IMG/VR virus record: IMGVR_UViG_3300035698_008918
Span: 1-41,920 of that record
DNA from: a virus
Strand: one strand, 5' to 3'
Length of the DNA stretch: 41,920 nucleotides
Shown: positions 1 through 41,920 of the stretch, one piece after another
Position numbering within the stretch: position 1 is the first letter of the stretch
How the letters are laid out: every line of letters starts with the position of its first letter
Made by a program: the position numbers and the translations under genes
The notes under the pieces: generated by a model
Databases searched by the model: none
Told to the model about the DNA's origin: nothing
Seen by the model: the letters and a program-made list of their open reading frames with translations, nothing else

Positions 1-118
1 AACTCCTGTGACTACTGTGACTCCTGTAACCACTGTAGCTCCTGTAACTCCTGTGACTACTGTGACTACTGTGACTCCTGTAACCACTGTAGCTCCTGTA
101 ACTCCTGTGACTACTGTA
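1..118 (+). repeat. degenerate 9-bp tandem repeat (ACTCCTGTG-like)
   Basis: About thirteen 9-bp units of the form ACT[C/A]CTGT[G/A] lie end to end, with the TGT core unchanged. The array begins before the window. It encodes C-x-x units in frame 1 and T-P-V/T-T-V units in frame 2. Such a repeat can change length by slippage in 9-bp steps without breaking either frame. Confidence 0.85.
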
Positions 119-495
119 AAAATCTTAAAATGACTGAGTATAATATCTTTTGTTATTCTGAAGAATTTAACAATGAAGACTCATTCCAACAAAAGAGATA
201 TAGAACTTTTAATAAGGAAGTAGGAAAAGAGCGGTATCAAGAAATAAGAACGCTAATTAAATATGATATACTAAAAGATTTAAAACTAGAACTTAATAAT
301 ACCTCATGGGAGGAGGCTTGGAAAAAAGTGCTTACAAATAAACAAGTTATAAGATTATCAGAAATACCTGAATTCGATAAAGAAATATTTGAATCAATAA
401 CGGGAATATCAGTCGACGATAATATAAAAGATGAAGTAATGACATTAAAAGAGGTTTGTAAAGAACTAGGAAGAACTATTAAAATAATAAAATAA
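1..495 (+). CDS. Cys-every-third-residue repeat protein, 5' end outside window
   Basis: The reading frame is open from base 1 to the TAA at 493-495. About 39 residues read as a C-x-x array (units such as DYC, DSC, NHC, SSC, NSC). A non-repetitive domain of about 120 residues follows, rich in Lys, Glu and Ile, starting near KNLKMTEYNIFCYSEEF. Cys is invariant at every third position while the other two positions vary among N/D/S and S/Y/H. That pattern fits a very short-period solenoid or a metal-binding array. The array runs directly into the downstream domain in the same frame, so the ATG at 130 is probably an internal Met. If 130 were the true start, the product would be 121 residues with no repeat. 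A second frame (2-133) is also open and would read Thr/Pro/Val repeats ending at a TGA that overlaps ATG 130. I do not recognise a function. Confidence 0.55.
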   Translation, partial: NSCDYCDSCNHCSSCNSCDYCDYCDSCNHCSSCNSCDYCKNLKMTEYNIFCYSEEFNNEDSFQQKRYRTFNKEVGKERYQEIRTLIKYDILKDLKLELNNTSWEEAWKKVLTNKQVIRLSEIPEFDKEIFESITGISVDDNIKDEVMTLKEVCKELGRTIKIIK

Positions 496-517
496 CTATT
501 AACTAAATCTAAATAAC

Positions 518-1045
518 ATGGAATCTAAAGGCTACTTAAAAAGTTATATCACTCATGGCGTACACCAAGTAAAGATACTTAAGCTGTTTGATATTAAAGA
601 AGCAATGAATACATTCTCCGGTAACATGGAGAAATCCCGAGGTGCTACAGTGCAATGGGCTGATGATATATTCACTGTTTACTTCAAGGAAAAGGATTTT
701 TATATGCTTGAAGAAGGCGTTACTCTTATGGCTATGAAAGAAATATATAAAGATAAACCATACATTAAATGGAATGTATCAGGAGATGTAATGACTCAAC
801 GACAGAATATCGGTGCTCCTAAGATGATTGATAAGGAGAAAGGTGATGTTAAGGCTAAACAGTATGCTAGTGCTGATAAGGAACGTGAATTATCTATCGT
901 TACTCAAAGTATGATGCATATACCAGGACATTTTACAGAGAATTATGGAGATGGTGCAACAAATACATGGGAAGACTACTGTAAACTAAGCATTGGTCAC
1001 GCTAAAGAACTATTAAAACTCGTTAAAGAAGATCTCAATGAATAA
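518..1045 (+). CDS. unrecognised 175-aa phage protein
   Basis: Starts at an ATG preceded by TTAACTAAATCTAAATAAC, matching the TTAACT-type leader seen throughout the window, and ends in TAA. The product is a mixed alpha/beta, soluble-looking protein with no signal peptide or membrane segment. Its middle (residues 100-135) is rich in Lys and Gln, and its C-terminus is helical. It overlaps the next gene by 8 bp, so the two are probably co-translated. Position beside a coiled-coil gene in an early-type module would suit DNA metabolism or recombination, but no diagnostic motif is visible and I assign no function. Confidence 0.85.
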   Translation: MESKGYLKSYITHGVHQVKILKLFDIKEAMNTFSGNMEKSRGATVQWADDIFTVYFKEKDFYMLEEGVTLMAMKEIYKDKPYIKWNVSGDVMTQRQNIGAPKMIDKEKGDVKAKQYASADKERELSIVTQSMMHIPGHFTENYGDGATNTWEDYCKLSIGHAKELLKLVKEDLNE

Positions 1046-1451
1046 CCCCTTAGAAGAAATCGGTGTAATAATGAAGTCTTACTATGAGGATAGTGTAGGA
1101 ATGGGTATTGATGCCCTCCTTAAGACTCAAGATAAGCTTTCAACCTTAAGCTACTACACTGCTGAGCTATGTTCTAGCATGAGAGATTCACACAACGAAC
1201 AGAAGGCAGCCTTAGAGAGGAGTTTGATCTCAGGAGAGAAGAAGTATAGGGATGAAGGTGTAGGGACTTTAGACGCTAAAACTGCTGCTAAGTTTGATAA
1301 CGTACAACAGTTTAAAGATAAAGCACAGATAGAAAGTGATTATAAGAGGTTGAAGAATATATTGTCACAGGTGAATAAAGTTTTAACAGCAATACAGCAA
1401 CGCATATCTTACCTTAAGAAAGAGAAAGAAGAATTTAAGCTTACACGATGA
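1038..1451 (+). CDS. helical coiled-coil protein, 137 aa
   Basis: Begins within the last codons of the preceding gene and ends in TGA overlapping the next ATG (ATGA), so it sits inside a translationally coupled run. The sequence is almost all helix, with charged heptad-like segments at residues 55-137 (for example KRLKNILSQVNKVLTAIQQR). No catalytic motif or membrane segment is visible. Small coiled-coil proteins of this type often act as partners of the neighbouring gene product in phage early operons; that role is inference only. Confidence 0.85.
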   Translation: MNNPLEEIGVIMKSYYEDSVGMGIDALLKTQDKLSTLSYYTAELCSSMRDSHNEQKAALERSLISGEKKYRDEGVGTLDAKTAAKFDNVQQFKDKAQIESDYKRLKNILSQVNKVLTAIQQRISYLKKEKEEFKLTR

Positions 1452-1591
1452 AACTAACATCAAAACAAATCGCCGCTCGGAAGTTCATACGTAACCTTAC
1501 TAAACATATTACTTATCCTAAGAAAAATAATATTTATAATTTAATAAAACTACCTAATGACACAACTAATAAAAATCAAGGAACAACTTGA
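1448..1591 (+). CDS. small basic protein, 47 aa
   Basis: A short ORF whose ATG overlaps the upstream TGA stop (ATGA) and which ends in TGA at 1589-1591. The product begins MKLTSKQIAARKFIRNL and is rich in Lys, Asn and Thr. Support is the tight stop-start overlap and codon use like its neighbours. It overlaps the start of the interrupted gene at 1557. Function unknown. Confidence 0.5.
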   Translation: MKLTSKQIAARKFIRNLTKHITYPKKNNIYNLIKLPNDTTNKNQGTT

Positions 1592-1946
1592 AGTAGATAT
1601 CAACAAGCTTAATAAATTAAAATAGAACGAAACAGTAAAAAAATACATAGAATTAATAAGACAAGTCGAAACATTTGAAAACTATATTAAAAAAGAAGTT
1701 GCTCAAAGCGGAGTAAAACTTGAATACTTTAGCGTTTTAGATGACTCTTATGTGCAGTTTGTCCCACAAGCTAGAAGTAAATACAAAGTAGACACAGAAG
1801 AAGTTAAAGAAAAGTTTGGTATTGAATATATAAAAGAAACAGTTGATACAACTTCTTTAAAAAAGACTCCTGAAGAACTTTTGTACTTACAAGATAAAGA
1901 AGAAAAAACACTATATGCAACTAGGAGATTAAAAAATAATAAATAA
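1557..1946 (+). pseudogene. small gene interrupted by in-frame TAG
   Basis: An ATG at 1557 opens a frame reading MTQLIKIKEQLEVDINKLNK and reaches a TAG at 1623-1625. The same frame then continues for 106 sense codons to TAA at 1944-1946, in a Lys/Glu-rich composition like the N-terminal part. The later part has no good start: its first ATG (1752) lies deep inside and lacks the AT-rich leader found before real starts. The whole therefore looks like one gene of about 129 codons with a nonsense codon at position 23 (CAG or AAG to TAG would explain it). Readthrough cannot be excluded, but TAG is used as a normal stop elsewhere. Function unknown. Confidence 0.6.
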
Positions 1947-1969
1947 TTTATATCCTAACCCTAACAAAA

Positions 1970-2059
1970 ATGAAGACTCTACTTCTAAGCCTACTAGCCA
2001 TTATATTGGGGTTTATGACAGGTGAACTTATTTTATTACTAATACGTTTGTATGATTAA
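1970..2059 (+). CDS. tiny membrane protein, 29 aa
   Basis: Too short for routine gene calling. It starts MKTLLLSLLAIILGFM and is nearly all hydrophobic, consistent with a single transmembrane helix. It ends in TAA at 2057-2059 and overlaps the start of the next tiny membrane gene by 8 bp. The series of three such genes just ahead of a signal-peptide/transglycosylase gene suggests holin or lysis-accessory proteins. That role is inferred from context only. Confidence 0.5.
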   Translation: MKTLLLSLLAIILGFMTGELILLLIRLYD

Positions 2060-2132
2060 CTCCACCGCAAGAATCTTTGCAATCTTAACAGTGTTTTTCT
2101 TATTACAATCAATTTACCAATTAATCTTTTAA
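2052..2132 (+). CDS. tiny membrane protein, 26 aa
   Basis: Begins inside the end of the previous small gene (ATGATTAAC) and ends in TAA at 2130-2132. The product, with core IFAILTVFFLLQSIYQLIF, is one hydrophobic helix with a short polar N-terminus. It is the second of three tandem mini-membrane ORFs spaced 3-10 bp apart or overlapping. It is probably part of a lysis cassette; assignment rests on context and hydrophobicity. Confidence 0.45.
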   Translation: MINSTARIFAILTVFFLLQSIYQLIF

Positions 2133-2134
2133 CA

Positions 2135-2281
2135 ATGCCAAAAATAGCAGCAATGATTTATTTTTTAGGTCTAACTACTAACTTATTAATATTAATTAAC
2201 AATCCATCTCTTGTAACACTAAATGCTTTTATCTGGTGCTTCTTAGCAAATTTTTTATTATGGCAAATAATTACCAATTAA
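2135..2281 (+). CDS. small two-helix membrane protein, 48 aa
   Basis: Starts 2 bp after the preceding stop and ends in TAA at 2279-2281. Two hydrophobic segments (about residues 5-20 and 29-46) are separated by a short Asn/Pro-containing turn (INNPSLVT), a layout compatible with a small holin with two membrane helices. It lies 10 bp before a gene with a signal peptide and just upstream of a lytic-transglycosylase domain. Holin is the best guess, without family-level proof. Confidence 0.5.
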   Translation: MPKIAAMIYFLGLTTNLLILINNPSLVTLNAFIWCFLANFLLWQIITN

Positions 2282-2291
2282 CTTTAACATC

Positions 2292-2549
2292 ATGAAAAAA
2301 AACGCCCCTTATTTATTTATTATAGCACTTGTATGCTTCGCTTCTCTGTTCCTAGAAGCTTCACTTGCTAACGGTAAAGAAACACCTAACGAGCAATGCC
2401 TAGAAGCTCTAGGAGACGCTTATGATTCTATTGATGACTTATCTCATAAGTTTGATATAGAAACACGTATCATGAGAGATGATATTAAATACAGAGCTAA
2501 CGAACTCCGAACCACCATGGGTTTAGCTCAGCCTCAGTCCACAAAGTAG
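2292..2549 (+). CDS. signal-peptide N-terminal part of split lytic transglycosylase
   Basis: The ATG follows TTAACTTTAACATC. Residues 1-27 form a clear export signal: Lys-Lys, then a hydrophobic stretch (YLFIIALVCFASLFL), then ASLA before NG. A short charged helical stretch follows, and the frame closes with TAG at 2547-2549. Moving back by one base near 2543-2546 gives an open frame that continues directly into the transglycosylase domain at 2627-2851. The natural reading is one exported enzyme of about 185 residues split by a -1 shift (programmed, mutational or a sequencing error). Taken alone, this part could also be a short exported lysis protein. Confidence 0.6.
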   Translation: MKKNAPYLFIIALVCFASLFLEASLANGKETPNEQCLEALGDAYDSIDDLSHKFDIETRIMRDDIKYRANELRTTMGLAQPQSTK

Positions 2550-2851
2550 GAACTGGGGCCAAAGAAGACGCTATACTTAGTTACGCTTATGAAATAAGTG
2601 GGAAGAATAAAGACTTCATTTATACTATGGTAGCTGAGAATGGGTTGGTTTCTACTGATAGAGTAGGAGTCACAGGAGACCTGGGATTATGTCAGGTATC
2701 CCCTTACTATCACCCTGAAATTACCAATGATCCTAGGTTTCAAGACTGGTCTTGGCAAGTAGAACAGTGCTGGAGGTTATACAGCGGAGGTACAAGATTT
2801 TATGCTTATGACGTAAGACATAAAGTAAAACATTTAATACAATTTAACTAA
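2546..2851 (+). CDS. SLT-like lytic transglycosylase domain lacking its own start (frameshifted)
   Basis: The frame is open from 2501 to the TAA at 2849-2851. The listed start is where it would join the upstream signal-peptide frame after a -1 shift; there is no ATG before 2627. The domain carries AENG (the probable catalytic Glu of lytic transglycosylases), then GDLGLCQVSPYYHP, matching the SLT pattern G-x-x-G-h-x-Q, then DPRFQDW and CWRLYSGGTRFYAYD. The role would be murein cleavage during lysis. Starting at ATG 2627 would remove the helix before the catalytic Glu, so a fusion with the upstream part is more sensible. A few residues between AENG and GLCQ seem fewer than usual for the family. 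Confidence 0.65.
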   Translation, partial: VGTGAKEDAILSYAYEISGKNKDFIYTMVAENGLVSTDRVGVTGDLGLCQVSPYYHPEITNDPRFQDWSWQVEQCWRLYSGGTRFYAYDVRHKVKHLIQFN

Positions 2852-2860
2852 TTAACTACC

Positions 2861-3004
2861 ATGAAATTAACAAAAGAACAAAAAGAAGAGTTAAAAGAAA
2901 TTAGCACTGATCCTCTTATGTTTACGCTTAGAACTAAATCGTTTGCATAATTAAGATTAGCTAATTTTGATAAAGAATTTGTAGATGATATATTAGACCT
3001 ATAA
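2861..3004 (+). pseudogene. small gene interrupted by in-frame TAA
   Basis: The ATG follows the typical leader TTAACTAATTAACTACC. The frame reads MKLTKEQKEELKEIS and reaches TAA at 2948-2950. Without a break in frame it continues LRLANFDKEFVDDILDL to a second TAA at 3002-3004. The post-stop part has the same acidic-helical character and no start of its own. A 47-codon gene with a single nonsense change (for example CAA or AAA to TAA) explains this best. A 29-residue functional peptide is the alternative. Function unknown. Confidence 0.5.
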
Positions 3005-3045
3005 ACAGAAGTTTTTATTAAATCTATTAATTAACCTTAACTACC

Positions 3046-3420
3046 ATGAAAAAAACTAAAGAGTTTATTTTTTCTATTCAATCCAATTTCAAAGACCACA
3101 TGCCTAAAGTGTTTCCTGCTCCTGATCTTAAGTCAGCTGTAGATAACGCTGCACATTACCTTAAAGCTTCTATGCTTGATCTTAGTATAGATGAGATCCA
3201 TGATAAGATCCTTAAAGCTGGGTTCATCTGTAAAGAAATGAACCGGCAAACTAAAGAAGAGATCCAGAAGGATATACTTCTTGTTAGAGCTAAGATAAGG
3301 AAACTACATATCCTTGGGCATTTAGTGGCTGTTAGACATCACCAGAAGATCCTTAAGGAACTAACAGATAAACTTGATGCTGTAGATGCTGCTAAGTCAA
3401 CTAATTATTCTGGAGCATGA
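3046..3420 (+). CDS. unrecognised helical protein, 124 aa
   Basis: Starts after TTAATTAACCTTAACTACC, a double copy of the leader motif, and ends in TGA overlapping the ATG of the next gene. The product is helical and Lys-rich, with a His-rich segment at residues 95-102 (HLVAVRHH) and a C-terminal helix LKELTDKLDAVDAA. No domain is recognised and there are no membrane segments. Confidence 0.85.
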   Translation: MKKTKEFIFSIQSNFKDHMPKVFPAPDLKSAVDNAAHYLKASMLDLSIDEIHDKILKAGFICKEMNRQTKEEIQKDILLVRAKIRKLHILGHLVAVRHHQKILKELTDKLDAVDAAKSTNYSGA

Positions 3421-3632
3421 AAACCCATCTATTCATAAAATACTCTGAACCAGATCACGCTAAATCATATTCTGATTATGTTTATGAAACTAAAGATCCT
3501 GATACTATCTGGGAATACGAACATAGGAATAACCCTTTAGAAGGACTTTATGCTGAATGGAAAATAAACCAGAATAAATACGGAAGCTTATGGAACGACT
3601 ATAAGGATTTCCATATGGGCCATAAATACTAG
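3417..3632 (+). CDS. unrecognised acidic/aromatic protein, 71 aa
   Basis: Its ATG overlaps the upstream TGA (ATGA), so it is translationally coupled. The product is rich in Tyr, Trp, Asp and His (for example YAEWKINQNKYGSLWNDY). It ends in TAG at 3630-3632, abutting the stop of the convergent endopeptidase gene at 3633. Reading TAG as sense would push the product about 30 codons into that opposite gene, which argues for TAG being a true stop. Function unknown. Confidence 0.8.
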   Translation: MKTHLFIKYSEPDHAKSYSDYVYETKDPDTIWEYEHRNNPLEGLYAEWKINQNKYGSLWNDYKDFHMGHKY

Positions 3633-4175
3633 TTATTTTTTCATACCTCTTAGTTCTTCTACTTGCTTAACCGCTAGCTCTTTCTGTTTATCTGTACCAA
3701 AGTTATGCATGTTCTTAAGTGAATAGATACAAGCATCAAGTAATTGTTTTTGTTCGTCTGTCATAATGTTTTTATAGTTAATGTATTCTTCCGTATCTTT
3801 ATCCGGTGTATACGATCTACTGTACTGGAAATGTGCTAGATCTTTACCCCATAGATCATACCCCCATTGGATATTAAATTGTTTAGCTATATTAGCTACA
3901 TGTCTCCATAAAGAGAAATCCTTAGGGTATAACTCTTTTCCCCTGAACGCTATGTCTACTGCTACCCCTTCACAATGGAGGCTGTTTAAAGTCCATGTGA
4001 CGATTGGGCCTGGAGTTGTTCTTCCCTGAGCGTAAAGTTCTTTCTGTCTAGCCTTGGTTCTCTTGGCTTCTGTAACGAATACATCGAACCCTCTATTGTT
4101 ACACTCTTCTATCCATTTAATAGCGAATGATTGGAACGGTTTAGATAATTTTGTAAGGTCTCTATCGGTATTCAT
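3633..4175 (-). CDS. M15 (VanY/Ply500-type) peptidoglycan endopeptidase
   Basis: A 180-residue protein with the M15 zinc-peptidase signature. SLHCEGVAVD places zinc ligands at His67 and Asp74, HFQ supplies the third ligand His115, and Asp112 just before it fits the catalytic acid. The family cleaves the L-Ala-D-Glu or D-Ala cross-link region of peptidoglycan. No signal peptide is present, so export would need a holin. The last 50 residues are a helical, Gln/Lys-rich tail of unknown role. As the most promoter-distal gene of the leftward late block it most likely acts as the endolysin. A virion-associated hydrolase is the alternative. Confidence 0.88.
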   Translation of the reverse strand: MNTDRDLTKLSKPFQSFAIKWIEECNNRGFDVFVTEAKRTKARQKELYAQGRTTPGPIVTWTLNSLHCEGVAVDIAFRGKELYPKDFSLWRHVANIAKQFNIQWGYDLWGKDLAHFQYSRSYTPDKDTEEYINYKNIMTDEQKQLLDACIYSLKNMHNFGTDKQKELAVKQVEELRGMKK

Positions 4176-4209
4176 AAGTAAAGATTAAATAGTAAAAACT
4201 ATTTTTGTT

Positions 4210-6093
4210 TTAGTCTAACACAATAGAAGCACCAGCTGCACCAGCCCCACCAGCAGCTCCTGCTGCCAGATATTTACTAAGGGTTTTAAGTTTAGCTGCT
4301 GTTATTTTTCTGTTTGTTATTATATCATCTACTATTTCTTTAGGAAGTAATTGCTTAAGAAGAGTTCCTTCTTTCGTAATTTCATCTTGAGTTAGTAAAT
4401 CTTTAATCTTTTTTAGTTTAACTTTACCAGCATTATCTATAACCATAGCATGTAGTTTGAATGCTATTGATTTAGGTCCTAATGCTTTCTGTATCTTCCT
4501 ATCTTCTAATAACTGACTAACCCTTGGATCAAAAGGTTTATCTTTTATTATCTTATCTAGTTCTCTAGTATTAAGTATAGTATCAGGGGTTTTAGTTATC
4601 TTTACACCATGTTCTTTCAAAGTATCTTCTAACCCTTCCCTGAACTTCTTACCATCAACAAATTTACCAGCCAGGTTTTTTCTTTCTTTACCCATAAGCT
4701 TCCCCACTTTTTTCTGCTGTTGTCTTATCTTCTTGATAAACTTAAATTTATCATCAAAGGTCTTCAGGCTATCTATTTCTTTTAGTACACCTTCAGGTAT
4801 TTTTTCCATCTTACTTATTGTACTTGATATCTTAGACAAGTTCTTAGACTGCTGGGTTACTGTGATAACATCTCCTAATTGAGAAAACTTATCATTTAGT
4901 TTCAAATATTTAGGACTAGCATTCTTTAGAATAAACCTCTTTGTTTTACCTGCTACCATACTAGACACTCCTCCTGGGGGCATCATTTCTGATAACCTTG
5001 TAGTTGTTCTTGCTACATCAGCTCTAGAAACCTTTTCAGTTGTTTCATTAAGCCAAGCCTTAACTACTTCTTTCTCCACACGTTCATCAGCAAACCCTGA
5101 CTTATGGAAATCAGCCTCCACTTTTTCACCAAGTATTTCTTCTTTCTTTTTAAACTCTCTTAACAACTCTTTACTTGTTTCTTTTTCTCTTAATTTAGAT
5201 TCTTCAAAAGTCTTAGCCTGCTTCTCTGCTTCAGCAAACGGTTTTTTAGTTTTTTGTAGAACCTCTTTCTTAAGTTGTTTTTCTCTTTCCCCTGTAACCT
5301 CAGCTATGACTCCTGGTTTTTTAGGTTTAGTCACCTTCTGAAACACTGTTTTTTTAGGTAATAACTCTTTACCCAGTTCTTTTACAGGTGCTAATGCTTC
5401 TCCAGCAGCTCCTAAAAGAGGTTTCAATCTTTTAACAATTGGTTTTCCAACTGCCTTTGCTCCACTCACCGCTGCTCCTGCTTCTAATAGATTTAATGCT
5501 CCTCTGACTCCAGGGGTTTCTTGTCCTTTTTCTATAGCAGCAACAGTTGCTTCTATAACCCCAGGAATAATAATATCCTTATATGTATCAACTACATTCT
5601 TTATAAAAGGGTGAGCTCCTAGATAACTCTGAACTCCAGCCACTCCTTTCTCTAACTTTTCATCTATTGCCTGCTTTGTCTTTTGTCCTGCTTCAGTCTT
5701 TATAAATTCCGCTCCTGCAAGCTTATATCCTTCAATGGATTTACCTATAATAGCCTGTTGAGCTGCTTCAATAGGTGCTGCAAGAGTAAGAGCTGCTCCT
5801 CCAATTACATCTAATCCACCAACCGCTTTACCAAACTCTGTCTTAGATCCTTTAGCAAACTCTTGACCAGCTTTAGCTGTTTCAATCCCTCTGCCTGCTA
5901 TTTCTTTAGTTTTACCTACAAATCCTTGAGCCGGTTCAGGTTCTACTGTTGGCTGGTCTATATTTATTCCTTTATCTTTCATAGCCATAGACCATTCTTT
6001 AGCGTATTGTTCACGCTTCTCTCTGCTCCAGCCTTGAAATTGCAACTGGTCAAGCCTTGCTTTTAATTGTGTTCTGTTTACTGGGAGTGCCAT
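4210..6093 (-). CDS. large internal/ejection-type virion protein, 627 aa
   Basis: The first ~40 residues are polar helix (LKARLDQLQFQGWSREKREQYAKEW). A long Ala/Gly-rich amphipathic region at about 60-220 follows, then Lys-rich helices to ~590, and the C-terminus is a hydrophobic Gly/Ala stretch (KYLAAGAAGGAGAAGASIVL). Such amphipathic, membrane-seeking composition is usual for podoviral internal proteins ejected into the host envelope (the P22 gp7/gp20/gp16 class), and its place beside two other large helical genes fits. No catalytic motif is seen. Assignment as an ejection protein is inference from composition and context. Confidence 0.6.
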   Translation of the reverse strand: MALPVNRTQLKARLDQLQFQGWSREKREQYAKEWSMAMKDKGINIDQPTVEPEPAQGFVGKTKEIAGRGIETAKAGQEFAKGSKTEFGKAVGGLDVIGGAALTLAAPIEAAQQAIIGKSIEGYKLAGAEFIKTEAGQKTKQAIDEKLEKGVAGVQSYLGAHPFIKNVVDTYKDIIIPGVIEATVAAIEKGQETPGVRGALNLLEAGAAVSGAKAVGKPIVKRLKPLLGAAGEALAPVKELGKELLPKKTVFQKVTKPKKPGVIAEVTGEREKQLKKEVLQKTKKPFAEAEKQAKTFEESKLREKETSKELLREFKKKEEILGEKVEADFHKSGFADERVEKEVVKAWLNETTEKVSRADVARTTTRLSEMMPPGGVSSMVAGKTKRFILKNASPKYLKLNDKFSQLGDVITVTQQSKNLSKISSTISKMEKIPEGVLKEIDSLKTFDDKFKFIKKIRQQQKKVGKLMGKERKNLAGKFVDGKKFREGLEDTLKEHGVKITKTPDTILNTRELDKIIKDKPFDPRVSQLLEDRKIQKALGPKSIAFKLHAMVIDNAGKVKLKKIKDLLTQDEITKEGTLLKQLLPKEIVDDIITNRKITAAKLKTLSKYLAAGAAGGAGAAGASIVLD

Positions 6094-6113
6094 ATTAATA
6101 AAATTAAATTATA

Positions 6114-8507
6114 TTATAAATTGTTTGCTATATCATCATTGTCATCAATATCTCCTGCTTCTCTAAGTGTTTTAAATTTCATACCCTGTGCTGCTTGTTC
6201 TGTTATAGGTTTATCTCGATATAGTTGAAGTCTCTTGTTTTTATTTAAAAGTTCTTCTTCACTCACAGTAGGTAAAGATTTTGAATCTCTTGCTCTGTTA
6301 TGAGAAAACATTATATTATTCATAAACTCTTCTAGTTTTGCTTTTATTATTCCTGGCTGATCGCTAACAGCCGCGACTAGAGGATCAAGCAATCTTTCTT
6401 CTGTTGGAGTAAACTGTGTTCCAAATATATCTTTTCTGAAAGGCTGTAGTAAAGAAGTCAATGCAGTTTGAAACTGTTGTGCTTTAACTATTTCCTTGTC
6501 ACTTTCAAATATTCCTCCTGTGGCTTTTTCAAATCTAAACTTTTGTGAATCAAACGCTCCTAATAAATCAACATCAACTCCTTCTAATAGTTCTAATGCT
6601 CTCTTTGATTTAAATACAATATCTGCTGCTTTATCCACTTCTTTAAATTCTATATTAGCTTTATCTAAAACTTTATCCTCAACCATTGTCATTGCTTTCG
6701 TCAACGCCCCTCTGTTTACCGCTCTAGCTAAGTCACTTAACTCTAAATCTGTATCTAACGATGCTATCCTTAAATTAAACGCAATATCTTTATTAGTTTC
6801 GTCTTCTATCTTAAATCCCAAAAATATATCAGATATTTCTAATGGTCTTGTTCCTTTATCTAACTCACTATTAGCAACAACTTCAAACTTCTCCATTTCA
6901 GTTTGACTATCTCTAATCCTTGTGGGTAAACCAGCCGCAGAAACTAGTATATCAGCCTGCCTGTCTCCTGATATCTGAACAGATTCTCTTAGAGTAGTTA
7001 AATAACCACCAGCCCTAGCCTCTTGCAACATTTCAGTTTGCCTTGAAGGAACTGATTTTTTAAACTCAAATAACAAATTATCCATCACTTCATCCTGAAC
7101 TTTAGGTGTACCCATGAACTGTCTAGGATTAATCCATTCAGTCTTAGCCCTAACTCTATAATCCAGATGAAATCCTTCACCTCCTGTAGCAGAGATTGAT
7201 GTACCTGTGGCTCCTGATAATCCTACTACTTCACCAGCCTCAACTGTATCTCCTACTTTCTTATTAAAAGTATTTAGATGACTGTAAAAATGTACATTAC
7301 CATTTGCATCATTAATCCCTATACTGTTTCCAAGTCCTGTTTTACTTGTACTTGTTGATACAACTTTACCTGCTACAGTTGATTGTATAGCAGTGTTTTC
7401 TGGTACAGCAAAGTCCATTCCAGGAGTGCCCTTTGGAGCACCTGTTGTTTTTGAAACAACATTATCAACAGCTAAAGGACTTACATCCCCAAAATCCTGA
7501 GTCATTGTGTAACTAGCAAATCCCAGCCCTTCTTTAAACCCTGTGCTAGTGAATCCTGCACCTGGCATACCTCCAAACCCTCCACTACCTCCTCCTCCAG
7601 TTCCAGTTAGATTAGCTAATTCTATTTCTCTCTTTTTTTCTAAAAACTCTCTGTCTTTATCATCTGCCTCCTCTACTTCTAATGCTGCTGCATAAATACC
7701 TCCAAGCATAGTGCTATCTATTGTTCCATTAAAAGCATTAACTACATTTTGAAGACCATTTTTCCCCATACCCGCTATCTCTTTTGATGTCAAACTTCTT
7801 ATAGCAGTGAAAGACTGTGCATTAGCATTCCTAGAATTAAGTTGTTTCTGTTGTTCTTTCTGTTCCACTCTCTCACGTTCCTGCATTAAGAACCTAGTTT
7901 TATTTGAATAATCATTCTCTGCTGCTTTGATTATATCCTGTTCCTGTTGGAAGAATAAAATATCGTTATTGAAGTTCTCTCGTACTTGGTTAGTAAAAGA
8001 ATTAATATACCCTTCTCTGCCTGACTGTAGATTAAAGATAGTGGAAGGACTAAACCCCATACCTCCTAACATCTGCATGTAATTAGGATTCTGCATCTCT
8101 GTTGATAATATATTAATAGTATCTTTAACAGTGTTATCCCATCGCTCTCTTAAAGAACTCGCTTTCTTTTTAGCACCAGCGACTGCTTTCTTCCCTGTCT
8201 CTCGAGCAGCTTCAACATCACCTGCTGCTTGTGTTATAGCTGGGTCTTCTTTGAAAGTTGTGCTTCCAGAATCCTGTGCATTACTTTCCATGCCTGCTGA
8301 AGCAAGTGTTAATGACTCGTCATGGTCCATCCCTTGGTCTTTAAACCTAGAATAAGAATCCATTAAAGCTGACTTCCTTACATCAGTAGTTTTTTCACGC
8401 ATCCTATCCCTCATATCTTGGATATTAGATTTAAGAAGATCACTTCTTTCCTTTGATTTCTCAGGAAGTCCACTGCTTCTTTTCTGGAATGTTGATAATG
8501 TTGCCAT
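6114..8507 (-). CDS. large virion protein with degenerate M23 (LytM) domain, 797 aa
   Basis: The N-terminal 300 residues are helical and charged. A Gly-rich linker (about 302-317) leads into a LytM/M23-like fold at about 335-465, recognisable by PKGTPGMDFAVPENT, YSHL and GFHLDYRV, and the rest is helical. In active M23 enzymes the zinc ligands come from HxxxD and the second His of HxH. Here the first is Thr361 (TPGMD, Asp365 kept) and the HxH motif reads His447-Leu-Asp449. Two ligands are therefore replaced and activity is doubtful. The domain may instead bind peptidoglycan. Size and position between two other large helical genes suggest an internal or tail-tip protein that meets the cell wall during ejection. 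Confidence 0.65.
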   Translation of the reverse strand: MATLSTFQKRSSGLPEKSKERSDLLKSNIQDMRDRMREKTTDVRKSALMDSYSRFKDQGMDHDESLTLASAGMESNAQDSGSTTFKEDPAITQAAGDVEAARETGKKAVAGAKKKASSLRERWDNTVKDTINILSTEMQNPNYMQMLGGMGFSPSTIFNLQSGREGYINSFTNQVRENFNNDILFFQQEQDIIKAAENDYSNKTRFLMQERERVEQKEQQKQLNSRNANAQSFTAIRSLTSKEIAGMGKNGLQNVVNAFNGTIDSTMLGGIYAAALEVEEADDKDREFLEKKREIELANLTGTGGGGSGGFGGMPGAGFTSTGFKEGLGFASYTMTQDFGDVSPLAVDNVVSKTTGAPKGTPGMDFAVPENTAIQSTVAGKVVSTSTSKTGLGNSIGINDANGNVHFYSHLNTFNKKVGDTVEAGEVVGLSGATGTSISATGGEGFHLDYRVRAKTEWINPRQFMGTPKVQDEVMDNLLFEFKKSVPSRQTEMLQEARAGGYLTTLRESVQISGDRQADILVSAAGLPTRIRDSQTEMEKFEVVANSELDKGTRPLEISDIFLGFKIEDETNKDIAFNLRIASLDTDLELSDLARAVNRGALTKAMTMVEDKVLDKANIEFKEVDKAADIVFKSKRALELLEGVDVDLLGAFDSQKFRFEKATGGIFESDKEIVKAQQFQTALTSLLQPFRKDIFGTQFTPTEERLLDPLVAAVSDQPGIIKAKLEEFMNNIMFSHNRARDSKSLPTVSEEELLNKNKRLQLYRDKPITEQAAQGMKFKTLREAGDIDDNDDIANNL

Positions 8508-8516
8508 AGTTTTAAA

Positions 8517-10322
8517 TTAAATCATAAATAAATTAGAAGCTACTTTCGTTGAACCTTGAGGTAATACATTAAACTTTTTAGTACGTTCTACAAAAGATTG
8601 TCCTGGTGCGTCAACTTTAGTGCTTAATGAGAATTCATCATCTTGTCTTTGAAACTTTATATTAGGTAGTTGTCCTTGTACAAACCCTAACTCAGCTGCT
8701 TTCTGTTGTTGTCCCAATGTTTCCTTAGCTCTGCCAAACTGTGTACCTATACTCTTACTAGCTGCTAGTTCATTTTCTCCAAGCTGTTCCTTCCCTAACT
8801 TAACCTGTGCTGCTTCTCGCTGCTTAGTAAGCTCTACACTCCCTGTAACACGTTGTTGTGCTGGACCGCCTTCAAATGGTTGGAACTTAGTGGCTGGTGT
8901 GAACTTCTGGCCTAGTTGTTTTTCTATCTCTTCAGTAGCTGCTTCATCTCCTTTATTAGCTGCTGCAAACATTTCTTCAGCTTTATCTGTCCCTACTTCT
9001 TCTTCTAGTTGTTTGAACATCCTTCTTTTTTCTAGCTCTATATCTTCTAACCCTTGTTCTGTAGTATCACCTAGGTCTTCTTTATACTGGTCAAGCTGTG
9101 CCACAAGTCTATCAGCTGATATCTCTGCCGATGTACCACCCATCACTCCTTGTGATACGAGCTGTACAAAATTATTAGCTGCTGCTGAACCTGTTTCTTC
9201 AACAGCTTGCTTAAGTGATTTAGATACACTTTCTAACATCCTTGTCTTTGATATATTAAGTTCATCTCCTGCGATGAAGTAAGTGTTGGTGAGGTTAGCC
9301 ATAGCATCAGCACGTTCTAGTTCATTAAGATCAGTCTGTAAGTCTATCTGTTCTATCTCTTGGTCGTACTGTTGCTGAAGACTCTCCACTGCTATTTGTT
9401 TATCTTCTTCTATCTTCTCTAGCTCACGTTTGAAGTAAGGATCAAATATATCCACTTCTTTAAGTAGGTCTTCATACACCTCAGGGTTTTTATTCATGTA
9501 CTGTATAAGATCAGCGTATTCTCTGAACACTTCATCCTTCTCTTTAGCTAAAGCTTCCTCATCTAACACTGCCTGTCTAGCTTCTTCATCTTTTGCATCT
9601 AAGTCTGATTGTCTTTTTTCTTCTGTATCTCTTATAGCATCTGCTATATCACTTTCTTTTGTTATTTCTTCTTCTTTATCTGTTCTGATTTCTTCTCTTT
9701 CTGCAGCATCAGGAGTATCTATTTTATCTTTCACTATATCTCTTATCTCCTCTTGTTTAGTTTTAGTAAACTCATTAACAAGCTTAGGTTCAATTTTCTT
9801 ATTTGTTCTCAGCCAATCTAATATTTTAGTTTCACTAAACTCACTGCCAAACTTACCTACATTAACTTCTTTACCATCAACCATTATAGTAACCTGTGTT
9901 CCAGATCCTTGTGGAGTTAAAGTTACTTGCCCTTCTTCTAATTTGTTCTCTGATGTTTCTATTTCTTTTATTTCTCCACCAGGAGTTTCTTGTATAGCTC
10001 CTATTATAGTTCTTTTAGGATAAGATTTATTCTCCTCGTTTGCTGTTAACTTCTTAAACTCATCAGCCACTGACTGTGATGTTAAATCTCTTTGGTGCTG
10101 AGGATTCTCTGCAATAAACACTTCCCATCTTTTGTTAGCAAGCTTTTGTATTCCAGTAGCACTACCGTTTTCATACATAGACTGCCATAACCTATTGTTA
10201 GGATCAGGGTTTACTTCCCCTTTCTTTATCATCTCTAACAACTCATTAGCAGACATTCTTTTAAGCCCTGCTATCTTTACATTGATATTATCTTGAGCTA
10301 GTTGTTTTAAATCTTCTGCCAT
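8517..10322 (-). CDS. large helical, acidic virion protein, 601 aa
   Basis: The start follows TTAATTAATTTAAAATAACA. The central region (about 190-360) is extremely rich in Glu, Asp, Lys and Gln and looks like long coiled coil (for example ESLQQQYDQEIEQIDLQ). Flanking parts are Gln/Ala-rich. No signal peptide or enzymatic motif is seen. It is the third of three consecutive large helical proteins ahead of the M15 endolysin, which suggests an internal (ejection) or tail-hub protein. The exact role is unknown. Confidence 0.55.
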   Translation of the reverse strand: MAEDLKQLAQDNINVKIAGLKRMSANELLEMIKKGEVNPDPNNRLWQSMYENGSATGIQKLANKRWEVFIAENPQHQRDLTSQSVADEFKKLTANEENKSYPKRTIIGAIQETPGGEIKEIETSENKLEEGQVTLTPQGSGTQVTIMVDGKEVNVGKFGSEFSETKILDWLRTNKKIEPKLVNEFTKTKQEEIRDIVKDKIDTPDAAEREEIRTDKEEEITKESDIADAIRDTEEKRQSDLDAKDEEARQAVLDEEALAKEKDEVFREYADLIQYMNKNPEVYEDLLKEVDIFDPYFKRELEKIEEDKQIAVESLQQQYDQEIEQIDLQTDLNELERADAMANLTNTYFIAGDELNISKTRMLESVSKSLKQAVEETGSAAANNFVQLVSQGVMGGTSAEISADRLVAQLDQYKEDLGDTTEQGLEDIELEKRRMFKQLEEEVGTDKAEEMFAAANKGDEAATEEIEKQLGQKFTPATKFQPFEGGPAQQRVTGSVELTKQREAAQVKLGKEQLGENELAASKSIGTQFGRAKETLGQQQKAAELGFVQGQLPNIKFQRQDDEFSLSTKVDAPGQSFVERTKKFNVLPQGSTKVASNLFMI

Positions 10323-10348
10323 TGTTATTTTAAATTAATTAATAATTA

Positions 10349-13300
10349 TTAAGCGAAAACTTTGTTTAATTCTACATTTGAAGTTCCATTAGCTGACGCT
10401 CCTCCTGCTCCTCCGTTTATATGTCCCAGTCCTCCATTATGAGATCCGTTTGTTCCTGCTCCAGAATAATCACCAGCACCTCCCCCTCCTTCTCCTCCTA
10501 CTCCATTTGTTTGTCCTGCTCCACCAGATCCCCCAGTACCACCATCCACTGTTATAGTTCCTGTATTAGCTGTCAATGAGTTATACAGTATTGAAACCAT
10601 TCCACCAGCACCACCCCCACCGCCTCCACCACCTCCACAGTCACCTGTTCCAGCTGCTCCATTTGAACCGTTTGCTCCATTAGCATTTATAGTACCAGAA
10701 AAATTTAATGCTCCTTTACTTTCAATTAATAAAGCTCCTCCTCCTATTCCACCATCTCCACCTGTTCCTGTACCTGTAGAAGCAGAGGCTCCTCCTCCTC
10801 CTCCTCCCCCTCCAGATCCAGGAGCAAGAAATAAAGCTTTAACATTTTGTTCTACATAAATTCCTAATAATCCAGCATAAGCGGTTCCCCCTGCTCCTAC
10901 AACTCCTCCTGCACTTCCTCCATATCCTCCTCCTCCGTAATGAATACTGCTATCAAGAATTAAATCACTATCAACTCCATCTGTTCCAGCAACTCCAGCT
11001 CCTACACCCGCAATTCCTCCAGTTCCTTTTGCTCCTCCTGTATTCAAAACTATTGTAGCACTTACAACAACAGTACCTTGACTTTTTAAATGTACTATTG
11101 TTCCTTTTGTTGCTGGGTTAGTAAAAGTTAAATTATTAGTAGCGATATTTATACTTGTGTAATTCTTAACAACAAACTCAGCGTTACCTAAATCTATATT
11201 AACTGTTCCACCAGAAGTATCTAAAGCACCATCAGTCCCATCTCCTCCAAAAGTTCCTTCACTTTCTACTACGTACCCTGATAGTGTAGCAGAAGTAGCT
11301 ATAAGATCTCCGCTTTGGTTTACCCTGAAAGGAGCAGAAGCAGGATTAGCATGGCCTGCATAGATCCTCCATGTTGCATCAGCACCGTCTAACACACCTA
11401 TATTATTTCCTGTACCTGCTGTGATAGTAGTGGCGGCTGATATTTGCGTACCAGTTATTGTAGCTGCTGCTATTTCATTTGCTGTTATTGTATTAGCAAC
11501 TATCTTAGCCGCTGTTATTGTAACAGCTGCTATTTCTGCGGCTGTTATTGTTAAAGCAGCTATATTACCTGCCACTATTGTATTAGCGGCTAATTCTGTA
11601 GTAGTAATAGTACCTGCAAAGATTTCACCAGCAGTGATCGTGTTAGCTGCTATTTGGTTAGCTGTAATAGTATTTGAAACTATATTTCCAGCAGAAACAG
11701 TTACTGCTGCAATTTCGTTTCCTGTTACAGCACTTGCTCCTAAATTTGCAGTCTCTATAAGCAAACCTCCATTTCCTCCAAAGACCTGGAAAGTAGCATC
11801 AAATATCGCAGAGTCTTCAGCAACAGCTATTAATATCTTTCCATCACCAACGGCGGTACCTGCTGTTGTTGTTGTTTGAAGTAAGGTCGTTGAAACAGCT
11901 ATGTCTAAATAAACATAAGTTAAAGCTGCCATGTTTCCTGTATCTGCTCCTGTAATACTATAAGCAGTAGCATCAGACATTGTAATAGTTCCTGAAGCCC
12001 ATGCAACTGTATTCTCATCAGATGAACTAAACACTAAATCATGTGACCATCCTTGTAATGCTGTTTTAGTCTTAGCAGAAGTTATTTCAGCGTTGCCTAT
12101 CTTTCCAGCTGTAATAGTAAGGTTAGCAATATTACCTGCTGTTATAGTTAAATTACCTATCTGTCCACCAACGATTCCTGCTGTACCACTTATTTGTGTT
12201 GTAGTTATTGTTCCACTTGTGATATTACCAGCAGTGATTGTTGTTGCACCTATATTCCCTCCAGTGATAGTAGCATTAGCTATTTGTCCACCTGTAATAT
12301 TAGCTGTGCCTGAAATCTGTGTAGTTGTTATTGTAGCATTAGCTATCTCCGTTGCGGTAATAGTAGCAGCTGCTATCTGTGTAGCTGTAACACTATTATT
12401 TGTTAGATACTGACCATCCATGTCTGATCCTGCTGCTAAGCCTGATATTACTACACTTGTAGTAAGTGTAACACTCGTAGCTGTAACAGCTCCTGCATTA
12501 GTCACTCGGAATGGAGCAGATGCTGGTGTTGCTGATCCTGCATATATAGCTGGATTAGTTCCTCCTGAATCTAAGCCTACAGTTGTTGCTCCAGATCCTG
12601 ATGTTAAAGAAGTTGCCCCTACTGTCCATCCTCCAATAGTTCCTGTAGTAGCTGAAATACTTCCTGTTATTGTAGCACTACTAGCAACTAGATTCCCTGA
12701 TTCATCTACTCTAAAAGGTGCAGACGACGGTGTTGCATGCCCTGCCCAAAACCTCCAGTCAACTCCTCCTGTTGCTTCACTGCTTAATCCTACTACTCCT
12801 GAATCAGCTGATAAAGTATAAGTACCCAAAGTCCAACCGCCGACAGTTCCTGTGTCAGCTGTTAAAGTTTTAGTGCTTATATTCATAGAAGAAATCTCTG
12901 TACCCGTGATAGTTGTTGCTGCTATTTCTGCGGCAGTAATAGTATTCGCTGCTATCTCGTTTGCAGTAACAGTATTAGCGGCTATCTCTGAAGCAGTAAT
13001 AGTGTTAGCTTGGATATTAGCTGCTGTTATGGATCCGTCTTCTATCTGTACTCCTGTAATAGCAACACCTCCTTCTCCTCCAAAGATTTGGAATATAGCA
13101 TCTGTAGTTGAGTTCTTTGCTACACCTATAAGCACCTTATTATTACCAACTGAAGTTGAAGCCGATGTTGTAGTCTGTAATACGGTTGTAGAAGCATCTG
13201 AATCTAAGTATATGTATGTCAAAGCAACTATGTCTCCTGTGTTACCAGCAACAATTGCGTAAGTAGTTGTACCATCAGCCATTGTAATAGTTCCAGATGT

Positions 13301-13579
13301 CCATTCTACAGTATCAGCATCCGTTACACTAAAGGTGATATCGTGTGACCATCCTTGTACTCCTATAACAAGAGAAGAAGATGGAACAGTTGCGTTCTCC
13401 CATAGCTTAGTAACAGGATTCCATAAGTATTCTATACCATCAGAAGCGTTAGTATATTTAGAATAAGGTGAAGGATTAGCTGGAAAGCCAACTCCTGTAT
13501 ATGAAGTATCCCTAGAAATCGAGTTGATTTTTCTAGCCATACGTGAGGTCTGCCGTTTTACACCTGTGAATTTTGACAT
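10349..13579 (-). CDS. large tail fibre with repeats and Gly-rich tip, 1076 aa
   Basis: Built from repeats. Two copies of a domain beginning GWSHD (about residues 75-172 and 510-605), each ending FGG.GG, share most residues. Three copies of a unit around YAGxAxPxSAPFRV are present, along with long runs of xITAxEIAANT-type pentad-like repeats. The last ~230 residues are exceptionally Gly/Ala-rich (GGGGGGG runs), resembling a collagen-like or Gly-rich beta-roll adhesin tip. Such architecture is typical of receptor-binding fibres of tailed phages. It lies 4 bp from the gp10-like gene. Strand-wide T/C-poor codon bias creates long open antisense frames here, which are not genes. Confidence 0.8.
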   Translation of the reverse strand: MSKFTGVKRQTSRMARKINSISRDTSYTGVGFPANPSPYSKYTNASDGIEYLWNPVTKLWENATVPSSSLVIGVQGWSHDITFSVTDADTVEWTSGTITMADGTTTYAIVAGNTGDIVALTYIYLDSDASTTVLQTTTSASTSVGNNKVLIGVAKNSTTDAIFQIFGGEGGVAITGVQIEDGSITAANIQANTITASEIAANTVTANEIAANTITAAEIAATTITGTEISSMNISTKTLTADTGTVGGWTLGTYTLSADSGVVGLSSEATGGVDWRFWAGHATPSSAPFRVDESGNLVASSATITGSISATTGTIGGWTVGATSLTSGSGATTVGLDSGGTNPAIYAGSATPASAPFRVTNAGAVTATSVTLTTSVVISGLAAGSDMDGQYLTNNSVTATQIAAATITATEIANATITTTQISGTANITGGQIANATITGGNIGATTITAGNITSGTITTTQISGTAGIVGGQIGNLTITAGNIANLTITAGKIGNAEITSAKTKTALQGWSHDLVFSSSDENTVAWASGTITMSDATAYSITGADTGNMAALTYVYLDIAVSTTLLQTTTTAGTAVGDGKILIAVAEDSAIFDATFQVFGGNGGLLIETANLGASAVTGNEIAAVTVSAGNIVSNTITANQIAANTITAGEIFAGTITTTELAANTIVAGNIAALTITAAEIAAVTITAAKIVANTITANEIAAATITGTQISAATTITAGTGNNIGVLDGADATWRIYAGHANPASAPFRVNQSGDLIATSATLSGYVVESEGTFGGDGTDGALDTSGGTVNIDLGNAEFVVKNYTSINIATNNLTFTNPATKGTIVHLKSQGTVVVSATIVLNTGGAKGTGGIAGVGAGVAGTDGVDSDLILDSSIHYGGGGYGGSAGGVVGAGGTAYAGLLGIYVEQNVKALFLAPGSGGGGGGGGASASTGTGTGGDGGIGGGALLIESKGALNFSGTINANGANGSNGAAGTGDCGGGGGGGGGAGGMVSILYNSLTANTGTITVDGGTGGSGGAGQTNGVGGEGGGGAGDYSGAGTNGSHNGGLGHINGGAGGASANGTSNVELNKVFA

Positions 13580-13583
13580 ATAA

Positions 13584-15209
13584 TTATTTAACGATTTTAC
13601 CTATTTCTGATGTGAGTTCACAATTCTCTAGACTCCCTGTCCCGATATTAGTTATATCAAGTTTTATCTTATGTGTTTTACCTTTAGTTCTTTGTCCACT
13701 TATAAGTTCTACGTTTTCTGCAAAAGTCATCGTATCTAAAATATTAGTTTCTTTCTCTGTACTAGAAGTGATAGTTATATTATCTGTTGCTGCTGCTCCT
13801 GCATGTCCACATACAACCATCCTTAAAGCTTTCTCTCTGGAAGGCTTATCGTAAGTTATACCATCTTTCTCCCAGTATGATTCTATAGCTACAGTATTAT
13901 CAGTTGTTCCAGTATGTGTATAAACTGCACTAACTGCTCCTATATAAAGATCACCATCCAAAGCTGCGAAGCTTAAAGGAGTGTATCCTTCATCTATTAG
14001 GAATACGTAAGGGTCTTTAACTCCTGATTGTAGAAGCTGTAAGTACCTAGATATATCAAAGATATAAACTTTAGAATTAATAGCACAGTAATACTTAGCA
14101 TCAAACGCTATACCTACGGCTGATGTGTTTGTACTATCTCTTAACTCTGGAACTTTATAATCACTTAAAGATAAATGACCTTCAAGCTCGTTAGTCTCTA
14201 ATGGGTTAAACCATTCTATACCTCTATCAGAAGCAAAGAACATTATATTCTCACCTACGTCTATACTCTCTTGTTTTAAAGCTCCGTTAATCTCAGTACG
14301 TTCAATGAAACTGAAGACTGCTCCTGAACTAGCTGTATCATCAGACTCTCCTACCCATACACCATCATCTCCTTTATGGATAACTAACTGATCTCCAAAC
14401 ACATATATACCAGTAATATAACTCGTAGTACCTGCTGCCACTTCATACTCATAAGGGAAATCTTCTCCTGTAAGTAAAGGTGAAACATAAACTGTATGAC
14501 TAGAAGCTTTTACTCCTATCACTCTATTCTTATAAACCGTAGCATACTGGAAAGTGTACCCTGTATTAACAAAGTTAGTCCATGTACCTGAAGCTAAAGT
14601 AGCTGACACTGTTTTCTGAGGTGTTCCTCCGTTAAAGAAGAAAGTACCATCAGTTGGATCTTCTATATATAAAGTGTTACTAGCATCAGTATTAGTATTC
14701 AAAGGCTCAGCTAAAGTTAAAGTAGTGGCTGTATTAAGTACTATACGTCTGTACTGTCCTGCTCCTGTAGTTTGTCCTAAAGTTCTTACTATATCATTCA
14801 CATAAGCATTAGGAGTCCATGAAGCACCACTGGCTGTTATGATATACCCATTAGAAGATATATCAGTAATAGTAGCTGTTACTGGCGTTCCTTTAGCTAC
14901 TGCTACTGGAAACTCTACAAACTTAGTGTTTCTAGTAGCATGTATCCCTGTTAGGATACTGGTCCAAGTAGTTCCGGATAAGCTTTTAACAGCAGTACCT
15001 AAAGTAGCTGTCATTATACCTCTAACGGCTTGCATGTTCCTAACATCGCCTGCACCTACAGTTCCTTTTAATGTAGTACCAGCACGTTTTAGAACACTTT
15101 CTTTAGTGATCCTGACATTTTTAATATCAGTACATTCGTAAGGCTTCAAATCTTTTGGATTATCTGCTTTATTAACGCCCATGAATTTTTCGATGTTGAA
15201 TTGTTTCAT
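13584..15209 (-). CDS. P22 gp10-like tail stabilisation/propeller protein, 541 aa
   Basis: The N-terminus reads FMGVNKADNPKDLKPYECTD, the kind of opening seen in phage propeller proteins that plug the portal after packaging (P22 gp10 class). Beta-rich repeats follow, including YKNRVIGVKASSHTVYVSP, FGDQLVIHKGDDGVWVGE and GIEWFNP, consistent with a WD-like propeller. The gene sits 8 bp from a connector-like gene and 4 bp from the largest tail fibre, as expected for a tail-completion protein. Confidence is moderate because only general features, not invariant residues, were used. Confidence 0.6.
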   Translation of the reverse strand: MKQFNIEKFMGVNKADNPKDLKPYECTDIKNVRITKESVLKRAGTTLKGTVGAGDVRNMQAVRGIMTATLGTAVKSLSGTTWTSILTGIHATRNTKFVEFPVAVAKGTPVTATITDISSNGYIITASGASWTPNAYVNDIVRTLGQTTGAGQYRRIVLNTATTLTLAEPLNTNTDASNTLYIEDPTDGTFFFNGGTPQKTVSATLASGTWTNFVNTGYTFQYATVYKNRVIGVKASSHTVYVSPLLTGEDFPYEYEVAAGTTSYITGIYVFGDQLVIHKGDDGVWVGESDDTASSGAVFSFIERTEINGALKQESIDVGENIMFFASDRGIEWFNPLETNELEGHLSLSDYKVPELRDSTNTSAVGIAFDAKYYCAINSKVYIFDISRYLQLLQSGVKDPYVFLIDEGYTPLSFAALDGDLYIGAVSAVYTHTGTTDNTVAIESYWEKDGITYDKPSREKALRMVVCGHAGAAATDNITITSSTEKETNILDTMTFAENVELISGQRTKGKTHKIKLDITNIGTGSLENCELTSEIGKIVK

Positions 15210-15217
15210 ATATAAAA

Positions 15218-16246
15218 TTAAATAATACCGTCATCGTAATCTATCCTTGCCTTCATTGGTTCATCTACAGTCTCCATGTCTTCTGTCATTTTAGCTAAAC
15301 CATCATTAAATAGTTCTTTATATATTCTCCAATCTGTCTCCATGTTTTCTTTGTAGAAATATTTGTAAGTACCATAATAAACGAATAAGTAATGGTACTG
15401 GTTATCTGGAAGTAAAGGATATGTAGCTGCCAATAATAACACTGGTTTCTTCCTGAAGTACATCTTCACATCATCTATATCAGACGTGTTACCCCTAAAC
15501 ACTATTTGTGTTCCTGCTCTGTACCATCTAAGTGTAGCTACTCCTTTCTCTATCTTCTCATCAAACTCTGTCATTGGAACTACAACTACGTTATCAGAAG
15601 TAGTGCTAGGGTAATAGAATACACGCTCAATAGTCTTAGCATTAGTAGGGATATCATAAGTATTAATCGCACTCTTCAGATTGATATTCATGTAATCCAA
15701 GTTCCAGTTAGGAGCTATATCATAAACCTTTCTTAGTATAAGCTTGTAACACTCGTTCATATCATTATAGAAAGTATTAGTGTCTATAGATGAATCATCT
15801 ACCATCTCTTTTACGTTATCTAACATATCAGCTAAATCCAGAACATACTCATAAGGATTAACTGTAGCATTATTACAATCCATATAATTAGATGTAGTCG
15901 TAGTCTCACCGCTTACATCAGTGCCACTAGAGTAAGCTGTAGCGATTGTAACAGCACTTGTGGTAGTTGTATCGACGCTTGAGATTTTAAACCTCTGTAA
16001 CGTCGAACTGTATGCAACAGTATCACTGTTACCTGTAGCTGCTCGTAATGCTGTCTGGATAGTTGAAGCTATTCCTGACATTGTAGTATCACCAGAGAAG
16101 TCTAGTGCTGTTAGATTTACTTCTACCGCATCTACAGTGATAGTTAAACTACCATCTGTGACAGCAGTCCATGTAGCGACTGTTGTTTCTGCTGAAGTGT
16201 TTCCAATAAGGTATGCTGGTACTATTGTTCCAACGGTGCTTGCCAT
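15218..16246 (-). CDS. head-tail connector with extra N-terminal beta domain, 342 aa
   Basis: Residues ~130-342 look like a podoviral adaptor or connector (P22 gp4 class): a helical region (DMLDNVKEMVDDSSI), then YDIPTNAKTIERVFYYP, YRKKP-type and LPDNQYHYLFVYYGTYKYFY segments, typical of the short-tail adaptor fold. The first ~125 residues are quite different: Thr/Ser-rich beta with a segment LDFSGDTTMSGIASTIQTAL that resembles the repeat unit of DUF3383-type phage tail proteins. The product therefore seems to be a fusion of a surface-type beta domain with a connector. The call rests on pattern memory, not on an alignment. Confidence 0.55.
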   Translation of the reverse strand: MASTVGTIVPAYLIGNTSAETTVATWTAVTDGSLTITVDAVEVNLTALDFSGDTTMSGIASTIQTALRAATGNSDTVAYSSTLQRFKISSVDTTTTSAVTIATAYSSGTDVSGETTTTSNYMDCNNATVNPYEYVLDLADMLDNVKEMVDDSSIDTNTFYNDMNECYKLILRKVYDIAPNWNLDYMNINLKSAINTYDIPTNAKTIERVFYYPSTTSDNVVVVPMTEFDEKIEKGVATLRWYRAGTQIVFRGNTSDIDDVKMYFRKKPVLLLAATYPLLPDNQYHYLFVYYGTYKYFYKENMETDWRIYKELFNDGLAKMTEDMETVDEPMKARIDYDDGII

Positions 16247-16270
16247 AGTATTATAATTAAATGATTTAGC

Positions 16271-16292
16271 TTCGCCCTCCTTAGAGAGCGAA
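16271..16292. other. intergenic hairpin between virion genes
   Basis: TTCGC and GCGAA form a 5-bp stem, continued after one mismatch by CTC/GAG, around the loop CTTA. It lies between the connector gene and the 185-residue gene. No T-run follows on either strand, so it may be an RNA processing or stability element, not a strong terminator. Confidence 0.5.
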
Positions 16293-16301
16293 ATAAATTA
16301 T

Positions 16302-16859
16302 CTAAGATATTAACCAGTCTAGGCTTGAAATTTGTAATGGTGTGAGTTCAATTGTTAGTACCTCTCCTGAGTTTTTAGGATCAGGGAACTCAAGGATTGG
16401 TTCACCAAGGTCTTCTGCTTTGATTACTGGCATTTCAATGTTCACATCTTTTTCTAGTAACTCTTTGTCTTCTTCTAGGAACTTTGGAAGGAGATCGTCT
16501 TTAACCCTTGTGGTTACTTCGATTTTCTTTTCCTTAGCTTCTTCTTCTTTTAGTTTCTCTTGTTTCATAGAAGCTGGTTTACCGTTCTTGATAAGCTTTT
16601 CAGCTGCTGCTTTGTCTTTAAGTTTTTTACCTTTACCATCGTAGTAAACGTCTTCAAGGTAAATGTCTTCACCGTACTCTTTGATTTTCTCGTTACGGAT
16701 CTTTTGGTAGTCCTCGATTTCTTCTGCCATCTTCTTGTGGACTTTACCGATCTTGAAAGAAGTGGACATTGGGATTCCTTTCGCTGTTACTAGCAATTGG
16801 AATAACGTTGGCTGTGCAGAGTCTAGTGAGAACTGGTCAGCGATTTTTTGAAGTTCCAT
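16302..16859 (-). CDS. unrecognised lysine/glutamate-rich protein, 185 aa
   Basis: The N-terminus reads LFQLLVTAKGIPMSTSFKIGKVHKKM. The middle is a charged helix with many KEE/EKK steps and the C-terminus ends LTPLQISSLDWLIS. The overall pattern, with helical charged middle and a final LTPxQxSxLDxLI motif, is like a class of small late phage proteins (DUF1617-like), but I cannot confirm membership. It ends in TAG at 16302-16304; a TAA lies seven codons further in frame. Confidence 0.7.
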   Translation of the reverse strand: MELQKIADQFSLDSAQPTLFQLLVTAKGIPMSTSFKIGKVHKKMAEEIEDYQKIRNEKIKEYGEDIYLEDVYYDGKGKKLKDKAAAEKLIKNGKPASMKQEKLKEEEAKEKKIEVTTRVKDDLLPKFLEEDKELLEKDVNIEMPVIKAEDLGEPILEFPDPKNSGEVLTIELTPLQISSLDWLIS

Positions 16860-16894
16860 AAAAAATAAATTAAGAAATAAAAATGAAACTGTGA

Positions 16895-16945
16895 CGGTTT
16901 TTTAGTAGGCTAAAGGACAGAAACCGCCGGAAACTACCCTTTAGC
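16895..16945 (-). other. candidate H-type pseudoknot upstream of 185-aa gene
   Basis: GCTAAAGG (16909-16916) and CCTTTAGC (16938-16945) pair over 8 bp. CGGTTT (16895-16900) pairs with AAACCG (16921-16926) inside that loop, giving crossing helices of 8 and 6 bp. The element fills most of the 88-bp gap upstream of the gene starting at 16859. A role in translational control or RNA stability is inference. Confidence 0.5.
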
Positions 16946-16947
16946 TT

Positions 16948-17262
16948 TTAATCATATCCCTTGATCTTCTTACACATAAATATCCTCGTGTCTTTATTTA
17001 ATTCATTGAACTCTTTTGATGTAAATTTTATATTGTTTTTCTTGATCTCATAATCGTATATAGCTATCAACTCTCGCATCTTCTCTAGTTCGTTTATCTT
17101 AAATGCTTCTGTTTCTTCAATTCTAGTATCCCTAACATTTTTATATTTCACATGGTTAGTAAACTTTAACTCCTTAGTTATAACGATTTCTTTATCAGTC
17201 ATCCCTTCTCGTTTTAAATGAGGTTTAAGCTTATCAGCCGCTTTTGTAACTTTGTCTGTCAT
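16948..17262 (-). CDS. unrecognised 104-aa protein
   Basis: Lys/Glu-rich and helical. It begins MTDKVTKAADKLKPHLKREG and contains an acidic-basic segment NELEKMRELIAIYDYEIKKN. It lies 10 bp downstream of a tail-fibre gene and ends in TAA. No membrane segment or motif is seen. It could be a fibre-assembly helper by position, but nothing in the sequence proves that. Confidence 0.75.
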   Translation of the reverse strand: MTDKVTKAADKLKPHLKREGMTDKEIVITKELKFTNHVKYKNVRDTRIEETEAFKINELEKMRELIAIYDYEIKKNNIKFTSKEFNELNKDTRIFMCKKIKGYD

Positions 17263-17272
17263 AAATATTTAA

Positions 17273-19735
17273 TTAACTTATTTTTGCACCGTTCCAGTAA
17301 AGTTCTCCTGCTAGTGCGTATAATTTATTAGTAGTAGTTCCAGGTGCTTGGTCAGCATCATTGATTCTCATACTGAACCTTGTACCATCTAAATCTAAAG
17401 CAAGATGATCATATGTACTTGTACCTGAATCTATTTTTTGAATAGTAGAAGCTGCTGATTGCGTATTATTTAAATCATATAGAACCAAGCCATTTGTAGT
17501 AAAACTAACACCTCCTGCTCCAGTGACCCATAAACCAGTTCCGTCTTCTCCCCATTGTGCAACCCCTATTCCAGCTCCTCCATATAATACATTTGGAGAT
17601 GATCCTTCTTTTGTTAATGTTCTGTTTGTAATTGCTATTCCTGAATTTTGTGCATTTCCTGTATTTTGTCTAATATCAAGATATATAGCTTGGTATTCAA
17701 AATTACTATTCGTATTATAATTAAATCCGTCATTTTTTATTCCTATTGTATTTCCTGTACACTGAGTAGCCGAACCATAATCCAATAATGTAATACCTAT
17801 TCCTGAAACTCCTTGTATACTATCACCCCAAGTTAATCCTCTTCCTCCTGCTCCTAACTGAACATCTGTTCCTGCATCGTCTGTGAACCATAATGTGTTA
17901 GGTGCATCACTCTTTACCCAGAGTTGTCCATAAGCTGCTGTATCTGCATTAGCTGCTGCTTGTTCTTTTAAACTCATTGTTCCTTCTATTGTGAGTAATT
18001 GGTTTGGACTAACTGTCCCTATACCTACGTTGCCACCATTAAAAAATGTATCGCTACTTCCTACTATATTAACTGCAATAGCATCTGCTCCATTAAACAG
18101 TCTAAGTTCTCCTGCTGAAGTAGCCGACTCAAGAAACTGAACCACCCTCTGTGTTGAACCTGCTTCTTCTATTGAAAATGGAATGCTGTCAGCAGCTGCA
18201 GATTTAATTTGCAATTTTCCATCTGGACTCGCAGTCCCTATGCCTACATTGCCTGAATTCATTATCCTCATACGTTCTGCGGAGGCATTTGCATCAGTTC
18301 TCGTTCTGAAAATTAAATCACCATCATAAGTTCCTGTCTGCTTTGTATAAATTGCCCAGTTCGCTGAACCTGAATTTTTCGCAGTTAAAATGATACCAGC
18401 CTCTTCAGCACCAGAATCGTTAGAATTTTTTACGTTAATAAAGGAATTACTATTCAGATTATAGATAGGTGATGCATCCGATAAAACTGTCGCATTTGCA
18501 CCAATTATCTCTAACTTAAATGTTGGACTCGCAGTTCCTATACCTACGTTGCCAGTATCTCCTTCAACTACTAACATTGAAGTGTTTACTGTAAAATCAT
18601 CAGTAGCATCAGTGTGTGTTGTGATATTTACTCCTGCTCCTGTTGAACTTATAGTAATTGCTGCTACGTTAGTTAGACTTGTTCCTGAAAAGGCTGTGTC
18701 TGCTGTAAGTGTACCACCATCTATATTAGAAGATCCTACATCTATACTACCAAACCCTGATGTAATTGATCCTGCGTTTAATGCTCCTACTGTTGTAAGA
18801 TTAGAAAGTGTGTCTATAGCTGTTTCAAATGTTGCTTCTGTTGTTGCATCTATTACATCTATATTACTTAAAGTAGTAGTACCTGTTGAATCAGTTAATA
18901 TATCTACTGCTCCAAACGATAACGATCCACTCGCTTTAATCTCTAGTCCTCCATCATCAAACGTAGCTACTAATGCTCCGTCTACTTGGAATCGGTACTC
19001 ACCTTTATCCGCTGTAGCACTGGCTTCAGTTGTGTTAAACAAAACGTAGTCTAAAGTCTGTGCTCCAGAATCATACACCGCTTGTATCGATACATCTTCT
19101 GTTGCACTTGATCCTATATTTAAAGAAGGATTACCGTCATTAACTGCATCATAAAGATTAATATCTCCTGAAGATACGTTTCCTTCTATATTAATACCTC
19201 CAGCTTGTAATAGTCCAGCAATATCTACAGTCGTAGCTGCTCCTCCAATAGTAAGAGTATTAGCTCCTAATGTAGCTCCAATAGCCCTTGCTCCTGCTGC
19301 CCAATCAATATCACCTGTACCTGTGATAAGCATACCTGTCTCTTCAATAGCATTCTGTGCAGCATTAACTCTGTATGAAGCAGTAGCTGCTGCATAAGAA
19401 GCTGGTGTATCATTTAGCTCTAAAAATGTATCTTTTCCTGCAACTTGTGTATCAACATAAGCAGTAGTAGCAACTTTTGTACTATTATCACTAGCACTTT
19501 GAGTTGTAGCAACAACACCATCACCTAATACTGCCCCTCCTGCAATAGTCATTGTAGTGGTATTGTTCGCTGTTAGAGTAATCCAATCAACATATGTAGC
19601 ACCATCAGCATCATAAGCTTGTAGTTTCAAAGTATCACCTGCGTCTGTATAAGTACGCAATACTCTATTACCAATAGCCCCTATACCTTCTATGGATACT
19701 TGTTCTTCTTCAGTTAATGTAAATGTTCTTGACAT
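17273..19735 (-). CDS. tail-fibre protein with GNVGIGT repeats, 820 aa
   Basis: Ser/Thr/Ala/Asp-rich beta repeats run throughout. Three copies of a unit close to GNVGIGTASP (in the middle of the protein) are typical of phage tail-fibre and tail-spike stalks. The segment YGQLWVKSDAPNTLWFTDDA before the C-terminal third is another pattern common in fibres. The C-terminus (GELYWNGAKIS) looks like a small trimerising end, with no obvious intramolecular chaperone. Several fibre genes in the block suggest multiple receptor contacts. Confidence 0.75.
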   Translation of the reverse strand: MSRTFTLTEEEQVSIEGIGAIGNRVLRTYTDAGDTLKLQAYDADGATYVDWITLTANNTTTMTIAGGAVLGDGVVATTQSASDNSTKVATTAYVDTQVAGKDTFLELNDTPASYAAATASYRVNAAQNAIEETGMLITGTGDIDWAAGARAIGATLGANTLTIGGAATTVDIAGLLQAGGINIEGNVSSGDINLYDAVNDGNPSLNIGSSATEDVSIQAVYDSGAQTLDYVLFNTTEASATADKGEYRFQVDGALVATFDDGGLEIKASGSLSFGAVDILTDSTGTTTLSNIDVIDATTEATFETAIDTLSNLTTVGALNAGSITSGFGSIDVGSSNIDGGTLTADTAFSGTSLTNVAAITISSTGAGVNITTHTDATDDFTVNTSMLVVEGDTGNVGIGTASPTFKLEIIGANATVLSDASPIYNLNSNSFINVKNSNDSGAEEAGIILTAKNSGSANWAIYTKQTGTYDGDLIFRTRTDANASAERMRIMNSGNVGIGTASPDGKLQIKSAAADSIPFSIEEAGSTQRVVQFLESATSAGELRLFNGADAIAVNIVGSSDTFFNGGNVGIGTVSPNQLLTIEGTMSLKEQAAANADTAAYGQLWVKSDAPNTLWFTDDAGTDVQLGAGGRGLTWGDSIQGVSGIGITLLDYGSATQCTGNTIGIKNDGFNYNTNSNFEYQAIYLDIRQNTGNAQNSGIAITNRTLTKEGSSPNVLYGGAGIGVAQWGEDGTGLWVTGAGGVSFTTNGLVLYDLNNTQSAASTIQKIDSGTSTYDHLALDLDGTRFSMRINDADQAPGTTTNKLYALAGELYWNGAKIS

Positions 19736-19752
19736 AATATTGAGTTAAGTGA

Positions 19753-19965
19753 TTATTTTTTTCCTGTTATCATTGTTTTTAATTCTGACATCATACACAT
19801 CACTTTTTCTGTTAGAGAAATTGCTTGCTGATGTTGTGCCTGTGATTGTTTACGCCATTCAGTTCTTTCTTCTCTATGTCCTTTACTCTGGTAATAAATG
19901 AATACCCATAAGATTCCTGCTGATGCTGGTATTCCCCAAGATGTGATTAAGTCTGCTATTTCCAT
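19753..19965 (-). CDS. holin-like single-span membrane protein, 70 aa
   Basis: The short N-terminal region contains one membrane helix (about residues 9-25, WGIPASAGILWVFIYYQ). A strongly charged helical tail (GHREERTEWRKQSQAQHQQ) follows, with the C-terminus ending TGKK. This layout matches BhlA/UviB-type holin-like proteins of phages and bacteriocin loci. Its start overlaps the end of the next upstream gene by 10 bp. The location inside the fibre region, away from the M15 endolysin, is unusual, so an anchor role cannot be excluded. Confidence 0.55.
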   Translation of the reverse strand: MEIADLITSWGIPASAGILWVFIYYQSKGHREERTEWRKQSQAQHQQAISLTEKVMCMMSELKTMITGKK

Positions 19966-20384
19966 GAGTTAAATTTAGTTAATAAGTTAGTAATTATAGT
20001 ATTAGTGGTATTAATTATCATGTATAATGGCATTAACATTAACCTTTTAACAAACTCCTTATTAATATCTTTGAGCATTTCATCTACAGGTTGTATCTCT
20101 TTAAGTGGTCGCTGGTAAAGACTTGGTTCTTCAGTCACGATATTTACGTCATCATCTTTGAGATATGTATCAGTGTATTCCCTGTGTTGTAAGTAATGTA
20201 TCACTCCATCTATCCCTAACATTCTGAACTCATTCCTAGCCACACACACAACAACCTCTATATCATTCTTTATTTTCTGTAATTCTTCGTGTGTTTTACT
20301 TCCTTCGTATTTAATACGTTCTCGGTTCCTTATATACTTTTCAATCTCCTGGTCATTAACTTTTAGGTTCTTGAATTTATTCAT
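19956..20384 (-). CDS. unrecognised 142-aa protein with hydrophobic C-terminus
   Basis: The N-terminal part is charged and helical (NDQEIEKYIRNRERIKYEG). Residues ~110-136 are hydrophobic (KRLMLMPLYMIINTTNTIITNLL), so the protein may be membrane-associated at its end. It stops with TAG 10 bp inside the holin-like gene, so the two are probably translated together and may act together. If the TAG were read through, a TAA follows two codons later. Confidence 0.7.
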   Translation of the reverse strand: MNKFKNLKVNDQEIEKYIRNRERIKYEGSKTHEELQKIKNDIEVVVCVARNEFRMLGIDGVIHYLQHREYTDTYLKDDDVNIVTEEPSLYQRPLKEIQPVDEMLKDINKEFVKRLMLMPLYMIINTTNTIITNLLTKFNSWK

Positions 20385-20398
20385 ATATTTAAGGTTAA

Positions 20399-22174
20399 TT
20401 ACATATCAGTCCAGTTAGTTCCAGCTGCATCACAGTAAGCTGTTTGTCCTGCTCCTACACCTCCATTCAAACATAAGTCTCCTTCTACTCCTGTTAAAGC
20501 TCCTTCTGCTGTTGTTCCGTCTGAAATCCATATAGTTAAAGCTCCTATTTTTATATATCTAGTAAAATTAGTGCTTGTTACTACGTTATTAGATATTTCT
20601 AAAGGGATTACTGTATCAGTTAAAGTTCCTGCTGTTTCTGTTCCTACATTTTCTATATTAAGGACTGATCCAGCAGTAGTAAAAGTACCACCGTCTCCAT
20701 TCTGTATACTTGTTCTTTTCAGTGTTAATATATTAAAATCATCAGCAGCTGTGTCAGCAGTAGCAGTATTTGTTCTTGAAAATAATATTTCTGCTGTATC
20801 ATCTGTTTTATCATCTAAAACAGCTGACTGTACATTATTTAGAGAAAAATACTTAGCTGTAGCAGGTTCATTTGTAGAATTATTTCGTACTAACTCGCCA
20901 ACATACCATCCATAAGCATTAACAGTATTAGTAGTATTTACAGATCCACAAATACCCTGCTGATATAATCCATAATTATTCATAGTTAAGGTTCCTCCTG
21001 ATGCATTATTTAAATATCCTTGGTATATTCCATATCCTGTACCTGCTACATTGCTAAGCTGAGTTCCCTGATAAAGTCCATATCCTGTACCGCTTGCCTG
21101 ATCAACCAGTGCTCCTTGATAAATCCCATATCCATTGCCCGTTGCATGTGCAATAACATTTTGATAAAGACCATATGTTGATCCTCCTGCCGATATATGT
21201 ACATCATCCATAAAAATAAACTTATATCCATTTCCTCCTCCTTGGGCAGTCCATTCTATACCTTTTCCAGTTGCTACTCCCCAAGCCTGTATTTCTATAG
21301 CTGATTTGTTTGCATTAACTCCATACCCAGAAATATGTATTCCTTTATGTGCAAGTGCTGAACTATCCATATTTATATAAAGACATCTACAAGCATTTGT
21401 TTGAGTACCCCCAATAGCTAGAGTCATTGCTTGAGTATTTGCAGATGAACTATTTGCTACTGTTGAAGTAAAACCTGTTCCGCTTGTACTTGTAATACTA
21501 TCTCCCCAGGATAATCCTCCTGCTGCTGCCCAACTTAAAATCCCATTACCTGCTGCATCTGCAAGGACTTCTCCTGCTCCTGCTACGGCTAGTGGTAAAG
21601 TTAATGTATAAGAACCTGAAGTTGCTCCTGATTGGATAGTAACAGTATTAGAGTTTGTAGCATTATATATAATTGCTGCTCCATCTGCTGTTGTGTCAGC
21701 TCCTAATGTTAATGAACTAGCAGCTGCAAATACACCAGTAGTAGCACCTGTTAAAGCACCTGTCATTGCAATAGTCGTTACTCCTGACAATCCTCCAGTA
21801 GTTAGCGTTGCTGTACCATCTGTAACACTAGCAAATTCTACACTAGCTGCCTTTGCTAAGTTTTGATCGATAGTAGAAGTTTCTGAAACAGTTAATGTCT
21901 TACTTGCTGCTCCAAATGCTATCACTCCTGCATTAGTAGTTACTTGTAGTCCTACATCAATGTTTAATGCTGCACCTGATGCAATATCAAGTGAGGCTGT
22001 TCCTTTAGTTAGTGCAAAGGTGTTAGCTGCTTCTGTTAAGATAACAGTGCTTTCATCCATTTGACTATTGGTGTTATCTGCAACATACAAAGCACCATCA
22101 GTTGTGAATCCTGAAGGAAAATCTGTTAATGCTACTAAAGTGGTTGCACCACCACCGATTGGTACTCTTGCCAT
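20399..22174 (-). CDS. tail-fibre protein with GYGLYQ repeats, 591 aa
   Basis: The N-terminal 150 residues are Thr/Ala-rich beta repeats. The central part has at least five aromatic units of the form GxGYGLYQG or NNYGLYQQG at roughly 25-residue intervals, likely stacking as a beta-helix. The C-terminal part contains ILFSRTNTATADTAADDFN and ends GQTAYCDAAGTNWTDM, an ending pattern common in phage fibres. It probably binds the host surface. It shares the N-terminal style (SFTSTG/TTLVALTDFP) with other fibres here. Confidence 0.72.
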   Translation of the reverse strand: MARVPIGGGATTLVALTDFPSGFTTDGALYVADNTNSQMDESTVILTEAANTFALTKGTASLDIASGAALNIDVGLQVTTNAGVIAFGAASKTLTVSETSTIDQNLAKAASVEFASVTDGTATLTTGGLSGVTTIAMTGALTGATTGVFAAASSLTLGADTTADGAAIIYNATNSNTVTIQSGATSGSYTLTLPLAVAGAGEVLADAAGNGILSWAAAGGLSWGDSITSTSGTGFTSTVANSSSANTQAMTLAIGGTQTNACRCLYINMDSSALAHKGIHISGYGVNANKSAIEIQAWGVATGKGIEWTAQGGGNGYKFIFMDDVHISAGGSTYGLYQNVIAHATGNGYGIYQGALVDQASGTGYGLYQGTQLSNVAGTGYGIYQGYLNNASGGTLTMNNYGLYQQGICGSVNTTNTVNAYGWYVGELVRNNSTNEPATAKYFSLNNVQSAVLDDKTDDTAEILFSRTNTATADTAADDFNILTLKRTSIQNGDGGTFTTAGSVLNIENVGTETAGTLTDTVIPLEISNNVVTSTNFTRYIKIGALTIWISDGTTAEGALTGVEGDLCLNGGVGAGQTAYCDAAGTNWTDM

Positions 22175-22185
22175 AGTTTTAAAAG

Positions 22186-22806
22186 TTAATTTGTAGGTAA
22201 ATTATATCCAATTCTTTTTGCGTAAACATTCATTCTCTTCTCGTATATCTTCATAGCACTTTCTCTTTTGTTTATATTATCTAGTACACTGTTAGCACTT
22301 TTTAGTTCTTGCTGTACCCCTTCAAGCAGCCTCACTTCTTTCTTACGTTTGTTTACTAGTTGTTCAAGTTCTTTCTTAAGTATCTGACCTTTCTTATACT
22401 GTTCTTTTCTTAACTTCTCATTCTTCACCACTAACTCATCTCTTTGATTAACCAGATCCTCCAGTTGTATGTTTATATCTTCTAGTAACCTCGTAGACTC
22501 CACTCCTTTTATATTTAATTCCTTCAGATATAACTCTTTAGGACTTATTTCGTTATTCAAAGCGTTAAGCTGTAACTCTATCTCTTTTAAGCTTTCTTTT
22601 TTACAACTTATCTTGTCACATAACTCATTTAAATCTCTTCTATTAACCTTTAGATCATTAAGAACTTTATTCTGTTCATACTTTGATACTTCTATCAATT
22701 TTTGTTCTTCTTCTCTTCTTTTTACTGTCTCTTCAAGTTTTACTTGTAATTCAGTTAGATCCTTGTTTGTCTCTATCAACCTCCCGGCGTTAGGATTGAA
22801 TAGCAT
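22186..22806 (-). CDS. long coiled-coil protein, 206 aa (first of two similar)
   Basis: Almost entirely heptad-like helix (for example LKVNRRDLNELCDKISCKKESLKEIE). It starts MLFNPNAGRL and resembles in composition and length the coiled-coil gene at 24803-25396, which starts MLINTQAIEY. Both lie just before a beta-rich virion-type gene. A trimeric stalk or assembly spacer for the neighbouring structural proteins is a reasonable guess. No other motif is seen. Confidence 0.75.
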   Translation of the reverse strand: MLFNPNAGRLIETNKDLTELQVKLEETVKRREEEQKLIEVSKYEQNKVLNDLKVNRRDLNELCDKISCKKESLKEIELQLNALNNEISPKELYLKELNIKGVESTRLLEDINIQLEDLVNQRDELVVKNEKLRKEQYKKGQILKKELEQLVNKRKKEVRLLEGVQQELKSANSVLDNINKRESAMKIYEKRMNVYAKRIGYNLPTN

Positions 22807-22831
22807 ATTGTATAATTATTTATAATAAAAA

Positions 22832-24154
22832 TTAAGTATGTGCTTCCCTATCTTCGACTTTACTACCAACTCCAACTCTAAGCTCCAATAACCCAGATAA
22901 ATCATCGTTAATTGTAAGTGTCATCTTATCTTCGTCTTCTGCTTTAAGTATTACTTGTTCATTGAACTGTACGTTTACTGATACCCATGTATTACTCCCA
23001 TCTGATCCACTTCCTGTTACTCTTGCATTACTTAAACTCATAAAATCAGTGAAAGTATTAAGAGTTGTTTCACTTACAGTTTCCCCACCTGTTATTCTTT
23101 TATAATCAATTCCTGAAGCGATTGATGTACCTAGCAAGCTATCATACGGGATATAAGGCATTGTTGGGTAAGCTGCTGCTACTGTTCCGTCATTAGAACT
23201 TGCAACGACTAGCTGAAGACTTTTTACGTGTAACCATGTACCTAATGTAGGCTTTAATGAGAATATAATTGGTGTACCTGTTTCTTCTATCTGAATATCA
23301 TCTAAGTAATACTTAGGTGCTTTACCTTCTGCTGCCTCTGATTCCACTCTAACTGCATCAATAGTTAATCCTGTTAGTCCCATATCTGTAAACGGGATAG
23401 TTATTTTATGCCAAGCGTCATAATCTAAGTAATCAAAGTAATCACTTAAATCTACTTTAGTTCCAACTTGTGTACCTCCTGTTGTTTCCCATCCATAAAA
23501 GTCTACTGCATCACCTAATTTCCAATCCTTATCAACGTATACCCACATAGTAAATGATACATAACCTGTTAAATCTATCTCACTATTTTTAAGTAATTGG
23601 TAAATATCTCCTACTGGTGATTTATCACTTCTTATACTTTTAGTTCCTCCTGTTGTATGGTTTTGGTCTGTATTAACAAAATCAGTCTTTCCACCACCTG
23701 CAATATCTGAAGCTGTCCAATAATCACCAATAGTATAAGCTTCACCAGTTGCCATTATATCAGTATCTAGGGTTAGCTGTGTATCACTATCAACTACCGT
23801 AACAAGAGCAAAAGTATTGTCTGTAGTATTATGTACTGTCATACCTACTGCTACTGTTGTATTAAAATTCTGTCCTGATTGTATTAATTTATTTGCTGTA
23901 GTAGCACCATCTGTTGTTCCACTATCTGCTAAAGTATTATCTGTACCATCATAAATATGTTCAGGATCTCCGCCAAACGCTCCATTAACATTCATATCAA
24001 TCCCGTAAGTATCATTAGAAAAATACCCTAACTTATTGTCAAAAACTTTAAGTGGTCTGGTTGCTACTACTAAGTCGTTATCCTCAGAACTATCATTAGT
24101 TACTTTAGCTCGAGATTTGCTTCCAGTACCGTCAGTGATGTTACTTTTAATCAT
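22832..24154 (-). CDS. virion protein with jelly-roll (carbohydrate-binding-like) domain, 440 aa
   Basis: Starts MIKSNITDGTGSKSRAKVTN. Residues ~165-300 show a beta-sandwich pattern common in carbohydrate-binding modules: GTKSIRSDKSPVGDIYQLL, then TMWVYVDKDW, YDAWHKITIPF and APKYYLDDIQIEETG. The C-terminal region is also beta-rich. The opening SNITDGTGSKSRAKV is similar to KITDGTGKGVLSGV in the neighbouring 208-residue protein. It is likely a surface or tail-associated glycan-binding protein. Confidence 0.65.
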   Translation of the reverse strand: MIKSNITDGTGSKSRAKVTNDSSEDNDLVVATRPLKVFDNKLGYFSNDTYGIDMNVNGAFGGDPEHIYDGTDNTLADSGTTDGATTANKLIQSGQNFNTTVAVGMTVHNTTDNTFALVTVVDSDTQLTLDTDIMATGEAYTIGDYWTASDIAGGGKTDFVNTDQNHTTGGTKSIRSDKSPVGDIYQLLKNSEIDLTGYVSFTMWVYVDKDWKLGDAVDFYGWETTGGTQVGTKVDLSDYFDYLDYDAWHKITIPFTDMGLTGLTIDAVRVESEAAEGKAPKYYLDDIQIEETGTPIIFSLKPTLGTWLHVKSLQLVVASSNDGTVAAAYPTMPYIPYDSLLGTSIASGIDYKRITGGETVSETTLNTFTDFMSLSNARVTGSGSDGSNTWVSVNVQFNEQVILKAEDEDKMTLTINDDLSGLLELRVGVGSKVEDREAHT

Positions 24155-24166
24155 AAATATTGTTTA

Positions 24167-24793
24167 TTAACCAATGTCTATATTGTGATAGTTGAATATA
24201 ACTGTTGCGTCTACAGTAACAGTTGATGTATCACACCAAATTGTCATAGTTGAGTTCTTTGGTAGAATTATATCTTGCTCGAAATTAACCATATCTGTAG
24301 CGGATTCTGCTATATATTTAATTCTTTCAAATTCTGTTCCTCCTGTTAATGTTGAAGTAGCTCCATCTAAGTCTGCTCCTTTTTCAAACGTTCCTGTTGC
24401 TATATTACCACTACCTCCATTTAAGTTTGTTGGCGTAAGTGCAGTTGCAGACAGCCTTGTTCCTTTATCATTAATTTGAAAATATACTTCACAAGCTGCA
24501 GTAACATATATTTTAACTCCTTCTACACACATATCAGTGTCTGAACTGTTTACCATATAAAAGATACAATCATCATTTGCTGTTGGTGATTGAGAAAAAT
24601 AAACATTATAAGCTTGTTCATGTAAATGATTAACATGATGCTCATTTGATGATGTGATACATTCTGATAAAAGCCTGTTCTCTGAACTTACTCCCGATAA
24701 AACACCTTTGCCAGTACCATCAGTGATTTTCACACTACCAATAGTGTTTGTTCCTGTATCTATGCCGACATTACGTCTACCATGACCTGCCAT
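24167..24793 (-). CDS. beta-rich virion-associated protein, 208 aa
   Basis: Begins MAGHGRRNVGIDTGTNTIGS and has the segment SVKITDGTGKGVLSGVSSENRL, similar to the start of the 440-residue neighbour. The rest is predicted beta (YNVYFSQSPTANDDCIFYMV, EVYFQINDKGTRLSA), typical of a small capsid- or tail-surface protein. The gene ends in TAA 12 bp before the 440-residue gene. The exact role is unknown. Confidence 0.65.
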   Translation of the reverse strand: MAGHGRRNVGIDTGTNTIGSVKITDGTGKGVLSGVSSENRLLSECITSSNEHHVNHLHEQAYNVYFSQSPTANDDCIFYMVNSSDTDMCVEGVKIYVTAACEVYFQINDKGTRLSATALTPTNLNGGSGNIATGTFEKGADLDGATSTLTGGTEFERIKYIAESATDMVNFEQDIILPKNSTMTIWCDTSTVTVDATVIFNYHNIDIG

Positions 24794-24802
24794 AAAATAA
24801 AA

Positions 24803-25396
24803 TTAGTTAGTACGTCTTTCTGCTCTTCCTTTCATTGATCGTTGTTCTTGGTTTGATTGGGCGATTATTTGTTCTGCTTTAGTTATATCGTCTTCTTTAC
24901 CTAATATTGAACTGTTGAGTTCTTCTAGTTTCTTCTGTTTTTGGTTCTGTTCTGATAACATATTAGTTATACTTAATATTATATCGTTTTTTTCTGCTTC
25001 TTTTACCTTTATATCTTCGATGATTTCTTTTTTAGCCTTATCTAATGTTCTTATTTCTGTTATTAGTTCAGCAATATGTTTTTCAGCTTCTTCGAATTCG
25101 TCTTGCTTGTTGCTACACTTATTCTGGTATATCTCTAAATTTTCCTGCATTTTCTCTGTCATATTCTTCACTCTGGTTTGATTCGTTTCCTCATTATATA
25201 TATCTTCATTAATCTTGTTCAGATCATTTTGTTTATGTTTGTATTGGCTTTCGAGTGAATTAGCCCTGTCAACACGTTCCTGTAATGATTTTTTCTCTAT
25301 TAGTTTACGTTCTTCTAATTTATCAGTTAAAACTTTTAGTTCTTCTATTTTTGTGTTGAACTTAGCATATTCAATTGCTTGAGTGTTTATTAACAT
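24803..25396 (-). CDS. long coiled-coil protein, 197 aa (second of two similar)
   Basis: Continuous charged helix with Lys/Glu/Asn/Gln heptads (YKHKQNDLNKINEDIYNEE) and a basic C-terminal end (RSMKGRAERRTN). It resembles the coiled-coil gene at 22186-22806 in length, start (MLxN) and position before a beta-rich structural gene. The pair may come from duplication of a gene module. Confidence 0.75.
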   Translation of the reverse strand: MLINTQAIEYAKFNTKIEELKVLTDKLEERKLIEKKSLQERVDRANSLESQYKHKQNDLNKINEDIYNEETNQTRVKNMTEKMQENLEIYQNKCSNKQDEFEEAEKHIAELITEIRTLDKAKKEIIEDIKVKEAEKNDIILSITNMLSEQNQKQKKLEELNSSILGKEDDITKAEQIIAQSNQEQRSMKGRAERRTN

Positions 25397-25414
25397 GGCG
25401 GTTTAAGTTAATGA

Positions 25415-25822
25415 TTAGTTTTTATATACCCTTATCCAGACGCTAATTTCTCCAGCTGCTCTAGCTGTTTGGATAGCATTTACCCAAGTGAGACCGTTAG
25501 TGTTCATTTCGAACATCCTGTAGTCATCAGCTCCAGCAACAACCATTCCCGTATCACCATCAACAGCTGAACCATCTTCTAGGTCAACTACTTCCATGTA
25601 ATCCCAATGATTAGTTTTAGTCTTAGCAGCATCCCAATCAGGGGCAGTTTCGAAAATTGTTCCTTGGAATTTTAAAGTTCCGTTGTAGTCAGTTCCACCA
25701 TCTGTAGCGACAGCAAAGATAACGTTTCTGTACTCACTTACATCTATTGCTGTACCAGCAGTTGTAGTAGACACTTCAGACATACACTGATGTTCATGTG
25801 GGCTTCTATCTAAGTTAGCCAT
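25415..25822 (-). CDS. small beta-rich structural protein, 135 aa
   Basis: Starts MANLDRSPHEHQCMSEVSTT and continues with beta-type segments (VSEYRNVIFAVATDGGTDYN, GEISVWIRVYKN). Composition and size fit a small head or tail decoration protein. The AT-rich gap on each side contains the TTAACT-type leader. No family is recognised. Confidence 0.65.
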   Translation of the reverse strand: MANLDRSPHEHQCMSEVSTTTAGTAIDVSEYRNVIFAVATDGGTDYNGTLKFQGTIFETAPDWDAAKTKTNHWDYMEVVDLEDGSAVDGDTGMVVAGADDYRMFEMNTNGLTWVNAIQTARAAGEISVWIRVYKN

Positions 25823-25848
25823 AATAATAAAGTTAAATTATATATAAA

Positions 25849-26391
25849 TTAAATTAGTCCTTGTTCTTGTCTTTTACCTAAACTTAAATTAACAAATGCT
25901 CCTGCTTGTTGGTCTATATTCATTTCACCTGCTTTCATTTTTGATAGCTTATCTTTCTCATACGCAACTCTTTCTTCTTGTACTATAAGTTCTGCTTCTC
26001 CAAAAGGTATATACTTATCATCTATTAATGCGTGAGGTTCTCCTTTAATCATTACTGGAATTAGTTTGTCGTAAACTGTCCGGTAATTCATGGAGTTAAT
26101 CTTTCGTGCTTCTTCCATATTAGCTCTTTCTTCTAGTTGTGCTGGTGATAATACATTCTGCCATCCTATATCTTTGAATTCTTTCACATCTTCATCAGGA
26201 ATGTCTTCTATTTCTAATTTAGCTAAAGGAGGAGATGTTCCTATTCCTGGATTACATGTATCAGTAATCCTCATCACCCCTGTTTTTTCTATAATCTTTT
26301 CTCTAAGCTTGTCTTCATTCCACCCATTGAAAGGGTTATTACCAAAGACTTCTTTGTACTCTGCCCTGATGGCTTTAATTGTTGTTGTCAT
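25849..26391 (-). CDS. unrecognised 180-aa protein with possible HeH/LEM-like N-terminus
   Basis: Residues 1-38 (IRAEYKEVFGNNPFNGWNEDKLREKI) resemble the short helix-extended-helix motif found at the ends of some phage structural proteins. The remainder is mixed, with an acidic stretch IEDIPDEDVKEFKDIG and a helical C-terminus. It sits between a fibre gene and a small beta protein. Function is unknown. Confidence 0.65.
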   Translation of the reverse strand: MTTTIKAIRAEYKEVFGNNPFNGWNEDKLREKIIEKTGVMRITDTCNPGIGTSPPLAKLEIEDIPDEDVKEFKDIGWQNVLSPAQLEERANMEEARKINSMNYRTVYDKLIPVMIKGEPHALIDDKYIPFGEAELIVQEERVAYEKDKLSKMKAGEMNIDQQAGAFVNLSLGKRQEQGLI

Positions 26392-26426
26392 AGCGGTTAA
26401 ATTAAATTATAAATTTCTTATCCTAA

Positions 26427-26440
26427 CCCTCCGTAGAGGG
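26427..26440. other. intergenic GC hairpin CCCTC-CGTA-GAGGG
   Basis: A perfect 5-bp GC-rich stem with a 4-nt loop in an otherwise AT-only gap between the 704-residue fibre-like gene and the 180-residue gene. It is not followed by a clean T-run on the minus strand, so it may be a weak terminator or a processing site. Confidence 0.5.
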
Positions 26441-26456
26441 CTAAGGAAGAAAACAA

Positions 26457-28571
26457 TTATGCAATTGTTCCTACTTGTACGTATCTTGTTCCTACACCCT
26501 CAATATCAACCATTGCGAAATGTGTCACAGTAAGAGTTTTAGCTCCAACTGCTTCAAGTGCATTTCCTGTCCCAATTGTTGTTTCAAGTGTTATGAAAGG
26601 AATATTAATATCGTCTTGCTTAAGAGCTAAACAAGTAGCCACACCAGTTGTGTGAGATTGTTCTATTCTTACAACTGCACTATCAGCGTTACAAGCACTT
26701 GCGTTAGAAACGATTTCTACCGTTGCTTTATCTGCTGCTAGTACTCCTGCTGTAGTTACCACAACTCCTGAAAGAGTAGTTGGGGAACTTACTATGTTGA
26801 TTCCACCCATATCTAGAGCTGCACAATCTATTTGCATTGCAAATGGACTGTTTGTAGCTGTTACACCTTCAGCTGATAGTCTCAATAGAGAACCGTCTGC
26901 GTCTAATGCTCCTGCTGCATCAATCTCTAAACATGCTTTATCAGCACCTATAGCTCCACCAGAGATAATTTCTACGATACTTCCTGTACCATTTACTGAA
27001 GTAATAGTAGTTGTGTCAGTATCAGTTATAACTAGATCTCCTAGAGAAAGAGTTAAAGCTGCTGTTCCTGCCGCTGCTCCTGCAATAACAGTAGCACCTT
27101 TAGCTCCAACAGTGAACAATCCTGCATCGTCATCGTTACAATTGATGAAGAATCCAGATGTTAATGTGTTACCACCATTATCAAGATATAACATATCTGA
27201 TGTAGTGATAGCATCCATAGTACATTTAATACCTATAGCGCCTGTTGTTGCTCCCACCATTGTTACATCAATACCTCTTGCTGCTCCTGTTGTAGGTGTA
27301 GCAATTACTACTGAAAGACCAACTGGAGTGCTTGTAGCATCACCTGCTGAAATAATTTCTACTACTTCACCATCATGTGCTGTTGTATTAGCATTAAATG
27401 TCGCTAAAGCACCAGTTGTAATACTTGTAGATGAAGCAGAAATCATTGAAGTTTCTGTTGTGATTGTGTTGTTTGTAACCACAAGAGTTGCTGCGTTATC
27501 ATCACTGATAAGTGAAGTGTTACCTCCTCTTACGTTTAAGTCACCGTCTTCTATATCAATATCACCAGTAGTTACATCAATTGCTGCTGTACCTTCTGCT
27601 GTACCTTTAAGAGAGAAGATTGCACCGTCGTCTCTGACTGCGAATACTTCTGTACCGTCAGCTACAACTGAGATAGCTGCTCCTGCTGCTGTCATTGTTG
27701 CTGCTGCTACTGTGATTTTCAATGCGTCTCCTGTTGTTATTGTTGAAGCATCAATATGAAAACCTACACCAGTTGTATTTACAGGAGTAAGAAGCATAGT
27801 TGTGTCTCCAGCTCCACTTGTTGTATCAACAGTTAAAATATCTCCTCCGTCTCCGTTTTCTCGAATTAAGAAAGCTTCTGCACTATCTACATCAATAATT
27901 ACTGCTCCTTCTAGTGTTGAAGCACCTGTTACTGCAAGAGTTGTTCCTACTGTAGCAGCACCTGTACAAGTTACTGTTCCACTAAATGTACCTGTACCAG
28001 TTACATCAAGGTTACCTGAACTCATTGTTAATGCTCCACTTGTAAGTGTTAAATCACCGTCAGTGATAGTCATTGATCCTTTCGTAAGAGTAATAGCTGA
28101 ATCACCCTTAGCATTCATTTCAATTTCTGCACCTACAACAGATCCTGAAATTGTTTCAGAACCTACTGATATTTCAAGAAATGTTACATCTCCTGATGTA
28201 TCATGTGCTCCTGTAGAGTTAATATGAAAGATTGAAGCTGAATGAGTACTTGTTATTTTACCACTTTTAGTAATAAGTAATGCTCCGTCTGTAGTTGTGT
28301 TTGTGTCTGTTAATGTTACTGCTGTACTGTCGACAGCAATTTCGTTTCCACCGTTGTAGGCAGAATCGAGACTTGTTGAGGCTGTACCTCCTAATTCAGA
28401 AATACCTAGTGCTGTTGAGTAAACTCTTACTACTCCAGTAGTCATCTGCCACATCTCACCGTCTTCTAAAGAGGTAGGATTAGTAGATAACTGTGGAATT
28501 ACAACACCACCAGCATCGCTATTAGAACGTATTTTGTTACACTCAACAATGTCAAAATTTGTTACACCCAT
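26457..28571 (-). CDS. repetitive fibre-like virion protein, 704 aa
   Basis: Begins MGVTNFDIVECNKIRSNSDA, then QLSTNPTSLEDGEMWQMTTG, a type of N-terminus common in phage fibres that attach through a small domain. The remaining ~600 residues are Thr/Ala/Gly/Asp-rich beta repeats (for example SGALTMSSGNLDVTGTGTFS). It lies just after the major capsid gene in transcription order. An adhesin or head-fibre role is possible. Antisense frames stay open because of biased codons and are not genes. Confidence 0.65.
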   Translation of the reverse strand: MGVTNFDIVECNKIRSNSDAGGVVIPQLSTNPTSLEDGEMWQMTTGVVRVYSTALGISELGGTASTSLDSAYNGGNEIAVDSTAVTLTDTNTTTDGALLITKSGKITSTHSASIFHINSTGAHDTSGDVTFLEISVGSETISGSVVGAEIEMNAKGDSAITLTKGSMTITDGDLTLTSGALTMSSGNLDVTGTGTFSGTVTCTGAATVGTTLAVTGASTLEGAVIIDVDSAEAFLIRENGDGGDILTVDTTSGAGDTTMLLTPVNTTGVGFHIDASTITTGDALKITVAAATMTAAGAAISVVADGTEVFAVRDDGAIFSLKGTAEGTAAIDVTTGDIDIEDGDLNVRGGNTSLISDDNAATLVVTNNTITTETSMISASSTSITTGALATFNANTTAHDGEVVEIISAGDATSTPVGLSVVIATPTTGAARGIDVTMVGATTGAIGIKCTMDAITTSDMLYLDNGGNTLTSGFFINCNDDDAGLFTVGAKGATVIAGAAAGTAALTLSLGDLVITDTDTTTITSVNGTGSIVEIISGGAIGADKACLEIDAAGALDADGSLLRLSAEGVTATNSPFAMQIDCAALDMGGINIVSSPTTLSGVVVTTAGVLAADKATVEIVSNASACNADSAVVRIEQSHTTGVATCLALKQDDINIPFITLETTIGTGNALEAVGAKTLTVTHFAMVDIEGVGTRYVQVGTIA

Positions 28572-28686
28572 GTTTTTTAAAATTAATAAATAAGTAGAAT
28601 AATTTTTATCAATATATAGCCGTTAGGTTCCTCTTGCCCTACTAAAAGCAAGGTCTAAATGATAAAATGGGCGGTTTTTTATTCTA
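28572..28686 (-). other. leader between capsid and fibre-like gene, with hairpin
   Basis: A 115-bp gap. A hairpin CTTGC (28633-28637)/GCAAG (28648-28652) encloses a 10-nt loop containing AGTAG in the minus-strand RNA. A CTACT lies about 50 nt downstream. The region just after the capsid stop contains GGGCGGTTTTTT on the plus strand. No clear terminator is seen for leftward transcription, so the element may tune expression after the capsid gene. Confidence 0.4.
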
Positions 28687-29703
28687 TTAACTTGAGTAAG
28701 CTGAACCATCTCCTTGTGTTCCCCAAACTCCTCTAAAATCACAGTTACCTATTTGGTATCTCATATAGAAATTCATAGTTACGTTTTGATTCGAGTCAGT
28801 TTCGTATACTTTTGTAACGATTGGGTTTCTTTCGAAGTATATAGTTGGTGAATTCATAGAATCAATCAAGAACCAAGCAGTATCGCTACCACCGTTTTGA
28901 GAGTTGATCCATTTTGTTGAGATAACTGTAATCATACCATCGTAAACGTTGATATCATTGTTAGCTGTACTCGGTCGTAACTTACCATTAGTAAGAATTA
29001 CTGCTGTTTTTTCTAAAGCGTCTGGTACTAAAAGGATAAGATTAGAAGAACCAATAGCCATTGGAAGGTCTTTGTCATCTGTTTGTCTTCTTAGTGCTGT
29101 TCTTGCTGTTTCTAAGTTAGTCTCAGATAGAGGAATAGAAGCAGCTGAAGCGTTAGATTGAGTTGTGTTTGATGTTGTTGTTGCTTTGAAAGGATGAATG
29201 GTTGAACAGAAAGGTACTCCGTCACCATAATATGTAAGTATTTCTGGTAAAGAAGTCTGTGCTGTAAAAGCGTTGTTGAAAATATTGAAAGCGTCTCTGT
29301 TTTGAGTCATTTTCGCTCCTGTAAGAAGGTCTCCCATCTCTGAAAGTTTCTTGTCAACAATTCTGTCTAGTCTATCTTCAAGAGTAATTGTTACTCCATT
29401 AGTTAGTTTTCTGAAATTGAACTGAGTTGTGTATGTTGCTGCTCGGCTATCTTGTGCAAAATCTGCACCTTCAGCTGTATCAGTTGCATATCCTACTCCA
29501 GTCTTGCCGTCGATTTGTTCTCGAGCTTGGTCAGAGTTCTCAGTCTTGAATAACTGTGTGTAAATATTGTTTTCTACACCAAGTGCTGATGAGAAAGCTG
29601 TTGTATAAGCTAAGTCGGATTGATTCTTAATGTCGAATAGTTTAGCTGTTAAGCCTTTTACAAACGAATCTCCAAGAGTAGCTCTAGTTTCTATAACTGC
29701 CAT
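28687..29703 (-). CDS. major capsid protein candidate, 338 aa
   Basis: The length suits an HK97-fold capsid subunit. Segments such as EQIDGKTGVGYATDTAEGADF, FNFRKLTNGVTITLEDRLD and LLVPDALEKTAVILTNG match the style of major head subunits. The C-terminus (YMRYQIGNCDFRGVWGTQGD) is aromatic. It follows the decoration-like gene and the scaffold in the standard head-gene order. No protease gene is seen between portal and capsid, consistent with P22-like assembly with a separate scaffold. Confidence 0.78.
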   Translation of the reverse strand: MAVIETRATLGDSFVKGLTAKLFDIKNQSDLAYTTAFSSALGVENNIYTQLFKTENSDQAREQIDGKTGVGYATDTAEGADFAQDSRAATYTTQFNFRKLTNGVTITLEDRLDRIVDKKLSEMGDLLTGAKMTQNRDAFNIFNNAFTAQTSLPEILTYYGDGVPFCSTIHPFKATTTSNTTQSNASAASIPLSETNLETARTALRRQTDDKDLPMAIGSSNLILLVPDALEKTAVILTNGKLRPSTANNDINVYDGMITVISTKWINSQNGGSDTAWFLIDSMNSPTIYFERNPIVTKVYETDSNQNVTMNFYMRYQIGNCDFRGVWGTQGDGSAYSS

Positions 29704-29740
29704 AATTTGTTAGTTAAATAATATAAAAATAAAAGGGCTA

Positions 29741-30274
29741 CTACTCATAAACTGAATCTTCTTCTGATAAGGCTAAAGAAACAATCAATCTTGTAGAGTT
29801 GTTTGGATCAGTTTTGTGTACGTAAAAGTTTGTTGGTGTTCCAATAGTTCTTGTAGCTGTACTTTCAAGTACTCTACCCCAATCAGATGTAGCTGAATCA
29901 ATATCGATACTTGCTCCTACTGTTCCTGAACTGTTTGTAGTTCCAACTGTACCACTTACTTCTGCTGAATAAAGTGCTGATGTACTTGTTTCAATAATTG
30001 CGTATTGTGTACCGTCACCTGTAACAGATGTTGTAGCTGGACTGTTTGCTGAACCTGCTGTATTAGATCCTTGTAGAATTGGTAGACCTGTTGCGTCTAC
30101 GATAGCTTCTACTACTCCTTTTGCTGGTTTTGCTGCTGTAGGATTACCAGCAGTACCTGTTGAATAAGTCTCTACCAAGTCACCAACTGCAACTACATGA
30201 GATGTTCTAATAACTATAGGGTCAGTTAGATTTCGTTGAGCTCCGTTTCTAGAGCCTACATAATTTAATGCCAT
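29741..30274 (-). CDS. head decoration-like protein, 177 aa
   Basis: Begins MALNYVGSRNGAQRNLTDPI. A beta-rich Gly/Thr/Ser protein with IRTSHVVAVGDLVETYSTG and DWGRVLESTATRTIGTPTNF. It lies between scaffold and major capsid, the usual place for decoration or head-stabilising proteins. The gene ends with two tandem TAG codons (positions 29738-29743 on the minus strand), good evidence that TAG is a true stop in this genome. Confidence 0.6.
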   Translation of the reverse strand: MALNYVGSRNGAQRNLTDPIVIRTSHVVAVGDLVETYSTGTAGNPTAAKPAKGVVEAIVDATGLPILQGSNTAGSANSPATTSVTGDGTQYAIIETSTSALYSAEVSGTVGTTNSSGTVGASIDIDSATSDWGRVLESTATRTIGTPTNFYVHKTDPNNSTRLIVSLALSEEDSVYE

Positions 30275-30304
30275 AATCTTGTTGTTAAATAATAAATAAT
30301 AATG

Positions 30305-31096
30305 TTAAATTTTCCCCTGTTTAATTAACTTTCTTGCTTCAGGACTTAAAGGCGAGACTCCTACGTCGGCAAGTGCTGCTTCAGCGTCTTTAACATCATT
30401 GTTAGGTCTGTTATCATAAGCTGTTGAGATAGTACCGCTTCCTGATGAAGCAATACGTTCTTGCGTGCGTGTTGGGTCTGTACCCCCTCTGGTCGCTAAA
30501 TAAAAAGCGTCGTTTAATACCTCGTTTGTTTCTTCTAAGGTCATATGATCTTCACCCATAAATCTTTCTATCTTCACTTCAAACTGTTTTGATACGTTCT
30601 CATCGTAATCAGTAGACGTACTATTAAGCTCCGGATGTGACGTAAGAAATACGTTATACGCTGCTTTTTTGTTTGTCTCCCTCTCAATCTGAGATCGTAA
30701 TCGGTCTTCTATCTGCTGTTTAGTTTCTTCTTCAGGTCTTACAGCGAGTAAAACCTCTTCTAATGGCATATCATACAGCTTCTTAGCTATCTGTTTAGCC
30801 ATCTTTACATCTTTATCACTACCTTTGGATAGCTCTTCGATGTGTGTTGATTCTTTCTCTACTAGTTTTAAGTGAACTTCTAACAACTTCTCGTTAGCCT
30901 CCGTAATCTTACGCTGGGCTGCTGATGATTGTTTCTGAAACTTTTCTTCCCATTCGTCAGGAACTTTTTCTTCTTCTACAACCTCTTCAGGTTCTTTAGC
31001 TTCTGGTTCTGGATCAGTAGTTTCAACGTCAGTATCCTCTTTAGGAGTAACGGTTTCTTTAGATGTTGTCTCATCTTCTGTATTTTGAGTATCCAT
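30305..31096 (-). CDS. scaffolding protein, about 263 aa
   Basis: A strongly acidic N-terminal half (EDTDVETTDPEPEAKEPEEV) is followed by a coiled-coil middle (AAQRKITEANEKLLEVHLK) and a short C-terminal helix ending SPEARKLIKQGKI. This is the usual composition of phage scaffolds, and the gene lies between portal and capsid. I chose the ATG at 31096; the frame extends three codons upstream to a TTG at 31105, which is less likely. A structured leader with a terminator precedes it. Confidence 0.8.
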   Translation of the reverse strand: MDTQNTEDETTSKETVTPKEDTDVETTDPEPEAKEPEEVVEEEKVPDEWEEKFQKQSSAAQRKITEANEKLLEVHLKLVEKESTHIEELSKGSDKDVKMAKQIAKKLYDMPLEEVLLAVRPEEETKQQIEDRLRSQIERETNKKAAYNVFLTSHPELNSTSTDYDENVSKQFEVKIERFMGEDHMTLEETNEVLNDAFYLATRGGTDPTRTQERIASSGSGTISTAYDNRPNNDVKDAEAALADVGVSPLSPEARKLIKQGKI

Positions 31097-31116
31097 TGGA
31101 GTCAAAATTAATTAAT

Positions 31117-31206
31117 AAAAAAAAGAGTTATGGGTTCATAACTCCGTTTAGGCCCCGACGACACGACGACGTCAAAACCTAAAGGGAGGTATGAACATTG
31201 TCGTGT
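31117..31206 (-). terminator. capsid-operon leader: pseudoknot-type hairpin plus terminator
   Basis: On the minus strand GAGTTATG/CATAACTC (31125-31144) forms a perfect 8-bp hairpin followed directly by eight T (31117-31124), a classic intrinsic terminator. Upstream, TTTAGG..CCTAAA (31147-31183) is extended by four U-G pairs and GACG/CGTC into a 14-bp stem with a 9-nt loop. Seven loop bases (GTCGTGT) are complementary to ACACGAC at 31200-31206, so a pseudoknot is possible. It separates portal-side genes from the scaffold/capsid genes and may set their ratio. Confidence 0.7.
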
Positions 31207-31228
31207 TTTCGGATTGTTAAATGCCTGT

Positions 31229-31462
31229 TTAGGCGGTTGGTACTATCTTTTGTTTTTGTTCTGAAGTTTGTTTTAATAGTTCTATATGACTTATACACAT
31301 CTCTATACCTAGATAGGTATACCGTTCTAACATCGCTTGGTCAGCGTCTTCTTTAAGTGTCTCAAACACTTTATCTTTCTGGTACTGCTTAAACTCATTA
31401 AGCTCCTCCAGAAGCTGCCTCCCCTCCATTCCTGCTAGCGCCCTGTTGAGTGCCTTGCCCAT
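31229..31462 (-). CDS. small helical protein downstream of portal, 77 aa
   Basis: Overlaps the end of the portal gene by 65 bp (it could also start at Met12, position 31429, which would shorten the overlap). A charged helical protein (LEELNEFKQYQKDKVFETLKE) of unknown function. It ends in TAA just before the structured leader of the scaffold gene. Small helical genes between portal and scaffold are common in phages. Confidence 0.65.
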   Translation of the reverse strand: MGKALNRALAGMEGRQLLEELNEFKQYQKDKVFETLKEDADQAMLERYTYLGIEMCISHIELLKQTSEQKQKIVPTA

Positions 31463-33572
31463 TTGATACTTGTTTAATGATTTCGTTTAAATTACCTCCT
31501 CCTTTTTGTGCTTTCTCTGCTTCTGCAGCTGCCTCATCTGTTGCTAACTGCTCCTGTTCTGCAGCTACTTCTTGTTCGTCTCTTACTAATATATCTGGGT
31601 TTATTCCGTTAGCGTCTAAGTTCCCTTTAATAAGTTCTGTCTGGTTAACTAATGGGTTACCTAGGTACCTTTCGGTCATTGCATCTGATTTTTCTCTCTC
31701 ATACACTTCACTGTAAGCCAGCTTACCTCTAGGAACGATCTTTACTTCACATTCAGTCTCAAATAATTCTTTCCTTATCTCTAACTGTGTGGTCTCTCCC
31801 TCCGCGTCTTCTTTCTTAAGCTCGTTGAACTTCTTTTGTTCCATGAACTTTAAAATATTATCCTGTGCTTGTTCATCTAATAATGAGAATGATTTGGTTT
31901 TCTTTAACTCTTCAGGGGTTTCTACTAAGAACTGGAAGTTTTTACCGTCTTTACTGTAAAATATAGCGTTAATGAAATCTTCTGTTACTCCATCAACCTG
32001 CTGGATCTCTTCTATAGTAGTAGGTTTATAACTTTCTTTCCAGGTATACCTAACATCATCTACTGGAATAGTGTTCTTAACCGTAACCTTACTGAACTTA
32101 CCATTCTTAGCACTATCTATATTAAGGTAGTCCTGCTCTTCCCTGTAATACTGTCTCAACAACGCTAACATTATCTTTGTCCTTCTTGTAAGTGTTTCGT
32201 ACTCAATAAGTTTTAACCCATCAGCGATCCTCTTAATAGCTGTCTCAGCTCTCACCGCTGTCTTTGTAGCTGTCTCGTTCGCTGTTCCTAATAATGATCT
32301 GGAATCTACTCCTGTGATCGTTGTCTGGTACTCATCAAGCTTTTCTAACAATGACATCGCTCCACTTATATCTCCTTGGATATTTATTGGCCTTATAAGA
32401 CTTGCTTCGTCTTTAGTATTAACGGGTAAGATATTAGCGTCTTCCCATGCGAACCCTAACTTCTGGAGGTACCCTGCTAGCTCTTTAGAGACTGCTAGTG
32501 GTACTTTAGCGTTGGTTTGAGTAGTCCGCATAACTGCGTTCACTATGATGTTCTTACACTCTTTAATACGTTTGATAAGTATAACGTCTCCTTTAGGGTA
32601 AAACTGTCTGCCTCCTGGCATTACTCGGCATTCTGCTCTAACAAATGGTAATTCTTTCCAGTATAGACTTGGGATAGGATTACCCCCGTCTTTACCGTAC
32701 TGCGTTAGCAACACTCCATTCATTATAATAGAATACTCGTCTTTAGACACATTCCAGTAGTACATACCCATTATATCGATGTCTGTATCATCAAAATCGA
32801 TGTGTCTTGTCTGTAATAACTCTAAAACCTCTGTCCGATGCTCTCCTTTCTGTACGTACTTGAAATTCTCGAAGTGTCCGAACTCTTCTTTAGCTTTATT
32901 TAGGTCTTTATAATAAAATACCTGGATACACTCATTAGCTTCCTCAATATTCCGAGCTTCCTCACTAAATAATAGATGGTATGGCTCGATATTCTCGATA
33001 GCTATATCCCTGAACTTCAATACCCTCTCTTTTTTCCATTTTAATGCACCAACATAATTTTCATTCTTATTCTTTTCTTCCCCTGTCACAATCTTAACAT
33101 CTCTCCATACTTCTTTCCAATATACTTTCTGGAAAGATACTCCATATATATTCTTGTACTTTAACATCTTAGATTTAAGTAACTCATCATTGTTTTTCTC
33201 CTTAATGTTCTCTAAAACTTTCTGTAACGCTTCAATCTTCACCGTATCCTCATCATACACTGGTCTCAAAACTACTTCAGGTAATACTTTTGTCTCCTCT
33301 GAACTCTTTGTCTCCACAAGCTCGATCTCTGTCCCTAGATTGATCTTCGGTAAATCAGTCTTTGTCTTAACTTTCTGTTGGTTATTATAATATTGTTCCG
33401 CATCCTTCCATTCAGCGTATACTCCAATATCTTCAACATGACTCCTCATCTCTGAGAGTCTTTCGTAGATATGTCCGATATATGTGTTCTCTGCTTGGTT
33501 CGGGTCGTACTTAGGCACATCTATCTGGTTATCCTGGATGTATGCGTTCTGTTTCTTCGTTAGTGTTGCCAT
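31398..33572 (-). CDS. portal protein, P22-like, 724 aa
   Basis: The size fits the P22-type portal (about 725). It has a long N-terminal domain with RLSEMRSHVEDIGVYAEWKDAEQYY, a central FYYKDLNKAKEEFGHF region, SLYWKELPFVRAECRVMPGG, and a Gln/Glu-rich tail before a Gly/Asn-rich end (GGNLNEIIKQVSNGQG). It forms the dodecameric ring through which DNA is packaged. It follows a 74-residue gene with TAATG overlap and precedes scaffold and capsid. Confidence 0.82.
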   Translation of the reverse strand: MATLTKKQNAYIQDNQIDVPKYDPNQAENTYIGHIYERLSEMRSHVEDIGVYAEWKDAEQYYNNQQKVKTKTDLPKINLGTEIELVETKSSEETKVLPEVVLRPVYDEDTVKIEALQKVLENIKEKNNDELLKSKMLKYKNIYGVSFQKVYWKEVWRDVKIVTGEEKNKNENYVGALKWKKERVLKFRDIAIENIEPYHLLFSEEARNIEEANECIQVFYYKDLNKAKEEFGHFENFKYVQKGEHRTEVLELLQTRHIDFDDTDIDIMGMYYWNVSKDEYSIIMNGVLLTQYGKDGGNPIPSLYWKELPFVRAECRVMPGGRQFYPKGDVILIKRIKECKNIIVNAVMRTTQTNAKVPLAVSKELAGYLQKLGFAWEDANILPVNTKDEASLIRPINIQGDISGAMSLLEKLDEYQTTITGVDSRSLLGTANETATKTAVRAETAIKRIADGLKLIEYETLTRRTKIMLALLRQYYREEQDYLNIDSAKNGKFSKVTVKNTIPVDDVRYTWKESYKPTTIEEIQQVDGVTEDFINAIFYSKDGKNFQFLVETPEELKKTKSFSLLDEQAQDNILKFMEQKKFNELKKEDAEGETTQLEIRKELFETECEVKIVPRGKLAYSEVYEREKSDAMTERYLGNPLVNQTELIKGNLDANGINPDILVRDEQEVAAEQEQLATDEAAAEAEKAQKGGGNLNEIIKQVSNGQGTQQGASRNGGEAASGGA

Positions 33573-33796
33573 TATTTAAGAATTAAGTTGATATTTTTAA
33601 TTTCTTTCTCATTATATTCTCCGTTTTTTATTCCTTCTAATAATTCTTTTTTTGTTAGTGTAAAACTTTCATGTACTGGAAGTAATCCAAGGTCATCATC
33701 ATCATCTGCGAAATGCCATATTGAATTTAATTCTGCACTATGGCTAGAAATACTGAATTGAGTATATAGCTTTTCATTATCAATAAGTGTTGCCAT
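33572..33796 (-). CDS. unrecognised acidic protein, 74 aa
   Basis: Placed between large terminase and portal, its stop overlaps the portal start (TAATG), so the two are translationally coupled. It contains a run of Asp (HFADDDDDLGLLPVHESF) and a Lys-rich C-terminus. No motif is recognised. It may help portal or terminase assembly by position, but this is a guess. Confidence 0.7.
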   Translation of the reverse strand: MATLIDNEKLYTQFSISSHSAELNSIWHFADDDDDLGLLPVHESFTLTKKELLEGIKNGEYNEKEIKNINLILK

Positions 33797-33805
33797 ATTT
33801 TAAGG

Positions 33806-35146
33806 TTAAAAATCATATGCTTTAAATGCTTGTTCCTCCATGTGTTTATCTAAACTGTTGTCTCCCATCGGCTGGATCTTATCTACTGATAAGGCTAGAT
33901 AACGGAAACTATCTGCAAAATCTGAGCTCCAATCATGTAATGGCTTAGGTTTATATGTTAAATGTTTGTCGTCGTACTCCCTCCGGTAATTCCTTAACGC
34001 CCTCAACCCATTCTCACATTTCACTTCATCAAATATACATCTTCCTAATATCATCCTCACCGCATTTATCCCGTCCTCTAAACTCATCCTCGGTACTACT
34101 TTATATGGTATCCCATTTGCTTTCAAGACCTCTTCCCTACTCTTCCCCGTCCCGAACTCCCTGTTCTGTATATCATGTGGGAAAAAATGTAACCCTATCT
34201 CGTACTCCATCGCTTTGATATCTTTTATATACGTAGGTAACCCTTTACTATCTCCATTTATACAATCAATCAACCGTATCTCCCTACCGTAAATCTGGAA
34301 GAACCATATTACCGTCTGATCATTGACCCCTATATCCCACGATGTGTACACATACAAACTCCTGTCATACGGTAAACTACACACCCTGTTATCTTTTCTT
34401 ATCTGTTCCATCTCATTTGCATAATAAGCTCCCTTAATCTCTATCTCCTCCCAACTACCCTCCCTCCACTGCTCCCTCAATCCATCAGGTAATCCATCTA
34501 GAAATGATACATACTGTGGGTTCTTATCCGCTAAATGTGGGTTGTCCTCCACCCTGGCTTGGATAAATATCCTGTCAGTCTTTGTCTTGGGATCATTATA
34601 ACTTACCCCTGAAGGTGCTACATCAACAAACCTTTTCTTTACCCATAAATGTCCTGAATTCCCCGGATTAGTTGTACAGAAAATCTTCGCTGGTACTTTC
34701 TCATCCGATGTTCTACAACTTGATATAAGCTTGATATAACTCTCCTCTGTTGGAATATGTGTCAGCTCCTCTATCAATATCCTGTTATACTCATGTCCTT
34801 GATACTGCTCATACGCATTCTCATCTCTTAAATGTCCTGTCCTTATCACTGCCCCACTCGGGAACTTTATCACTGCTGGATTACCCGAGAACTCCGCTTT
34901 TAATGGTTTATACATATGCCTGGCCCTATCTACCCAATCACTCAAATCTTTTGCGTTCCTCCTTATTACAAGTCCCCTTAACCCCTTCTTATCCGCATCC
35001 ATCGCTACCCATACCATCCCACAATCTGTCTTACCTCCTCCCCTAGCTCCCCCATACAACGTTTCAAACTCATACCTCTCAAGAGCTAATGTCTGCTTGT
35101 CTGTTGGACTCCACCATAGTTCATGATGCTCAGGCGGTTTACTCAT
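33806..35146 (-). CDS. terL: terminase large subunit (ATPase/nuclease), 446 aa
   Basis: The ATPase half shows Walker A GGARGGGKT (residues 32-40), Walker B ILIEE (about 123-127) and the coupling motif CTTNP (157-161). The nuclease half carries TSWDIG (Asp271) and HDWSSDFADSFRYLAL (Asp409/Asp412), the expected metal-binding acidic residues of the RNase H-like fold. It packages DNA through the portal and cuts concatemers. Its ATG overlaps the TGA of an upstream zinc-ribbon gene (ATGA). Confidence 0.95.
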   Translation of the reverse strand: MSKPPEHHELWWSPTDKQTLALERYEFETLYGGARGGGKTDCGMVWVAMDADKKGLRGLVIRRNAKDLSDWVDRARHMYKPLKAEFSGNPAVIKFPSGAVIRTGHLRDENAYEQYQGHEYNRILIEELTHIPTEESYIKLISSCRTSDEKVPAKIFCTTNPGNSGHLWVKKRFVDVAPSGVSYNDPKTKTDRIFIQARVEDNPHLADKNPQYVSFLDGLPDGLREQWREGSWEEIEIKGAYYANEMEQIRKDNRVCSLPYDRSLYVYTSWDIGVNDQTVIWFFQIYGREIRLIDCINGDSKGLPTYIKDIKAMEYEIGLHFFPHDIQNREFGTGKSREEVLKANGIPYKVVPRMSLEDGINAVRMILGRCIFDEVKCENGLRALRNYRREYDDKHLTYKPKPLHDWSSDFADSFRYLALSVDKIQPMGDNSLDKHMEEQAFKAYDF

Positions 35147-35295
35147 ATGTTTAGGTTATATTCTTTATTGAACTCTTCATAACACTCTGGACAGAAATGT
35201 AAAGGAATTGAAACCTCTCTTATAACTACGCTTACATCACATCCCACATGTTTCAAAATCTCCTTCTTACATTTGTTACAATAAAATTTAATCAT
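35143..35295 (-). CDS. zinc-ribbon protein, 50 aa
   Basis: A short gene coupled to the large terminase by ATGA overlap. It begins MIKFYCNKCKKEI and ends HFCPECYEEFNKEYNLNI, giving two CxxC pairs (Cys6/9 and Cys35/38) about 25 residues apart, a typical single zinc ribbon. The leader contains TTAACACACAACCA. Small zinc ribbons next to terminase genes are common in phages; the role (DNA or protein contact) is inferred. Confidence 0.75.
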   Translation of the reverse strand: MIKFYCNKCKKEILKHVGCDVSVVIREVSIPLHFCPECYEEFNKEYNLNI

Positions 35296-35498
35296 TGGTT
35301 GTGTGTTAATTTATTCCTTATATATAGATTGTTAGTTTTTTTCAGTTTTTTTTGAGATTTAGTTTTAGTTTTTTTAATTCTACTTTAAGTTTTTTTTTTA
35401 GGGATTGTTTTTAGGTAGAAGTTGCATATGGTGGTATATACTATTTAGGTTCCCTATCCTGACTTCCGGGTATGTACCTACCCATCCTTAATATTTGA
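35296..35498. other. 203-bp gap with phased T/A-tracts
   Basis: Contains T-runs at 35336-35342, 35346-35353, 35363-35366, 35369-35375 and 35390-35399, many with centres about 10-11 bp apart, the spacing expected for intrinsically bent DNA. The rest holds no gene I can support. It lies between the 111-residue gene and the zinc ribbon/large terminase. It may serve as an UP-type promoter element, a packaging-site bend or a leader. Confidence 0.6.
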
Positions 35499-35834
35499 CT
35501 AAGTATTGAAATTGTTCTTCCACGCGTCTAAACTTTCAATCTTGTTGTACATGTCTAGGAAGTTGGCCTCAAAGTTCTTCGGTAGATCTGTATTACTCTC
35601 TTCATATGAGGGTGGATATAATCGAGCCACAACCTGACCCTCTGAATCTCTCACATCTATTCTCTTACCTAAATACTTAGCGGGGTACCTCATGAACCCC
35701 CTCTTCTTTACTGTGTCTGACATACCTTGTGGCTTGCCTTGGGGCTCTGCTTGATTGTTGTCTGACAAATGAGTGCTTTTAGTGTCATTTTGTGTTTGTG
35801 CTACCCATCCGGGTGTGTTAGTAAATCCAGTCAT
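35499..35834 (-). CDS. unrecognised protein beside terminase genes, 111 aa
   Basis: I place the start at the ATG at 35834, which is preceded by TTTAACAAATGGCTTA. The frame extends to a GTG at 35891, but that lies inside the promoter described here. The N-terminal half is Gln/Thr/Asn-rich. The C-terminal half has KKRGFMRYPAKYLGKRIDVR and a Tyr/Pro-rich segment, suggesting nucleic-acid or protein binding. It ends in TAG. Function is unknown. Confidence 0.6.
   Translation of the reverse strand: MTGFTNTPGWVAQTQNDTKSTHLSDNNQAEPQGKPQGMSDTVKKRGFMRYPAKYLGKRIDVRDSEGQVVARLYPPSYEESNTDLPKNFEANFLDMYNKIESLDAWKNNFNT
35713..35723. promoter_or_regulatory. operator-like site 1 (GTGTCTGACAT)
   Basis: A near-palindromic match to the TTGTC-T-GACAA consensus inside the 111-residue gene, 45 bp from site 2 (centre to centre). 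Confidence 0.4.
35758..35768. promoter_or_regulatory. operator-like site 2 (TTGTCTGACAA)
   Basis: A perfect inverted repeat TTGTC-T-GACAA inside the 111-residue gene, 106 bp from site 3 centre to centre. Confidence 0.55.
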
Positions 35835-35863
35835 TAAGCCATTTGTTAAAGTGTAAAAGTATG

Positions 35864-35874
35864 TTGTCTGACAA
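35864..35874. promoter_or_regulatory. operator-like site 3 at start of terminase-operon transcript
   Basis: A second perfect TTGTCTGACAA palindrome. It starts 2 bp downstream of the -10 element of the leftward promoter (35876-35881) and covers the expected transcription start, so a bound protein would block initiation or clearance. Confidence 0.6.
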
Positions 35875-35875
35875 G

Positions 35876-35904
35876 ATACTACGCTTACCACTGCTGACAG
35901 TCAA
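35876..35904 (-). promoter_or_regulatory. sigma-70-type promoter for terminase/late operon
   Basis: -35 TTGACT (35899-35904), 17-bp spacer, -10 TAGTAT (35876-35881), reading leftward. Palindromic sites sit directly on both sides. The first downstream gene is the 111-residue protein, then the zinc ribbon, large terminase, portal and head genes. The small terminase lies upstream and is not driven by it. Confidence 0.6.
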
Positions 35905-35909
35905 GCCTT

Positions 35910-35920
35910 GTGTCTGACAA
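35910..35920. promoter_or_regulatory. operator-like site 4 beside -35 box
   Basis: GTGTCTGACAA, one base off the perfect palindrome, 6 bp upstream of the -35 hexamer. Centre-to-centre distance to site 3 is 46 bp, nearly the same as sites 1 to 2 (45 bp). Confidence 0.5.
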
Positions 35921-35936
35921 CTGTTTACACTCTATA

Positions 35937-36362
35937 TTAATATATCTCTTCTTCATTTATATCTATTGTCTCCAGTTGTTTAGGTTGTTTAGGTTGTTTA
36001 GGCCTCTTTAGCACCTTAGGCACTGATATCATTGCAAACTGAACCTCTCCTGTGTGTTCTGTTTCTAGCTTCTCTTTATAGCCGTGATTGTTCTTTAAAT
36101 CGAAAATTAAGCCAGCAGTTGAACCCTTACCGGATAGCAGGTTTTCCTCTTTCTGACTTAGTATCTCTTGTTTAATATTTTTTATTGTGTCGCTGAACTC
36201 CTCTTTCTTGCCATATCTTAGTAATGTTTCACGATCTGATCCTAAGAAAAGAGCCAAGCGGCTAATGGTCATGGGTACATTGTTATCTACAGTGTATTGT
36301 TTATAGGCGTTTATCTTCTTTAGAAGTATTTCTTTAGTCTTAAACTTTAGAGGATGCCCCAC
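35937..36362 (-). CDS. terminase small subunit, about 141 aa
   Basis: The N-terminal HTH-like region MTISRLALFLGSDRETLLRY and the later segment GLIFDLKNNHGYKEK are characteristic of phage small terminases that recognise packaging sites. The C-terminus has a KQPKQPKQ repeat and an acidic end. The start is a GTG (36362) after TTATTAAAAACAAA; no suitable ATG lies nearby. It pairs with the large terminase at 33806-35146. Confidence 0.8.
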   Translation of the reverse strand: MGHPLKFKTKEILLKKINAYKQYTVDNNVPMTISRLALFLGSDRETLLRYGKKEEFSDTIKNIKQEILSQKEENLLSGKGSTAGLIFDLKNNHGYKEKLETEHTGEVQFAMISVPKVLKRPKQPKQPKQLETIDINEEEIY

Positions 36363-36451
36363 TTTGTTTTTAATAACTGTGTTGATATAGTTATGTAGTT
36401 AAGTTGGTTTTACTGTATCATAGTTTGGGGCTTTAATCAAGGGAACTTGTT

Positions 36452-36685
36452 TTAGTCATGTTTTAATATTTTATCTAATGCTTTAATTATACAAGGCATA
36501 CATACAATCCTTTTAAGTGTTTCATTGTCTAATTCACAACACATTTCAAGATCTTTAACTATTCCATCATTGATAATATCAAGTTCATCCTCATATATCT
36601 CTTGCGTTGTTGTGTAACCTATACAGTAGTCACATACATGATTATAAGTGTCTATACGTTTAACTTTGCGGGGGTTTTTTGTCAT
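36452..36685 (-). CDS. Cys-rich small protein, probable zinc-binding, 77 aa
   Basis: Contains CDYC, a CC pair and CMPC, which may form a metal-binding centre. The remainder is helical and acidic. It overlaps the end of the upstream gene by 26 bp. Small zinc-binding early regulators are common in phages. No family is recognised. Confidence 0.7.
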   Translation of the reverse strand: MTKNPRKVKRIDTYNHVCDYCIGYTTTQEIYEDELDIINDGIVKDLEMCCELDNETLKRIVCMPCIIKALDKILKHD

Positions 36686-36890
36686 TATCTATTAAATTAT
36701 TTATACGGTTTAAGAATCTAGTACAGTATTCAGGGATTACACTTAGACCACAAGGGTATTGCTCGCATGTTTCTTCTGCGAGTTCGGCAAATTCTTTATA
36801 CTCCTCTTGATCTATGCCTGTATCTCTTATTATATCTCTGATTATCTTAGCTCTTGGTGGCGAAATCGGCGGATCATACATTATATTCAT
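36660..36890 (-). CDS. unrecognised acidic helical protein, 76 aa
   Basis: First gene of the leftward transcript from the divergent region. It begins MNIMYDPPISPPRAKIIRDI and has an acidic helix EEYKEFAELAEETCEQY. It faces away from the consensus rightward promoter at 37001. A TTGACA (36919-36924, minus strand) lies upstream, but no good -10 at the right spacing was found. Function is unknown. Confidence 0.7.
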   Translation of the reverse strand: MNIMYDPPISPPRAKIIRDIIRDTGIDQEEYKEFAELAEETCEQYPCGLSVIPEYCTRFLNRINNLIDNDKKPPQS

Positions 36891-37000
36891 ATAGGCTATT
36901 CATCATATTATATTATTATGTCAAGGGATTAATAACCACTTATCTACTATGTTAAAGGTGTATCTGTTGCTAAGAACTACTATCTTTTCCCACTTATTCC

Positions 37001-37029
37001 TTGACAAGGTTAATTGGCTTATATATAAT
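37001..37029 (+). promoter_or_regulatory. consensus sigma-70 promoter for rightward early genes
   Basis: -35 TTGACA (37001-37006), 17-bp spacer, -10 TATAAT (37024-37029): a perfect match to both consensus hexamers. The -35 is embedded in the palindrome CCTTGACAAGG, a possible operator. It drives the run of small genes from 37062 to 38610. Confidence 0.9.
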
Positions 37030-37061
37030 GGTTACAGATTTACCTTTTAACTAACTACACT

Positions 37062-37442
37062 ATGACAAACACTACTACTACATCACCGGCTACATTAGTA
37101 CAAAAAGAACTAAAAGAAATGATGACCTATGAAGCAAGAGACATTACAAAAGATTTTATAAAAAATTATTCAAGAGCGACAACAAAACAAGAGCTTTTAA
37201 AGTTCTTAGAAAAAGAAATAGATGATCTTATACACGAATACGCTGATTAACTAGTTGATATCTATTATCATTATATCTATAAATCATTACCTGATTTTAT
37301 TGACTCAATAGAAGAGGCGAGAGATGAATGATTGATAACAGGTGAAGAGACAATCGACAAACAAATACAAATTGGCCAATTCTTTCATTATCAAGATTTA
37401 TTATCAATTGGCATTAGTGAATTAAAAGATCTTATTAATTAA
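37062..37442 (+). pseudogene. first early gene, interrupted by in-frame TAA and TGA
   Basis: The frame begins MTNTTTTSPATLVQKELKEM and ends at TAA 37248-37250 after 62 residues. In exactly the same frame it continues LVDIYYHYIYKSLPDFIDSI, meets TGA at 37329-37331, then continues LITGEETIDKQIQIGQFF to TAA at 37440-37442. Both later segments lack a start and have the same helical, acidic composition. A single gene of about 125 codons with two nonsense codons is the best reading. The first 62 residues could still be made as a truncated product. It is the first gene after the consensus promoter. Confidence 0.6.
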
Positions 37443-37452
37443 TCATTACCCT

Positions 37453-37632
37453 ATGAACCTATTCAAAAAGCTTATGGGAGCTTATAAAACCCATAAACAA
37501 AGGCAAAGACAAAGCAATATTGAATTCCTGAAAAGCAGAGGGTTTAATAAGAAACTCCTAGACAAAAAGACTGATAAAGAATTAAAAGATGCATCATTTG
37601 GGATTGCAATAGCTGGATACTATGGTAAATAA
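37453..37632 (+). CDS. small basic protein, 59 aa
   Basis: The ATG follows TTAATTAATCATTACCC, and the product begins MNLFKKLMGAYKTHKQRQRQ, a strongly basic helical start, ending FGIAIAGYYGK. It lies 10 bp after the interrupted gene. It could be a small DNA- or RNA-binding early protein. No family is recognised. Confidence 0.65.
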   Translation: MNLFKKLMGAYKTHKQRQRQSNIEFLKSRGFNKKLLDKKTDKELKDASFGIAIAGYYGK

Positions 37633-37649
37633 TCTTTAACTCTTATAAT

Positions 37650-37901
37650 ATGCTTACATACGATAGAGAAACACATCTTGGCATTAAAGACCTATTAACT
37701 AAGCTTTACGACGTTAGACGGCAATTAAAGAGCTCTGAAGAGTATATGAAGTTAAATAATATCATAGGTGAGTATCAAGATTTAGATTTTCATTATAGAC
37801 TAGCTAAGAAACAACCAACTAAGAAGCCTAAGGCTTATAACAGGATAATGGAAGAGCTGACTTACTTAACTAGGAAGAACTCTAATCGGTTTAAGCAGTA
37901 A
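37650..37901 (+). CDS. unrecognised basic helical protein, 83 aa
   Basis: Preceded by TTTAACTCTTATAAT. Lys/Arg-rich with DLLTKLYDVRRQLKSSEEYM and a basic C-terminus (NSNRFKQ). A short coiled-coil type early protein of unknown role. Confidence 0.75.
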   Translation: MLTYDRETHLGIKDLLTKLYDVRRQLKSSEEYMKLNNIIGEYQDLDFHYRLAKKQPTKKPKAYNRIMEELTYLTRKNSNRFKQ

Positions 37902-37924
37902 TTTATTTATTAACTATTTATATT

Positions 37925-38137
37925 ATGAACACAACTCAACAACTAGAACAAGAAGCTTTAACACTTGCACACGAAGGATTAACACCTGAAGCTATAGAAA
38001 AACATCTGGGTAGAGAATTTATTATGTATAAAGACGCAATCACCGAAGAATACATAGAAAGTTGTTGGATTCTAACTGATCAACATGAATCAGAAGAAGA
38101 TATTCCAGCCTATGACATTTTGGATCTTCAAAATTAG
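37925..38137 (+). CDS. unrecognised acidic protein, 70 aa
   Basis: The start follows TTATTAACTATTTATATT. Glu/Gln-rich and helical, with SCWILTDQHESEEDIPAYDI near the C-terminus. It ends in TAG 29 bp before the next start; treating TAG as sense would run 23 codons into the following gene. Confidence 0.7.
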   Translation: MNTTQQLEQEALTLAHEGLTPEAIEKHLGREFIMYKDAITEEYIESCWILTDQHESEEDIPAYDILDLQN

Positions 38138-38166
38138 AAAAGAATTTTTTACTTAATACCTATAAA

Positions 38167-38373
38167 ATGGACAAAATATGGACAACACAAAGTGGAATCG
38201 AAATAAAGATTATAGACTTAAAAGATAGTCATTTATTAAATATTCTAAACGGGGGGTTTTCTCCAAAACATAGCTTCTGGAATCTATTAAATGAAGCTAA
38301 AAGAAGAAAACTTGACACCTCCAATGCATGCATAAATGAAATTGAGTTTATCGGATATGTTGACGCTTTTTAA
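38167..38373 (+). CDS. unrecognised 68-aa protein
   Basis: Preceded by TTACTTAATACCTATAAA. The product begins MDKIWTTQSGIEIKIIDLKD and ends EIEFIGYVDAF, a mixed small fold. It lies in the rightward early operon. No motif is seen. Confidence 0.7.
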   Translation: MDKIWTTQSGIEIKIIDLKDSHLLNILNGGFSPKHSFWNLLNEAKRRKLDTSNACINEIEFIGYVDAF

Positions 38374-38391
38374 TCATTAACTTTTAATACT

Positions 38392-38610
38392 ATGAGAGAT
38401 TTAATAACCTTTGTTTATCCTTACTGGTATATAAGCCTAACTATAAGTATAGGCTTATTATATCTTTTAAATTTTATATGCATTACATTGCTTGAAATTG
38501 GCGAGTGGTGGACTTTTCCAACATATATGATAATTGGATTATTTATATGGGCATTGTGTGTTCTCTCATTTGCCTGGTTAGCTGAAGAAGAAATTAACAA
38601 TGACGAGTAA
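38392..38610 (+). CDS. small membrane protein with two helices, 72 aa
   Basis: Two hydrophobic segments (about residues 12-35 and 42-62) are joined by a short acidic/aromatic loop (EIGEWWTFPT) and end in a charged tail EEEINNDE. It is the last gene before the bidirectional terminator. It could be an early membrane-acting protein such as a superinfection-exclusion factor, but nothing proves that. Confidence 0.7.
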   Translation: MRDLITFVYPYWYISLTISIGLLYLLNFICITLLEIGEWWTFPTYMIIGLFIWALCVLSFAWLAEEEINNDE

Positions 38611-38613
38611 AAC

Positions 38614-38646
38614 AAAAAAGCCCTTACACTATAAAGGGCTTTCTTG
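38614..38646. terminator. bidirectional intrinsic terminator
   Basis: AAGCCCTT (38618-38625) and AAGGGCTT (38634-38641) form an 8-bp stem with an 8-nt loop. A T-rich tail follows on the plus side (TTTCTT) and six T on the minus side. It separates the rightward early operon from the leftward RusA operon. Confidence 0.85.
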
Positions 38647-38702
38647 ACGATCCATAAAAAAATCTTTTAACACCTTTAAGCTATACAGTTATGATTGAGT
38701 TG

Positions 38703-39077
38703 TCAATATATACAGATATCAACCCTAGGTTCTTGACTCTCTATGTACTCTAATGTAAGCTTAGGAACCACAAACATATTATCATCATCTAAAATCAAAG
38801 CCTTAACAAGTGAATCCATCACACCTTCAGCGATATTAGTTAAATCTTTCCTGTACTTATGTTTAATATAGAATGTAATCCGGACCCCGTCACACTTAGA
38901 AATGGAACCTCCAATGTATTGTATCTTTTGAATTGCTAACTCTTTCACCGCTTCTTTCTCCCAACATAGGTATTTTTCGGATGAGATGATTATTGGTCGA
39001 TTATTTTTACGGTTTGTGATTATCTGTTTGTTGTTTTTCTTGCTAAAAGGGATTTTACTCAACGTGTATTGTTCCAT
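38703..39077 (-). CDS. RusA-like Holliday junction resolvase, 124 aa
   Basis: The central segment KDLTNIAEGVMDSLVKALILDDDNM carries the acidic residues typical of RusA (Asp78, Asp88, and the Asp97-99 cluster) that bind metal and cut four-way junctions. The length is close to the usual 120 residues. It ends in TGA that overlaps a TTGACA of a weak possible leftward promoter. In phages it resolves branched replication intermediates before packaging. Confidence 0.85.
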   Translation of the reverse strand: MEQYTLSKIPFSKKNNKQIITNRKNNRPIIISSEKYLCWEKEAVKELAIQKIQYIGGSISKCDGVRITFYIKHKYRKDLTNIAEGVMDSLVKALILDDDNMFVVPKLTLEYIESQEPRVDICIY

Positions 39078-39391
39078 TAGATTAATGTTAATTGTTCAAC
39101 AGGTCTTTCTCCTCCTAATATCTGATATCTATATAATTCATCTCCATATCTACCTAGTGGAAAACATTTTCTTGTCTTGAATATTGGTAGTCCCTCTTCA
39201 TGGTATACAGACACAGGTAACCATTTATGCTTGATACTCTTGTTGTCTTTTATCGTTAACTCTCTTACATCATACCCTATACTATTATCAACTGGTTCAA
39301 ATACCCCAATGATCTTTACTTCGTTCATGTTTCGGATGTTTAGTGGATACTTTCCCCTGCAATCAAGAGAAGCTCGCCCCCCAACCCCCAT
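39077..39391 (-). CDS. unrecognised protein beside RusA, up to 104 aa
   Basis: The gene ends directly at the RusA start. The first Met is at 39391, but a start at Met22 (MNEVKIIGVFEPVDNSIGYD) is also possible because the first 20 residues (rich in Gly/Arg) look less natural. The core is a mixed alpha/beta small protein with HKWLPVSVYHEEG. No family is recognised. Confidence 0.65.
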   Translation of the reverse strand: MGVGGRASLDCRGKYPLNIRNMNEVKIIGVFEPVDNSIGYDVRELTIKDNKSIKHKWLPVSVYHEEGLPIFKTRKCFPLGRYGDELYRYQILGGERPVEQLTLI

Positions 39392-39442
39392 AGATTACTT
39401 TCTTAAAGCATTACTAATAATATACATGAGTTGGGAGGGTGA

Positions 39443-39660
39443 CTAACAAGACATTCGACATATATAGAAATGAAACTTTGTGTCGTTTCTTATTCTATAC
39501 CCTGTCCCAGTCCATTTATGCACCGGTCAGGCGTTAGCGACTTTCTTTCCCCTTTATCTTTTGGTCGCAGCAGATGCAAACCCCCAGTCCTAGTCCAATA
39601 CTAGGACTAACTCTCGTGATTAGTACTGCCATCCTAAACAGTCATAGAGTCACCACCTTT
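39443..39660 (-). other. gene-poor stretch, possibly an eroded small Cys-containing gene
   Basis: No intact gene. A 32-residue frame (39534-39632, minus) begins MAVLITRVSPSIGLGLGVCI and continues CDQKIKGKE. After frame changes the same strand gives SLTPDRCINGLG and then TGYRIRNDTKFHFYICRMSC to a TAG at 39443. Together these resemble the CxxC..DR..GY..N..C..C plan of small zinc or HNH proteins, but with two frameshifts. It may be an eroded gene or chance. A perfect 8-bp hairpin AGTCCTAG/CTAGGACT lies at 39586-39608, without a T-run. Confidence 0.25.
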
Positions 39661-39661
39661 T

Positions 39662-39690
39662 TTTATACTGGTCGTAGTTCATCCAGTGAG
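39662..39690 (-). promoter_or_regulatory. possible third unit promoter (CTCACT-17-TATAAA)
   Basis: -35-like CTCACT (39685-39690), 17-bp spacer, -10 TATAAA (39662-39667). Its position just after the conserved-end element copies the arrangement seen at 39944/39951, so it may be a worn copy of the unit promoters. No kissing hairpin pair was found downstream. Confidence 0.35.
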
Positions 39691-39692
39691 AT

Positions 39693-39838
39693 ATTATCTT
39701 CTCAACTCTCCTGGTAATAGACTAAGATTCGTTTTACATGTGCTCAGGTAAATTACTCCCTATCATTGCCATTGCGTACGATATAGCTCCTAGCCAGCAC
39801 ATTAATCCTTATTACCAAGAAATTTGAAAGGACAATTG
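39693..39838 (-). ncRNA. conserved-end RNA element, copy B
   Basis: The 5' block CAATTGTCCTTT.. and TTTCTTGGTAATA can pair with the 3' block TATTACCAGGAG over ~12 bp. The two mismatches on the plus strand become G-U pairs on the minus-strand RNA, which suggests leftward transcription. The middle contains ATGTGCT/AGCACAT pairing and a 22-codon frame (39734-39802, MCWLGAISYAMAMIGSNLPE..). A related copy lies at 39951-40138. Confidence 0.5.
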
Positions 39839-39841
39839 AAT

Positions 39842-39914
39842 AAAAAAAAGAACTCTCGACGAGAAGAGTTCTATTATAGTCAGATCTGATGTCTCGTCAT
39901 CATCAAGTCTGAAC
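39842..39914 (-). ncRNA. kissing-loop RNA, unit B
   Basis: Predicted RNA of about 73 nt. Hairpin 1 (39880-39912) has a 5-bp stem (TCAGA/TCTGA), a 2x2 internal loop, a second 5-bp stem (TGATG/CATCA) and the 9-nt loop ATGACGAGA. Hairpin 2 (39849-39872) is AGAACTCT/AGAGTTCT with 8-nt loop TCTCGTCG, followed by eight T (39842-39849): an intrinsic terminator. GACGAGA in loop 1 is exactly complementary to TCTCGTC in loop 2, so the two hairpins can kiss over 7 bp. Unit A at 40449-40539 shows the same plan with a different 7-mer. Confidence 0.7.
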
Positions 39915-39920
39915 ACTTAT

Positions 39921-39949
39921 AACATATAGGATATTTATTCATAAGTCAA
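39921..39949 (-). promoter_or_regulatory. promoter of kissing-loop RNA unit B
   Basis: -35 TTGACT (39944-39949), 17-bp spacer, -10 TATGTT (39921-39926), reading leftward. Expected start near 39914, just at the foot of hairpin 1. It directly follows the end of the conserved-end element copy A (39951). Confidence 0.7.
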
Positions 39950-39950
39950 G

Positions 39951-40138
39951 ATTATCTTCTCAAGATTCTTGGTAATAGGATGTTTTTTAAATACATACAT
40001 TAGCTAAAATATGTATAAGCTCTTTGTTAGTTCAACTATAGACTTGTGGTCTAGTGCCTACGCCCAACACATCTTCCCAAAGCGAGTCATACTAGTTTTG
40101 ATTGCTTTATATTACCAAGAAACTTTAAAGGACAATTG
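39951..40138 (-). ncRNA. conserved-end RNA element, copy A
   Basis: Shares both end blocks with copy B: CAATTGTCCTTT..TTTCTTGGTAATA at the 5' end and TATTACCAAGAA..TTGAGAAGATAAT at the 3' end. These ends pair perfectly for 12 bp, then continue AAG/CTT after one mismatch; copy B has CAA/TTG around that place. The interior is unrelated in sequence but holds ATACATA/TATGTAT and TAGAC/GTCTA hairpins. It starts right after the stop codon of the 96-residue gene. Confidence 0.5.
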
Positions 40139-40429
40139 TTATTTCATTATTTTTTTATGAATTCTTTTAATATCTTTTAGCATTTGTTTATAATCTTCAT
40201 CATCCATACAAAGACTGTATTTTTTATTTTTTTCTCTATCCTGATAATCTTTTTCTTTAAGCAATTCCATGTAGTTAAAAATATCCACCTCGTTTTGACA
40301 ATCCCAATCTTGATCTTCTAATTCTTTCAACGCTTCTTTTGCTACTTTAAGTCTTTCCTCTTTAGGAACATATTTAAGTATAATATCTTCAAATAAACCT
40401 GCAATGCTTGAACCACTTGTCCATCCCAT
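40139..40429 (-). CDS. GWTSGS-type small phage protein, 96 aa
   Basis: Begins MGWTSGSSIAGLFEDIILKY and continues with helical charged segments VPKEERLKVAKEALKEL and EDQDWDCQNEVDIF. A similar opening (GWSSGS) and a D-x-D-x-x-x-E element are known from many small phage proteins of unknown function. The start is about 20 nt downstream of the terminator T-run of kissing-loop unit A, so its expression should depend on readthrough of that terminator. Confidence 0.75.
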   Translation of the reverse strand: MGWTSGSSIAGLFEDIILKYVPKEERLKVAKEALKELEDQDWDCQNEVDIFNYMELLKEKDYQDREKNKKYSLCMDDEDYKQMLKDIKRIHKKIMK

Positions 40430-40448
40430 AATAATTTGATTAAAGTAT

Positions 40449-40539
40449 AAAAAAAGAACATTTTAGTAAGAAAAATGCTCTTTTATGATTTATAAATCTG
40501 TGTCTTACTATCACAGGCTTATAAAAACCGTTTGTTTCT
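40449..40539 (-). ncRNA. kissing-loop RNA, unit A (leader of 96-aa gene)
   Basis: Predicted RNA of about 91 nt. Hairpin 1 (40489-40525) has a 7-bp stem (TTTATAA/TTATAAA), a 2x2 internal loop, a 5-bp stem (CTGTG/CACAG) and the 9-nt loop ATAGTAAGA. Hairpin 2 (40456-40480, extendable to 40484) is GAGCATTTT/AAAATGTTC with one G-U pair and 7-nt loop TCTTACT, followed by seven T (40449-40455). AGTAAGA of loop 1 and TCTTACT of loop 2 are exact complements. It shares fold, loop length and order with unit B, with unrelated loop sequence. Confidence 0.75.
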
Positions 40540-40545
40540 AAGAAG

Positions 40546-40574
40546 ATCATACACCATACATCATTCAAAGTCAA
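40546..40574 (-). promoter_or_regulatory. promoter of kissing-loop RNA unit A
   Basis: -35 TTGACT (40569-40574), 17-bp spacer, -10 TATGAT (40546-40551), leftward. Expected start near 40539. It lies just after the stop of the 70-residue gene at 40584. Confidence 0.75.
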
Positions 40575-40583
40575 TAGTATTTA

Positions 40584-40796
40584 TTATATTTCTATACGTT
40601 GGTTGTAAGGATCAAGTAATACATCATCAATAATATCCCCGATCTTAGTATCAATTATCCGGATGTAATGGGTGATAGTTTTTTTTACCTCATCATTTTT
40701 CTCTATAGATTCAAACATAGCTAACAATGACTTGATTGTTTCAGCTTCACCATAAGAGATCTTTATCTCATCATCAAACCTTTTATCGTCTTCCAT
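40584..40796 (-). CDS. unrecognised acidic helical protein, 70 aa
   Basis: Begins MEDDKRFDDEIKISYGEAET; acidic and helical with DDVLLDPYNQRIEI at the end. It overlaps the upstream gene by 34 bp and its ATG is preceded by TTTAAACTTAAACAATT. No motif is recognised. Confidence 0.7.
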   Translation of the reverse strand: MEDDKRFDDEIKISYGEAETIKSLLAMFESIEKNDEVKKTITHYIRIIDTKIGDIIDDVLLDPYNQRIEI

Positions 40797-41113
40797 AATT
40801 GTTTAAGTTTAAATAGTATTGTTTTTTGTTCTAGTTTACCTCTACAAGCTTTAAGCTTCCTTATCCAGTGGTTACGTGATCTAGGGTGGTTCATTATATG
40901 CCATTCCATATGTAATGTATCACAGAAAGGCATGTTCCCCCAGAAGGTTGTACCAATTTTCTCGCCACACCATTTACATTTCTTATTCTTTACTAGCTTT
41001 CCTGTAATAATAGCTTTATTAATAACTAAAGCATGACACTTAGGACAAAGTGCATTCGCGGAGTTCTCCCAAACCTTTTTATTAATATGCTTATAACAAT
41101 TACATTTAGTCAT
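40763..41113 (-). CDS. zinc-ribbon-containing protein, 116 aa
   Basis: Contains CNC, CPKC and CKWC pairs plus a single Cys near residue 64 and several His (LHMEWHIMNHPRSRNHW), suggesting one or two zinc-binding sites. The C-terminus is basic and helical. It sits immediately downstream of the HNH gene (3 bp gap). A nucleic-acid-binding partner is plausible; no family was identified. Confidence 0.7.
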   Translation of the reverse strand: MTKCNCYKHINKKVWENSANALCPKCHALVINKAIITGKLVKNKKCKWCGEKIGTTFWGNMPFCDTLHMEWHIMNHPRSRNHWIRKLKACRGKLEQKTILFKLKQLWKTIKGLMMR

Positions 41114-41116
41114 ATA

Positions 41117-41374
41117 TTAAACATTAATGATTGAAAGTATCTTTGTTTCTCCTGTATGGATCTTCTTATGGCATTTATCATCAACACAAATTCCGTTATC
41201 TACATCTAGCTTTAACTCCGGATGTGATCCCTTTGACTTGAGATGATGTCCACATACGTACTGGTTTACATCCTTATCATTGAAACAATGAGGATGTCCG
41301 TAATACTTCTCACAGACCTGACAAGTCCAGTCATCTCTACGAACTACTGCCTCATGCCATTGCTTCATATTCAT
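41117..41374 (-). CDS. HNH endonuclease, 85 aa
   Basis: Classic compact HNH layout: CQVC (Cys18/21), GHHLKSKG (His43/44), NGICVDDKCHKKIH with Asn60, Cys63/68 and His69/73, covering both zinc-binding cysteines and the beta-beta-alpha metal finger. Such enzymes nick or cut DNA and in phages often assist packaging or act as homing nucleases. Its ATG lies about 7 nt after the -10 of a good promoter, so it may be translated from a leaderless mRNA. Confidence 0.88.
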   Translation of the reverse strand: MNMKQWHEAVVRRDDWTCQVCEKYYGHPHCFNDKDVNQYVCGHHLKSKGSHPELKLDVDNGICVDDKCHKKIHTGETKILSIINV

Positions 41375-41380
41375 GTTTTC

Positions 41381-41409
41381 AGTATAGCATATATTTACTA
41401 TTTAATCAA
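41381..41409 (-). promoter_or_regulatory. promoter for HNH gene, likely leaderless transcript
   Basis: -35 TTGATT (41404-41409), 17-bp spacer, -10 TATACT (41381-41386). A start about 7 nt downstream falls on the A of ATG at 41374. The promoter overlaps the end of the YopX gene. Confidence 0.65.
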
Positions 41410-41796
41410 ATCAGGGTTTTCATAGATGTTTCCTATGATTTCGTATTCAAAAACAGTTGTATTTATAAACCAATTTTCACCATTTATTCTTTGATAAAAA
41501 CATCCACTACTGAAAACTACAACTCCACTATCCTTTTTATCATAATCATCTGATTCAATTACATCCCCTTCATAAATCTCTTTATCATTCTTATCCTTTA
41601 GTCCTGTGTATTGCATGAGTATTAAATCATTTCCTTCTTTATTTTCTAAATCATGCTTTATATCAAAACGTAAGTCTTCTTGATTATTATTTATTTGAAA
41701 TGAAATACAATTATAGTCACCCATATAAAATTCTCTGCAAAATTCATACATCTTTTTTACTTTTTTATCCCACGCTCTAAATTTTATTTCCCTCAT
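41398..41796 (-). CDS. YopX family protein, 132 aa
   Basis: Opens MREIKFRAWDKKVKKMYEF and carries LMQYTGLKDKNDKEIYEGDV and a C-terminal FEYEIIGNIYENPDL, the hallmark segments of the phage YopX family, at the normal length. The biochemical role is unknown. The leader TTTAACTTTTATAAT precedes the start. Confidence 0.9.
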   Translation of the reverse strand: MREIKFRAWDKKVKKMYEFCREFYMGDYNCISFQINNNQEDLRFDIKHDLENKEGNDLILMQYTGLKDKNDKEIYEGDVIESDDYDKKDSGVVVFSSGCFYQRINGENWFINTTVFEYEIIGNIYENPDLIK

Positions 41797-41811
41797 ATTA
41801 TAAAAGTTAAA

Positions 41812-41920
41812 TTATTTAATCAAATCCCATACAACGATCCTTGATTTCCCTTTAATGAAAGCTTTCTTGAAGTTATCAGGCCATACGTCATAGGTCTCAA
41901 ACCTGTTCTTACAATGCTCA
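41812..41920 (-). CDS. C-terminal end of a gene running out of the window
   Basis: A leftward frame open from the window edge to the TAA at 41812-41814. The visible 35 residues begin EHCKNRFETYDVWPDNFKKA and end VVWDLIK. No family can be named. Its stop lies 15 bp before the YopX start, so the two are probably co-transcribed. Confidence 0.7.
   Translation of the reverse strand, partial: EHCKNRFETYDVWPDNFKKAFIKGKSRIVVWDLIK

Follow-up and report, generated by a model that had tools for sequence, protein, structure and literature searches.

Two short units on the minus strand of the 41,920-base window (the whole stretch of DNA analyzed here, a separate virus record from an uncultured phage), which we call A and B, each consist of a hairpin with a 9-nucleotide loop followed by an intrinsic terminator, and the terminator loop is exactly complementary to seven bases of the hairpin loop. 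The observation is real, and the pairing of the loops is statistically real. Judged from their sequence, A and B are a genuine, well-formed, and unusual pair of RNAs, a variant of known loop-loop RNAs whose function we infer. They are best explained as separately terminated short RNAs, which would measure about 75 to 90 nt if the promoter-like sequences preceding them are used.

Unit A opens with the promoter-like pair TTGACT-17-TATGAT (40546..40574, minus strand, as are all the parts that follow), which has 10/12 matches and alone is not significant. Hairpin H1 (40489..40525), supported by folding and by its gap-free alignment with B, carries the 9-nt loop ATAGTAAGA on a stem of 7 bp, a G.U plus a C.A, and 5 bp. 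The loop 7-mer AGTAAGA (40503..40509) pairs with TCTTACT (40465..40471), its complement, which forms the loop of a terminator predicted by folding to have 13 bp and followed by a T run (40452..40484). The promoter-like pair of unit B is TTGACT-17-TATGTT (39921..39949; 9/12 matches). Its H1 (39880..39912; folding and alignment) presents the 9-nt loop ATGACGAGA on a stem of 5 bp, a C.A plus a U.G, and 5 bp, and the 7-mer GACGAGA (39892..39898) is complementary to the terminator loop TCTCGTC(G) (39858..39864), whose length could equally be counted as 8 nt, or as 6 nt if a U.G pair closes it. The B terminator has 8 to 9 bp and then a T run (39849..39872). In the scan, 13 nt separate the inner hairpin from the terminator in A and B alike. 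Unconstrained RNAfold returned exactly these hairpins, two simple ones in each unit and with no junction, so that direct reading and folding together bear out an earlier sequence-only reading in which both units had a 9-nt loop (AU plus seven bases) matched exactly by the terminator loop. That reading also described a 2x2 internal loop in H1; this is really a G.U wobble beside a C.A mismatch, with the order swapped between A and B. It had further proposed TTGACT-17-TATGWT promoters, and the hexamers and their spacing do occur in both units, but such matches are no commoner in the stretch than in shuffles (20 found versus 29.5 expected; not enriched). The promoters are plausible mainly because hexamers and spacing are common to both units.

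The minus strand of the window encodes a terminase, a portal, a capsid, and other late genes, and the region from about 38.7 to 41.8 kb holds small genes along with a YopX-like protein, an HNH protein, and a RusA-like resolvase. Relatives found through the terminase reach at most 57% identity, and a closer relative, L291, was found through the portal (63%), in a collection that may leave out near-identical records. The previous ORF ends 10 nt before the promoter-like pair of unit A, and a 96-aa ORF (40139..40429, minus strand; PHROG 11183, unknown function) has its start codon about 22 nt past the A terminator. Downstream of unit B lie about 500 nt of noncoding sequence, with no immediate gene. 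Among the window ORFs, no opposite-strand gene of known function overlaps A or B. Unit B is flanked by two paralogous noncoding elements on the same strand: C1 (39951..40138), which has a long imperfect terminal stem and ends 1 nt before the B -35 hexamer, and C2 (39693..39838), which starts just past the B terminator. In both, the ends form such a stem; these ends are 86 to 93% identical and the interiors have diverged; the end motif was absent in an IMG/VR pattern scan. After C2 comes stretch D (39400-39690, minus strand), which is noncoding, GC-richer, and strongly structured by prediction, with no Rfam or tRNA match. Readings of the region as tRNA or tmRNA were unsupported.

The 96-aa ORF begins in the TTTAA..ATG context that is usual in this phage. 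Shine-Dalgarno sequences are absent; instead, TTAA[CT] lies about -14 to -10 from the ATG in 17 of the 24 window ORFs of at least 150 aa. The same motif precedes the ATG of 8 of 13 ORFs in L291, and every other fetched locus has it in 25% or fewer. Adenine is enriched at -3, -6, and -11/-12 of the window starts, which resembles the start context reported for a Bacteroidetes species, with its adenines at -3, -6, -12, and -13 (PMC6847099). This context suggests that the host initiates translation without Shine-Dalgarno sequences, and if the host does have Bacteroidetes-like starts, promoter hexamers of the E. coli type would be a poor guide.

The two units can be compared base by base. The H1 core of B aligns to that of A without gaps, and six stem pairs are changed on both sides, as expected from the earlier claim of two paralogous units with differing stem sequences. 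Four of the seven loop-loop pairs are likewise double-changed, and the other three (AGA with TCT) stay the same; the loop 7-mers, said to be fully changed, thus differ at only 4/7 bases. All four loop-pair changes are transitions that could have passed via G.U. The loop helix is nevertheless 100% paired in both units (n = 2 sequences), so the idea of a preserved loop-loop helix holds, with four compensated pairs and exact complementarity on either side. Sliding the partner columns by one to three reduces the double changes from 11 to between 0 and 3. The pattern is consistent with compensatory change, as seen in a comparison of two sequences rather than in a family-wide covariation test; it rests on two paralogues in one genome because no homologue was found in the searched collections.

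Predicted energies separate the two loop codes. As isolated loops, the cognate duplexes come to -6.1 kcal/mol for A-A and -10.8 kcal/mol for B-B, compared with -0.1 and -1.5 kcal/mol for the two crosses; cognate pairing so far exceeds cross pairing that the orthogonality suggested from the sequence stands as a prediction. The loops are accessible in the ensemble, with a mean paired probability of at most 0.14. Their complementarity is loop-sized, at 7 bp, or 8 if the flanking U-A of A or the flanking U.G of B is counted, and since it stops at the loop borders, a loop-loop helix is its natural reading. Forced nested pairing costs 8 to 11 kcal/mol relative to the two hairpins. We considered and rejected a long-range antiterminator helix, given where the complementarity ends and how much weaker the nested form is.

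The strict scan required 6 or more complementary loop nucleotides, stems of at least 5 and at least 6 pairs, and a gap of at most 20 nt between the hairpins; it found exactly two matches in the window, A and B. Dinucleotide-preserving shuffles gave 5 matches in 600, or 0.008 per window, and no match occurred in 3.2 Mb of loci from other phages and bacteria. With 0.008 expected, the Poisson probability of two or more matches is about 3 in 100,000, a figure that overstates the surprise somewhat because the scan was devised after the units had been seen.

Searches for homologues of A and B were negative throughout. Rfam 15 covariance models had no match in the window at the gathering score, in keeping with the earlier remark that no described family with this exact architecture was known, and a permissive Rfam search returned only unrelated, chance-level matches. 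DNA searches found no match to A or B in phage records and none to unit B in plasmid records. In IMG/VR, a pattern consisting of the promoter, ATNNNNAGA, and a T run gave, among the matches listed, none with loop pairing, and a stricter version gave 7 matches, none with the architecture. No protein relatives of the RusA-like, 96-aa, and 116-aa proteins were found. The terminase and portal relatives, L291 included, contain neither unit. A structure model, R2, detected no A/B homologue in 14 related records and none in 682 genomes (395 + 287, from two phyla, around two terminase-bearing genomes); this last empty result carries little weight. A possible third unit in the terminase relative L005 (4840-4925; a hairpin, a terminator, and 5 to 7 complementary nucleotides), which precedes a long noncoding stretch, was not significant. 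In both L005 (4830-5460) and another terminase relative, L001 (1190-1650), the terminase is preceded by a short promoter-like/terminator unit and then by several hundred nucleotides of noncoding, structured sequence. L005 also has a group I intron match (16914-17096, 82 bits).

The R2 match in L291 (12678-12742, E = 0.0075) proved not to be a homologue of A or B; it belongs to another RNA, which we call element E. Element E lies between the portal and the next late gene (31105-31215 on the minus strand of the window; 12635-12750 on the plus strand of L291) and was found in these two records only. An antiterminator stem and a terminator share an arm and exclude each other, and a hairpin loop segment, GTCGTGT in the window and GTAGAGT in L291, is exactly complementary to an upstream segment, ACACGAC or ACTCTAC, respectively, so that the two phages differ compensatorily. 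We regard element E as a candidate pseudoknot attenuator. Like A and B, it is a phage RNA linked to a terminator, with 7 bp of loop pairing and compensatory differences, but the partner of its loop is a single strand lying upstream, and its antiterminator shares an arm with the terminator.

Several known systems offer partial likenesses. The phi29 pRNA, which packaging requires as an intermolecular ring, has two different complementary loops that are paired between molecules. A and B are also phage RNAs with two complementary loops per molecule; however, the pairing of the pRNA loops covers 4 nt in a larger fold, that RNA is not organized around an intrinsic terminator, the present phage is not phi29-like, and A and B have no sequence or structure match to pRNA in Rfam. 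In the purine riboswitch, the 7-nt loops of two hairpins in one RNA (L2-L3) contact each other, but with few Watson-Crick pairs, short parallel stems, and a ligand core, none of which is seen in A or B. ColE1 RNA I/RNA II, FinP/traJ, and other kissing antisense RNAs share with A and B loops of about 7 nt and a fully paired loop-loop helix, and FinP, too, has a terminator hairpin among its recognition hairpins; their partner loop, though, is on an opposite-strand transcript, whereas both loops of A or B are in one RNA. The A terminator, about 22 nt before a gene, has the leader position seen in attenuators based on intrinsic terminators, but A and B have no alternative helix competing with the terminator stem. 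Among natural RNA homomers, phi29 is listed as having demonstrated relevance, and the bacterial and phage noncoding RNAs OLE, ROOL, and GOLLD self-assemble partly by covarying kissing loops (PMC12286853). These three RNAs have hundreds of nucleotides and many contacts, unlike A and B with their approximately 75 to 90 nt and a single complementary loop pair.

The earlier reading had proposed an attenuator, an orthogonal RNA pair, or a decoy. Tentatively, we favor the explanation that most of the loop-loop pairing takes place between one copy of an RNA and another of its kind. A and B would have arisen by duplication, each with two hairpins whose loops are complementary; loop 1 of one copy would pair with the terminator loop of another, and reciprocally, to give a self-recognizing dimer or multimer in the manner of phi29 pRNA, possibly for RNA stabilization, as a scaffold, or for silencing by self-pairing. 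The units would then have drifted to different loop codes, with the result that each RNA would recognize its own kind. Geometry argues for this pairing in trans. In a crude rod model with coaxial stacking, which ignores helix flexibility, a coaxial kiss within one finished molecule would place the hairpin bases 84 to 96 Å from each other, although the linker spans only about 32 Å, and an intramolecular kiss would require a bend of more than about 105 degrees (105 to 140 with a 4-nt linker). Such a bend favors either intermolecular pairing or cis pairing before the terminator closes. Several points count against pairing in trans: the promoters are weak evidence, no homologue was found in the collections searched, many natural homodimers of RNA pair through one self-complementary loop, and the place of unit A before an ORF suits a leader equally well.

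The last of these points makes a conditional terminator a close rival, one we consider a realistic if somewhat doubtful possibility. Here the units would be leaders in which cis pairing of loop 1 with the terminator loop, as the latter emerges, delays termination, a full helix and a closed terminator stem being hardly compatible; readthrough would enter the 96-aa ORF from A, or C2, D, and rusA from B, unless loop 1 were occupied. The close fit of A between its flanking ORFs agrees with this, as does the rod-model opposition of cis pairing and terminator closure, and both this phage and L291 carry element E, a terminator-linked RNA before a late gene. Unlike in ordinary attenuators, however, the terminator stem here has no competing helix, the terminator hairpins are stable relative to the nested alternative, and B precedes noncoding sequence and not a gene directly. 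It is unlikely that the two units act as regulators of the antisense type, with loops directed at other loops or at mRNA and with internal complementarity that keeps them inactive until a target competes. Antisense recognition loops carry YUNR-type motifs, and the terminator loops do have the YUNR-like CUUA and CUCG; AGTAAGA also recurs at further window sites, but the A 7-mer sites have no common position near starts and the B 7-mers occur nowhere else in the window. Chance complementarity between the loops of ordinary terminators, which would fit the presence of only two copies and the failure to find homologues, is very improbable in the face of two compact matches where 0.008 were expected and of compensated changes at both the loop pairs and the stem pairs.

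Self-recognition in trans would make A and B an orthogonal RNA pair in which the terminator serves as a recognition hairpin and a loop code that changed after duplication sets the partners or terminator closure, an account that we prefer with considerable reserve. To our knowledge, few natural RNAs recognize their own kind. If the account is true, A and B, as duplicates with two loop codes, would provide a small natural case of orthogonal recognition between RNAs, and the loop of an intrinsic terminator would be able to act as a site of recognition. If instead the explanation by a conditional terminator is true, the units would represent control of transcription through the loop of a terminator rather than through its stem.
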